Assembly (NCBI GenBank): GCA_021399435.1
Contig: JAJTUP010000034.1
Span: 248,001-312,000, forward strand
DNA: 64,000 nucleotides
Direction of reading: 5' to 3'
Source of the DNA: Diaporthe sp. PMI_573
Taxonomy: Eukaryota; Ascomycota; Sordariomycetes; Diaporthales; Diaporthaceae
A program made the translations under genes and the position numbers. Within the stretch, counting starts at the first letter, position 1, and the number at the start of each line of letters is the position of its first letter. Shown piece after piece: positions 1-64,000 of the stretch. The notes under the pieces are model-generated. The model saw only the letters and a list, made by a program, of their open reading frames with translations. It had not been told where the DNA came from and did no database searches.

Positions 1-299
1 AGAACATGGGCAGTTTCATCAACGGTCTGAGCTTCGACTCAAGGAATGAAATCGGCAAAACGAGGGAGGAGATGTTCCACGACGGCTCGAGGGCAAGGCT
101 GAGGAGGGAAATGGAGCGGGAGCAACGCGCCAGCAGGCTGAGTCCAGGCTGCACGTCTCAGGTGTCCGAGTCTAGAAACTGGTGGGATGTTGAGCTGAAC
201 AGCGACAACGAGGTGGACAGCCACGACGGCAAGGGTAACGATGACGAGTGGCAAGCGCATGACATGCGCAGGAACCGGGGCAGCATGCGGACTAGTTGA
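1..299 (+). CDS. 3' end of an unidentified gene (partial)
   Basis: An open frame enters from the left edge and stops at 297-299. Its visible ~98 residues are hydrophilic and charged, rich in Arg, Glu, Asp and Ser (for example DSRNEIGKTREEMFHDGSR), which suggests a disordered C-terminal tail. No domain is recognised and no start can be assigned because the window begins inside it. It converges on the glutamine amidotransferase gene that ends at 385. The composition favours coding, but a chance frame of this size is possible. Confidence 0.35.
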   Translation, partial: NMGSFINGLSFDSRNEIGKTREEMFHDGSRARLRREMEREQRASRLSPGCTSQVSESRNWWDVELNSDNEVDSHDGKGNDDEWQAHDMRRNRGSMRTS

Positions 300-384
300 A
301 TGTTTCATGCCCTCAGGAACGTCACGTTTGCCTAGTGTGTATGTGGCATGGGTGAGGTCTGTCACTATGATTAATTTTCAATTT

Positions 385-1234
385 TTAGGCCCTGAGAGTT
401 TCTTGGCCCTGTATGAACCGCAGAAAGGCTTGTGCTATCTTGACACCATCGTGGTCGTTGTTCGCCCTGACCACACCCGAGGAGTACACGTCGTCAGCAA
501 AGACCTTGGTGTCGTGCCGGAGCTCGAGAATCTCGCTTATGATCTCGCCCGTAAACTCTGGGTGCCCTTGCACCGTGATCGCCTTGCCCGGGAGGAGGAA
601 GCCCTGGGTGGCACAGACGTCGTTCTCGCCGAGGTTCTGCGCGCCGTCGGGATTTGAGAAGACGATGTCACGGTGCATCTGGTGTATTTTCTGCAACGGA
701 AGTTAGTGGATGGAAATAGGGCCACATCGAGCAGGGGGCACGCTGTTCTCTGTTCTGTCTTACCAGGGTGTCGGAACCAAACACCGCCCTCCCCGTCTCA
801 CTCAGCTTGACCTCGGTCACACTGACCTCCCAGCCCTTGTCGTTGCGGTCGACCTTGACGCCCAGCGCCCGCCCGACGACCTGGTGCCCGAAGCAGACGC
901 CCACCACCTTGACCCTCCCGTTGGTGGCCAGCGCCTTGCGCGTGAACGCCACCAGCTTGACGATCCACTCGTCGTCCAGGTACGCGGAGTGCTTAGACCC
1001 GCTGACGAGGACGGCATCCACCGACTCCAGGTCCGGGTACTTGTCCGGCTCGTTGACGACGTCGTAGCCGGTGATGTCCAGGTGGGCCTCGAGCGGCTCC
1101 GGGGCCAGGGCGCGGCGGAAGAGGTCGGTGAAGACGCCCCTGTAGCCGTGGTACTTGGCGTTGGCGTTGGGCACGGGGGTGTCTGCCTCGAGGATGGCGA
1201 GGCGGACCGGGGTTCTTGCGGCTGTGGATCCCAT
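385..1234 (-). CDS. Class I glutamine amidotransferase-like protein
   Basis: Two exons, 1234-764 and 690-385, are joined across a 73-bp intron (gtaaga donor, ctaac branch point, gcag acceptor) to give 258 residues. The fold is the triad glutamine amidotransferase domain also found in GMP synthase. The nucleophile elbow reads VGVCFGHQ (Cys near residue 113) and the His of the triad lies in VQGHPEF in exon 2. These enzymes release ammonia from glutamine or act as gamma-glutamyl peptidases. As a stand-alone fungal protein with no synthetase domain, the acceptor is unknown. The start is the first ATG of the frame at 1234, directly before the conserved beta strand VRLAILEAD. Confidence 0.85.
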
Positions 1235-2233
1235 CTTTGCGCGTCGCTTGCAGGAGCTTTCCGGTTCAAATGTGGAATAGAGAACGATATATTCCAACTG
1301 GGTGGAGGGGGCGGCTGCTCTCACCAAACAAGGGGTAGTTTCAGTTTGAGTGAATGAAGCCTTCAATTTGCAGCAGGTCCAAGGGTGCTGAGATTGAAAA
1401 AGCAATGCTTTCCGGAGGCGTACTTGCTGAGCTCTATATATATCCAGTCGATGAGAGCTTTGAATCCTATTTGCCTGCTTGGACAAGAGGACGAGGGCAA
1501 GGGAGAGCAAGCGATGCCCATGTGTGACGTCCATCTTGACTCGTAGTCGCGATAAGCGCCTTCAGAGTGGTGGTCCACAGCCGCCGCCGTTCTCGGAGCC
1601 CCCGCAAGCGCCATCTGGATGGAACTCTCCGTCGCTAGACTGAGTGCTTCACAGTAACCTCACCTCTGTGGAGGGTTTTGAGGTGAAAGACTCACCGTGA
1701 CCAATGGAGTCAGTGTCAGTGTAACTCGAAGGACTATACTCTGTTGTGTGCGCAGTGGAGGCGGCTTGCATGCATGTGGCTGATCTGCGCATGCGCTTAC
1801 CCTTGCACCTTGCTCGCGTGGCCTCTCCCTTTTCCCTCAGCTGCCGTGTACGTACTAGACTACACAGTAGGAAAACACGATCCCTAACCCTCGTAACGTC
1901 AGCAGCCACTCTTCAGATCCCATCATCCTCCTGCTCCTCAGCTGGACGTCCCGATATCACCCTCACAGTTTTCAGGCATGTGAATGCCCAATTCGTGTCA
2001 CAAGTATTATGGAACCCAACCTCCACTCTTCACTAAATGACGTGAGATTTTAACCAAGTTGCGCTGCAGAAGACTAAGACGCTGCAAATTGAGCAGCCAG
2101 GATGTTCAACGGACTTTTGTGTCTGATGGTCAAGCAACAGGGTGAGGGACTGTGACCCATACACACTTTGTGATCCTCGACTCCTTTACATTCAGTCTCA
2201 GTCATGCTACTTACTCCCACGCAGCTCGTGCAC
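1235..2233. other. Intergenic, upstream of the amidotransferase
   Basis: About 1 kb between the 5' end of the amidotransferase and the 3' end of the next minus-strand gene. Short open frames on both strands have no recognisable domain. A TATA-like run (ctctatatatat) lies near 1430-1442, about 200 bp upstream of the amidotransferase ATG. Nothing else was seen. Confidence 0.5.
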
Positions 2234-4231
2234 CTAGTCAAACCGTGTGGTGTTGAACAAACGGTTTCCAGTGTCTGTTTGCCCCTTTCCCTTGAACTCA
2301 TTCTCAGACAGGCGCATCGCCACAAAACCGACATTCCAATCAACTTCCACGTGTGTGGGGGGCTTTTTGAAGAACTTGGCCTGGATCACGCCGGCAATGA
2401 CCACAACCTGCACCTTCTTCTCGACGCTCCGAATGTGCTCAATGAAACCAACAATGGTCTTGCCGCTGTTCACAACAGAATCCACAAGAAGAATGGTGCT
2501 CTGGTCTTTGATTTGCTGCTCCTTGAGGTCCTCTGGAGTGTTTGCGTGAACGAACAGGGCAGCTGGAAAGGCCTCGCTCACGCCCAAAGCCATCGGCTCG
2601 CCTCCGCGCATCATGGCGACAATGACCGTCTTTTCTTCATCGAGGAGCCGGTACCCCTCGGTCCGGTGTTTCTGAACGTGAACAATCGCCGTCTCTTCAC
2701 ATCCGATCATCTCTGATACATGCTGTGTTGCTATCCACCATCCTGCTCTTCGATGTGCCTCCCGCAGCCCTGGACCAGCAACGCCCGCGTCCCTCATTGG
2801 CGTCATGAGGAGCTTTGCTGCCGCTGAGTCCGTTGCATGGATGCGGCCGAGCCTTGAAGTATTCGAACGCCGAGCCAGTGTGTTGGAGGCGAAGGCGGCA
2901 TCCATCTCGACAACGGGAACCAAACCTTCAGCCAGTCTGGGGCGTGAGCCTGTGGGCAAGAGGATTTGTCTTGGGCGGAGACCGCCACTGATAGCATTCA
3001 TTAGGGCTTGGTCCATGCTCTTGCTCCTGGTCTCAACGTCTCCCGTCACGACGAAAGGGTGATCGGCCGCCATTAGCATCGGAATGTCCACCTCACTGTC
3101 GCCAAATGCATAGACTTGTACACCATAGTGCTTGCGGAGGCGCTCGACAATGGCTGCCTTGACCCCAGGCGTGACAACAAAGCAGTCTGAGATGCGGCCA
3201 CCACCGATGATGTCGACGTGGGCCGAAGACTGCACACTTTGCAACACCACTTCCCAAATGCGCTTGATTCCACAAGTGACGACCACGGCTCGAACGTGCC
3301 TTAGTTTTCCAACCGATGCGAGAAGATCTGCCAGTTCAGGGTGCAGAGTCACTTCGCTGGCGATGACTTGACAGAGTCGCTCAAATTCAGGCTCGGGAAT
3401 CTCCTCATATAGCCAAGTGGCTTGGCGGAAAGCTCTGTAGGAGTAGCCCCAAACTAGATGTCCGAAATATTGCTTCAGTCTGTTGCTGCCATCTTGTCCC
3501 ATCTTCAGGTGTTCGCCCCAGAATCTTGCCCCAGTATCCACGGACGCCAACGTCTTGTCCGCGTCGAGCACCAGGACAGTCTCGATCTTGCTCGCCGAAG
3601 GGGCAATGATGTCGTCCAACCTGGCCAGTGCTCGGCGCAGGTTTTCCTCCTCTGAGTGATCTCGAATGTCTCTCATCAGACTTGTCACGCGGGAAAATTC
3701 ATCTCCCAAGTGGTTATGCAGGGTGAAGAACATGATACCGTGATGGCGACACAGAGTCTTCGCTCTCGACTTTTCGCTCCACTGCCATCTGCGCAAGTCG
3801 TCGACACTCATTTCCGGGCGGTTCCGGCTTTTGTCATTCAGACGATATTCAGCAATGGTCTCAGGAGGTGTGTCGAGGTACAACATGTGAGTGTAAGTTT
3901 CAAGGTCGGCCTGTGTGTGCACCTCCAGGGCACCGGTGCCTGTCCAGAGGGTAAGGTGGCCAGCGACGATGCCTACTTTCCGGTCTGACTGGCACGTTGC
4001 TGCGATGTGTTGAATGGCAATCTCACGGTAGACAGCCTTCTCAGAATCGGGCTTCTGCTTGAAAGCGGCCAGCCCTCCACGTACCATGGAACTGAGTGTT
4101 TGAGAGCCGTCAAAGAAGGCAAAATCTCTCTCGCCAAGGTTCTTCTTCAGGCGTTCGATGAGTGTTGTTTTTCCGCAGCCAGAGACCCCATAAATGCCGA
4201 CTACCACCGGCCTGTCCTCCGTTCCTGACAT
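2234..4231 (-). CDS. P-loop kinase / HAD phosphatase / uracil phosphoribosyltransferase fusion
   Basis: A single exon of 665 residues, starting at ATG 4231. Three catalytic modules are visible. Residues about 10-200 form a P-loop nucleotide-binding domain with Walker A GVSGCGKTT, like uridine/adenylate kinases. About 220-430 form a HAD-type domain with motif I VLDADKTL and motif IV GDSEVDIPML, as in phosphoserine-phosphatase-like enzymes. About 450-665 form a UPRTase-type phosphoribosyltransferase with the PRPP loop LLVDSVVNSGKT and a C-terminal TDTGNRLFNT resembling the uracil-binding end of UPRTs. A role in pyrimidine salvage with built-in nucleotide phosphorylation or dephosphorylation is inference. 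Fungal proteins of this order are known to me only as uncharacterised. The HAD domain keeps its nucleophile DxD and the P-loop is intact, so all three modules may be active. Confidence 0.8.
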   Translation of the reverse strand: MSGTEDRPVVVGIYGVSGCGKTTLIERLKKNLGERDFAFFDGSQTLSSMVRGGLAAFKQKPDSEKAVYREIAIQHIAATCQSDRKVGIVAGHLTLWTGTGALEVHTQADLETYTHMLYLDTPPETIAEYRLNDKSRNRPEMSVDDLRRWQWSEKSRAKTLCRHHGIMFFTLHNHLGDEFSRVTSLMRDIRDHSEEENLRRALARLDDIIAPSASKIETVLVLDADKTLASVDTGARFWGEHLKMGQDGSNRLKQYFGHLVWGYSYRAFRQATWLYEEIPEPEFERLCQVIASEVTLHPELADLLASVGKLRHVRAVVVTCGIKRIWEVVLQSVQSSAHVDIIGGGRISDCFVVTPGVKAAIVERLRKHYGVQVYAFGDSEVDIPMLMAADHPFVVTGDVETRSKSMDQALMNAISGGLRPRQILLPTGSRPRLAEGLVPVVEMDAAFASNTLARRSNTSRLGRIHATDSAAAKLLMTPMRDAGVAGPGLREAHRRAGWWIATQHVSEMIGCEETAIVHVQKHRTEGYRLLDEEKTVIVAMMRGGEPMALGVSEAFPAALFVHANTPEDLKEQQIKDQSTILLVDSVVNSGKTIVGFIEHIRSVEKKVQVVVIAGVIQAKFFKKPPTHVEVDWNVGFVAMRLSENEFKGKGQTDTGNRLFNTTRFD

Positions 4232-5335
4232 CGTTGCGTGACTCTTCCACGCGAGGAGGTGGAATGGGGATGTCCAGAATAGATATTGAGTTATGGCTTG
4301 TCGAGGGCGAGGACTCTTCGAAAAGTTCCTTGCAGAACGAAGATGCTTGATGACGGATGCTAGAATTCGTGGAAGTAGGGCGAGTTTTGAAACGGATTCC
4401 CTTCCGGAGATTTTGCGATTTCCCACATTATCAGGTGTCCTTTTGGCTCGGTGGAAGCGGCCTGTAGCAAACTGAGTTCTTACGATACGTCCCACTCTGT
4501 TTCCTCATCAAAGGAGTGATGAGACATTGTCTCAGCTCGTTTTCACAGCAATCTTTGATCGTGCTGATTTCCAGCTACTTCGCGCATTCTCTCTATCGTA
4601 ATGAAGAGATGCAACCTGTTTGAGATGGGATAGATGACTCTCCTGAGGCATTGACATGATGGAATCATGGCAGGCTGCTACACCACAACGTTCCGGTGGG
4701 TATGGCTCCAACTTTGGAAGCACCAAGCATAAACACCGCCGGGACAGCGCTTAAGCATCTACCCGTTGCTTCGACATGGCGTTGCCGAATGGTCCAGCAC
4801 GCTTTTTAACCTCAGTATCCTCGAAAAGTCTCCACATACATTATCACAGGAACGCAGCCACATTAATAAGCAATACGGAACGTCATTGCGGAGGTCTGTG
4901 GCTTACTGACATTCTACCCGATCATCTCTAGGAGGACTACCAATAGAAGGGGTTTCTACAGGTTATCTTATAGGAGGCTATCCCATAGGACTACAGGAGG
5001 CTGGAAGGTGAGCCTTCAGCAAGTGAACCTGCCTTACCTCTAGCTTTCCCACATTTCCAGCTACATATTTTCGACCCACCGGCCGTGAATAGTTGCTAAA
5101 CCACATGTGCGACTTTACAAAATCGGGGCTGTCATCTTGTCCAACCGTGTGTGCCCACAACCCCGCCACCATCAAGAGGGGTAGCGAGAGCTGACTGCAT
5201 GAAAGATTTGAACGTGTGACTTCCTCGAATTTCGGACTCTGTGCTGCTCCTTTCAACTTGACGTTGACCTTTCATTGCGAAGTGTGTGAAGCTGCCTCGA
5301 ATTACTAATTCATCACTGCGAACCGATATCGAAAC
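4232..5335. other. Intergenic between divergent genes
   Basis: About 1.1 kb separating the minus-strand fusion gene from the plus-strand P450. It should hold both promoters. A local run of tataggagg/cctatag-type direct repeats sits near 4945-4995. No gene was seen. Confidence 0.5.
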
Positions 5336-7332
5336 ATGGTACAAAGCTTGCCCCATTATGCGGCTCAGGCCAGTTCAGACCCTGCATTCATCGGGGCGGC
5401 ATTACTCGGAGTCTTGTTTCACGTGTCTATTCAGCTTGTTGAATTTGAAAGGTTCATGTTCCATTATCTGGCGGCTTTGCCGGTCATGGCTCTAGGCATG
5501 ACGACTGTGCTTTCCGACTTTGGCCGGCTTGCGTGGTCACAAGCAATTGTGAAGTCCATTTTCATGGAGATTATTTTCAACTTGAGCTTCCTCCTCAGCA
5601 TTGGCGTTTACCGCATGCTGTTACACCGGTGTAGAGGCTTTCCTGGACCGGTGGGAGCAAGGCTCAGCCGTTTCTGGACTGCCTACATCTCAGGCAAGAA
5701 CTTGCAATACTACAAGGATTTGGAGAAGATGCAGGCAAAGTATGGCGACTTTGTGCGAACAGGTATGCAACATGACCGCCTCCGGACACTGCATAGAGCG
5801 CTGTGTACATGTAAGCCGACAGATCGCAGGGCCGCGCGAAATTACCGTCTTTCGCGATTCAGCTGTCACCGCAATATACGGTCCTGCATCAAAGTTGCTG
5901 AAGTCAACATGGTACGGTCAGTCAGGCAATGATCCAGATCAGGTATCACTTCACATGGTGAGAGATCCTGCGCGACATCGCAATCGTCGAAGAGCCTGGG
6001 ACCGAGGCTTTGCTATCAAGGGTATGTGGCTTCCAAAACAGAACCGCAGGGGAACTCCTAGTTGACGATACCTATGCAGCCCTTGCAAATTATGAGCCTC
6101 GCGTCAAAGAAAAGGCCGATCTTCTGACGGAACGAATGCGAGAACGCGCCAGGCAACCTGTCAACATCACGAAATGGGCCATGTTTTACAGTTTTGATGT
6201 CATCGGTGAGGTTGCATTTTCAAAAGACTTTGGTAATCTCATGACTGGTACCGAGCATTCAGCCCTCATACCAATCCATGAACATATCAAGGCCTTGGGT
6301 GTCTTGAGCCCCGTACCATGGTTGATGAACATTCTCACCTGTCTTCCAGCCGCTTCAAACATCTACACCGAAATTTTTGCCTTTTGCGCGGACGAGATCC
6401 AGGCTAAACAAAAGGTAACCCTCCCCTGCGTTGATCCTGGTCACATTGGTGCCCTGGTCCATTACTGATCTGCGGGCCGCCGAAAGTCGTGGAACAGTGA
6501 GAAATTTCCGAGCGACATCGTATCCTGGATGTTGAAGGCTGTACATGATAAGGACGTCTCTGCAGCTCCAACTCCCGAAGCACTTGAGTACGACTCGAGG
6601 CTGGTTCTACTGGCTGGCAGGTTTGTAATTCGTCCACTAAACCATTGGCAACCTTGGAAACCGCCCTACTAAACCGAGCCCCTGTGTAGTGATACAGCGT
6701 CCAGCACGTTATCCAATGCTTTGTTCTTTCTCTGCAAGGATGTGGGAGCACAGACAAAGCTGCGTGAGCAGCTCCGACAGGCCATGACGTGGGAGGGCCG
6801 GGACTACGAGAAGGTGCAATTCGTCACATTTCTAGACGACATCATCGCCGAGACACTCCGGCTGAGGCCAGCAGTTCTCGTTGCCGGGTCTCGTGAGACC
6901 CCGGCAGCAGGCTTGCAGATCGACGAAATGCATATCCCTGGGAACACAAACGTTCTAGTGCCTGTGTACAACATCCAGAGAGACCAGCGCTATTGGCCGC
7001 AGGCCAATGAATTTATACCTGAGCGGTGGGGGGACAGAAGATCAGAGATGGGGACCGACAATGCGCCGTACTTCCCTTTCCTAGCTGGTACGACAAGTCC
7101 GACGAGTAATCAAAGTATTCCGTGTAACTGGCTAACTCGGTTCTTAGGAATGTATTCATGTCCGGGCAAGAATCTCGCTTACATGAGCTTGCGCATTGCA
7201 CTCGCAACACTTGTGCAGAACTTTGACATTTCATTCGCTGAGGGAGAAGATGGGACTGCATTCGAGAAAGAAGCCCTGGATACATTTGTTGTAACGCTCC
7301 CGCCACTGCACATCATTTTCGCTCCTCTTTGA
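5336..7332 (+). CDS. Cytochrome P450 monooxygenase, six exons
   Basis: Exons 5336-5762, 5830-6021, 6080-6414, 6487-6620, 6690-7087 and 7148-7332 give 556 residues in one frame, with introns of 58-72 bp. The N-terminus carries two hydrophobic helices (about residues 15-80) before the proline hinge RGFPGPVGARLSRFW, so it is an ER-anchored class II P450. Visible P450 signatures are the I-helix LAGSDTASSTL, the K-helix ETLR, FIPERWG and the haem loop FLAGMYSCPGKNL with the thiolate Cys. The position normally Arg in the haem loop is Tyr. Such P450s with a long N-terminal membrane region are common in fungal secondary metabolism. The substrate is unknown, and no synthase gene lies nearby, so it is not obviously part of a cluster. 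Confidence 0.88.
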
Positions 7333-8339
7333 TTGACCCGGCCAACATTGGGCAGGAATCCAGGAGACACATTGGGCTTTCACCTGGCGAAGATATCATT
7401 CGCATCTCTCCAATCAAATTTGACCTATCCGTTGTCTCTTGTCCGAGTAGACATGTGACCGAGATTCCAACATCTAAGAAATCAGTCTTCCGATTTTACC
7501 GCACATTGCCACCGAAAGAGGGCTCACACCTGCTAAATGAGCTCCCCCCCAAACCTGCATGTGTCCTGCACATCGCACGATACACACGCTCCAGCAGACC
7601 CGCTAGGTCACTGGACACAACCGGTAGATGAGACCAGGCTAGAGCTAGAGCACCCACCCAATCGTGGGTCGGTGTAAGCTTCCCAGCAGGCCCACGTTCC
7701 TTTTCTCCGCACAGCTTGCGCACACCTTGGGATCGTGTGCATATGATTTGCCACGCAGGGTTGGTGTACGACTGCCAAACCACACTTGCATGCCGTGAAA
7801 TACCAAGCGGCCGGAGTTCCCCCCTGGTGGGCAACTAGAGCAACCCATCAGGACGCAGTAAGCTGACGCTACCACACCACACCATCCCACAACCAAAATA
7901 AACCACTGAGAGGCATTCTTCATGTTCAACGATCCACAGCAGTATTAATGGAAACCGTTGTAACAACCAGAGTCCGAGGTGAGTGTCGACTACTGTCGTC
8001 CTCCCTTGGAGTGTGGTCCGCGCCGCGCCGTCCAAAATTTCTCTTTCTCCTGAGCAAGGCTCTGGCTCCATCCCTCGGCTCTGACAAAGCGCCTCCGAGG
8101 GGTGTGAGGAAAGTGATGTAAGTACAGTCATAATTGGATCACCCGGGTGATATATAGCAAATGGCTCTGCCGGGGCTGATGACTGAATCCCCGATTGCTT
8201 TCGAACTTCCCCAACGTCTTGTCAGCCCTCATATGTGTCAAATTTGCCCACGTGTGCACCCGGGAGCCATTGGTGATCCGTGTAGAATCATTTATTTCCC
8301 CCACGAACCCGGCGCTATCAGGCGTGCACCGAATTCATA
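7333..8339. other. Intergenic
   Basis: About 1 kb between two plus-strand genes. Short open frames on the minus strand (for example 7835-8131) lack ATG starts or recognisable domains. It holds the presumed P450 terminator and the promoter of the rhodopsin-like gene. Nothing else was seen. Confidence 0.5.
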
Positions 8340-9872
8340 ATGGGCTTTTACTTGTATGACCAGTTACTCGGCCTTTTGATCTTCTTTAGTGTACTTTGCA
8401 CGATCACCGTCGGACTCCGCGTGTTTGTTAGGACCAAGGTCACCAAGGGAGCGTTCGGCTGGGATGATGTTGCACTTGTCATTTCATACGTGAGTCTCTA
8501 GTTTGCTTCTGATAATCAGCAACATCCAGTCTGTTCTCAGTAGCGTAGGATGACCTGAGCTAATGACACATGGCCTCTAGCTGCTCATGATGGTGTTTGT
8601 GGCTCTCTGTGTACTAGCTGTACGAGCCGGGATGGACTCATCTGAAGATGAGCCGTGGTTTAATGACCCTGCGGCTAGCAGGGTGAGTAATTCGTCATGC
8701 AGTTTTGCCCCCAATGACCGGTTCCTAAGACAGTTTCTAGTACGACTACGCAAAATACGTCGTCTGCTTCGTGATATCCGGAGTGGTTAAAATAAGCGTC
8801 GCATTGGTACTATATCGTCTGGACAGCCGTCCGACAGTTCGAACCATCATCATCATCGACAGTAAGCAGCTTCTGGATACAATCTTGACTTGACCCCTTC
8901 CAGAAGAAACACCTCCCCTCTGTGGCCTAGCCTCAAAGAACTTATTACGCTGGTAGTTTGAGATAGGCTATGGCCACACTGTGGCCCTTTAGTTCCCCTA
9001 TTTGTATGAAACCACTCCCTTGGTGCTCTGATAACTGACTCTGAATGCTGCAGTGGTCACATGCACTATTTGGAATTTGGTCACAGCTTTCGTGCTGTCA
9101 TTTGGCTGTATGAGGCTGAGCCCGTATGTTATCAACATGACGGTGTGCGAGAACATGTTCTATTCACAGGAGTCATCCTATGTGATCTATAACATCTTCC
9201 ATGTGCTCCTACCCATTTACATTCTTTGGAATGTGCAAATATCGAAGGCTCTCAAAGTGAGCGTGGTTGGACTGTTTAGTGTTGGGCTCCTGTAAGTTGG
9301 ATCTCTGACTGTCAAATTAGCTTTCTTTGTTTATTTCATCACACATTATCGAAGCCATGCACCCTCCATCGGGAGACGTCACTAATGCAAGCTATTGCTA
9401 CAGTGCTGCTATCGCCGCCATCATGAAGCTCCAGGTTCACTACGAAACATTCCACCCTCGAGACAACGACTCACTCACTAGGTGGTATTTGGCCATGATA
9501 TGGGCAATCACGGAGCACGGGCTGTCAATTTTCGCCAGCTCTGTGCTCGCCTTGCGACCGCTTGCAAGAATGGTGTCCAAGGGATGGGCATCCATCTCGA
9601 GCAGCTTCTACGGCGGGGGCAGCAAGGACGCCAAGTCCTCCGGCCAGGGTACCTCGAGTCGTGTCTCCAAAAAGACGAATTGGTCAGAGCCAACCGAGTC
9701 GAACGAGCTGGGCACAATTGGTGTTCGAAACGAAGTCTCAGTCCACAGCGAATACACTCCGGAAGGTCATGCGCAGGAACCATTGTACCTTGCTGAAGCA
9801 TATAATGGCAGCTCCGAGAGCCACAAGAGGTTGGTTGAAGCGAAGGCACAAGATGTGGCTGTTGCCGCTTGA
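8340..9872 (+). CDS. Fungal rhodopsin-type seven-helix integral membrane protein
   Basis: Exons 8340-8489, 8581-8682, 8741-8861, 9054-9291 and 9404-9872 give 359 residues. Exon 1 encodes the first helix and the hallmark of the fungal rhodopsin-domain (PTH11-related) family, RVFVRTKVTKGAFGWDD. Exon 3 encodes a helix with KISVALVLYRLD, and exon 4 holds two more helices, SYVIYNIFHVLLP among them. The C-terminus from about residue 270 is hydrophilic, Ser/Gly/Lys-rich and probably cytosolic. Proteins of this family are GPCR-like sensors of surface or nutrient cues. The ligand is unknown. Intron 3 (8862-9053) is a repetitive introner-like element described separately. The acceptor of intron 4 could also lie 12 bp upstream, at 9391. 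Confidence 0.75.
8862..9053 (+). repeat. Introner-like element family A, copy 1 (intron 3 of the rhodopsin-like gene)
   Basis: This 192-bp intron is similar end to end to the introns at 47666-47817 (plus) and 33376-33579 (minus), which lie in unrelated genes. The first 25 bases differ by one base from each of the other two. Bases 8956-8987 are identical to 47722-47753 over 32 bp. The last 23 bases differ by one from the 33-kb copy. A long imperfect hairpin forms between about 8917-8932 (gtggcctagcctcaaa) and 8957-8977, and a second perfect one is ggccaca-c-tgtggcc. It interrupts an ATG codon as A|TG. Confidence 0.9.
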
Positions 9873-10226
9873 GGCACGGCATCGTGTTAGAGGGGGGGGA
9901 ATGCCTTGTTTCATTTGTCTTGTTTGAAAGCCGGCATTTCCGTCAGATTTCAATGAATACATCATGTTCAGTCAATGTGCGTGAAGAACTCGAAGGTTCG
10001 CCATTCAGTGACCAGGACCATTTTGGAAAATAACTTTTGCTGGCTTTTCGCACACATAAAACAGTTTCATCTCCATCGAGCCGAGTCAAAGAGCCAAGTT
10101 CTTTTCCTTTGGCTCATCGTCTTCCTCCGATTTTGTGATGAACCGCCTCCCTCACACTCATTCCAGCAAAGCCCCCCGCGCCCCCCCCCCCCTTCCACTC
10201 TCACATGATTGTGGACTAACATGGCT
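9873..10226. other. Convergent intergenic spacer
   Basis: A 350-bp spacer between the rhodopsin-like gene and the broken 2EXR gene, which converge on it. It contains an interrupted C-run at 10180-10192 (10 or more C). No gene was seen. Confidence 0.5.
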
Positions 10227-10884
10227 TTACAGAGGGTATCTCTTCCACTGAATACGCCCCTGTCGTCGAGCACACACTTCAAAGGCCTGGATCCGGACTG
10301 GAATCGCATGGTCCTGTCCTCGAGTATTGCCCAGTGACTCACGGAAACGCTCAAGCCAATATTTCCAGTGTGGCGTGGAGACCAGAGGGCCTTCAACAGC
10401 TTCGACAAGTCTGCAGCGACGGCTTGGAGCGCACACAACTACCTGCCCCGGAAGAGTCTTCTCCAAAGGCACAGATGGGTTCACCACCATGGACAGTTTC
10501 TGCAACTTTGGGAAGGCTGCCGATAAGCCGTTACAGAACCGCTCCATGATAGCTGTGCTGAATCCAGTACGATAGAAGTCCCATAAATCAGGCTCAATTG
10601 CAATGCTTTCGACTTGCTGCCAGAGAGTATCGGAGCTTGACCCCGCCAGCCTTCGACGTGAGGAAGGCCTGTGATTCGTGGAAGGTATGGATCAAGGCGA
10701 GGTCGATATCGACGGTCAGCTGATTTGGAGGAAGGCCGGGGAGGGCCTTGGTTGGGCTTCTGGTGTAGAGAGGAGTGCAGACCTCAGGCTTGCGAGTGGC
10801 CCAGGCTGCACTACAGACCATGTCTCGGATCTCCTGTGGGAACTGCATGAAGCGGATGAAAGACCCATTCTCTGGTTGAGCCAT
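10227..10884 (-). pseudogene. 2EXR-domain protein, frameshifted
   Basis: From ATG 10884 the frame encodes the start of a 2EXR domain (FIRFMQFPQEIRDMVCSAAW, family pattern F..F..LP.EIR..IW). It runs into a stop 96 codons later. Shifting by one base near 10632-10640 restores a continuous frame (DTLWQQVESIAIEPDLWDFY, then TGFSTAIMERFCNG) that ends at 10227. A single inserted C in the run after AAGCTC explains it. The distance is too short for an intron. 2EXR proteins are a large fungal family of unknown function resembling F-box proteins. The conserved Trp after EIR is Cys here, in keeping with decay, though a sequencing error in the base run cannot be excluded. Confidence 0.6.
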
Positions 10885-11924
10885 CTCTGGGTTGTTTCCG
10901 GATGACCGTCGCCCTGGCCCTGCGCGTGTGCCAAGTGGCAGGAATATAGATGTGCTGCAGAGGAACGAATCAAGGAACCGAGTGCTCTGCTGTTGTTGGA
11001 TAGAGGTTAGGCCGACTGAAGGTACGTCTGCCTGACGGGCAGTGTCATTCTTGAGCGTGCCAGGACGGCTGTGAGCGGATGGTAAAATACCTCGTAGGTA
11101 CTCCAGTGCTGCAGGAGGTGAGGTTTGTCGTGTTACGCAGGTACATAGGATGAGACCGAACCTGCGGTGTTTACAAACGATGGTTCGGGCCTGCGATCGG
11201 GGCTAGCTCTAGCATCTTGAGGTGGCCAGAGAACACGAAGCAACTCGCCTTCTCCGCTAGTGCGTCACAAGGGAGTCAGTGACGAGTTTGCTGTCACTTT
11301 GATGGAGGAGTGGGAAACAATTGAGGTGCGGTCGTGATGTCGTGTGTTTTGTTGCCAGTAAGTGAAATATTCCCACTGCCAGGGGGTCCCAAAAACAAAC
11401 GGATCTCAAGGGGTGCTCCAGGGTAAGGTTGCCCAACTGTAAATCGGACTTGGACTTTGGAATGCTTTTATTTTTGCGTTCTTAGGCGCGTTTGGAAGCT
11501 GCCCAGGTATAAATACTTGAGTACTTGCCAAACTATGGCCTGAATATATTTGGGCCGCAAGCAAGGGCCTCTTCCCTTCCTCAAATCCCAAGACGCGCAA
11601 AGTTTCCGTGATCGTCGAACTACTGGATAACATCACTGGGAATGCGACCTGGAGCTATGTCGCTCTTGAATTCAGCGGAGTGTCTTAGCTGCAAAGATGC
11701 ACCTCAGAGGACTATGCTGCCTGGAACATCCGCTCTTTATTCACAGCGCTCTCAGCACAGCACAGTAGATTTGAGTTGAATTTGAAGATCATGCCATCAA
11801 CTTCTGAACCAGAAAAATTAAGTTACTGGCAGAGCCTTGGAAAGCCTTATTTAGCAGTATCACAAATGGTGATAAAAGGGGAAAAGGCACCTAATCGATC
11901 ATGTCAACACGTTCCGGCTTGGGG
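10885..11924. other. Intergenic
   Basis: About 1 kb between two minus-strand genes. No frame with an ATG and a recognisable domain was found. The longest, 11406-11636 on the minus strand, looks like chance. Confidence 0.5.
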
Positions 11925-13277
11925 TTAAGGTGTATACATACCACCCAGGAATAACCTCCCCGTTTTTGTATCATGAACCACAGTGGTTGTTCCTGGTAAG
12001 ACACCCCCGTCCTTATCTTCAAGGGCCTTCTCCCGGACGAATTTGCCTCCCGCATCTCGGGAGAGCTTGAACACGGAAGAAGATGGGAAATAACGATGCG
12101 GGTCCTTGGACTGCTTCAAAATCTCGATGCCCCTGGGTATAATAGCTGCCCAGATGGTGCCATCTTGGTCCTCGGAAAGATTGTCGATGGCATAGGGCAG
12201 ATCTATCTCATCGATGGTCTCCAGGGAGTTATTTGCTGTTGGTCGGAGCACCGTGATTCCGCCTTGCGCAGCCTCGGGCACGTACAACAGTCCGTCCACG
12301 CGACTCCGCATCAAACCGTTTGGATAGCCGTAGCCTTTCGAGACGATGCGGCACGGGCTGGAGGAATCGTCGGGGCAGAAGGTGACGTCTCCTGTGAGTA
12401 AAATTGGCGAGAGAGCGTTTTTCTGTATGATTATGAAACTTGACATCAGTCTTTGACTCGTTGAAAACTCAGTCGGCTCGGAGAACCATTCGTTGCCACC
12501 GATACAGTAGACAAGTCTCAGACAAGACCTACCCAACCCAACCTATGTTGGCCGTGGTCGTTGGTGAGAAAGAAGCCTCCGCCCTCTGCAAGTGCCACTC
12601 TGTTCGGTGTCGCAATAGCAGGATCCGCAATCGTGCGGATATGTTGCAGGCTATGCGTTTTCGGAAGTAGCCTGAAGACCTCGACTGTGGCATTGCCACC
12701 GACTGAAGCCTGAACTGGAATAATCTCGCCGCTGGTGTCGATCGATGGCCGGTAATTCGTGATGAAGAGCTCGACAGCACCGCCTTCCAAGTCTTGCCCC
12801 GCAAAGCCTGCAAAGTTGATGAGACCGTCGCCGGCAGTCCCTGAGAATCCGATCATGGCAGTCGATTTGGAATCCAGAGTCTCTAGATCCATCACAATAA
12901 TCGCATCTCGAGTCGACCGGGCGCCTAAATCGAACTTGGCCTCACTCTCAGTACGTCAGTCTCAACCCGGAACACACTGGGAGTGACTCGCAGGCCATGA
13001 TATACTTAGGCATCCACTTGGCCCGGGCTTCCGAATCGGCGCAGGCGAGGAACAGCTGCCGCGTTGCCTCGGACAACCACAGGTCTTCGCACGCCTGGAG
13101 GAGCGGGTCATGAATCCGACGGCATTGGTAGGAAGGGAAGTCGCTGATGGGTTGCAAAACCTTGCCAATTGCAAGACCCAATTTTAGCATGTTCCATATG
13201 CTTTGTGTGATAGGGAGCTGACTGAGCACTGCAACGAGGACAGCAATGCCCAGGCCAACCCTGGTCAAGTTAGCCAT
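11925..13277 (-). CDS. Paraoxonase/arylesterase-like calcium-dependent hydrolase
   Basis: Exons 13277-13006, 12944-12529 and 12391-11925 give 384 residues from ATG 13277. An N-terminal hydrophobic segment (GLGIAVLVAVLSQL) acts as signal or anchor. Recognisable six-bladed propeller motifs of the serum paraoxonase/SMP-30 superfamily are FDLGARSTRDAIIVMDLE, FFLTNDHGQHR, YGYPNGLMRSRVDGLLYVPE and AIDNLSEDQDGTIWAA. The Asn and Asp in NDHG and YPNG are the usual calcium ligands. Fungal members are lactonases or esterases of unknown substrate. The intron 2 donor (gtcttg) is weak but is the one I found that restores the frame from NDHGQHRLGWV into GDVTFC. A strong gtatgt donor just before the stop could lead to a further small C-terminal exon. 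Confidence 0.7.
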
Positions 13278-14342
13278 GGCAAAAGTGCGAGGAGTCAATT
13301 CTTCGACTTGTCGTCAGCGTCAATGTTGAACGCTGGGGCAAGAAGGGGGGGGGCCTGAAAAGTCAGTATGGTAAACAGCTTCAAGGCGCCGCTCATCGGT
13401 GGTGAAAATGTCAGACTGAAGCGATAAGTAGTCTGCATGACGCCCCAATCCTTCCGGGCTGTTGGCTAAGCATGTAAGATGACCTAACGGTGGTGATTGG
13501 CGGGCCTGGCAGACGGTGACCCATTGGCCCGACTTGATCCCGGCAACCATATGCCCATAGTAATCAATCCAACCAGTGCTCCTTTTTGGCCTCAAACCGT
13601 GGGCTCATAATTACGACCCACTCGGATGAGCACTTGCCAGAGGGCTGGAAAACAACAAGGTGATGGCTGGATTTAAGTGGCTTCGCTTTTAATCTGTATA
13701 CGTACGCTTCTTAAGCAGTACACAGGCGGTCTCTTCATACAGTGGTAAACGCTTAAACACCCAGCGTTTAATAATTACAAAAAAAAAAAAAAACACCACC
13801 ACCACCACCACCACCAATAGCAGTAGGCTCAGAATACAATTGTGGCACTTGGCCCAGAAAACATAGACAGCCTTGTGACAGCCGCATAGACGAGGCTAGC
13901 GAGACCAGCTTCTAGCAGTACCATAGACCATCGACACAACAAGCCCAAGAAGACAAGGTCTTAAACCTACTCAAGTTCTCGTTTTACATGAGAAGTGGGT
14001 GCGGCTGTCGGTACGGAGTACCCTGGGAGGACTGAAGTTATATAGGGGCTGTTCGAGTGGTATAGCAACTTGATACTGTGCATCACACATTTGTACCGCG
14101 TCATTACCTAAGATCACACAAGTAGGTAATTAATTTGCGTCCAGTGATTCGTGCTTCTGTTCCATTCTAGTCCAGGCCCATTCATGCTGAAGGACATGCA
14201 TACACGCCCTTTCCGCCGCCGAGTCAGACTGAACCATTCCGGGTCTGGTAATTGCGATAATGAAATCACTGATTACCCTTGCGTTTATATATCAATGTTA
14301 TTTCCAGAATTAGACTTGAGCGTGATGCAATTCCTCCGCGGC
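13278..14342. other. Intergenic with A-run and CAC repeat
   Basis: About 1 kb without a supported gene. A plus-strand open frame at 14151-14618 (155 codons) overlaps the more gene-like minus-strand frame at 14343-14700 and shows no domain, so it is not called. The only distinct structure is the A15/(CAC)n repeat. Confidence 0.5.
13779..13816. repeat. A15 followed by (CAC)n microsatellite
   Basis: Fifteen A are followed directly by about seven CAC/CCA triplets. It lies outside any supported gene. An A-tract fused to a simple repeat can mark the tail of a retroposed sequence, but no LINE or SINE body is visible 5' of it. Confidence 0.9.
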
Positions 14343-14700
14343 CTAGTATTCCTCCTCAGTCTTCCTCCTCTCCCTGGTCTTCTCCACATGCTTCTGGTTC
14401 TGACGCCATACATAAAGGTCAATATGCTCCGGGCTCATATTTTCCAAGGTTTTGCGCGTATCGTTCTTCACCTGAAGCTCCTCATCACCCCCAAGACTTC
14501 CCTTCTGTCCACCCGAGGACGACTTCAGGAATCCCTGGCGCCGGAGACGCCAGTCTGGATGTTGTCGTCCCTGGAAGACGTTGTTGCTTTTGACAGTAGG
14601 AATATATGTTTTTTTTAGGTGCGATGACTGGTATTCCTGCAGAGCTTTTCCTTTTGGAGTACTGGCAGTGTTTCTTGTTTGTTCTGCTGATGGAAACGGA
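14343..14700 (-). pseudogene. Coding-like frame without start codon
   Basis: Read on the minus strand from about 14700 to the stop at 14343-14345, one frame stays open for about 118 codons with protein-like composition. Pieces are NVFQGRQHPDWRLRRQGFLK, DEELQVKNDTRKTLENMSPE and HIDLYVWRQNQKHVEKTRER. There is no in-frame ATG before the Met in LENMSPEH, so only 31 residues could be made as it stands. A tataaata box lies upstream near 14732-14740. It may be the last exon of a gene whose 5' part I cannot find, or a decayed gene. The family was not recognised. Confidence 0.35.
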
Positions 14701-15167
14701 AAACAGCTGAACCAAACGTGCTGAAAAAGGATGTATTTATACAGCTGGTCTCGTCGGCAATGACGCCGTTAGATGCGTGAGAGGAACGAGCAGGTGATAC
14801 ACAGCATGCCACTGATAGGACTAGCGACTGGACTGATATCTGGAATGCCATGAGAAAGCTCGCTACTCTACTCTCAGTCAGTGCAGGGTTTGTCGCATTC
14901 TGGTCCCCAGGCCTCTTCTGCCTCTTGGCCAAGGTCGTTGTCAAATGTCCGAAATTGGTCACACGTAACTTTCTGAGTCTGCAACGCCGCGAGATCTGTT
15001 ATGGTTTGACAACAATGGCTCGGAAGAACTGTGAACAATTGCAAATCACTACAATTAATATTAGGGATCGTTTGATTGATACTCAGTACTGCCAATTAGG
15101 TATGGTGGCATTACAACATCCCAACTCCTTCGGGCCCTGTCAATTTCAGGAGGCCATCTGAACGGTC
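14701..15167. other. Intergenic
   Basis: Spacer downstream of the carboxypeptidase gene. It contains the tataaata sequence that may serve the coding-like frame at 14343-14700. Nothing else was seen. Confidence 0.4.
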
Positions 15168-16841
15168 TTATGCCAAGTCTGCGTCGTCCATGTTCCGTAT
15201 GAACAATGAGTACCACCTTACGCCGTTGACATGCCCGACAATATTGGCACGCTCGTTGGTGCTGTGTATATTGCTTTCGATGAAGTTATCCGTTGTGTCT
15301 GTCATGTCATGTCCGGGGCTGAAGCGAAAGATGTGTTGCGTGAGGTTCCAGTAATGGCGAGAGTCGGTGTTCGCGGGCAAAGAGATTGGAGCCACGAGCG
15401 TCAAATTCTTGTCATCGTACACGCTTCGGATTGTTCTGTGGAGGACACTGTATGGGGTCGTGCCATTGACTGAGAAAGAAGTGATTGGTGATGCCTCCCG
15501 CTCCCCGGGGAGAGCCGTCAGCTTAATCGACTCGACAGTCTCCGGCTCGAACCAGCCGCGGAAGGTGAGGTTGGTTCCTTCCTCATCTGCATTGAGTTCT
15601 GCGATGTAGTCCTTGACGAGCTGCTCTAACCGACTCTTGGCTTGCTCAACGGAGGTCCCGAGAAGCAGGCGGTGATTGATTGATAATGTCGTGCGTTCTG
15701 GAATCATATTGATCCTGTCCCCACCTCGAATAATTGCCAGAGCTTGCGTGTTTCCAGCCAGCGCCTTCAAAATTGGCAGGCTCTTGGTGAACATGGGGAG
15801 AAGGTCGTTGATGGTTGTCTTATTCTGGTCGATGCCCTCGATAACTTCGACCAACTCCTTCCCCAACCCAGGGGCGTGCTGCCCCAGGCAGAAAAGGGCT
15901 TGCAGGAGTGGATCGTCCATTTGAACGTTGCCAGGCAGCTGACCAGTGTGAATCTTGCCGATCAGAGCAGAAATGGCGACAATGGAGTTGTAACCGGCTG
16001 AAACTGAGCTATGACCGGACCTCATATGCACAGAAATGTTGGCGTTGAAGGTGCCCTTCTCAGATAACGCTGGAGCGGCAATGGTTGTGTTTCCATGATG
16101 GAATATGCCAGGGCCCTCATCAACGAGCAAGGCTATCCCGCCCTTCCCGTATCGCTCCTCAATATGTTCAGCAATTCTCTTGGCTCCTTGGAACCCAGAG
16201 ATCTCCTCGTCGAAACCGAATGCCAGTACCAGTGTTCTCTGGGGGGCCCAGCCAAACTTGAGCAATGATTCAACAGCTGACATGGTCCCAATGAGCGTGG
16301 TCTTGCAGTCGAACGCGCCTCTACCCCAGACATACTTTCCGTCAAAAAGGCCGCTGAAGGGAGGATGTGTCCATTCATTGATGGTGTCGTCTGGCACTGA
16401 CACAACATCCTGGTGAGCCAGGAACAGAGTTGGCTTGAGAGACGGGTTTGCTCCCTTCCATGTATACACGAGGCCATGCTTGTTGACTCGCTCAAGTTTC
16501 AGGTGACGATGGATCAACGGAAATGTGTTCTTGAGGTACTTGCGAAATTTGGTCATTTTCTGCCAGACAGGATCTTTGCCAGGCAAATTCTGCCACCAGG
16601 TCTGGCTGGTGGTGTCGATTTGTACCGCTCCAGATAAACGAGCGACGGAGGCGTTGAGGAACCCTTCGGATTTGAAATATTCATCCAGGCTAGAGTCTTC
16701 CTTGCCATCTTTGGGGTTAAGAGGCTTGGGGAAAAGAGGCTCAAGCTGTGGGCATTGGTGTCTCCATTCGTAGGAGCTCAGCTCGTGAGCGAAGGCGGCC
16801 CAGAGAGGGAGCGCAAGAGCAGCGAGATTGATGAGCTTCAT
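15168..16841 (-). CDS. Vacuolar/secreted carboxypeptidase S (M20 metallopeptidase)
   Basis: A single exon of 557 residues starting at ATG 16841. A signal-like N-terminus (MKLINLAALALPLWAAFA) precedes the peptidase. M20A zinc-site motifs are all present: LFLAHQDVVSVP (His and the helper Asp), WGRGAFDCK (bridging Asp), FGFDEEISG (catalytic Glu and metal Glu) and a late His in FIESNIHSTNER. The length and order match yeast carboxypeptidase S (Cps1), a zinc carboxypeptidase of the vacuole that frees C-terminal residues from peptides for nitrogen use. Several N-x-S/T sites agree with secretion. It is divergent from another M20-type hydrolase gene at 17894. Confidence 0.9.
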   Translation of the reverse strand: MKLINLAALALPLWAAFAHELSSYEWRHQCPQLEPLFPKPLNPKDGKEDSSLDEYFKSEGFLNASVARLSGAVQIDTTSQTWWQNLPGKDPVWQKMTKFRKYLKNTFPLIHRHLKLERVNKHGLVYTWKGANPSLKPTLFLAHQDVVSVPDDTINEWTHPPFSGLFDGKYVWGRGAFDCKTTLIGTMSAVESLLKFGWAPQRTLVLAFGFDEEISGFQGAKRIAEHIEERYGKGGIALLVDEGPGIFHHGNTTIAAPALSEKGTFNANISVHMRSGHSSVSAGYNSIVAISALIGKIHTGQLPGNVQMDDPLLQALFCLGQHAPGLGKELVEVIEGIDQNKTTINDLLPMFTKSLPILKALAGNTQALAIIRGGDRINMIPERTTLSINHRLLLGTSVEQAKSRLEQLVKDYIAELNADEEGTNLTFRGWFEPETVESIKLTALPGEREASPITSFSVNGTTPYSVLHRTIRSVYDDKNLTLVAPISLPANTDSRHYWNLTQHIFRFSPGHDMTDTTDNFIESNIHSTNERANIVGHVNGVRWYSLFIRNMDDADLA

Positions 16842-17893
16842 AGTGACAGTGACTTCAGGAAGAGCGGCAGGAATGAGGGGGTTTTCTGGTTCCGTAAGAT
16901 GTTCAGTACAATGTTTGGGATGCCGGGCGTGCTACTCTCAGCCTTCTTGGCCCTGGCAATGATGGGTACTAACGCCTTGTGGGCTCTAACAAATAAAAAA
17001 GGAAAGGAATGTGGGTGATACGGTACAGACTCTAGAGGCGTGCGTGGAATGTGAGAAGGGAATGGGGCAACCGGAGGATCAAAAGACAAAGGGAGGGAGA
17101 ATAGGAGGATAAACAGACCACTTGGTAAGGAAGAAGGCTCCTTCTGTATGAGGACTAATTTATTCCGAGCAAGAGTAGCCTGTATCAGCGGTTCTTTTTC
17201 GAGCCCTTTGCTTGGTTCATGGCTGCTAGGCACATCTCTCAATGGCAGTCGCAAGTGGTGAGTGGACGGCTGAGCAACACCCAACTTCTACAGTCCACCT
17301 CAAGGATGGCGCCTTCCCAAATTGTCCGACATATTTAGTCACACTAACAGGAAGGTACGCATGGATGTCAGAAAGGTCCGGATCTACTGCTTCACCTCAG
17401 GGCTGTCCACGTACTTGGTGACTTTATGTGCTTGGGACTTCTCCGCCGTGCAACTAAAACCACAGACATTCGTGATCATCGGTGATGAGGACTCCTGGCA
17501 GTGCACTATTAAACCCGGGCGAGGTTTCGAAGTGATGGGCTGAAGGGTAGAGGCTGGGCCACCAGGGGGCTGAGCTGAAGAGAATCCTATTTTTCAGTTG
17601 CACCCGGTACCATGGAGTTTGAGCAAACGTAGTACAGTACAGAATGCGAATCATGCACGAGGAGTGAAAACTATCTATACACCGCTGCCACGCTGCCACG
17701 CTGCCAGCTCAACGTCGGGTGCCTATCTCGGCAGAGTGCCGAGCGCCGAGCGCCGTCAGGGGCAGGCGGCGACAACCCCGCTTCCGACGACGGCCCTTCT
17801 AATCTGTATTAATAGTCACGCAGGTGACGGCTCTTGCCATTTCTCTTTATGAACTTGTAGGAAAGGCTTGTCTTCAAGACACAGCATAAAGCC
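16842..17893. other. Divergent promoter region
   Basis: About 1.05 kb between two divergently transcribed M20-type hydrolase genes. A minus-strand open frame (16838-17284) overlaps the carboxypeptidase start and shows no domain. A triplicated cgctgccacg unit is found near 17688-17703. Confidence 0.5.
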
Positions 17894-19733
17894 ATGCTCG
17901 TTCGAAGATATGGGTCCGGGTTTAAGGACCTGTGTTGGCGCAGCCAGTGTGGTCAACCCGTTTTCAAGGCAGCATCAGCGGCGAGATGCGACGCTCTATC
18001 CAAGAGAAACTTCAGCGCTTCAAGGTCGAGATGGATTAAGACGGCAGACATGAAAGAGTCTGACCTGGCAGCTGTCAAGGTCGATGGGGGACGGTTGATG
18101 GATACGCTTCACCATACCTGCAAGTTTGGTACCGGTCTCAGATGGGGAAGGCAAGACACTTTTCAATATCCAGTCTGTTGCATTGAGGCTTCAAGGCGAA
18201 TTTCGGCTCCTATGATATTTGCGGCTAGTAAAAGAGGATCAAGGGCTGACATTCTCTTGCTACATCTAGTGAGCCAACTGAGACCGGCATGTCTCGTCTC
18301 GCCCTGTCAGACACAGACAAGCTAGCTCGGGACTGGTTTGTGGAAACGACAAAGTCTCTCGGCTGTTCCGTCACTGTCGATGCAATGGGGAATACTTTCG
18401 CCGTTAGGCCAGGGCGCAGAAAGGATGTTGCGCCCATCTTTGCGGGCTCGCATCTCGATACTCAGCCTGCTGCTGGCCGGTATGACGGCATCTTGGGCAT
18501 CCATGCAGGCGTCGAGGTACGTTTCTCAGGGCACCGGGAGCTTGATCTTTCGAAAGCCATTCCGACCCAAGCAAGTTTCAATAAAGCTGACCGAGTTGCC
18601 GACAGATGCTGAACCTGCTCCGGGATCACGAGGTGGAGACAGAGTATCCAATCGGTGTTGTCAACTGGACTAAGTACGTCGTACTCAAATGTAGCACACA
18701 ATTGATCGGGTCCCAATTTGTTGACACGGTGCAGCGAGGAGGGCGCGAGGTTTCCAATGTCCATGAGCTCATCGGGCGTTTGGACCGGAGAAATCCCACT
18801 TGAGCGAGCACACAACCTTCAGGAAGTCGGCGGCGGCACTGCCACGATGCGGTCAGAACTAGAGCGGATTGGATACCTGGGGGGCGTACCAGCAAGCCAC
18901 CGCTCAACACCAATGGCCGCCCACTTTGAGCTACACATCGAGCAAGGGCCGGTCCTCGAGGCCCAGAAACAAAAGATCGGCGTGGTGCAAGGAGTGCAAG
19001 CGTACAAATGGTTCACCATTGACGTCGAGGGACGAGGTGAGCTGATGGTCTCCGAAGCCGCATCTCACGCATATTGTGACTGCTGACCCGCCGCAAAGCA
19101 TCGCACACAGGCACCACACCCTTCTCCGCCCGCGCCGACGCCCTGCTCCTAGCATCCAAGCTGATAACCCACTCCAACCGCGTCGCTGCGAAACACTCCG
19201 CCCTCGCCTCAACGGGCATCCTGACCCTTTCCCCAGGCAGCGTCAATACGGTTCCAGGAAACGTGCGCTTCACCCTCGACGTGCGCGCCGCAGCAGACGC
19301 AGCCGTCGAGGCCGTGGAGTCGGAGCTCAAGCGCGACTTCGAGACCCTCGCCCGGCGAGGGTCCGTCGACGGCGAGGGTGGGGGCCCTGCGCAGAGCAAG
19401 GAAGAGGGGCTGCCGCTCGCTGTAACCTGGAAGACGGACTTTGAGAGCCCGGCCGTGCTGTTTCACCAGGACTGCATATCAGCGGTGAGGGCGGCTGCGG
19501 AGTCTGTCCTGGGCGATCAGAGGCTCCTCCGGGACATGACGAGCGGGGCTGGGCACGACAGTGTCTACGCCAGCAAGCGGTGCCCGACATCTATGATCTT
19601 TGTACCGAGCAAGAATGGGATTAGTCACCATCCTGAAGAATGGACAAGCCCCGAGGACTGTGCCTTGGGTGCAGAGGTCTTGTGTCAGAGCGTCTTGAGA
19701 TACGATCGTTCTATGGCTGTGAGGGGTTCATGA
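17894..19733 (+). CDS. N-carbamoyl-L-amino acid hydrolase / beta-ureidopropionase-type amidohydrolase
   Basis: Exons 17894-18150, 18270-18516, 18606-18673, 18735-19036 and 19099-19733 give 502 residues. Family motifs (M20 hydantoinase/carbamoylase, allantoate amidohydrolase relatives) are the metal site GSHLDTQPAAGRYDGILG, NEEGARFP across exons 3-4, the substrate loop FELHIEQGPVLE, SHTGTTPFSAR across exons 4-5 and a final metal His in SGAGHDSVY. It would cleave the N-carbamoyl group from amino acids or beta-alanine. The first ~48 residues are Arg-rich and end in RNFSASRS, like a mitochondrial presequence. Intron 1 (18151-18269) has a GC donor, ag|gcaaga, required by the frame. Confidence 0.85.
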
Positions 19734-20070
19734 GATGTTGCTTGATTTACCTCATCTTCCAGGCCGGCCATAGCTCATCTACGAAAGAGGGGCTCTACAT
19801 CAAGCCATCAATTCATCTCTCTGGGTGCAAGTCCCTGCTGCCAGCCCTCCTCCCAAGTGCAATAATTACGAAGTGAAACCAGAGATCCACCCCAGTGATG
19901 GTGACAGGGTCAGGCGTATACAGACATTGGAGTGATCCCTCGTGTGTGTGCAAGTAACCTCACAGCTTCCCACCTTTCCAGACAGCCATCTGAACAAACA
20001 GAAACCATAATCAAACGGGGAAGGTAGTGTGATCTCATCAAATGTCAAGATTTCGGAGCATTTGCTCCGC
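19734..20070. other. Convergent intergenic spacer
   Basis: About 340 bp between the ends of two convergent genes. No gene or repeat was seen. Confidence 0.5.
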
Positions 20071-21271
20071 CTAGCCGAAGCAACGTCTGTCAGAATGGTG
20101 ACCCTGGCCTACATTGGAGGGGACTCTTGCCTCGGTAGCATCAATGTTGCCGTTCCGCAACATTGATATGACACGGCCGAGAAGGCGCTCAAGCACAGCG
20201 ACACGGTCGGTCAGGCGCTGTACCTCGAGCTGAGCGACGCGGTCGGTCAGGCGCTGGGTTTCTTCATTTTGAAGCCGAAGCTCTTTGTAGTAATGGTCGA
20301 AGCGATTCTTGTAGGTGCTATCGGACTCAATCAAACCACGGCGAGCAATGCCGGAGTCGACCACGGCTTGAGCTGCGTGTGCGCCGGCCCGCTGGAGACG
20401 CACGTTGGCCATCGCCGACGAAGCAGCTAGCAGGTTCAGGGCGTCAGTGGGGCTGGCTGCGCTCGTAGCAGCAAGGGCCATGGCGGTGCCATCTTGTTCG
20501 TATGATCCGATCATCTGACTGGCGTGCTTGACAAGGTTGGAGACGGCCGGGGTCATGTCAATGGCCACAAGTCGATCTTGGTTGCCGTCGTCTTCATCGC
20601 CTTCGTCCTCGGAAGAGGTGTTACGACGACGGTCGTCATCCTGATTGTCATCCTAAAAAGTTGAAAAAGCATCCAGTTAGCGACGGGTCGCTAAGTAAGT
20701 CCACAACAGCAGCATCGCAGATGATGGATAGAGTCAAATCTTCTTCTCCGCCCTGCATTCGACTCGGATCCAAGCCCTGCACCGTGGTGGGGCCGCCGGG
20801 TACGGGTTCTCAAGGGTGAACAATCAATCTCGCCTCCCACACGTGTTTGCCCCAAGACAGCGTGTGACTCCCCTTTTCCAGCCGAATAACCTGCAAGCGA
20901 GAAACGCCGCCACCTATGACCTAGCAATGTTGAATTGCTAGGCGCTCGATGGGGAGGGATCCTGGGAGTCCCAAATGAACGTGTTCGTCCTCGACCCAGC
21001 GATGAAATCCGGGTTTTGGCGAAAGCATCACGCTCACAGGGGTCGCAACTCACCAGAGTTTCACTCTCGCTCGCGTGGTTGGTTTGGCAGGGTCGGAGAG
21101 AAGAAGGATGCATACTGGTGTTGGATGATGGATGGTTGGACTTACCTCTTGGTGAGGATCCTCAAAGTCCATGGCGGACGTGTCCTCAAACTCGCCTTGG
21201 GTTGCGTGACCGCTGTCAGCGCCGTGAGCAGAGCGTCGAGCGCGCCGCGCTTTTTCATTGCCTGCGCCCAT
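20071..21271 (-). CDS. Hypothetical protein with C-terminal coiled coil
   Basis: Exon 1 (21271-21146, ATG 21271) ends in EDPHQE before gtaagt. Exon 2 (20652-20071) begins after ctaac...ttttag. Together they give 235 residues. An acidic, disordered N-terminal third (RRNTSSEDEGDEDDGNQD) precedes an Ala-rich helical stretch. A coiled coil near residues 165-205 contains a duplicated heptad block, QRLTDRVAQLE then QRLTDRVAVLE, also visible as a DNA tandem repeat at about 20203-20258. No family is recognised. The 493-bp intron is long for this window and contains a 140-codon frame, so an alternative exon inside it is possible. Confidence 0.6.
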
Positions 21272-22701
21272 ACTGAGTAGCAGAGAGCTATGTGAGGGGT
21301 AGTTGGCTTTTGGAAAGAAGTTTCGAGGGGGCAGTTTCCGAATTTTGTAAATGTTTGTGAAGAACGAAGGACGAAGTTGGGCAGTCAGGTGATAAGTTCG
21401 AAGGTCGAAAGGCAAAGGAAAGAAGGAAGGTCGAAGGGGCAGATGGTAGGAAGAAACGAATGTGGAGGTGTGAAGAAGGTTGAAGGGAAAGATTCTGAGA
21501 TGGGAGAGGGAGGGGGCAGGGTTTAAATAGTTTTTGGGAGGGCGTCCTGAGCGATTGAGGTTGGCAATGGGCTCTATTCAATGATCTTGCCTATTGTCTT
21601 CGCCGTCCAATAGAAAGATGGGATGAAGTTCATTCACCCATGAGCTTCCACGGTCTGTGTCGAGCAACGCAGTGACTGCAAGTGGGTGCGTCCCTGGCAC
21701 TCGATGAGCCGTTCAGAATCTAGGTCGTTTGGTTATGCTGAAGCTCTCCTGGAAAACGCAAACGGCTCAGGGATCAGGGTGCGACGGTCGGTGGTGGTGT
21801 CTTCGTACTTTTATCTAAATTTTAAGTGTCCCCTCGGTGAGTACACGCCGAATTTAGAGAGCCCTGAGTGAGAGAATGGATTTAAGGAGGGAGAGCGTTG
21901 GAGCCACCCCAGCAAAGAACATCAACGTTTCAAGGTTGTCAACGCCCTCAAAAGGACTGACAGCCTGGAAACTCAAACCGCACATTTCACCTCCTCCAAA
22001 GGCTTGACGGGAGGTCACACAGCTTGAAGCACCTCGCACTGTGGTTTGTTTGGTGGTTTTACAACCTCGTTAGCTGCGTAGAGGACGTATCGAGGCACGC
22101 ATTTCATAACTAATCGCCGTGCCATCACGAGCAGTATGTGACTCTGTGTGCATCCGAGTTAAAACAAATTCAGCGCAGCACTCTGCTTCATTGATCGCCT
22201 GAACATGCAGCTCGATGTATTTGCTCCTCAATCGCATCTTGCTTTGTCCGCCAACGACGGCAGTGGCACATCAATCACAAATCAGCTCTCACAGCACCAT
22301 GGAAGGCGAGTGTCCCCGAGAGATCTCTGCATGGGGGCAGGCTCTGTCGGTATTTAACTTCTTTTGGATATTGAGTACATCTCTCAAGTGTTTACAAAGA
22401 GATGCTCCAGTCAAGGCGACGCCAGTACATGGCGTCCAGCCGTCATGGTGGGCTCAAATGGGCTGACCAGAAATCTGGCCCCGTCGGTTGCGGAGGGTCG
22501 TCAGCATTGGTCATGCTCGGCTTTTGGCTGACCACGAGGTAGGTGCGTACTCATTTCCATACATAAATATACCCCAAATCTGACCCTGAAGAGAGTTTCA
22601 TTTTGTAGCACCGACATCGTTCAATATTGCACTACATTGACGCTTCTGCATTTTCTGCGCCAGCCACGCAGGACCTCAAGGTCTCAACGACCGCACGCGT
22701 C
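21272..22701. other. Divergent intergenic region
   Basis: About 1.4 kb. Near the minus-strand gene it is purine-rich on the plus strand (gaagg/gaaag runs, 21400-21520), typical of a fungal CT-rich promoter read from the other strand. A TATA-like ataaatata at 22562-22571 lies 130 bp upstream of the SnoaL gene. No coding region was seen. Confidence 0.5.
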
Positions 22702-23241
22702 ATGTCTGTCTCCTGGGAGATCTCCGAAGCAATCTCACGCCGGAAGGCGCTCTACGGCCGCTACATCGATACGAAACAGTGGGACAAGCTGTGCTTGATG
22801 GCCCTTCCAGACGCGGAGCTGCGTTTCTTCGAGCCCGACGGCTCTCTCACCCACGTCGGCCGGACGCCCTTGGCCTTCACTTCGTCAGAAGAGTGCGCAC
22901 AATTCTTCCGCGAGTTTCTCGGCAGCGCCCAGACGCTACATATGTTCGGAAGAGGCGAGTTGGAGCAGATCAAGGCGGGCGAAGTAAGAGCTATCTGGCC
23001 GATGGAGGACTATATCATTCTGCGCCAGGGCTTGCTGCCGGTTGAGGTCCGTGGAGGAGGCTATTACTATGAGACATGGAGGCAGAAAGATGACGACTGG
23101 TTTCTGGAATCGTTGGTGTTACGGAGGACATACACGAAGCCTAGCCTGTTGGCCTGGCTTGGCGGGCGCCTGTCATGGTACATGAGGCCAAAGCATGGTT
23201 TCGTCTTGGATACGGGAGACTTGCTACAGCAGCACGGCTGA
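22702..23241 (+). CDS. SnoaL-like (NTF2-fold) protein
   Basis: A single exon of 179 residues from ATG 22702. The N-terminal helix ALYGRYIDTKQWDKLCLM, the following strand with a small-domain loop, and the C-terminal YYETWRQKDDDWFLESLVLRR match the SnoaL/NTF2-like cone fold that fungi use for small cyclases, isomerases and dehydratases. The catalytic role cannot be read from the sequence. No biosynthetic partners are adjacent, so a polyketide role is unproven. Confidence 0.7.
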   Translation: MSVSWEISEAISRRKALYGRYIDTKQWDKLCLMALPDAELRFFEPDGSLTHVGRTPLAFTSSEECAQFFREFLGSAQTLHMFGRGELEQIKAGEVRAIWPMEDYIILRQGLLPVEVRGGGYYYETWRQKDDDWFLESLVLRRTYTKPSLLAWLGGRLSWYMRPKHGFVLDTGDLLQQHG

Positions 23242-23463
23242 TCAAGAAGAGAGCGCCTCCTCCGTTCCAGCCGATTCTGATGTTGATAATAGGATGGCGA
23301 TGGATCGCTTTTGGGGGAAAAGAGGCCAAGTTCATTCACTCTGGCACAGAAATTGCCATCAATTGGATCCCATCTCGCGATTGATGAGAGCTAGACTGTG
23401 CAGCTAAGTTTACAAGACAAAATTACGTTTGTGCTTTCCAAGCCTGGAAACACGGAGGCCACA

Positions 23464-24448
23464 TCAAGGTGTGCCCAATTCTTTGCGAAAGTCGAGTTGC
23501 GTAAAAGCCCTTGCATATCGAACAATAGTTTTACCCACTAGCGGGGACACAAACCCGTTGTCCAAAATAACGCATTTGACCAGGCCCGGCACAACAATCA
23601 GCGCAATAAAGTCATCGTCAGATAAGGTATGTTGGTCACTCGGGTCGTCATAACGCTTCATTTTCGGTGAGGGGGTCGCGCTGATCCGGCACACGTCGCC
23701 ATCGCTCCCAAGAATCATGTCATACACATGTTCGGCGCTCCTCAACTTGTCGTCGAGCTCTTGAGCCTTCAAGATCAGGGACCTCGTGTCTCTGATGAGC
23801 ACCTCGATGTTTTCAGGCCTGTCAATGGGTTTGTACTCGTCTGCGAAGTATGGATGGAAGGCGACAAGCATCTCTTGGACAATCCACCCCGTGGTAAGGT
23901 CCTTATTGCCCTGTCTGACAACTCCGTTGCGTACCATCTGCATAACAGTCGCCCTTTGTCGTGTGCGCTTTTGATACTCTTCGGCACTAGGGTTCTGCTG
24001 TTTCTTGTTCCGGATGAAATCTGTAGCCAATGAGGGTTAGCCCGTTCTCCGCCATGATTTGGAACCTGTGCGCCAGGTGGCAGTTATCCACCTACCAAAC
24101 TTGCTGTTGGTCCATTTTCCAAGGCCGCCGAGTCCCCCGTTTTCCTCCGCAGCGTCGTTGCCCGCCCAAGCAAGAGAATCGAGTTGGAAGATCTCTTGAT
24201 GGAGAAACCTCCAGACCCATGATTCATACACGTACTTGGCCAATGTACGATCCAGGAGCAACCTCTCCCCGAGCGACATAGGCTTGGTCCAGCCACAGAG
24301 CTCCCAGTATCTTTCAGGTTTCTCGGTTTCGAACTCTTGCGGGAATGTATCTGGCAGGCATTCATCCACCCAGATAGTAATCATGCTTTGAAGCCGGTCG
24401 AAACGCTTGACAATCTCATCTTCCGTCGGGTATGTTTGCGCCGTGCCT

Positions 24449-24482
<34 letters not shown>

Positions 24483-24957
24483 GAGCCGTCACTGAGGAGC
24501 CGCCCGGGCCAGTGCCGGCGGCGGGGACACCGCCCTGCTTCTTATTAGATGGATCGGACTGCGGCGGTGTAGGCAGGTCTTTCGACCGGTGCTCCGGCGT
24601 CGCCGCATTACCAACCTTTGGTGGTCGCTGCGGAGGACCGGTTGGCCTCTGAATCTGGGGCATTCTCGTGGTGTTGGGCCGCACGCCTGCAGTTGAAGTT
24701 TGCTGGTTTGATTGCAAGCGCGCGGGATTCGTCGTATTTGCTTGAGAGCCAGGCCTCGTAGCCCGGTTTGGGGGAGGCCCGAGTGGCGGCGGTCTTGGAC
24801 GAGCCAACCCTCCGCGGATCTGTGGAACATCTTCGCATTCAGCCGCCCTTTCGAGAGGATTGTGTAATATCCTCTGTCTCTTCGCGCAGACACCTGAGCA
24901 TTCTTCATTGCTGCGCTTGGGGCGAGATTGGTCGAAGAGGGACCATTGGGGCTGCAT
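23464..24957 (-). CDS. Fungal hypothetical protein with Pro/Thr-rich N-terminus
   Basis: Exons 24957-24096 and 24020-23464 give 472 residues. The first ~180 residues are low-complexity (RPRPPPLGPPP and a Thr run coded by a GTC/GAC microsatellite). A folded region follows with DRLQSMITIWVDECLP, YESWVWRFLHQEIFQLDSLAWAG and SAEHVYDMILGSDGDV. The middle pattern (aromatic-V-W..L....F....WAG) is also found in the 29965-32113 protein (FEGYVWECLLARVF, then VWAG), so the two appear to be distant members of one fungal family of unknown function. The start is the ATG at 24957. Upstream in-frame codons contain no ATG. Confidence 0.65.
24449..24482. repeat. GTC trinucleotide repeat inside a coding exon
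   Basis: About eleven GTC units on the plus strand, read on the minus strand as a poly-Thr tract in the hypothetical protein at 23464-24957. It is a likely site of length variation between strains. Confidence 0.9.
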
Positions 24958-26885
24958 TATGGGCAACGCGGTCCCGTCGCTGGCCAAGGGATCTACTTGG
25001 ACAGTGTTTCTGGGGCGAGTTGTTGAGGATGCAGTCTACCTCGTCGAAGAAAACTGTCACGGTCCCTTTTGTTCAGTGAACCCACTTGCGTGCAGAGCAA
25101 TTCGCCTTTATGCGAACGGTCAAGTTTGCGGCTCAAAGAACCCCCCCCCCCCCAAAAAAAAAAACCAGTCCGCATCCGGTCATTGCTCTCGAGATTGGGC
25201 TGGATAGACAAAAGAAAAGAGTAGAACCAAGTGATGGTTTCAACCCACATTTTAGTACTTTGATGTCAATGGGTTATTAACCAGTGCATTGTAGGGCTTT
25301 GTTTCTACACAACTCGAGACAGTGCGATCCGAGCAGGTGAGCTTCCTTGAACAAATGAGCGATGAGCGAGCCTAGACTCCAAGACCTGAGACTCGTCGCC
25401 ACAAATCCTTGAATAGTGCAAGTGTTTATGCAATGTGTGCCCTACGATGGCCTGGCAAACGCACGTACATACGCGCGAGGATCAGCACCGCTGTTTCAAA
25501 GGGCTATTTGCTGCAAGGCTTTCTGTCAGGCTACTTCCCAACCGAGTCACCAATGCCAACGTCTCGGCTTCCGGAAAGCTACATGGAAGCGCTTGAGCGG
25601 ATTGTGTATCATGTCCCAGCCCTCGTAGCGCCTTCTGCCACCGGCGAGCACCAGCCCACTAAGAACTAAAGTCGAGATCTAATGAAACCGGGAGTCCGTA
25701 CATATGCCCTAGGTCTAGATCATGGGAAAAGTCTATCACAGGTAACAGCGTGCGAGAGACTGGAATAATTGTCGCAGTCAATTGGGAGAGGGAATTGGAG
25801 AACGGTGAGCCATCTCAACCACGACATCTGCTCGGATGTTCATCTCACGGCTCCATGTCAAGGCGATTTCAAACCTTGATTCTCTTAGTCCTCCATGTTG
25901 ATCTCGTCTTTTGACCTCTGTTTCCAAACCTCACCTTTCAACAAACCTCGACTTCGATCATTCGGCTGTGTCACGAAGTCCACAAGGGAGGATCACACAT
26001 CGGGCCAACCGTCATAAGCGTAGAATAGAGTCATCGCTGCTGCCAGTGCTTTCACTAGTGATCATGATGTAGAAGAGAATACTGCAGTAGAACAAGGTGT
26101 GTAAATGTAAAAGTCATAATTGGGGCAGGCATGGTAAATTTGCTGCGCCCCGTGGAGAACACTGGACGATGCAGGCGGGACATGAGCTGCATATTCCCCA
26201 TGCCCCTTAGACTCAGCACAAGGGCCCAGATGGACGTCCTCGAAGCTGACACCAACCGTTGATTTCAGGAAATCCTTCATGCTCGAACACTTCCCAAACT
26301 TGGAAGCTTCCAATCTCCGTGGTTTTCCGGTCGTCTTCAAGTCGATGGCCATCCGCTATTCAAGCAGTGTGTCGCTGTCCTCTCCTGTCTTGAGCCTATC
26401 CTTATTCGCCACAGACCTGCTCTTTCTCGCCTTTGAGACCTGCTTCAAGACGCTCTTCCTTGATGCCATTCCCAAGGTTCGCAAAGGCCCACACTTCTTT
26501 TCGTCGACTCCCAACGGGCTGTCGTAAATGCCAGCTCCTTCGAACTTTACCCAAGTGTCATCCCTTCTCGCCCAATCAAGCACACCATCCTTCTCTCTTT
26601 CTCTCTCTCTTGTCCGTACGTCTCTCACCCTCTTATCGAGGACTTGCCTTCAGTGCTTGCTTCCAAAGCAAGAAAATCCTTCTGATGCTCACTGCTACTT
26701 TACATTCTTACACTAGGAAGCCCCCAGAAGATACGTCAACTGTGACTGCCGCAAAGATTTGAAACCGATGGTCTTCTTTTGCCACTTCCCATACATCCTG
26801 CGAGCTCAACTTCTCAGAATTGCGCTCTCACTCTCGCAAGTAGCTAACACTTCCTCCTAGCGCCATTACCAAATACCTTCTCAAA
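24958..26885. other. Intergenic with weak small ORFs
   Basis: About 1.9 kb between divergent genes. A C12/A10 run sits at 25141-25163. A 96-codon minus-strand frame with an ATG at 26352 (to 26055; MAIDLKTTGKPRRLEASKFG at its start) and the frame upstream of it (26628-26356) have coding-like composition but no recognised domain. They could be a small unidentified gene. A pyrimidine-rich stretch (26570-26640) and a ctaac...cctag 3' splice-like motif (26842-26860) lead into the HSP70-like gene and suggest a 5'-UTR intron. Confidence 0.4.
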
Positions 26886-29284
26886 ATGGTGCCCTTCAAG
26901 TTCCAGTCACCGTCACCCTCGCCCGCAAGAGAAGTAGACGAGCCCGAGAGCTTCGACCTCTTCACTCCGGATACCCTTGAAGCGACTGAGTCGGACCAGA
27001 ACACCCACCAGTAATCGCAAGCGACCAAGTGTTGCCTCGAGCGCCAAGATCTCGTCCAAGAGGCCCTGCAACGCGGCCTCAAGGAATCAACAAAACCAGT
27101 CGAACCCTCAGGCACAGCCTAAGCCGCGGGCCAAGCCCAGAGCCAAGCCGCCGCCCTCCATCGTTTTCGGAGTTGATCTTGGCACTACGTAAGTCATCTG
27201 GACCTGCAGGTTTCTTCATCAATGCTCACATTGAATAGCTACTCGGGAATATCTTGGGCCCATTCCGGGAATGCAAGGCTCGGGGCCAAAGTATTGACGG
27301 TGTGGGATGAAACGAACACAGATTATGTGAAGATCCCCTCTGCCATCAAGTTCGACCCTCCAAATGATGTTTGGGGCATCAATACCAAGAATGATCCAGA
27401 CGCCGTGAGGTGGTTCAAACTGCTTCTCGTGAATCCTCCGGACCTTGACGAAGAGGTCCGCACCTCCGATCAGGTCCAGAAAGCCCGAAATGATCTGCAA
27501 GCTTTGCACATGCCACCCATTGAAGCAATCAGCACGTACTTGAAGCACATGTTCAAGCATGCACAAGAGAAGCTCAAATTGAGTCTAGGGGCCGCGACAG
27601 TGGACAGCTCGCGCTTTCATGTTGTCTTCACTGTTCCAGCCATCTGGCCGGAATACGCACGTCGAAGTATGCAAGCGGCAATCAAGCGTGCAGGAATACT
27701 CGAGAAACGCAGAATTGGTCAAACCACACATGATTTCATCTCAGAACCTGAGGCTGCTGCCCTTGCGACACTATCAGACTTGGATGGACTACATGATATC
27801 AAGGCCGGTAAATCTGTTTCAAGATCAAGTGGAGTTACTAACATTTTCCTAGGCCGGTGACACCCTGGTCGTGGCTGACTGTGGCGGTGGGACAGCCGAT
27901 ATCATCACTTACAAGGTCAAAAAGCCGAATCCTATGACCGTCCAGGAAGCTGTCGCGGGCGAAGGTGCGTCTAAAAATATTCGAACTTACTTTTCAATCC
28001 TTTCCAGTCTCCATTTGGCACCTCGCCGCATATAGATACGAAGTAAAATGTCCTGACACAGGTTCTAGGTGCCCTCTGTGGCGAAATCTTTGTGGCCGAG
28101 CACTTCAAAGAGCTTGTGGTCCAAAAGCTCGAGGAGAAGGTTGAAGGCGCCATGCAGCATGTTACTCCGCGGGAAATGCAAGAGATTATGAATGGTAACT
28201 GGGAGGAGGAGATTCGCAATCAGTTCAGCGGTGCAGGCAAAACTTGGACCATCCGCCTGCCATACAGTCTCACCGACGTGAGTAGACCGGACCCCAACAG
28301 AGGCTACCCGACAATCACCATCACATCTGAAGAGGTTGCAGAAGTCTTCAAGCCTAGCGTGGAGAAAATCGAGTCGCTGGTCAAAAGCCAGGTAGAGGCT
28401 GCGGAGAAGAAGTACGGCAATTCACCCAAGGTAAGGTGCAGCTCGCGAACGTGGACGAGTGTTGAATGCTGGATGTATTGAAGCCATCCACTAACTCTGG
28501 ATCACAGTTTTTGATTCTCGTGGGAGGCTTTGGCAGTTCTTTGTATCTCCGTGAGTACCTCAGCCAACGCTTCCCACGTTTGCAGATCTTGCAGAGCAGG
28601 GGCGCGGATCCGTAAGTATCCCTTGGCCCTGACAATTTGCTTGATTAACATGGCCTAGCTGGTCGGCCGTCTCTCGCGGAGCTTGCATCCATGGCATGGT
28701 GAAAAAGAGGATGAACATCCCGCTCAAAGTGGCCGTTAGTTCCAGAATCTCAAGAGAAAGCTACGGTGTGGTTGGCGAAGAGCCGTGGGATGACGAAAAG
28801 CATCATCATCCAGACGACAAGAAACTTGATATCATTTTACAGGAGGACGTGTCCATCAAGGTAATGAAATGGCATGTTAAGCAGGTAAGTATCACAAGAC
28901 ATTCTATGCAAGTTGTCACATTCTAATGGACGTGTCTATCGATGATAGGGCGACGAGGTCCCAATTAATCACAAGCTATCAATCCAGCTCACAAAGTTCC
29001 TCGACGAGCTGCCTGAAAAGATCGTGGTCGTCATATACAAGTCTCTCACTGATCAACCGTCTCAACGCTTGGACGAGTCCGTCATGAAGGCCACTGAAAT
29101 TACTTGGGAAAACATTCAGATTGACTGGGATCTCCTTGAGCCCATGGAAAGCAAGCAAGGCAAGACCTTCAAGAAGTTGAAATATGCCGTTGAGATGGAA
29201 TGCGGTGTCGGGGCTACGGTTTGTTCCATCTACCACCGCGGCTATAAACAGGCAGCCAATAATGTCTCTCTGAAGTTTCACTAG
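26886..29284 (+). CDS. HSP70-like actin-fold ATPase (divergent), possible 5' frameshift
   Basis: Exons about 26886-27188, 27239-27803, 27853-27964, 28069-28430, 28508-28611, 28659-28884 and 28949-29284. Nucleotide-binding motifs are phosphate-1 VFGVDLGTTYSG, phosphate-2 ADCGGGTADIITY and adenosine LVGGFGSSLYL. The substrate-binding domain of true HSP70 is replaced by a short divergent C-terminus, as in the fungal HSP70-like family (HSPA12-type) of unknown clients. The N-terminus before FGVDLGTT is basic and disordered. The only ATG (26886) is out of phase with FGVDLGTT by one base, so either there is a frameshift near 26990-27010 or an unseen first exon. Intron 2 (27804-27852) is a GC...AG intron bounded by an 8-bp repeat. 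Confidence 0.7.
27802..27858 (+). repeat. Intron flanked by an 8-bp direct repeat
   Basis: The sequence aggccggt occurs at 27802-27809 and again at 27851-27858, exactly spanning the boundaries of a 49-bp intron in the HSP70-like gene. Conservation of the protein (HDIKAGDTLVV) needs one copy removed, which fits splicing ag|gc...ag|gc. The arrangement is what a target-site duplication around an inserted intron would leave. Confidence 0.7.
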
Positions 29285-29964
29285 AGTGGACATGTTGATC
29301 ATGGGCAAATGCTTTTCGCTTTGGGTGGCAGGGCAGTGCAATATCTTTTGGGGGACTTCACATAGTTACCATGCACACAAAAACAGTCAACCTTGGGATT
29401 GCTCCTTTCCCAGGCTTGAGTTTTGGTCGAGTTAATGATAACGAATCCTGCATATTGCCTACTGCAACTCTCCCCCCCCCCCTGTTAACAGGTGCCTTGC
29501 TCACAAAATGCTGACAGCGGGCCTGCTCTTCCAACACTAAATCTGGTGCCTTCCACACTTTGGGGTTTTCCTTTTGAACATCTTGATCAAGGCAAGTGAA
29601 CCAGTCAAAACCTAGATCCAGGGTTCCGTACATGCGGCAACCCCGCAACGTCCACCGTGACTTTCACCTGATCTTTTCGTTGGTCACCTTCCGGCGTTTG
29701 GTTTCCTAGCAATTGACTACTAATCCCGCTGCAGCTTTGCGTCTGACCCAGTCTTACCAGCATCCACATTATCTTCATTTTGCACTCTCCAGCCTACGCC
29801 AACAAGACCCTTCGTCTTTCTGACTGCTTGCCTCAACACCCCTGCAAGCTTACCCGTCTTCCTCGAGATACCGAAGAAGGTTACTTTCCATCCAGAAACT
29901 GAGTTGCGAAATTGAGAAACGGTCTGGCTCTTCCAGAGAACCCCACCGGTCACATCCACACAGC
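29285..29964. other. Intergenic
   Basis: About 680 bp between two plus-strand genes. A run of ten C lies at 29472-29481. A pyrimidine-rich region before 29965 looks like a promoter/5' UTR. No gene was seen. Confidence 0.5.
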
Positions 29965-32113
29965 ATGTCGCCGCAACAAGAGATCACAGAACTCGACAAA
30001 TCCTCGGAGCTGGGAGCCAGCAGCTCGCGCAAGCGTGATCGGCACGATGACAACTCTCATACCGAAGGCCCAAGCAAGCGTCCCAGGATGCCCGTGGACA
30101 ACGAGCCGCCGACGCGTAAGGATACGCCCACGACCCCCAAAACTAAACAAAAGAAAACGAGAAAGAAGATTAACAATCACAAAGCATCACGCACCAGCAA
30201 TCACCACGAGCTCAAGGAGGCCAACAGAACTCTCCTCTGCCAAGTGTGGGATGCCGAGAAAGCGCTCAGAGACATGAAGAAGAAACTTGCGGACACCGAA
30301 CAGAAACTTGAGGACACCGAACAGAAACTTGAGGACACGGAGAAGGATCGTCAATCGAAAATTGCTGAGCTCGAGAGCACCCGGAAGATAAATGATGCAA
30401 AGTCTGAAGAGTTGGCAGGGCAAAACCTTGCTATTATCACGGATCGTCAAGAACTTCAATCCTTGAAGGCTTCTGTGGGCGACCTAGTCAATGGTATTCA
30501 AGCCCTTCAAGATGCATGCAAGGAGAAGGATGCAAAATTGAAAGAAAAAGACGAAATCATCGCTACTCAGCAAAAGGAGGCTGACGCCTACCGCATGGTC
30601 ATCGACAAAAACGGAGATTGGAACGCGAAAATCTCGAACAAGGAACAGAGAGCAAAAGATACTCTCAAAGTCGAACGCAATGGTCTGTCATCCAAATTAT
30701 TCCTTCATTTTTGAGCCCTAAAACTAACTGGTATAATCACTCAGAGAGAAAAAAGGTCGTTTTGGCTCTTGAGGCGGAGAAATTTGATCTGGAGCAGCAT
30801 TGCGCAGATTTGAAAACAGAGCTCACGACCAAGGCGAATGAGTACACCGGGATGATCGCCCGCCTACAGCTCGATCTACAAGCCTCTCGTCCACAGAGCC
30901 ATCGCTTCAACTTCAAGGTGCCAGATGAAAAGGTCAAGCAAGACTTCACTAATTTGGCGTCCAACATCCGACAGTTTGTCGATAAATACACACGACCCGT
31001 CCTCAATGCCACAGACCAGGAACTGAAAACTGTTTGGCCAAGTTGCTCAAATCAACTGAAAGAATTCGTTGCTTCTCCTCCACTATGCTGCCTTCTCTTC
31101 GAGGGATACGTGTGGGAGTGCCTCTTGGCGAGAGTCTTCGCACCGTGGTCGGAGGTCTGGGCAGGCGAAGTTGGGCAGTCCATGGAAAAAGCCTTGTGCA
31201 TTGCAGGAGGTAATTCAGCCCCAGTATACTCTTTCTAATGCTCCGAAGCTAATGCACTTTAACAGGGGAAATTGAACGTGCAGGATTCGGAAGCGATCTG
31301 TACGTGGACTACCAATATTGGCGATCAAGCTCAAGCAGCTTTATCGGTCGCCTGGCTGGTGAAGACTTTGGGCTTGAGTCCTTCGAATCCGCGGTCGAAG
31401 CCATGACCATGAGTATTGGAAATCTCTGTGGCAGCAGTGGCGTCAGCTGCGAGATGAAGGCTGATGCTACGAGCATATTCAAGGACGCTCGAGATTTCGA
31501 AATTCAGCGCCGAAAGCTGAAAGCTGCGTATCAATTCCGCATGTGCAAGTCCTTCCCGGGCGGGGGAAAACTCAAATACGGAATGTATTTTGACGACGAG
31601 GGTATGATTGACCGTTCACCGAAGCCGACTGGCAAAAACAACGGCGATATTCTAAAGGTGGATTTCATCATATCCCCTGGCTTGCACAAACGCGGCAGCA
31701 ATGATGGGGAGAGGTATGAGAACCACACATGGTTGATCAAAAGGGGCGTGGTGTGCAATGCAGCGAGATTCATTTCGAGGCCGAGTTCTTTCACTACAGC
31801 ACGACAAGCTCTATCACAGGCTCGGGAAACACGCCGCCCAGGTGAAAACGAGCAGCAGAACGAGGGCCAGGTCCCGGCATTACACCACCAGACAGGCTCC
31901 TCGGCCAACGGAGACAAAGACGGGCTGATCGAGATCAACGACTATGATCTAGGCCTGTTTCCCACTTCAAGCCCTACCAACGGCTCTCTATCCCCGAGAT
32001 TACACGACTCGGCCCAGATGCAGTTGAGTACAGCAATGAATATGGTTACCCGGAGCCAAGCATCCCTCAAGACAAACACCAGTGTTGATGATGGGAAGCC
32101 CAGCACCAGATAA
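29965..32113 (+). CDS. Coiled-coil fungal hypothetical protein
   Basis: Exons 29965-30682, 30745-31209 and 31266-32113 give 676 residues. The N-terminus is basic and disordered with nuclear-signal-like clusters (SRKRDRHDD, SKRPR, KQKKTRKK). Residues about 85-300 form a long coiled coil with a tandem KLADTEQ/KLEDTEQ/KLEDTEK heptad repeat. The C-terminal half is globular, including LLFEGYVWECLLARVFAP and VWAGEVGQSMEKAL, the same pattern as in the protein at 23464-24957. Fungi have expanded families of such proteins with no known function. Its position just downstream of the HSP70-like gene, same strand, 680 bp apart, may be meaningful but could be chance. Confidence 0.7.
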
Positions 32114-32836
32114 ACGAACAATCATCCACATCTCGTGTGAGAAGAACGGGTCCAAGTGTGGAGCTTCTAGGAAGACAACAAAAAGTGGCAAAGTTACTGA
32201 TCCGGACGCGGATTTTAATCCTGCGATTTACACTGGCTTCGAGTCATGTTGAGGAGGTTACGTTACCCCGGGCTGGTCTCGTAGCTGATTATCTCATGGC
32301 CGGATATTCATGCCATACGGGCGTGGTCTTGAATGAGGCTGTCTGTGAGTTGGAGGTGTACAGAAATGAACCCCGGGAAATCGTCTCGACTGACGGAGAC
32401 CACAGCGGGCTTGCCAGGCCTGAGCTCAACTTCGGCACATTGACGCAAGCTATTGCGCATTCAAAAGTTTTGAGGGAGTGGACATCATGGCATTCAGAAA
32501 AGACCCAGGACGTTCTCATGGAATGAACGCCTATGGCCGTCAAATGCTTTCAAAGAGGATTAAAAGAAGATGAATGGGACTTGGGACTCATGACGGGCCA
32601 GCTGCCAGGTTTGAGAAGCCATGGGCTGATGCACAGGTATGGTGAGTTTCGCAACGGCCACAGTTCCCCTTTGAGACAGCGAACAAGCTACATAGGGTCG
32701 CCCTTCTCAGGGATGCTCAACAGGAGCTGTTCTCACGGGTTCGCAAGTGCGACACACCCAAGGCACTTAACGAAGATCACGACTGCGGGAGACAGGAAGA
32801 CTAGATTGAAATCAATGACATCACTTTGGACCATTA
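32114..32836. other. Convergent intergenic region
   Basis: About 720 bp. A plus-strand frame at 32137-32526 (129 codons) has coding-like patches (GYSCHTGVVLNEAVCELEVY) but no recognised family. It may be a relic. Confidence 0.4.
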
Positions 32837-34192
32837 TCATCTCTCCCACCAGTTATCCGCCGCATCATCACGTTCTGTATAACTAGGCGGCGGCCCATCA
32901 GGAGGCGGCACTGGTGGGGGCGTCGGGGACGAAGACGCCACCCTGCCACTGACCCTCTGAAATACTTGTTCCCGTGCCTTCTGTAACCTTACCCTCGCCT
33001 GTCTTACCACCTCATTCTTCTGGTCCGCCTCGCGCAGCAGTTCCATATGTCGCTGTGTCGCCGTTATCAGGTCGATGTTGAGGGACTGGGCGCAGTGGCG
33101 GACCTCGAGGTTCGACTGCTGGATCTTCTCGTGGAATGCCATGTCCGAGAAGATATTGTCAAAAAAGACGTCGCCGAGCAGGTTGCCCTGTGCTATCTTG
33201 ACAGGTGGCAAGGGGCGGACCATCGGCGACGCCCGCTGTGCCTGTGTCACCAGTGCGGTCGCCTGCCTGATGAGGTTCTCGGCCTTGTTGAGTGCGTTCC
33301 GCTCCATCATATCGGTGAATGTCCCACCGCCGTACATGTCTCTACGCGATGCGTGCAGGGCGTCCTCCATCGACACTACAGCATTCAGAGTCAGTTATCA
33401 AAGCCCCAAGGAAGTAGCTTGCTTCATGCCAATAGGGGTGAGGAGTGAGCCACAAGGCGGCCACAGCCTGTTTCAAAACCTGCAGCCCGTAAAGTCCTCA
33501 TTGTACGGGCTAAAGACGGGGTATGCTTTTTTTTTTTTTTTTTTGGAAGGGGTAAAGATTGTATCCAAAAGCTGCTTACTTAGGGCGCCGTTCAGCCGCG
33601 TCTGCGCCTGTGTGAGGATGTTGACCACCTGCCCCTCTCCCTCCGCCCGCGACCGCGCCTCCTTGTAGATCCGCAGCGCGTTGCTCGTCTCCCGTTCCCG
33701 CTGGTCCTCCTCGGGAAACCCCGGCGACGGCCCCGTGAATATAGACTCGTAGAGGCTGTCCAGGTCCCTCTGGGCCTCCATGTGCGTGGCCGCCCTGATC
33801 TCCAGCTCGCCGCGCACCGTCTTTGCGTCGGCCAGCATCTCGTCCAGGTTCTTCTTCATGACATCGGCCTGGTGCTCCTCCTGCAGCACATCGAAATACT
33901 CGCGCTCCTCCTTGGCGGCCCTGGCCTCGAACTTGTCCGCCTTGCCGCCGATCTTGAAGGCGAAGCGGCGCAGGACACTGTCGCGGTAGTGCTCATGTTC
34001 TCTGAGCTCCTGCTTGCGCCTGTAGCCGACCTGCTTCAGCCTCTCCGCCTGCTGTGCGACCTGCCTCTCGAGGTCGGCAACCTGGCGCTTCTGGGCCTGG
34101 AGGTCCGGGATGGCGCTGTCGGTCTGGTGAAGAATATTGAGCAGCTCTACGTTGCGCTCTGAGGTGTCTCTGATTTTGTCCTCGAGAGACAT
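32837..34192 (-). CDS. Coiled-coil hypothetical protein with Pro-rich C-terminus
   Basis: Exon 1 (34192-33580, ATG 34192) and exon 2 (33375-32837) give about 383 residues. Nearly the whole length is charged alpha-helix with heptads (QKRQVADLERQVAQQAERL; EKIQQSNLEVRHCAQSLNID). It ends in a Pro-rich tail (TPPPVPPPDGPPPSYTERDD) whose PPSY resembles a PPxY motif bound by WW domains. No family is recognised. The two exons are joined across a family A introner-like element that splits an ATG (Met) codon, CTA A|TG TCG. A cytoskeletal or membrane-trafficking role would be a guess. Confidence 0.65.
33376..33579 (-). repeat. Introner-like element family A, copy 2 (intron of the coiled-coil gene)
   Basis: A 204-bp intron on the minus strand. 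Its first 25 bases match copy 1 with one difference, and its last 23 bases (tgactctgaatgctgtag end) with one difference. The middle has diverged, with an A18 run (plus 33527-33544) and a local hairpin agcccgta...tacgggct at about 33486-33513. It lies in a gene unrelated to the other two carriers and again interrupts A|TG. Confidence 0.88.
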
Positions 34193-35017
34193 TGTATAAG
34201 TGAGTGGGTGGGTCTCGGCGAGTGGGCCTCGCTGAGACCGGGTGTGTTTGTGTGAGTATGAGACGACTCTGTCGGGCTCAAGAGGGCCGGCTGATGTCGT
34301 AGTCTTCCAAAAACTAGTCTGTGCTCGATATATGCGCTCGTGGGCGATTTCGACGGTATGCGATGGTGGTCTCAGGTCCAAATTGTAATTCGCGCTGGAG
34401 TGGTTCTGAATGGCGGAAGTGATAATATCTTTGGTGACGCAATTGTGGCATTCCGCACTTTAAATGAGGGCTCCAGCAGGCGCGTGTTTTTTTGGTGTTT
34501 TTTTTGGGTGCTTACACGTCTGTTGGATGCTCCCATTTGGTACAGGCGCAGCGGAAGAAACGCCCGTCCCGGTTGCACTCCGCCCCATCCATCGTTTCCC
34601 ACGGCGGAGGGTGGTTGATGATGATCCAAGCTGCGCCACCAGACATCGCGGCCATGTTGCTTGGCAGGCATTAGGCACCCCTATTCTTGATCGGGAAGAG
34701 GTGGGGGTGGAAACCAGTGGCCCTACCCGCCTGCCCGACGACTGCCCGGGTCAGGTGGGGTCACAACCTGTGCGCACTGCTCACGCGAAATGTCCAACCC
34801 GAACGGATGTGAGATGGTAAAACTGCATTCGCAAAAGTCTACTACTGCCTTGTCGGCTCAAAACCCCCAGTCGCTCTCCTCTACCTATGCATCGCAGTCC
34901 AAAAAAGCCAATGACCCGCCTGCATTTTACCACCCATTTGCTCCAAAATTCCCAGCTGACCGGCTTGTGAACCACAGCAACCAACCCACAAGTTCGGTAC
35001 AGCCCATTCGCTCCCAC
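34193..35017. other. Intergenic
   Basis: About 825 bp between two minus-strand genes. T-rich runs are present at 34488-34506. Overlapping short frames show no domain. Nothing else was seen. Confidence 0.5.
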
Positions 35018-36511
35018 TCAAAGGCCGTGCTCCAGCAGGTAGGTGTTGGAAATCACCTTGAACCGTCGCCCGTCGTCAATGCACTTGTACACCAGGCCCT
35101 CGCCCTTGCTCTGCGCCGCTCGCTTCTGGAGGTCCTTGTGGCTGCTCGCAATCTTGGTGAGCGTGTTGTAGCCCAGCACGGGGACATGCTTGAGTCCCAG
35201 CTTCTTCGCCATGGCCTCCACTTCTCGCGGGTTGATGAAGTCCTGCCTGTCGATGTGAAACATCGCATAGACAAAGAACTCCTGTTCGCCTTCTGGGAGG
35301 CCCTCGCGGTTGCCCTGGATCGGTTCGCCACAAAGCTCCCCCTGTATCGCAATGTTGCGGCCGAGCTGAGACAGCTTGGCCGGCAGGTCGTGCCGGAGGG
35401 CCGTCTCCCAGTACCTGTAGCCCGCAGAGCCACCCACTTCCAGCTCGTTCTTGTCGACCTTGTTGCTGCAGACGCCGAACCGGGCACCCTGGGCCCCCTC
35501 GAGCACCGTGTTGGGCCCGACGTTCTCTGGCAGCGGGTTGAGCAAGCTGAAGTAAGGGCATGACTTCTTGACGAAGTAGACAACCATCGCCGTGCCGTCC
35601 ATCTTGACGCTCTCCTGATAGACAAACTTGTTGTATTTGTCTTTCTTGAACAGGTTCGGGCACTCCTCTACTCGCCTCAAGTCGGTCCTCTTGAAAACTT
35701 CCGTCGGGTACGGGCCGAGGCGCCGGTGCTCAGGCTGCTCGGGCTGGACTGGCCTCTCCTCCCACTTCTTGACCCCCAGCACCTCCGCCCAGTTCCTGTC
35801 GCGGTACATGACCAGCAGGGTCGCGTTGATCAACTCGACGTCTTTCTCCATCGGGCCGGCCGAGATGAACTGCCGCACCACCTCGAGCTTCCTCCAGATC
35901 TCTGGGAACGCCCGCACTGGCGTGATCACGCCCTGCGACACAATCATGTCTTCACCGCTACCAAACTTCTCCGTCTTGAGCCTCTGGCCGAGCTTTCCGT
36001 CCAGCATCTGGAGCTTTCTGGGATTGCCGAGGCCCTTGCCGAAACGGTCATCGGCGCCCGGCAGGAAAGAGTCGACCTGGAAGTACAGGACGAGTTCGCC
36101 CTCGCGGTACTGCCGGAATGGTATCTTGCAGGTCCAGCCATCGACCTCGGCAAAAGTGTGTCGCTTGTCGTACAACTCTATGTCGTGAATCTTCTTGATC
36201 ACTCGCAGACTGACAAGTCGCTGTGTGCCACTGTTGTCCGTCGTGGGCATCTCCGCTGTGACGTTGCCCTTTGGTGATGGGCCAGCTGCTACCAAATCGG
36301 TACAGACAGCAGGCTCGAGTCCTCTCAGGCAGGCGCGACCCTCGTGGCTCGTTTCTTCGCCATTTGTCGAAGTCTGCAACTTGGCACTGTCGTCCACCTT
36401 CAAATCGACTTTCAGTTCTGGAGTGGGTGCGGCGGCTTTAGCCTTTCCGGTGTATGCCGTTGGGTCAAAAGGCTGCAAGCTGCCAGCGACAGGGGCTTCT
36501 TGTAGAGCCAT
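35018..36511 (-). CDS. RNA ligase of the DRB0094 (Rnl5) type
   Basis: A single exon of 497 residues from ATG 36511. Residues about 130-280 resemble an OB-type N-terminal module. The nucleotidyltransferase core follows with motif I VKMDGTAMVVYF (Lys-x-Asp-Gly, the adenylated Lys), IQGELCGEPIQGN (motif III), GEGLVYKC (motif IV) and FKVISNTYLLEHG (motif V). This arrangement is that of ATP-dependent RNA ligases typified by Deinococcus DraRnl, which seal 3'-OH/5'-PO4 nicks through a ligase-AMP intermediate. It is not the tRNA ligase Trl1. The biological RNA substrate in fungi is unknown. The frame stays open for 62 codons upstream of the ATG without another ATG. Confidence 0.8.
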   Translation of the reverse strand: MALQEAPVAGSLQPFDPTAYTGKAKAAAPTPELKVDLKVDDSAKLQTSTNGEETSHEGRACLRGLEPAVCTDLVAAGPSPKGNVTAEMPTTDNSGTQRLVSLRVIKKIHDIELYDKRHTFAEVDGWTCKIPFRQYREGELVLYFQVDSFLPGADDRFGKGLGNPRKLQMLDGKLGQRLKTEKFGSGEDMIVSQGVITPVRAFPEIWRKLEVVRQFISAGPMEKDVELINATLLVMYRDRNWAEVLGVKKWEERPVQPEQPEHRRLGPYPTEVFKRTDLRRVEECPNLFKKDKYNKFVYQESVKMDGTAMVVYFVKKSCPYFSLLNPLPENVGPNTVLEGAQGARFGVCSNKVDKNELEVGGSAGYRYWETALRHDLPAKLSQLGRNIAIQGELCGEPIQGNREGLPEGEQEFFVYAMFHIDRQDFINPREVEAMAKKLGLKHVPVLGYNTLTKIASSHKDLQKRAAQSKGEGLVYKCIDDGRRFKVISNTYLLEHGL

Positions 36512-38037
36512 TTCTGTAGCGTTTGTTTGAAATGGCCTGCTCGGCTGTTTGTCCGTTAGTGCTTGCAGCCCTCCAAGGGTTTGGGAAGGGAAAAGCTCTT
36601 GGATGTTGAGGAGCGCGGAAGAGACAAACCACCGGCTGAGGGAATCGTAAACTTGGGATGTCTTGATGCCCCGGAAGCAGCGACCGGTCACGGGCACAAA
36701 AAGAAAGAAAAGCGAGGTCTGTGCCTAGATGGAGTTGCTGAACAACTGAACATACCTCACGTGTGACACGGCCTCCAGCAAAGGCTCAAGCTTGTGTGGT
36801 GTTTGGTGTTGCTGTCGGCACTTTCAGTTTCCCTGGTCCAATACTAGTATGCTTGGGTAAGCACCTGGTCCGGGTCTTGGCTTGAGAACAAAGATGGCAA
36901 TGGGCACTTGGTCAGGGTCAAGGCTATTGTGGGAAGTAAGCGGATTCGGCTGAACCCCTTGGAGTAGAGATTCGTGATGAAAGATTCGAGGGAATGTGAT
37001 CTGGTGCGTAAAAGCACCGGGGAAAGAGAAATGTGGTTTGAGAGATGGGCTTTTCCGGGGCTCTTTAAGTAACAAACCTTACGTGCAACTCAGTGGTGAG
37101 AAGTTGAAAGTGAGAACAACGAGGGCTTCGGATGCTTGACTGATGGCTTGTAGCAAGAATAGGGAGCAAGGGGCAAGCGGATCTGCGAGGGTGTAAGTCG
37201 TCCAGTAGTCGTCCGGTAAAATCGCCAAGTGTCCAGACAAATCCAGTCAAGTGATGGTGTGCAGGCTCAAAGACTTCGGAGAGCAGACGAGAGCTGGAAT
37301 CAGGAGCGGTGCCAAGACACGGAGCAAACCGTTGATGGTAGTCTGGTGCTTGGGGAGCGGTGCACCTCCCGTCAAATGGGCAAAGGAATTGCAGCAACTG
37401 GCTTGTAATAGACGGGGGTCTTGCCTAGTATTGGGAGCTCAACTCTCTGGTAGTTGGTTGCGAGTCAAATGTTGGGTAAGGTTGTCGTGCGAGCAGACTG
37501 GGCCAAGATCAGATGTCTGAGAGACCTGCCTTGGACGTTGCAGGATGACCCCGAAAGTTGAAGGGGATATCTAAGTGCGAGCAGGCAGATCTACAGGAGT
37601 ATGTAGTTACACAGGTTAAAAGCGAGACCACTTATCAAGCAACATCATCCTGATTTCCCGTCGCTGCAGCGTAACGATTTAGCTTGAACATGTTGCGTTA
37701 GATCAAATCATCCGATTAGATATCATACAATGCTGATAACAGTAGGCTCGAAATACGGTCCTCCCGGCACTTCTTTGTTCTTAAGGTACCGATGCTTAAG
37801 GGTTGACTAACAATGCTTTATTGTCTTTGGAGAGCGCCTACTGCAGTCCAGACCATCAGGATTGTGTTTGAGAAATTGGGGTTCTTTGTTTCCCGTTTTC
37901 AAGTCAATCATTCATGTAAAAATATGTAAAGGCATTTCCAGTTGCATCCTGACGAAGGCTCCTAGTTCGCAGATTCCAAACCAATTTTGCACTGAGGGGA
38001 ATATTTGAACCGCACAGGAGCGTTGACATACGGCATT
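36512..38037. other. Intergenic
   Basis: About 1.5 kb between the divergent RNA ligase and a small membrane-protein gene. Several short overlapping frames have no ATG start or domain. No repeat was seen. Confidence 0.5.
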
Positions 38038-38298
38038 ATGGAACGGCCAACTTCGCACAGATCAGATGGTAAAAGGGTGGATAACACGGCGGAAGGCGAT
38101 GGCTTCGTGAACATTGACCTGAGCTCTTTTGAAAAAGACATTGAGGTATGTGAAGCAGCTGGGCAAGAGGAGGAGTCCAAGCCTGTTGAAGGTATGAAGA
38201 CCAGACTGGTGATTTTGATTCTGATTCTTCTCTTGTTGGGAACGGCATCTTTGATCGTGGGCCTCTTCATCCATTTGGCAAGGAAGCAGAAGATTTAG
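38038..38298 (+). CDS. Small single-pass, probably tail-anchored membrane protein
   Basis: A single exon of 86 residues from ATG 38038. The first ~50 residues are hydrophilic and acidic (GFVNIDLSSFEKDIEVCEAA). A strongly hydrophobic helix, LVILILILLLLGTASLIVGL, follows and the protein ends in basic ARKQKI, as in tail-anchored proteins with a cytosolic N-terminus. No family is recognised. Size alone makes this call uncertain, but a clean hydrophobic helix next to a basic end is unlikely by chance. Confidence 0.45.
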   Translation: MERPTSHRSDGKRVDNTAEGDGFVNIDLSSFEKDIEVCEAAGQEEESKPVEGMKTRLVILILILLLLGTASLIVGLFIHLARKQKI

Positions 38299-38710
38299 AC
38301 TACGCCTCCACGTATCAAATCTACTATGATAACCATTACCAATAGGTGAGCGTACATGGCCACTCAGTATCCCCTATACCTCGTGCCCCCTCCTCCACCA
38401 TTACGTTGTGCTATATGCTGCATTGGTATCAAACCTCTTTCTGAGCTTCGGTCAGATGGGGTTCTCTGTGCTCCTGAATCAACTTGAACCACGAATCCCG
38501 GTGCAAGCGTTCGTATAGCCAGCAGCGGGGCTTTCAAAGTTCGCATTGTAAAGCTAAACATACTTATTCTGATTATTGGCTCCAGGGTGCTTTGGTTCGA
38601 GCGGCCATTTCCGTCATATTCTGGAGAGTCGTAGTCGGGGTACCACCGTCATGTCGTGATGCGGGAGTGCGGTTTTCCATCAGAACTGGGTATCATTGAT
38701 CCTGACTAGT
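38299..38710. other. Spacer before the transposon
   Basis: About 410 bp between the small membrane-protein gene and the left end of the pogo-type element. No gene was seen. Confidence 0.5.
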
Positions 38711-38712
38711 TA

Positions 38713-38755
38713 ACGTCCCCGGCCCGGCTTCCGCCCCCCCCCTGCTTCCGCCCCC
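38713..38755 (+). repeat. Left terminal inverted repeat
   Basis: Begins acgtccccggcccggcttcc, then C9, TG and a second ttccgccccc. It pairs with 40520-40562 with one mismatch. The internal repetition of the ttccgccccc unit may be a transposase-binding site. Confidence 0.95.
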
Positions 38756-38796
38756 CCCACATCCGCGTTCACGCGTGTACGCGTCTGCCCCCACCC

Positions 38797-38804
38797 TATA
38801 TAAA
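38797..38804 (+). promoter_or_regulatory. TATA box of the transposase gene
   Basis: Tatataaa, 70 bp upstream of the transposase ATG at 38874 and just inside the left inverted repeat, in the expected place for the element's own promoter. Confidence 0.6.
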
Positions 38805-38873
38805 CTCAACCATATCTTTCCGAGAGAATTTTTTCTGGTTACCAAACTTCTTCCAAGCATCAACCTAGTCATC

Positions 38874-40514
38874 ATGAAGCCCTATGGGGAAGCCGAGATC
38901 CATGACGCCCTTGTTGCGTGCAGGGATGGAATGCCCGTCAAGCAGGCTTGCAGGACCTGGCATATCCCCCGTTCCACACTTCGCGATTGCCTTGCCGGCG
39001 CGCAAAGCCAGCGCGTTTCTCACGAACCTCAGAGGCCTCTTTCTGATGATTAGGAGGATCGATTGGCCCTATTCCTTATTAACTAAAGCAGCTTGGGCCA
39101 TGTGTTGACTCGCTGGGAAACGAGGGCTCTGGCAGCCCGAATGGCCTTGTCGGGGAAGGAGGTCGCTCCTCTCGGAAGGAAGTGGCTGAGGGCCTTCCTC
39201 CTTTGTCACCCTATCCTCCAAAGCCGTAAGTACCAGCGAGTTGAGGCTAAACGGCTAAGGGCAGCCACCAAAAAGAACGTTGGGTTGTGGTTTGACTTCA
39301 TGTAGTTGCCTATTGTGAAGGCAATTAAGCCGGCCAACCGGTGGAACGCCGACGAGGGCGGGCTAATGGAGGGCAAGTCCGAGAAGGCGCTCACAATCGG
39401 CTATTTGGAAGGAAGCCAGCTTCTTCAGAAGGACTTTAATTTGAGAGCGTGGACCTCCTTCCTTGAGTGTATCCCCGCCACGGGCAAGTTCCTCGTCCCA
39501 CTCGTTATTTTTAAGGGACTAAGCATTTAGCAGCAGTGGTTTCCTATTACCCTCGAAGATTACGAGGGCTGGCAGTTCACGGCGACAAAGAAGGGGTGGA
39601 TGGAGGAACCTATCGCTATCCACTGGCTTCGGAAGGTCTTTCTTCCTCAAACAGTGCCAGAGGACCCATTAGAATGGCGCCTTCTCGTAATCGATGGGTA
39701 CCATACACATACAACAGTTGAGTTTATGTGGGAATGCTTCTCGAATAAGGTATATATTGTTTTTTTGCCCGCCCATACTTTGTATATGCTGTAACTACTC
39801 GATGTGGCGATCTTCGGCCCTCTAAAGCTTGCATTTAAGAAGCATCTCGATTACCAGGGAGGGCACGATTTGTCAATAGTTATGGCAAAGAAACGGTTTC
39901 TTTATTGCTATCACAAGGCTCAAATTGACACTTTAACGGAAGCAAATATACGTTCTGGCTGGCGGGCGACTGGTCTCTGGCTAGTGTCTAAGCATAGGGC
40001 ACTTGGAAGCCACTTTATCGCCGATAATCGCGAGAAGGAAGCGAGATCATTGGAATCTGGCGGCACTAATAGCTCCAGCAGCTATTTCTGCACTAATAAG
40101 TGTTTTTGTCGGCCTTGAGGGACCATTTTTGCGACCCCTAAGCGATCTTAAGACCTAAGGGGTATGGTGGCTTGGTATGCCTGTCAGAAGAATCTCAGCC
40201 CTACATTACGACTCTTTTTCAGGAAAATCCTCAAAAGTTGGGACCAGATAGACGTTGATCTGACAATGTCCTCACAAAAAGCCCGAGAGTTGGAAGCCCA
40301 GATTGAAGCCAGTAGGGTAGTCCGAAGGAAGAAGGTTCAACTTGACCCGAATGAACTTTTCGCCGATATCAAGGCCATTCAGAGGACTCAGATTGAAGCG
40401 GGGGTGGTATCAGAAGAAAGCGATGCTTTAGAAGAGTCGGAAACACCATCGGAAGCGAGGTTAACTATCGTGGTGGCGTCGTCGTTGGCGACGAGGCGAA
40501 GGGGGCGGTCGTGA
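38874..40514 (+). pseudogene. Pogo-family transposase with in-frame stops
   Basis: Reading from ATG 38874, the frame encodes an N-terminal helix-turn-helix (psq type; KQACRTWHIPRSTLRDCLAG), a CENPB-like region, and the DDE domain: NADEGGL with the first Asp, LLVIDGYHTHTT with the second, LLDVAIFGPLK with the third. The triad is DDD, as in fungal Fot1-like elements. Stop codons at 39051, 39084, 39303, 39528, 39792, 40116 and 40149 are in the same frame, with no indels. At least some are TAG/TAA where CAG/CAA (Gln) would be expected, the pattern left by C-to-T mutation such as repeat-induced point mutation. Confidence 0.88.
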
Positions 40515-40519
40515 GGGAA

Positions 40520-40562
40520 GGGGGCGGAATCAGGGGGGGGGCGGAAGCCGGGCCGGGGACGT
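40520..40562 (-). repeat. Right terminal inverted repeat
   Basis: Reverse complement of 38713-38755 with a single difference. The adjacent TA at 40563-40564 is the target duplication. Confidence 0.95.
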
Positions 40563-40564
40563 TA

Positions 40565-41680
40565 TGCTTACGATTAAGCATGGGGATCGTTGCATTTGGC
40601 GCGGTTAGGTTAGGTTAGGTTAGCCAATACACCAATTCTAAATTCGCTACAATTCGGCAAGCCATTTCAACCGGTGAATAATCACAAATTGTAGAGAAAG
40701 CGAGCTCGCAAGTGATGCCCAAAGGCCTGTGAGCACCAATGCAGGTATCCAGCGTGACCAGCCGGGGCGGAAACTTGATCAGCAGAAGCGCCAAGTAGCG
40801 GGTTTGATTGGCATCGTCTGTATAACGGCTCCCAGTTAGGTAGGTAGATTGTGAATCTTGACAACGGTTAACGTGATGGCGATATCAGGTTCCTGGCACG
40901 GGTCCAGTCAAGTATCCCTTGGATGCTACTCTGTGCGGGAGATGCAAGTCCAAGCCGTCCCTGGCTGACTTCCTTGGCGTCGGGGCCGTATTACCTTGCT
41001 TTTTCCGACATTCGGCAGACGGAAGGCCGTGTATATTCCGAACAGCAGGCGGTAACTTGCAATGCCCGACAGACAAGCTTTTGGGTCAGCGCCAACGAAT
41101 TGCTCCCTCAAGTTTGTTGGACTTGTGTGTTGACAAGTGGGTCACCCAAGGCCAACCTCTACTTAAGTAGATCATTAGTGCTGCCAACAGCCTTGAATCT
41201 TCACGGCGGCAAGCTCGCCCAGGGTTCGCGTTTGTGAAATTCTGGTGCGGTTTCCGCGGTACTCTCCAGAGGATTCCAGCACTCAAATCAGGCCCATGAA
41301 AATCAGTTGACCTGATTGAACGTCGGAGACAATATCAATACCACCAGCTGATGCAACGATGGCCGAGTGCGACCATTTTTTTTTTTATAACTCTTGTCAG
41401 ACACGCTGATTTCCTCCTGTAGCAAACAACTGAGGCCTGAGGTATAAAAGCGACAAGTCCTGGTCTGCTAAACGATGGCTTGCGTCGAAGACAACTTTTG
41501 TTCCTGTGACCTGACGTGCTTGTGCCCGTGAACTGCTGAAAGTGTTGTCAACTCTAATCAGCCCCTCTCCTAAGCGGCGCCGCTCAGGTGCAAGACCCAG
41601 ATACTGGGCTCCAACCCGCTGACCCACCCAACGTACCTCGATAGCATCGATATACTCACACACTGCAGGATAGCGAAGGC
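40565..41680. other. Intergenic downstream of the transposon
   Basis: About 1.1 kb with no supported gene. It includes the (GGTTA)4 block just outside the transposon end and a T-run at 41380-41388. A minus-strand frame at 41397-41663 has no domain. Confidence 0.5.
40603..40623 (+). repeat. (GGTTA)4 telomere-like block
   Basis: Four tandem GGTTA units plus a G, that is the 5-bp repeat TTAGG. It is similar to but shorter than the fungal telomere unit TTAGGG. It lies 41 bp outside the right end of the transposon. Confidence 0.85.
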
Positions 41681-42012
41681 TTCTATCAAAGCATCGCTCA
41701 GCAAACCAATGTCACTGCCAAGCCCGCACTCAACTTCACATTGGCGACAACTACAGCACTAGCTCTCCAGATGTTCTCTTCCCAGATGATGACCCGATTG
41801 ACTGCCTTGGTCACGGTAAGTACTCAAATCAGGAAGGCCCCTCGGCAGTTTCCTGCAGGCCTCGGCCTTGTCAATACCGTATCCTTGGCCGAGCGCTCAA
41901 GACCTTCGGCGACCGCGAGAATCCCAAAGATTGGCAGTTCGGGCTTTCCAATTGGCTCGTGGTCGAGAACAACAGCACCTCCAACGCGTCCATATTTGCC
42001 TCCGTGCGCTGA
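41681..42012 (+). pseudogene. Subtilase (S8 protease) remnant
   Basis: Two overlapping frames give recognisable pieces. At 41681-41740 there is a propeptide-like stretch (FYQSIAQQTNVTAKPALNFT). In the next frame, 41743-41816, is VLFPDDDPIDCLGHG, the catalytic-His region of fungal subtilases (normally ...DC.GHGTHVAG), cut by a good gtaagt donor at 41816. The catalytic Asp block between propeptide and His is missing, and no downstream exon with THVAG was found. A further coding-like piece at 41900-42012 (ALKTFGDRENPKDWQFGLSN) ends at a stop. I read this as a deleted, decayed protease gene. Confidence 0.4.
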
Positions 42013-42591
42013 ATCTTCTTGACTTCATCATGATCGAGGTCCCAGCTTGTGTGCTATACACTTCTCAGATTCACTCTCAATGTCCTTGCAATATCGACAT
42101 ATTTATGAAGCCAATGGCATCTTCAAAACTTTCTGTCTATTTGCTGCCCAGGTATTAGAGAACGTTATAACTTAGCTTTCGATCCCTGACTACATTGCGT
42201 ACCATCAATTCACACCTTTCCAGGGACTTGTATTTGTAGTTCTGCAATTATCAACATGCTCAGCAGTCTTCCTGTATCAGCAGTCCAAGCCAACCCGCGC
42301 CACAGTTCCTAGAAATTGTTGGAAGATTTCCAAGCATAGTGATGATTATTATGCAAATAATACTAAGTGTTCATCTGCGGCTGAGACCTGGCTGGACCCA
42401 AGTATTGGAACAAGGTGGGGCAGTCGCTCGTGCAGAAAGTAAAAATATCCATTGCTATGTGCACGTGAGGACTGTGGGGTCCTCAATTCTTAAAGTATGT
42501 CATGAAAAGAATACAGTCAAACGGCAGGACTTCAAGCCTTCCGGTAATGTACAAGAAAGCACACTCCCCCTCCCGCATTCTACCTCCACTC
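42013..42591. other. Intergenic
   Basis: About 580 bp downstream of the carbonic anhydrase gene and the subtilase relic. Nothing was seen. Confidence 0.5.
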
Positions 42592-43821
42592 CTACTCGTT
42601 GATTCTGTGCTGCCAGACCATCTGTTCTTCTCTGTAATCCGCCCGAGGTTAGCATTGAGCAAATTTTCTATTAGTGGAAAAGAACATTGTTCAGAGAAAA
42701 GCATGGCTTACCTGGCGCTGTAGGTGCTTGCAGCGAGAATTCTCTGCATTTGCTCATTGGTTGTGAACATTACTTGTCTCGCCACAAACCAGCGAACTGC
42801 AAATTTCAAGAGTCAGCTTGTGAGGTGCACACTTTGATGAGCTGCATCGAGATGAAGAATCGCGCGTAAGCGTCTGTGCTGAAGAAGGGTCTTTCTTACT
42901 TCCTTCGTGGCAAGGAGGGCTTGTCAGGCTGCCCTCGTATGACCAGAATTCGTTAAATCTTGCCACACTCGACAGAGCTTCTGGTAGAGACAGCGTGGCC
43001 TCAGTGGTCGCAGTGTCATTGAACCGTATGAGAGGGGAGGGGAGCTGGTCCACGAAAGCATCACTGGTGTTCCCCGGATCCAGCATAATGGCGAAGACCG
43101 CCTTCTCGTGACCCTCAGCGTCAACGTGCACGAGATGCAGCTCGGCGCGGGTGCGATAGTTGTTTATCGAGTGGTCAGCCGGGGTGTGAATGTGCCAGCC
43201 GACAAGGTAAACAGTCTCGTTGTCGTAGGTCACCGACGGGTTGTCAGTGTAGACTCCCTCGGGGTGCTGCACCGTGAACGCAGGACCATATCCCCAGTTC
43301 CAAAAGTTCCCTGATGTCTCGTTGGGATAGTTGAAGGTAGGGATGTGGTTCAGCGAAAGGCCATTATTGAGGCTGAGCGCAATTGGAGACTGCTGGGTTC
43401 CAGCTTGGCAAAGTTCGTAGTCTAGTAGAGCCAATTAGATGAATCCCATGCATTTGGGCTGTCGTTGCCAATACAAGACAAGCCTCTGGCTTGGTGCGCT
43501 GGGGGGGGGGCTACCCGCAGGCATAGTACGCCCATCGCCGCAAGAATTCCAGCCGTGCACAACATCGACCTTCGTCCGCACACGAAGATGCGCATTGTTC
43601 GGTGCAGTTTTATCCAATCAGGAGTTCTCCTCACCTGCGCTGACTCTTCCCCAGTCAAATGATGCATCGTAGCTCCAATCGCTGGCTTCCGGGCCAGTTG
43701 ACGAGTTGCCTCCGTTGGCCCCATCTTGTCGCTTTGCCAACTGCCCGTGGTAATTGTGTGTCGCACAGCCGAGGGTGGCTGTGGCCAGTGACAGGGCGAC
43801 TAACAGGCTGTGTTTAAGCAT
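42592..43821 (-). CDS. Secreted alpha-carbonic anhydrase
   Basis: Exons 43821-43635, 43421-42900, 42796-42712 and 42631-42592 give 277 residues. A signal peptide (LLVALSLATATLGCA) is followed by a short linker and the alpha-CA fold: WSYDASFDWG, CQAGTQQSPIAL, zinc-binding His residues in GWHIHTPADH and AELHLVHVD, and WSYEGSLTSPPCHEGIRWFV across the exon 2/3 junction. The last exon gives the family-typical end QMVWQHRINE. It hydrates CO2 to bicarbonate outside the cell or in the secretory path, and fungal relatives act in pH and CO2 sensing. The small last exons were placed by matching that C-terminus. Confidence 0.88.
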
Positions 43822-45876
43822 TATATCCTGCAGGCTATTGTGAGGTCTGTTGTGTGCAAAAAGACCCGGTAGGCGGAACAGCCGGCGAAGGTTCACGGGC
43901 AAAAGCTTCGAGAGACGAGTGGAAGCCAAGTGCCTGTCTCGAGTCTCGAGCAGGATGCTGAGGAGATTTATATAATTTCATCATCGCTCCTGGCGGTAGA
44001 ATTGAGTTTCTCGGCCTTTGCTCCCCTGACTATGATAACCCCATCTCGTTTCCCGGGCCAGGAATATCAGTGGGCCTCGCCCTGCCCACCCAACAGTCGG
44101 GGTAGCAATACCGAAAAATCGTGATGTAGCCGACGTTGGGTCAGGAGCCAGCAGGCCGGGTTGCCAAGGAGCTACCATGCTATGCATATCTTGCGCGCCT
44201 TGGCTTGGCAAACCTATACTTGGCTATGCCAAGGTACGCGTTTGTTTGCGCCTGATGAAACAGAGGCGAAGATAGAGTTTACTTAAGCTGATGGCATGAC
44301 TCTGACGAGTACTCGGAAATGAAACCTCAGCCTAGAACAAATTGTAAAATGCGGGCTTGTCGGTGGGATGGTGTGCGTGTCCGGCGCTGACCTTGGCGCC
44401 TGCCATTTTCCTAAGCTTGGAAAAGTCTTGTTACTATCTTGGCCTGATAGTCTGCGAGTTGTCTGGGTAGCCGGCCGCCGGGCGACCCCATTATCGAAGC
44501 GCGTTGTCATGCTTACGGCGGCACCGAACAAGTCCTAGCTAGTGCAATGGAACACCACATTTTCTTTGCACAGCCACTGATCTTCACTGTCCAACAGACA
44601 TCGCTCACCACTAATTGTGGTGATCCGTGACTCGATATGCAGCTTGAATGCAAAGATGGGCACATCGCTCGGAGGTCCGGTCAATCCAAGAGTGCCGCTA
44701 CGGTGAGAACCGTGTGCCAAGTTCACGGTAGCCGCGCGATTTTCGCCTCATACAAGCCTCACGAGACCCCCGGGTAACTTATACCCCAAAGATGTTGGGC
44801 ATCTATCCTTTTTCATGTAGTAACACTAAGTCGGAAGGAAATCCCCAGCCCACAATTAAAGTGTTTGTGTTTGGTCTTTCAGGTTTTGGGAAGCAATGGC
44901 AACGTCTTTACCACTAGCCCAAGCAAATAATTGGCATGAAATTGCAGGCTTAGTGTGTCAACCACCTGGGTACTTCTCAGCCCTAGCGCCCCACTATTGT
45001 TACTGTCCCCCTGCGAGTGCTTCTACCTGTTCACTTCTGGATCTGCGCTCGCAATAGGGGTCTCCTATGCGTGGGTCTATTTTTGGGAGCTCGTTCAAAG
45101 CAGTCCGATGATTTCAGTTGCCGACAACCAAGTGTTTCTGACAAAGTCAATGGCTTCCCCGGGTAAACATTCACCTCGATAAAACTGTAAATGACAGCAT
45201 GTCCTCTTTCAAGAATCATGTCAGTTAAGGAAACTTTCGGGAGAGTGCTCCCTCAGCATTTGCGCTCTGAAATTAACATCGAGCCTAGATCCTGGGCTCG
45301 GAGCATGTTGTTGTCGTCATGCCCCGCACAGGAGTAGAGAAACTCTTGGCGCCGATTCTTGTCCAAAGAGGGGCCCACATCTGTTGGAAACATGACTGCG
45401 CCCAGTCTGCTGGGAATTCGTATTTGGCAATTCCTTGGCGATCTTATTGTGGTACATGATATTAGTTACAACGGCAGATTCAACCTCGCGCTCTGCTTCA
45501 ATGCTCAAGACAAACTCTTGGGGACCGCCAACGGAAGTAACTTGTTAGAATGGCTTTGCCCGCAACGGGGCCCTCTGAGCTCGGGCGGCCTCTTCTGCTG
45601 ATAAGAATGGGCCGGACACAGAGGAATCTTGGAATCGATTCGCCGCATTTAAGCTGCCGCGCACAAAGGATCACAGATACACCCGGCCAGGCCGGACAGC
45701 AGAACAAGATTTTCAAAACTGATTTTATGTACGATCCTGCCGTGTCCGTTTAGGCATTGGCATTCGTGGCCTGCTCCTTGGCAATCACGGCAATGTACTT
45801 GAGACCACCATCCATCAAGCCCCGTAGTCTTATACAACCTCGAGAGACCGGTTTTAGGTTGCGCAGTATCGTCACT
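43822..45876. other. Intergenic
   Basis: About 2 kb with no supported gene. Short frames (for example 44283-44531 minus, 44955-45182 plus) show no domain. It may contain undetected decay products like its neighbour at 45877-46365. Confidence 0.45.
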
Positions 45877-46365
45877 TCAGTCGCTACTTTGCCTCCGTCC
45901 AACTTTGATTGTCGCTTCACCAGGTGGGATATGGTTTGTTTCGAGCCAGATATTTTGCGGCCGCTCATGATGTATGACAAAGTCATAATTCAGGAGAACG
46001 TGGCCGAGCATGATCTTCAGCTCGGCTGAAGCAAAGAATCACCCGGGGCAGGCGTTTCGCCCCCCTCCAAAAGAAAGATAATCCAGGCTAGCAGTCGCTG
46101 TCCGAGTCCAGACTCTTCTCGGTGAATCGGAAGGGCTGGAATTCCTGGGGACCGGTCCCCAAATATTGGGTTATAGATATGATTCTAGAAGGTAGGGATT
46201 CCGACTTGATACCCCTTAGGGAGAAACACTCCGGACGGTGTAGTAACGCCGTCTTTGGCGTTGACATTCCTCAACGGCCCGATTGTCAGGACCGAATTCA
46301 GCCGTTGGCTTTCACAAAAGACGCACGCTGCAAATCTCCCGCCGAAACTCTTTAATATACTCGGG
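45877..46365 (-). pseudogene. Cytochrome P450 fragment with stops
   Basis: Only the C-terminal third is left. One piece (about 46340-46190) reads RLNSVLTIGPLRNV, DGVTTPSGVFLPKG and YQVGIPTF, the region before the meander. After a stop and a gap, a second frame (about 46055-45877) reads FGGGRNACPG*FFASAELKI, the haem loop with a TGA where Arg (CGA) is expected, then LLNYDFVIHHERPQNIWLET and IPPGEATIKV. Missing sequence between the two and in-frame stops show it cannot be functional. The tail resembles fungal P450s of terpenoid pathways. Confidence 0.75.
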
Positions 46366-47110
46366 CCTGCCTGACCCGACAAGGTCCAATATGATATGGG
46401 TTATGGCAGACGCAAATGTATGGATGGATGGCAGCACTGACTAGCAAGAGGCGTGCCGCAAGAGTCTTGCAGTCTCACATATAAGTGGTTTCGTTTTTAA
46501 ATTATAGATAGAATTAGGTTGTAAAAATGCCCTACTAACATTGTGAGCGTGTGAGCGTGTGGCCCGTGCGCCCACACGGATACAATTGACGTATTGAGGA
46601 CAGTTGCCTTGTCTCTGTGTCCCCTTACCCCCTCTCGTGCTCGTGACAGGTGTTGGTAAACTTGGCTGTTGCTGGGAAGGCGGGGTATGCTGGATGTTGG
46701 TGGCACATGGGTACTTTGAAAGAGTACCAAACCTCACCAGCAGCTTTGCTCGGCCTTGAACCTCGCAGGCGGGTGTTATTCAGAGGTGGCCAGCATCAAT
46801 ACATATATGTCGGAACCCACTAGCTTTCCTGAGTGCAGCACAGTTTCGGCGATACTGAGCAGGTCTGACCGAAAGTTTTGCTGTCGGTACGTCGAGTTTG
46901 AAGTCGATTCGACAAGAATCTCGCGTAATTGCCGTGGTTGCCAAGTAACACCCCCCCAGTTGCCAAGGGGACCCTTGTGTTTGTAAGCAAGCAAGCACTG
47001 GCCGCCAGAGGTGGCATGTCAGCCCGCGAGTTTAGCGCAGAGCACCGAAAGTCGCCACCCCTCCACATCACGAGATACAAGCTGCCAACGTCGACCGGGG
47101 AAACACTAGC
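46366..47110. other. Intergenic, upstream of proline iminopeptidase
   Basis: About 745 bp. A gtgagcgt direct repeat occurs near 46541-46558. Nothing else was seen. Confidence 0.5.
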
Positions 47111-48623
<1,513 letters not shown>

Positions 48624-48972
48624 CTGTATGCCGGATTAATCGTCAAGTATTGCCATAGTTGCTTGTATTGCGTGTGCATTCAAATTTTGTGCATTATCTT
48701 GAGATAGATCATTGCTTAGCCTGCTTGGACTATTCCTGCCCTGGAAGAGCGGTACATTGATACCAGATTGCTTTTGGCCCGGAGAACCTTTGGGATATAG
48801 CAAATGCTACGTGAAGGATATTTCCAGGGCAAATTACAAAATAAACCCCCTCCGCTAGTGAGCCAAGTTCATTCACTTGTGCACCGAATTTGATGAAATG
48901 CTTGATGTACACTGCGTGTACACTGCGTCAAACTCCTTAAAGAACAACTCAAGCCAGTCCCGTGTCTACCTC
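48624..48972. other. Convergent intergenic spacer
   Basis: About 350 bp between the convergent peptidase genes. Nothing was seen. Confidence 0.5.
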
Positions 48973-50206
48973 TTAGGCAGCAGTAGCGAAGCCGATGCGT
49001 GAGTTGGTAGTATCGTAAACGGAATAGTAGTTCTCCAAGAACTTCTGGCCAATGATGGTATTGACACCCGAGCTGCCACCGTCGTTAATCCAGGCGTAGT
49101 ACTTGCCAGAGGTGAGACCGAAGACACTGTACTGGGCGGTTGGGACAAGATACTGGGCCGGCGTCAGTGTGTAAGTCGTCGATCCAAACTTGATGCCAAA
49201 GTTCGCAGTCGGCTTCGTGGTGAAGACAGCAAGCCCGGATGAGCTGTCGGTCTTGCCGCCGGTGGCGGACAGGAACGCGGAGTAGGCCGAGCTCGGGATG
49301 TAAATCAAGGTGGTGCCGGTGTCGACGATACCAGAGGCACTCGACGCGAGCGTCTGGGAGCCGTAGGTGAAGCTAGCGATCGAGATGCCCCAGTAGGCTG
49401 AGGCAGTGCCGCTCGTGAGCTTGGAGAAGTAGGTGAGCGTGCCAGTGTATTTCGACGAATCGGTGCCACCAAGAGTCAGCTCGCCATTAGCATCATCGGT
49501 GTCGCTGCCGGACTCGGGCTTGAAGGAGACACCCAGGACTTCTGTCGAGATGGAGCCTTGACTTTTCAGGTTGTCTAGAAAAGTTGGTACGGTATTGGCG
49601 TTGGATACTGTGCCCTGTGTAAGGCCGACCGGGCCGAAACCAAAGATTCCGTCTACGCCGCTAAAACCCGAGGAGGTGGAAGCAGAACCGATCGACTGGG
49701 ACGACACGGTCAGGCCGCCAAAACTCACGGTATCCGTATACTCGGTACCAGAGAACGAGCCACTTCCGTAGCTGACAGAGACCGAGCCACCAGTAGACTT
49801 GCCAGTCGAGCTCTTCTCGCACGCGCTTTGGGCACCGCACCATGTGTTCGAGGCTGTACAGCGTTCTGCGTCAGTGGGGGTCGTCTTAGGCGTCCCTTTT
49901 TGAGAAGAACTCACATCCAGTGTCGACGATCAGATCATAGGTTTTACCACCAATGGTGACCGGGGCGACGTATGAAACGTCCTCGTTGGTGACCGTGCCA
50001 GAGCTGACCTCCACGGCGCGGGTCGCAGGGGCGGCCTGCTCGCCATTGATCGCGCTGATGCGGGCATGGCCTTTCTGGACAATATTGTTGATCGAGGTGA
50101 CGTTGGAGTGTTTCCTCAACGGCAGAGCGATGGCCTCAGCCCGGCTCTCAAGCGGAGCCGCGGACACTGCCACGGCAGCTACAGAAAGGCAGGCGACAAA
50201 CAACAT
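48973..50206 (-). CDS. Secreted pepsin-like aspartic protease (A1)
   Basis: Exons 50206-49915 and 49853-48973 give 390 residues from ATG 50206. A signal peptide (MLFVACLSVAAVAVSA) and a propeptide of about 70 residues precede the mature enzyme. Active-site motifs are DLIVDTGSSNTW, spanning the 61-bp intron, and ASGIVDTGTTLIYIP, with the flap in VSVSYGSGSFSGTEYTD and the C-terminal IIGQKFLENYYSVYDTTNSR. It matches fungal aspergillopepsin/polyporopepsin-like enzymes that digest extracellular protein at acid pH. A TATA box lies about 110 bp upstream of the ATG. Confidence 0.92.
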
Positions 50207-52201
50207 TGTGGTGGATAAGACAAGACCTAGAGGCAAAGATGCATGAAGCAAAGGAGTAGTAACTATCACTTGCAAAGATAAAACATTCTCTTGAGCGACC
50301 GTCAAGGCAGGTATTTATACTAAGCCTGGATCTCATGGCCCATACTCGGAAAATACACTAGTCACACACATGGCCATGATATTGGTTGTCCATGGCCACG
50401 CTGTTCGGAAAAGGAAGGTGGACATCAGCAGCAGCTTCGTTCTTTTCCCCATCGTTGTATGGTGGGCTTTGCTTATCTCGGGTTGCTTCAGGAACACGGG
50501 ATTTTACTAGGATATAGTTGCAGTGGGGAGAAATAGTGCCCGGCAGTGTTCCCGGGGGTCTGACAATGCACGCGCTTAAAGCACGCCACCTTCTTCTTCC
50601 AGATTCTCTCTCGTAAGAAAGGGGCCTCAAATGTGTCAATTAGGTCGCGGTAGAATGGTCCAGGTTTATCAAGTGAGTTTGTAACTGACATTGGACTCAG
50701 CAAAAGACCCATACCTCTCGCTCGTCAGAGAAATGCAAGTTATCTCCTCGCTGCCGGTAATTAGATGACTTTTCCTCTCAAGTTTTTCAACCACTCACCG
50801 GGACTCGACCATTCTTTAGTAGATGAACGCACCTATCCCATGTGTATTCCGTCGATACTAAAGGAAACATATCATGGCGACTCTCTTTTGCACAACTCGA
50901 TGTAGTTCACATAGCAGATCAATGCGCACATTCCTCTCCGTTGCCCTCAGGGTCTGTATATTCTGAAGCCCCTCAGTTGCAGACCTGGGCAGGGCAAGTC
51001 GATCCTTGGGCCACACAGGCGGACTGGTTAATCTCTCGTAGAGATGCCCACCTGTTGTTGCCCATGACTTCAGGAGTCTCTGAAGGTGGTGTGGGAACCG
51101 GCCATGTGACGCAGTTTTGGATGTCGTCCCAGCGGGGGCTACCTCGAACCTGTAGACAGTTGACGACCCATGTAGAATGAGAACAAGCTTTTGGCACAGT
51201 ACAAGCTTTTGGTTCAAGCTTTCTTGGCCATGTTGGCATGCAGAAATGTTACCTGGTGGTGCTCAAGTGATGGCTACCTGCCCTATTGGGCTGGTCGTTG
51301 ATGCTTATCGGTCGAGACAACAGGGATTTTCATCGAAACGCCGCCGCTAATGCGATTCGTGGGCCATTTCAAAGAGAAGGATGCCCCAACGCTTACCGTA
51401 AGCCCTAGTCAGCAGTTGAGTTGGGTGGTATTTGGCTGGGTCCAGCGGGAATGAGCCCGGCTAGCGGCAGTTCTTTAGTCTTCAGCGGCCAGCCGAATGG
51501 GGTGACGCGACTCTTGCAGCTCAGCGGTGCCGGTCCACTGCTATGGTTGGAACGTTCAATAGATTCGTTCCTGATAGGGAAGGTATTTGATCTCTGTTCG
51601 GGAGCGGAGTTAGTATCGATGACTCGCACCCGAGAATTACGCATCGTAACATCAGAATGGTGGCAGCTTGTTCCCCACCGTGCAAAACTGCAGCCGCCAT
51701 ACCCGGGCAGTGCGAGGCATGGCGAGCCGAGGATAACGGCTAACGAGCCGTTGCAGACTGCAACCAGAGCAGCGGAGGACTCTACATATATGTAATGTCC
51801 GGGGGCACACATTCTGTCACACACAAGATCCATCCTGGAAAGTGCATGATGAGCGACTGGACGTACAGTAGTTCCGGCTCGGTGCGAATCCACGCCCCAA
51901 CTGGCCCCAGCCTTGGGCGGCAATGACGCGGACGTACGCATGGGGTGAAAACGGCAACAGAAGACCGTTTCATGCACTGTTGGTGTAGTTGCCATAATCA
52001 AGGACATAACACAACAGACACTCCACAAAGCACTGTTTCCGGCCGGTGCACCATCTCGAATGAACGGCCCATAATTCACAACATGATTCTTGTATGTTCG
52101 AAACATTGTTTCTTGGAATCACATATACAGTAGTAGATAGTTATCATTGTTAAGACGACAAGTAATGGGATCCTTTGGTGCCTGATAGTGAAGATCGTCG
52201 C
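50207..52201. other. Intergenic
   Basis: About 2 kb. The only long frame, minus 52106-51405 (233 codons, true ATG), has no recognised domain and an odd composition, and is not called. The protease promoter lies at the left end. Confidence 0.45.
50312..50319 (-). promoter_or_regulatory. TATA box of the aspartic protease gene
   Basis: Minus-strand tataaata, 106-113 bp before the ATG at 50206, a normal distance for a strongly inducible secreted-enzyme gene. Confidence 0.5.
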
Positions 52202-54335
52202 TTAGAGTTTCCTTTCGCTCACCCTGACCTTCAAATCTGTCTGCTTAACGAACCACACGTTGTACGTTTTCAGTTCCGCGTTCGGGTCCGCCAGCTCGAG
52301 GTCAAATTTACGGACCAGCTTTGGAACCAGCTTGCACATTTCCATCATTGAAATATTTTTGCCCAGACAAGTTCTTGCACCATGGCCGAACTGGAGAAGG
52401 TGTGGTGTGGTGTTAGGAACGACTCCACGCACCCATATGTCGTGATACCAAAGCAAGTGCGTAAACGGGTAAAGACTCACTGTTAGAAAATATCGATCCA
52501 TCTTACGATCGGTCTCCTCGTCGCCAGTCAGCCATCTTTCTACATATTATGTTAGTCCTGCTACGGGTCCTGAAGTGATGCGTTCTGGAACATTCCAAAA
52601 CATGAAAGACGGGGATCCGTGGAAGGAGAAGAATGATACTGACCAGGCCGGAAGTCGTCAACTCGACTGCCGAAGACTTCTGCGTTGCGATGTGCAACCC
52701 AGGAGTTGATACCGACGTATGTCTGAATTCACAGTTTTTGTCAGCCGGCCTGAGTCATTCATCTGCAGGGGGAGATAAGAAGAGCGTTCATAGGCTTCGG
52801 TTTGCCATATTACGAGAAACTCACCCCTTCTGGGAAGAATTGGCCGGCGAGCTGAGCTCCTCCCTTAGGAACCACTCTCTGCATCGGCAGGCCCGCCGCA
52901 GGGTGCAGCCTTATAGCCTCTTTGACGACTGCTTGAAGGTAAGGCATCTTCTGCGTATCGCTGAAAGTAAGACTCTCGCTGATCTCTCCATTAGAAATCA
53001 TCGTGTCGATTTCGGCTCGTAGCTATCAACTCCATGTAAGCTTCAAGGTCGGGGCCACTTCAGAATGACTTGTAGTGGCGGCAAGTGCAATTCGTTGTAC
53101 CTTGGCAAGAGACTCAGGATGCTTCAACAAGTTCCACATCACGGCTGTAAGACTGATACTCGTCGTATCACTGCCGGCGTTAATATTCGCTGCGGCCGTG
53201 CTGTAGACTTCGAAGTCTGTGAAGTAGTCGGGCTTCTCCTTATGCAACCGCAGGGCACGTGCCAGGAAGAAGTTATCGCCGATAGTTTTGTCCGTCGCAT
53301 ATTGCTTCATCTCTTCCCTCACAAATTTGATGATCTTGACCATTGCCTGGGCCCCTGCGGCCCCGTATAAAAACAGAAATTTGTGCAGTTCTGGGTAGAT
53401 ACCGACGCGGGCTGCGTAGACTATGAAGAAATCGAGAGACCGGATCAGGTTCATGTCGTCTTGACCAGCATCGAGGAAGCCGAAGCGCTTTGCTACCTGT
53501 ACTCGTCATTGACATTAGCTACATGTGGATTCAATTCGAGATGGCGCGAGCTTACTGTTATGTTTCCAATAACATCAAAAGCATAGCACTGCATCCATTG
53601 TTGTAAATCCACTGCAGTTCCAGCCCTATTTCGACGCGTCAACAACCAGCTCCCAATTTTACCTCATGCCAGATGTAACTTTCCAATTCGAACTCACCGA
53701 GCAATCTCGCGGAACCTAGTCTCTACCAAGGCGATGCATTCGTCAACCTGTGCTTCCATCTTGACCAATGACGACATGGTGCTATCCATCGTATATCAGC
53801 AAACATCGCATTTTGGGAACGCATCAGCATATTATAGGAAATGGGAGAACCTCGTCTCACAGACGAGTGATGGGAAAGTAGAGAAACTGGAGTAAACACA
53901 CTATAGTCCTGCTAGCTTCTTCCTGATCGCGACATGCTTGTCATTTTCGGGCATCTGGAACATGTTCCAATCCTTTTTGAAAGGCAGCCCGCTTGCAGAA
54001 TACCATGGCCCCTTTGTAAAGGTGGTTCCTAGGCCATAGATAGCCTTGACAGCGGCAGGATCATCGAGCGAGTATTCGTTGGGTGCGATACGGACCACCG
54101 GGCCATACTTGCGATGCAAATCGATGTTGAGCCGTGGGAGCACCCCAGTCCATACTTTATGCAGATACCACAACCGACTGAAACGTGCCGAGAAGGGCCC
54201 TGGAATAGATCTCAGTGGGGAGATTGCCGCTCGTATCAAAGAGTAGATTATCGTAACGCCGGCTAGAGCTATTGCACACCGCAGAGCTAGCCCCGGGGTG
54301 CTCGTGGTGCCAAATATCGCGTGCAAGGCGTCCAT
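52202..54335 (-). CDS. Cytochrome P450 monooxygenase, eight exons
   Basis: Exons 54335-53902, 53781-53698, 53625-53556, 53496-53101, 53022-52825, 52722-52644, 52539-52481 and 52390-52202 join to 502 residues. An N-terminal anchor (LALRCAIALAGVTIIYSLI) precedes IPGPFSARFSRLWYLHK. P450 motifs are the I-helix NINAGSDTTS, the K-helix KEAIRLHP, FRPERW across exons 6-7 and the haem loop FGHGARTCLGKN. It resembles fungal P450s of the pisatin demethylase type, which oxidise small aromatic or plant compounds. The substrate is unknown. Intron 6 (52540-52643) is a family B repetitive intron placed inside the PERW motif. Confidence 0.88.
52540..52643 (-). repeat. Introner-like element family B, copy 2 (intron 6 of the second P450)
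   Basis: A 104-bp intron in phase 1, inside the codon for the Glu of PERW. It is homologous to 48066-48170 over most of its length, including the donor gtcagt, the 21-bp identical block (52588-52608, complement) and the agcagg.ctaac branch region, while the surrounding exons are unrelated. Confidence 0.88.
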
Positions 54336-56519
54336 TGCATGGGTAATCGCTGAGTTGCCTCAGATGTCGGTGAAGAGTAGCCCCTCGTTGAGCGAACGAA
54401 GAGAGAGCGATGAACGACTCGATGACACGATGGTTGATTGCCGAGGAGCCCGGAGATAAACATTCAATTCCCGTATTTGACTGCACACGAATTTGATAAT
54501 GTAGGTCGAGTCGAAGCCTATTAGTATATATATCACGTGTGAGAGAAGAGGAGTCGAAGGTTGCTGCAACCAGACGATGTCACGCTCTATGCAACCCAGG
54601 TGGCGGCGGTCCTCGGCACTCCTTCACGTCCGATGCATCCGACCTCCCAGAATAATCGCTACTGGATGCGCAAGTCGATACCCGCACATTTGGCAAGTGC
54701 GCGAGTCTACCTGAGTCTTTTCTGGGGATCGATCAAAGGCAGTGAGTGACGTAGATACCGGCCCCTCAAGTGCAGGTAAGTACTGTAGACAAATGTCTGG
54801 TGTTATTCCGTTGTAGCACCACTAATGAACCAAGCGCGGCCTGAAACGGCCATCAATGTCGGAAATACTGTGTAGCGGGTTTGGGGTGTATCATGTCCTG
54901 AAAGCTTTGATTCAGTCTCACCGGAAGTGACAGGCCAGCTCCTTAACCTGCAGGAGTCTCATTCGCTTTCTCGGGCGATTCCATTTACCCGGGCTTCCAA
55001 TCAGAGGCAGCTGATGACCAAGCTGTATGTACTATGTAGATCTCTGCCGGCCACTCTCCTCCACCGCCAGAGCAGATCTTAGTAATTTGGCAGCCAGATT
55101 CTCATGGTTTAAGAATGATTCAGTCCGACAGCCCGCATTGCAACCGCGGACTGACTGTCTACCGATCGTGGTAGGTTCCGCCGACGGAACACCGAGCACC
55201 GACAACACGAGCACTCCACATGAGCGCGTCCTCCGAGACCGACATGTCAATTTCTTGTCATGTCAAAACATCGCAATGATTGATTTTGAGTCTGAAAACC
55301 CCCAGCTTGGGTGTGCAGCGCTTCCTGCAATGTCGTTCAACCGGCGTTCCACAGCCTTCAACCTCATCGATCCCCATGAGGTTGACCTATTCCGAAAATT
55401 GTATGAAGAGTCTTGTCAGAGTTTTGTCACAATCCACACTTCTCTGTGCGGGTGGACTATACTCCTACTCATGCTTTTGAAATTTTTTGGGGGGGTTGAT
55501 ACAGTACACACGGAGGCTGTTTGTGTGAGAAATACCCTCGCTCGGCACAAACAAGTAGGCGCGGGTGAAACTCACTTCGCACCAGCTCTCACTTGGCGGC
55601 TACAGCTAAATATGCGCGTAATATTGTGTAGAATGTCTCCGGATTTTGTCCAACTTACTATATCTTGGGTGACCTCTGTAGAGATGTTACGCACGATTCC
55701 TCAACGTGGATGAGCACGGCCCGCATATTCGTAGTCTGGAGAGCTTACGTCTTTGCTACTAGATGAGCATCTATCGAAGACAGGGCATCAACAGATGTTA
55801 GCAGGGGCTACAAAATCGGATATTGATTCAGTCACAGATGGTGGAGCTCTCCCTTATACGCATTCAAAGATAGCGTAATTACCTGGCGCTCCCAAGTCCA
55901 TGCTTCTACGGAGCAACTCTAGCGTGTAGATGGAGGCTTAACCACAGCTTTGTTTTTGATATGGACCCAGGACGCACGTCAACCACAGAATTTCGCGCTG
56001 CACTGCGTATGATTGGAACAAATTCCCATCGTCCTGGGGTATTTTAAATGGAAAGGCACTCGTTGAAGTGGGAAATATCCACCACCGCCTGTTTTGTTCT
56101 TTCCCAAGTCAAACCCAAGTCTGGGATTACCGAAATCCTGGCTTTTATACTATATTGTGGCTGCTGAGAACCATCAAAGATTTCAACCACCAATGAAACG
56201 GAAAAACACTCCAGCTATAAGGGGCGACACTGGCATGATCAATGTCTCTAGTGAATTGGGTTTCATGCGGAGCGGGCTGCTACCATTCACTCCCGTGTGG
56301 GGGGGGGGCAGCCGGGGTGTAGGGCTGCTAGGCCCGCTGGCCCGCTGCCGCCAACCCTTAGCGGCGATCTTGGGAACCTCAACCTTCTCAGATCGGCACT
56401 GCACAGGCTTCTTGGGCTCTGAGCTACGATTTGTGGATCTCAACTCGGCTAAAATATCACAGCCGTTGTAGGGATCTTACATATCTCACCTCGTTCAATT
56501 GAACCCTGCAAAACTCAGG
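54336..56519. other. Intergenic
   Basis: About 2.2 kb upstream of two divergent genes. It contains one sizeable unassigned frame (55027-55713). A G9 run occurs near 56299-56307. Nothing else was seen. Confidence 0.45.
55027..55713 (+). CDS. Unassigned ORF
   Basis: An ATG-initiated frame of 228 residues. A central stretch (LPAMSFNRRSTAFNLIDPHE, then VDLFRKLYEES) is protein-like and vaguely recalls regulatory domains of fungal zinc-cluster factors, but no DNA-binding domain precedes it. The N- and C-terminal parts look random. Possibly a relic. Little confidence. Confidence 0.2.
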   Translation: MYYVDLCRPLSSTARADLSNLAARFSWFKNDSVRQPALQPRTDCLPIVVGSADGTPSTDNTSTPHERVLRDRHVNFLSCQNIAMIDFESENPQLGCAALPAMSFNRRSTAFNLIDPHEVDLFRKLYEESCQSFVTIHTSLCGWTILLLMLLKFFGGVDTVHTEAVCVRNTLARHKQVGAGETHFAPALTWRLQLNMRVILCRMSPDFVQLTISWVTSVEMLRTIPQRG

Positions 56520-58922
56520 ATGCGCACACGCAAAGCCAACAAGTCCAAACGATTCAGCTTCACCGACACTTATGGCATCGAGTCGGACGAGGACACGGAC
56601 AGGCCGGCTGAGGTCGAAGACGAGGACGAGGACGACGATGTCGACTTTGATGTGACGCAGGATGCCGATGACGCGCAGGGTGCCAGCGACGACGACGATG
56701 AAGATGACGACGACGATCATGGCGCAGCGGTCGAGGATGAGGAGCCACTGGGAGGGGGGCTTGAGCCTGAAGCAGTCGACGGGGATGACATTGTTGCTGT
56801 CGAATCCGAGGACGAAGGCGGCGGCGACACCCCCAGAAAGCGCCACACCAGAGTTCCGAGAGGAAGGGGCAGGTGGAAGAAGAACCTCCCCAAGCGCACA
56901 ACCGTCCATGCCGTGCCCCCATACCCAACCGACCTGCGGAAAACTCGGGTCTACGACGGGCCTCTGAAGCGATGGACCCGCAGCCACCAGCTTCTCGCCA
57001 TGCTCTACGGGCCCGACGAGGCACGCCTCGCTGTCGCGAGAGGCATGTTCAGGAAATGGTTTACGAGCCAGGTGCTTCCCAGCAAGACTCACTCTGGCAG
57101 AGGCGGTATCATGTCAAGTCCTTGGCTGGCCGAGGATTACGAGTTGAAGCAGAGGCAGTGGGCCAGGGCGTGGTGTGAGAGGTGTCGCGCTGCCAGGCAA
57201 GTACAGCGCTCACACAAAATCCGGTCCGAGCACGTCGAGATGTTCAGGCCGCCCCCAGAAAGCTTGATATGTTTCTTGGGCCCCTTCAACGACCAGGCTC
57301 AGGTGCGTTCAAGCTACGGGTTTGGCCAATCCCTGTTGGAAACTGGGCAGCCGCAAGCCGCGATCGATCCAGACCTGCAACAAGAAGCCACACCAGCTAG
57401 AGGATGGCTGTTGGACACGGGGGGCTTACCACTCGGCATTGGCTGGGCACCCGTCACGGGACGCCAGGAGCAGTATCTGGCAGTCTGCACTGTTCCGCCG
57501 TCGGACCAAGAGCTCAAACTGTCGCGTTCACCTGATGGAGAAGAAGAGGAGAAGAAGAGGGGCAGTGTTCAGATATGGTCGATCCCATGCCACAAGGATG
57601 ACGGCAGCCACGCCCGCTTGGTGCACCATCTTTGGTTCGACTGGGGTCGACCGAAGCGACTCCAATGGTGTCCAATCCCCTCGCCTGACGACTCCAAGGT
57701 CGGACTGCTCGCCGTCCTGTGTAGTGATGGTCAAGTCAGGGTCGTCGAAGTTTCCAAGCCGAGTTCTGGTCAGATAAACTACGGTTAGTATAAACAAACG
57801 CCTGCCGGGCCGTTCCCTCCCAAGTCAGAGGTAGAACAGTCCCGTCTTCATGTCCGTTTGCTGATGGCAATTTCTTTTTTAGAATGGATTACGAGCCCCG
57901 TTGCCACTATCGGCTTCACGGACGAATACATGGTCCACGCAACGTCACTCGCCTGGGTCAACACCAACCGCCTCTGTCTGGGTCACACCGACGGTTCAAT
58001 CAGTCTCTGGTCTATCTATCCCCGGCATATGCTGATGCGGAAATCCGTTCACATCAGCTACATCCTCGACATCGCTAGCGGCTTCCCTTCATACCCCTAT
58101 CACATCTCCTCCACGCCGGTGGGCGGTTGTCCGACCGTGACGGACCTCAACCTCCCGAGTGCTGAGACTACGTACATCCCCATGGTCGGCGCCGTCAACT
58201 TCCAGCACAACCTCGTCGACTGGAACGACCACCTCCAAGGCTTCTTCGGCATGCACCCAGCCCCTATCCCACACAACACCATTATCGGATGGGGCCACAT
58301 CCGCTACTACACGCAGAGCCGCACGCTCATGACGACGCCCAGCCCGCCCATGTGCCTCGCCTCGGGGAGGACGCACCCCTTCACCCTGGTCGGCTGCGCG
58401 GACGGCAGCCTGTGGGCCATCAACCCGCTGCGCATCCTGCTCAAGGACCGCGGGGACCCCATCTACAAGCTCAAGATCCTGCAGCACGAGTTCCGCCCCG
58501 CGACCAAGCTGGGCGGCGTCGTGCCGCAGCAGCAGCAGCAGCCGGGCGAGGAGGTCACCCGCGGCGCGGCGAGGGTCCTGCAGGGATTCCTTCCCGAGAT
58601 GAACAGCAACCCGCGCGCCGAGTACGTTAGGGAGCAGAACAAGAAGAGGAACGAGGCGAACCGGAGGAAGTCAAAGGGCAAGGTGAAGAAGAAGGCGCTC
58701 GACGACGGCGACATGGACATCGATGACGAGGATGACCTGCTCACGAAGGGGGAAGGCAAGGCCCTGTCGAAGCTGCTGGATGAGACCAGGGCTGTCGTCC
58801 ACGACGCGAGGACGAGAGTTGTGGTGGCGGCATGGAATCCCAATGTTGAGTTCGGCTGGTGGGCGGCTGCCGCGATGGGATCCGGGCTGGTCAAGATCAT
58901 GGACCTCGGGATCGGAGAATAG
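56520..58922 (+). CDS. TFC6: TFIIIC subunit Tfc6-like WD-repeat protein
   Basis: Exons 56520-57783 and 57883-58922 give 767 residues from ATG 56520. An acidic disordered N-terminus (residues about 20-110, runs of Asp/Glu) is followed by a basic patch (PRGRGRWKKNLPKR), the conserved RVYDGPLKRWTRSHQLLAML, and WD40-type blades (LCLGHTDGSISLWSIYP; FTLVGCADGSLWAINP; VVVAAWNPNVEFGWWAAAAM). This order matches fungal Tfc6/Sfc6, the tau-B subunit that helps recruit RNA polymerase III to tRNA and 5S genes. The assignment rests on recalled family features. Another nuclear WD protein is possible. A basic, acidic-rich insertion is present at about 620-700. Confidence 0.7.
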
Positions 58923-59094
58923 TTAATCAAAAGTTGCTGGGTTGAGTCTGTGACGGGTTCCTTGTCAATCAAAAGTCGACGGCAGCAGGCCATTCGGAAG
59001 AGATGAGATACCCAATACGATGCAAGGAATCTATATGTGTCTGTCTCGTATCTGTCTATTTATCTGTTTGTCTATCTGCGTGTTGAACAATACT

Positions 59095-60311
59095 CTAACA
59101 TCTAGCCCCGAACGGTCCGTGATGGTAGTCAAACGCCTTGGTCATCCCGTAGAGATGCGACGCGGCGGCAAAGACGATGAGGATATGGAAAATCTGATGG
59201 GAAGAGCCCCATATGTCAAACGTCTTTGGCCAGCTCCGCTCCGGCCATCGCATGGCGTAAATGAAAGCCCCTGAAATGTACAGAAAGCCCTGCAACAGGA
59301 CCCAGGCAAGTCCCATGCGCTCATTGAGCTCTTTGTAGCCGTATAGCGTCAGGCCGTGTACGACAGGAATTACGCCGGAGGCACCCAAACCTACAAACAT
59401 CATGGCGCGGTATGGTCGCCACTCTGGCGTGCGGAAGTGCTCGAACCAGGAGACGGTAAGGCATCCTAGGCCAAGTGCCCAGATCTGAGACACGCGTCAG
59501 CATACATAACGCGCATTCCAGTATAGATGGAAAACCTGGGACAGGCGATGGCCGTAGAAGCACGGCATCGACACATTCCGTGGCGTCGCAGCAGTACGGC
59601 AGACTCACCAGAGCAAGGTAGACCTCCAACAACCTGGGCAAGCAGTAGAAGCCGTAGTACATCGCGGGCATGTAACTCCCCATGATGAGACACACGATGC
59701 CGGTGTAGTCCAGCTTGTTGCCCCACTTGGCGACGTCCGGGGAGTGGTTGCAGAGGGCGTGGTAGGTCGCGCTCATCCCCAGGCACAGGAAGGCGCCCGC
59801 GAAGAAGCACCCAAAGACCAGCCAGTCCTCCCAGGTGGCGGTGGCATACCGCGGGGCGACGATGGCCTCGTAGAACGAGTATGCGATGGCACCCAGGGCT
59901 GAGAAGATCATGGCGCCGAGGAGGTGCGTCCAGACGTTGACGGTTTCGTCTGCCGCTTGTCAGTACGGATGGCCGTGTTGAGATTTCTCATGGATGTCTG
60001 TCTTAGAAGAGGGCGGCTGGGCGTCGGCACGGAGTCGTGCTCATAGTCTACGTACTGTGGATGGAGAAGATGCTGCCGAAGGAGCCGCGGTAGCTGTTGC
60101 TGGTGGGCCGGTAGCCGGTGTGGATGAAGGCATTGTCTTTGCGCCAGTCGGGAAGCTCATCCCAAGCCCACAGCAGTGTGTCTTCTATCCTGCCTTCCAC
60201 ATTCCTCACCGTGTTCAGGAGGGTTTTGGAGGTGTGGCTGTCATCGGAGCTCAAAGAATACCGCCGGCGCCGGCGCCCGCGCCCGTTGGCTTCGCCGGTG
60301 TTGGCCGTCAT
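59095..60311 (-). CDS. PAQR/haemolysin III-type seven-helix membrane protein
   Basis: Exons 60311-60056, 59949-59609 and 59484-59095 give 328 residues. PAQR hallmarks are HNETVNVWTHLLGA at the exon 1/2 junction, the Ser-His metal motif SATYHALCNHSP, IVCLIMGSYMPAMYYGFYC, and the late His pair SHQIFHILIVFAAASHLYG. The family includes adiponectin and progestin receptors and yeast Izh proteins, linked to zinc and sterol homeostasis and thought to be ceramidase-like hydrolases. The N-terminal ~75 residues are cytosolic and basic. A 12-bp alternative acceptor exists for intron 1; the one chosen restores the conserved HNET. Confidence 0.9.
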
Positions 60312-60760
60312 CTCGAGGCTTTGTTTGGTGTATGCAGTGGAAATCTATTTTCCTCGAACAGAAATGGAGGCTGAATTACCCCCGTCTTACATATCAAAAT
60401 ACAAGTTTGAGTGGTGCCATATGGTCTCACTTTTATCCTTTTTTTTGTTGATTGTTGGGATTTGCACATGCCGGGTTCAATGAACTCGATCATGCCTTCC
60501 GAGGTCAACAACTTGGATGACTGGTTCATGCTGCCGAGGTGGGTTAGCAGACACGTGTGGCAATTGGCACTGTGTCTGCTCCGCTAGAATAATGCTCCGG
60601 ACCTGTTCTGCATGCCTGTGAGCACGATTAGTGCTGCTAGCGTCTGGCTGGTTACAGTAAGGACAGTGCACACGTTGGACCCTGAAGATCGCGCAACGGG
60701 GGCGGGTCTCAATACACTTTTTTCGGTGGACCGATTGTAAAACACTCTGTATTCACCGAT
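60312..60760. other. Intergenic
   Basis: About 450 bp upstream of the PAQR gene, leading into the minisatellite. No gene was seen. Confidence 0.5.
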
Positions 60761-61385
60761 CGGCACCCCTACCCGCCTAACCGCCTATCGGCTAACCGCC
60801 GATACCGCCTAGTACGCCGACCGCCTACCCGCCTACCTCTACCCTCCTACCGCCTACCCTCCTACCTCCTACCTCCTACCTCCTACCCTCCACCCTCCAC
60901 CCTACCTCCTACCCTCCTACCCTCCTACCCTCCTACCTCCTACCCTCCTACCCTCCTACCCTCCTACCTCCTACCCTCCTACCCTCCCTACCCTCCTACC
61001 TCCTCCCCTCCTACCCTCCTACCCCTACCCTCCTACCCTCCTACCCTACCCTCCTACCCTCCTACCCTCCTACCCGCCTACCCTCCTACCCTCCTACCCT
61101 CCTACCCTCCTACCCTCCTACCCCTACCCCTACCCTCCTACCCTCCTACCCTCCTACCCTCCTACCCTCCTACCCTCCTACCTCCTACCCTCCTCCCTCC
61201 TACCCTCCCTCCTACGCCTCCCCTACCCTCTACCCTCCACCCTCCTACCCTCTACCCTCCTACCCCCTACCCTACCCTCCTACCCCCTACCCTCCTACCA
61301 CCCCTTACCCCTCCTACCCTCCTACCCTCCTACCTCCTACCCTCCTACCCTCCTACCCTCCTACCCTCCTACCTCCTACTTTCCA
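60761..61385. repeat. Pyrimidine-rich minisatellite, unit about cctaccctc
   Basis: A degenerate tandem array of about 620 bp. It begins with accgcctaa/ccgcctacc units (60768-60835), then becomes almost pure C/T/A with cctaccctc as the main unit and variants cctacctcc, ctaccc and ccccta. G is nearly absent from the plus strand after 60836. The complementary strand is gagggtagg repeats with four or more GGG runs at short spacing, which can form G-quadruplexes or triplex. The units change gradually along the array, as in unequal exchange or slippage. Confidence 0.95.
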
Positions 61386-61982
61386 ACCTCTTAACTTCTA
61401 TAGTAGCTATCTCCTAACTTTCTATATTTTAACATTTTTATTTCTAACCCCTTAACCTTTTGCTTTGTCATGTTCTATGAGAGACCAGGAAAACCACATA
61501 TCATCATGGCATGTAATCCTTACAGACGTGGAAGTGGTGGCCTTGTTAGGGCCTTTTATAAGGCCACTGGAAGCGGAGAGGACCAGATAGTCCCGACAAT
61601 TACATTCCCAACCACTTGATTTCACCGCCGGGGGTTTGTGAGGGGGGGGGGCGAGACTCTTTAATCAGAATATTTGCTCCTCGAACTAGAAGCGACATGA
61701 ATCCAGCTCCAAAGGCGGCGCTCTCGCTGTAGGACACACCCCTGGTGAACGAACCCCGAAGAGTCACCTACTCGTGGGACCGCCTCCCTGTGATACCCTC
61801 CAGTAGGATATCGTCATAGAGATTGACCTCCAGCGGGATAACCTCCTGCAGACCCACCTCTTCAATACGTTTCCCGCTATGCTTTCCGAAATTCAGCCTT
61901 GCTTCCTTGTCGTGTGCTCGTCGAACGTGTCTCGTTCATGGGTCTCGGAGACAGTATTAACGCCTTGATGCACTGGTTGTCT
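61386..61982. other. Intergenic
   Basis: About 600 bp between the minisatellite and the end of the TMA7 gene. A near-palindrome ggccttttataaggcc at 61548-61563 and a G9 run at 61641-61650 are present. No gene was seen. Confidence 0.45.
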
Positions 61983-62314
61983 TTATTTCTTGCCGCTCTT
62001 CTTGATGCCCTGCCCGCCCGTGTTGAGAGGGCCTTTCCCGCCCGCCTTGGAAGCCATTTCCTTTCTCGCCTTCTCCTCTGGATCATCCGCCGCGTTAGCA
62101 TGGGTGAGGGATAGTTGGGGGTTCCGGGTCAAACGTGCCAGCCTTCTTTTTCTCAAGGAAGGCCTTGTCGTCTTCGTCCATCTCCTTGGCCGCCTTCTTG
62201 GCAGCCTTGAGAGGCTTGGCCTTTCCGCCTGTTTCCTAGATGTCAGCAAGATTCCGCAAGCGTCTGCGTGCTGCTGATCCGAGTGTACGTACCTTGTCTG
62301 TCGGCACCACCCAT
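61983..62314 (-). CDS. TMA7: Translation machinery-associated protein TMA7
   Basis: Exons 62314-62293, 62228-62139 and 62077-61983 give 68 residues. The protein is MGGADRQGGKAKPLKAAKK, then KEMDEDDKAFLEKKKA, then EEKARKEMASKAGGKGP and the invariant end GIKKSGKK, matching the small TMA7 family (64 residues in yeast), a ribosome-associated protein of unclear role. The frame demands that intron 2 (62078-62138) use a GC donor, g|gcacgt, with a normal ctaac branch and cag acceptor. Single frames cannot reveal this gene because its exons are so short. Confidence 0.88.
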
Positions 62315-62928
62315 CTTGCTTGACTGGCTTCGAGGATTGTCAAGGGGGGGTCGAACTTTTCGGGAGGCGGACGCGCGTGGACCTTGGGATTTTGGTCAGG
62401 AGGCTGGCTGGCCGACGTGTGCTGACGAGGAAGAGAAAAGTGAAAGGCGAGGGGCCTCTGAGTTCTTGGTTACCCACGCGGGACGGAGCGGTGCCCAAGT
62501 GGGCTCTAGAATCCCGGTCGCACTAATCCACTGCACATGCTATCGATAAGCCCGGCGGATCTGACTGACTCAGCCAAGCGACGTCCCTTGCCTGGCTTGA
62601 ACCTGGTCGTCGATGGCCAACCTGAACGGATCATGATGATGCCGCCTTGCACGAACCTGCGTTTCTGACTCGGCATCGTTTGTCAACGACTTCAGCGCCA
62701 CAGCTACTCTTCCTGCTCCAGCCATCAGCGATTGCTCCGGACCATGTCCTGAGTCTACGAAGCGTTGACAGGATTGATCCGGTTGGCCTCTATTTCCTGC
62801 TTGCTGCTGAGAGGATACATCAAATTTGACTGACACGTGCGCTTGTCTTGCGACAAAGCTAGAGGATCACTTTCGTTCTTATCGGCAGCATAGAGGGTCT
62901 GGCGTCCGGTTGGGCTCCATTCGACACT
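62315..62928. other. Divergent promoter region of TMA7 and PRP4
   Basis: About 610 bp between two divergent housekeeping genes. No coding potential was recognised and no TATA box was seen. Confidence 0.5.
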
Positions 62929-64000
62929 ATGTCTAGCTCCGACGAAGGCGAGATCAGGGAAAACGGAGTTGAGGTTTCCAAGGCAACTTCACTGCCTCAG
63001 ACTAAGAGAAACGGTGTTGACCGTCAGGACAGAAGCCAAATCAGCAACACCCGCTCTCCCGACCAAGGCGACTATCGTTCTCGACAACCCCGCTCGCCCC
63101 GTGGCTACAAGCGATCCCGCGACGATGACCGCGATACATACCACAGAGGGGGGACAGGCAGTTCCGATCCACGACACTTCAGGGTCCACTACGAGGATGG
63201 CCCACCACCCCAGAGCCGACATGCCTACGAGGATCTAGACCGCCCGGCTTCTCGAGGGCGCTATGAGAGCATAGATCGTCCTTCCGGCCACCGCCAATAC
63301 GAGTCAAGAGATCGTCCTTCTGGCGCTTCTCGATACGACAAACACGATCGTGATTATGGGCGGGCTGACAAGCGACCCCGTACCCGCAGCCCATCTCCCT
63401 ACAGGCACAATCGTGGGGACGGGAGGGGCAGGCATCACAGAGGCAAATGGGATGCTGACGGCCCCGGCCGCAGTCGTCCAGGCGAGCAGATTGAAAATAC
63501 CAGGAACGGTGCACAAACTGCTAAGCAAGTACGGGATGACACCGCATCCAAGCGGTCCCCTGAGGCTGGAGCCAAATCTGTTTCCAAAGAAGTTGCTAAA
63601 TCTGATCAAGGTGCTACGGATGAGCGCATGGCCGAGGGTACCTCGCATCTGCACATAAAGTACTGTATCGCTTCCCTCAAAGCTGCGGGGCAGCCGCTAA
63701 CGTCGAACAGTGATACTTCGGATGCTTCCAAGGAGTCGAAAACAGAGCCAGACCAAGACTGGGATGCACCAACTCCTCTCGACGAAGAAGCCGAAATCGA
63801 GCGGCGAAGACGTCGCCGGGAAGCGCTCCTAAGAAAGTCTCGCGCCTCGACCCCCTTGCTTGTCCAGGCTGTCCAGGCTAACAAACATGACCACACTGTC
63901 GAGACTCCCTCAGAGGCGGCAACGCCACAGAAGACGCCCAGGACGCCTGCTTCCGGTAAGCCAGAACCCCAGAACCAAAGACAACATCGTTGCAATCCGC
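62929..64000 (+). CDS. prp4: PRP4-like pre-mRNA splicing kinase, N-terminal part
   Basis: An open frame from ATG 62929 runs to the window edge. It starts MSSSDEGEIRENGVEV and continues as an Arg/Ser/Asp-rich region (GYKRSRDDDRDTYHRGG; FRVHYEDGPPPQSRHAYEDL; DKRPRTRSPSPYR) and then IERRRRRREALLRKSRASTP followed by LLVQAVQ. This acidic-start, RS-rich arrangement with the IERRR...TPLLVQA block is that of the N-terminal extension of fungal Prp4 kinases, which phosphorylate U4/U6.U5 tri-snRNP proteins during spliceosome activation. The kinase domain lies beyond the window. A 51-bp, frame-neutral intron may lie at about 63660-63710 (gtactg, gctaacg, cag). Confidence 0.72.
   Translation, partial: MSSSDEGEIRENGVEVSKATSLPQTKRNGVDRQDRSQISNTRSPDQGDYRSRQPRSPRGYKRSRDDDRDTYHRGGTGSSDPRHFRVHYEDGPPPQSRHAYEDLDRPASRGRYESIDRPSGHRQYESRDRPSGASRYDKHDRDYGRADKRPRTRSPSPYRHNRGDGRGRHHRGKWDADGPGRSRPGEQIENTRNGAQTAKQVRDDTASKRSPEAGAKSVSKEVAKSDQGATDERMAEGTSHLHIKYCIASLKAAGQPLTSNSDTSDASKESKTEPDQDWDAPTPLDEEAEIERRRRRREALLRKSRASTPLLVQAVQANKHDHTVETPSEAATPQKTPRTPASGKPEPQNQRQHRCNP

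Follow-up and report, generated by a model that had tools for sequence, protein, structure and literature searches.

The introns closest to those considered here have been described in three settings, namely the introner-like elements of Dothideomycetes (PMC4457414), the sister stwintrons and type-2 cropped introns of the Hypoxylaceae and Xylariaceae (PMC8469720; PMC12403724), and the DNA-transposon introners of algae and protists (PMC9860276). One type-2 cropped intron given as an example, in the parts of the two papers drawn on here, is 93 nt long and holds a central TTTCTAGAAA (PMC8469720; PMC12403724). How ascomycete introners are copied remains unsettled. In the relevant sections of these sources, an RNA-linked path is argued for other ascomycete introners (PMC9860276; PMC8469720), ascomycete introners are called an outlier (PMC9860276), the joining of intron RNA at breaks is proposed (PMC12403724), and reverse splicing is reported as having been argued by others (PMC8469720).

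The window, that is, the whole stretch of 64 kb that was analysed, is part of an assembly of 83,732,395 bp in 217 contigs. It contains three copies of one repeated intron (family A) and two of another (family B), within a gene content that we take to be Pezizomycotina-like. From its sequence, family A is best explained as a U2-type spliceosomal intron that would have been copied into the exons of unrelated genes and been active recently. The original prediction had dealt with the three family A copies; the second family, a preference for A^TG sites, an inherited flank base and an uneven distribution go beyond it.

Copies in the window and in the assembly

Copy 1 of family A (8862..9053, plus strand, 192 nt) lies in a fungal-rhodopsin-like gene, copy 2 (33376..33579, minus strand, 204 nt, with an internal A-run, clade T1) in a coiled-coil gene, and copy 3 (47666..47817, plus strand, 152 nt, internally shorter) in a proline iminopeptidase gene. 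The junction reads A^TG in all three, and in copy 1 it splits a Met codon, with A at −1 and T at +1. The coordinates originally predicted for these introns proved exact, each running from GTAAGC to (C/T)AG, and their predicted homology from donor to acceptor was borne out, all three belonging to one family. Their likeness is as had been described: compared with copy 1, copies 2 and 3 each have one changed base in their first 25 nt and one and three changed bases, respectively, in their last 24 nt, and a 32-nt core (8956..8987, plus strand, containing the hairpin GGCCACA-C-TGTGGCC) recurs without change in copy 3 (47722-47753). In the repeat listing of the window, the same family A matches appear as repeats D4 and D6 and as pairs I3 and I4. 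The host exons had been called unrelated, and Pfam searches and alignments agree: the hosts are a Fung_rhodopsin-like protein, an alpha/beta-hydrolase (the proline iminopeptidase of copy 3) and, for the coiled coil of copy 2, a protein with no Pfam match. The Fung_rhodopsin match of the copy 1 host is weak (23.3 bits, below the family cut-off of 27 bits). The predicted fold of copy 1 has a z of −2.58, with 3 of 200 shuffles equally good and a covariation term of −0.23, and Rfam gave for its region a single match of 15.2 bits, far under the gathering score of 40 bits.

Further copies, whose absence from the genome would have spoken against an introner-like element, are abundant. The 22-mer of the 5' end (at most three mismatches) has 175 genome matches and the 20-mer of the 3' end (at most two mismatches) has 135, against one match for each reversed control, and 102 full-length copies were read. 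In the similarity searches, the best 40 of 165 candidates were scored with copy 1 as the query and the best 40 of 126 with copy 2. A profile search was run on the loci examined (60 from the two family A searches, 30 from the family B search, 30 short stretches and the window) and returned 117 raw family A hits. Seven repeats, six partial hits and both hits to a copy that lacks its GT (L059/L074) were set aside; the 102 copies kept still contain one segmental duplicate pair (L014/L015) and one copy with an unsure left boundary (L033). The loci fetched by element similarity (L001-L060) supply 68 of these copies. For 24 of the 30 short loci, the 5' end has no 3'-pattern match among those listed, so that this subset is biased against ^TG. 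The copies read measure 152-205 nt, and 79 of the 102 fall between 187 and 194 nt. An all-against-all comparison of their junction peptides produced five matches. One is the segmental duplicate, one pairs two readings of the locus L113 that overlap, two span 15 residues and seem to come from the element itself, and one joins a distant transporter pair with 23% identity.

Family B is represented in the window at 48066..48170 (plus strand, 105 nt, GTCAGT..CTAAC..TTAG), within the same proline iminopeptidase gene as family A copy 3, and at 52540..52643 (minus strand, 104 nt, a TTCCAGAA variant), the two forming repeat pair I1. Its core has 232 genome matches against none for the control, its length is about 104 nt, and 54 copies were kept from 61 raw hits, three being unfitted and the rest repeats. 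The self-symmetry of the three copies that were shuffled was reached by none of 300 shuffles, and two of the three hold a central TTCTAGAA. Family B donors vary (GTCAGT, GTTCGT, GTTAGT and GTGAGT, at intron positions 3-4) though the bodies are nearly identical. Three family B copies in unrelated genes are identical across all 104 nt, and the closest family A pairs share 97.9% identity with gaps counted; copying, that of family A included, therefore looks recent.

Both families are unevenly distributed. Eleven contigs (C35, C101, C124, C138, C145, C146, C160, C161, C169, C173 and C177), which were picked after the counts had been seen and make up 9.9% of the assembly, hold 70 of the family A places and 59 of the family B places among the 100 listed for each; the lists run to 100 places and are ordered by contig within mismatch class, which makes them an uneven sample. 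The 60 family A loci, of about 3.2 kb each, contain 13 extra family A hits and 21 family B hits (a few of which are pieces of one element or come from overlapping loci), against about 0.4 and 0.5 expected at the genome mean. Accessory regions, a mixed assembly and expression are candidate causes of this clustering. As for other features of the window, an inverted repeat of 45 nt (98% complementary, arms 38711-38755 and 40520-40564, 1764 nt apart) is possibly a small terminal-inverted-repeat element, a long degenerate tandem array of CTCCTACC-like units occupies 60821-61420, and 35018-36724 on the minus strand encodes a protein related to the RNA ligase of Naegleria gruberi (PDB 5cot, E 3.2e-33).

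Splice signals and insertion without duplication

Each family A copy appears to carry its own donor, branch motif and acceptor. Among the 102 copies, the donor is GT in 100 and GC in two, one of the latter being L033, where the boundary was forced, no GT stands at the expected position and the donor is not clear; the acceptor is CAG in 60 and TAG in 42. The motif CTRAY was found in the last 45 nt of 98 copies, its A lying 15 nt before the 3' end in 89. In copy 1, the putative branch motif is CTGAC (9035..9039, plus strand; its position read from the sequence), with the A likewise 15 nt before the 3' end. Retention of a family A copy would bring in an in-frame stop in all 56 frame-clear copies, and retention of family B would cause a stop or frameshift in 41 of 42. 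For the 68 family A copies with at least 450 nt on each side, the element was removed and reading through the joined exons was compared with 5000 random window positions. A sense run of at least 300 nt was found in 60 of the 68 (51% at random), the sense run was the longer one in 59 (again 51% at random), and the mean run was 697 nt in sense and 357 nt in antisense, with 389 nt at random. The exceptions are nine copies in which the longer run is not in sense and eight with no 300-nt sense run. The coding context of family B is similar (sense run of at least 300 nt in 49 of 52 copies, sense longer in 46 of 52), and in 35 of 37 multi-hit loci, some of which overlap, all elements lie on one strand. 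Family A copies are accordingly read here as introns that the spliceosome would remove. At C35:422437-425717 (L059/L074), a family B intron end directly abuts a family A copy without its first GT, and the two elements may be removed as one intron.

No target-site duplication was detected at family A copies. Exact flank repeats of at least 4 nt were found in none of the 102, and those of 2-3 nt occurred at the level of a mispaired control; a form of repeat that co-opts letters of the splice sites reached 4 nt in 2% of copies and 5-6 nt in none, as rates taken without a control. Four host genes chosen for their conservation (a PMCA-type ATPase, a GH3 beta-glucosidase, the proline iminopeptidase and an acyl-CoA dehydrogenase) were aligned with PDB relatives, three alignments each and 12 in total, and in all four the junction is free of gaps; seven residues upstream of it, one iminopeptidase alignment shows a gap of a single residue. 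The junction Met is conserved in the three homologs shown for the ATPase and for the GH3 enzyme and is not conserved for the iminopeptidase and the acyl-CoA dehydrogenase, so that in these two of the four comparisons the ATG need not be ancestral. An origin of the ATG as a 3-nt scar was considered and is not supported, since P-type ATPase and GH3 homologs align there without a gap and carry the Met themselves.

Comparison sequences from the same genome, which are paralogs and not orthologs, point the same way. The PMCA-type ATPase gene (C1) is split at residue 131, and its paralogs on C196 (residues 2-201, 72%) and C152 (residues 2-177) are unsplit; GH3 paralogs on C141 and C24 are unsplit through residue 85, the junction in the gene that bears the introner. 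Among DNA-level paralogs no empty site was found, the sole DNA-level relative detected being the L014/L015 duplicate, which bears the same introns. Insertion thus appears to have been seamless, with the message apparently unchanged where it was compared.

Landing site and the inherited exon base

The junctions of the 102 family A copies read A^TG in 37 (one of them with the unsure boundary), ^ATG in nine and AT^G in two, and hold no ATG in 54, against a background of 1.67% per position per offset. In the similarity-fetched loci L001-L060 the count is 30 of 68; with L033 and one duplicate set aside, it becomes 36 of 100 overall and 29 of 66 in L001-L060. Clades T2 and C3 of family A occupy mostly non-ATG sites, and family B stands at A^TG in 2 of 54 copies. 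The ATG at these junctions is an in-frame Met in 25 of 30 cases, against 52-57% expected. Codon-level targeting of Met codons was dropped, however, because the phase distribution of 20/29/10 (n = 59) matches the position-weight expectation of 0.316/0.466/0.217 and is explained by base context. One locus (L024, C145:356818-359969) contains three family A elements and one family B element, and two of these family A copies lie within a single ATGG, as A^TGG and AT^GG; a tandem unit made of the intron plus one base was rejected, as two insertions explain the pair. The context CAG^G is generally a good one for 3' splicing. It is rare in family A (5 of the 60 CAG copies).

The exon base that follows the intron is inherited along the element tree. 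The tree was built from family A bodies with 8 nt trimmed off each end and is weak, 67 of its 99 inner branches being open. Mapped on it, the +1 base requires 22 changes against 42.3 ± 2.2 when shuffled, and the −1 base 36 against 47.5 ± 2.2 (none of 500 shuffles as low in either case); the +2 base requires 39 against 46.7 ± 2.1 (1 of 300 as low). Thirteen other flank positions between −10 and +10 gave nothing comparable, the nearest being −6, with 23 of 300 shuffles as low. When branches under 80 were collapsed, leaving 33 inner nodes and 100 rows, +1 required 26 changes against 45.2 and −1 required 41 against 49.5, again with none of 500 shuffles as low for each. The shuffles do not fully model the relatedness of the copies. 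Among 102 close family A pairs (at least 93% identity), +1 is shared by 72% against 37% and −1 by 61% against 31%, whereas the 299 close family B pairs share +1 and −1 at chance (24% against 26%); no site preference or flank sharing was detectable in family B. Beyond +2, the exon flanks of close family A copies are little above chance likeness, and a long donor flank is therefore not carried along.

Inheritance of +1 is also seen within six groups of the tree (90 copies), which were drawn by hand, with C3 joining two neighbouring groups. Nearest neighbours, whose identities here include the element ends, share +1 at a rate of 0.793 against 0.655 ± 0.053 (0 of 1000 shuffles), and sharing of −1 is not significant (0.555 against 0.477, 115 of 1000). 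The consensus sequences of the sister clades T1 and T2 do not differ over the 19 nt at either end, yet all 18 T1 copies have T at +1 and 13 of 15 T2 copies have G.

Copying mechanism and comparison with known introners

Family A is almost certainly an introner-like element, as the original prediction had proposed: near-identical introns stand in many unrelated genes, with their own splice signals and no target-site duplication. The fuller explanation, in which an introner-like element spreads by RNA-linked, flank-matching copying, is judged likely as a whole, and its flank-matching step taken by itself is put forward tentatively. The mostly sense, exon-bound, seamless and duplication-free insertion favours an RNA-linked path. 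On such a path, an RNA-linked copy of the intron would keep one or more nucleotides of the downstream exon, starting from the first, and would enter a target that matches this first nucleotide and often has A on the left. Parent and daughter copies would thereby have +1 in common. Family B, which resides in the same genome, would be placed without regard to flanks. The inherited base would be read most simply as a sign that what is copied extends beyond the 3' splice site by one nucleotide or more, and that insertion takes place where this base is matched. Single-nucleotide matching might occur, for example, by strand transfer or by template switching of a reverse transcriptase at a break. In its most specific form, the proposal is a speculative one: the unit that moves in family A would be, instead of the excised intron, the intron together with one or more nucleotides of the exon downstream, matched at the target through a single nucleotide, with family B flank-blind. 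If this is true, two or more mechanisms would operate among fungal introners, and the +1 base, as a heritable tag, would allow chains of intron gain to be traced from donor to daughter.

Ordinary ascomycete reverse splicing of the free excised intron into DNA or mRNA, with A^TG and +1 arising from spliceosome preference or from the survival of insertions, is a possible but doubtful alternative. It has been proposed for fungal elements in the parts of PMC8469720 and PMC9860276 considered here, family B fits it, and it agrees with the sense orientation of most family A copies, their exon-bound position, their seamless insertion where compared and their freedom from duplications. A free excised intron carries no exon base, however, so that a +1 base inherited between close family A copies is unexpected under this and any flank-blind model; the +1 base differs between clades that share a consensus at the splice ends, and the rarity of CAG^G likewise speaks against reverse splicing.

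The main alternative to flank matching would be an element-encoded, guide-like choice of target, in which subfamily-specific internal bases pick the site and the inheritance of +1 merely follows the element tree. T1 and T2, which differ in +1, do differ in majority base at ten internal columns as well, but of the 110 columns that vary among the 19 copies of clade C1a, even the best is associated with +1 only at p = 0.038, uncorrected; no internal column is a convincing predictor of +1, and no complementarity came to notice. This choice of target is considered unlikely.

More improbable still is a non-autonomous, MITE-like DNA transposon that is spliceable by chance, like many introners of algae and protists. 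Family A has a short imperfect terminal complementarity (GCAGC..GCTGC), and the whole-element symmetry of one copy (L002) was matched by only 9 of 300 shuffles. Across the four family A copies shuffled, however, whole-element symmetry was matched by 70, 9, 178 and 44 of 300 shuffles and that of the terminal 30 nt by 33, 23, 3 and 116, and the absence of duplications in 102 copies, the sense runs of 60 of 68 copies and the single strand shared in 35 of 37 multi-hit loci all argue against a transposon, as does the account of ascomycete introners, in the sections of PMC9860276 used here, as an outlier without terminal inverted repeats or target-site duplications. Within the loci examined, further matches to the element were partial, and neither a longer relative with a transposase nor large numbers of intergenic and antisense copies came to notice. 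A spread of old introns together with their exons, through paralogous genes or gene conversion, describes the one segmental duplicate pair (L014/L015) and is already contradicted for all other copies, whose junction peptides are unrelated and whose flanks, in close copies, are little above chance likeness past +2.

As repeated spliceable inserts, family A copies resemble the DNA-transposon introners of algae and protists, as far as these are described in the text drawn on here; they differ in having no target-site duplication, no clear terminal inverted repeat and both splice sites on the element (PMC9860276). From sister stwintrons and type-2 cropped introns, family A differs in being little symmetric and in its exon bias, of which the parts of the papers considered report none (PMC8469720; PMC12403724). 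The GGT start of [D1,2] sister stwintrons is not general here, G standing at −1 in 21 of 102 family A copies and 13 of 54 family B copies. Inheritance of a flank base by one family was not encountered in the portions of the literature surveyed, and no claim is made that it is absent from print. An inherited flank base in family A and none in the co-resident family B form a signature that could separate flank-blind from flank-matching models and that could be read in existing genome sequences, without new experiments. Family B is like the type-2 cropped introns in its length of about 104 nt, its strong self-symmetry, its central TTCTAGAA in two of the three copies shuffled and its lack of a detectable site preference, to judge from the same partial accounts (PMC8469720; PMC12403724). 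Family A appears to carry the sequence-level features of ascomycete introner-like elements and, compared by description with the part of the published account used here, differs from those of Fulvia, Dothistroma and Zymoseptoria in its A^TG preference and its inherited +1 base (PMC4457414).
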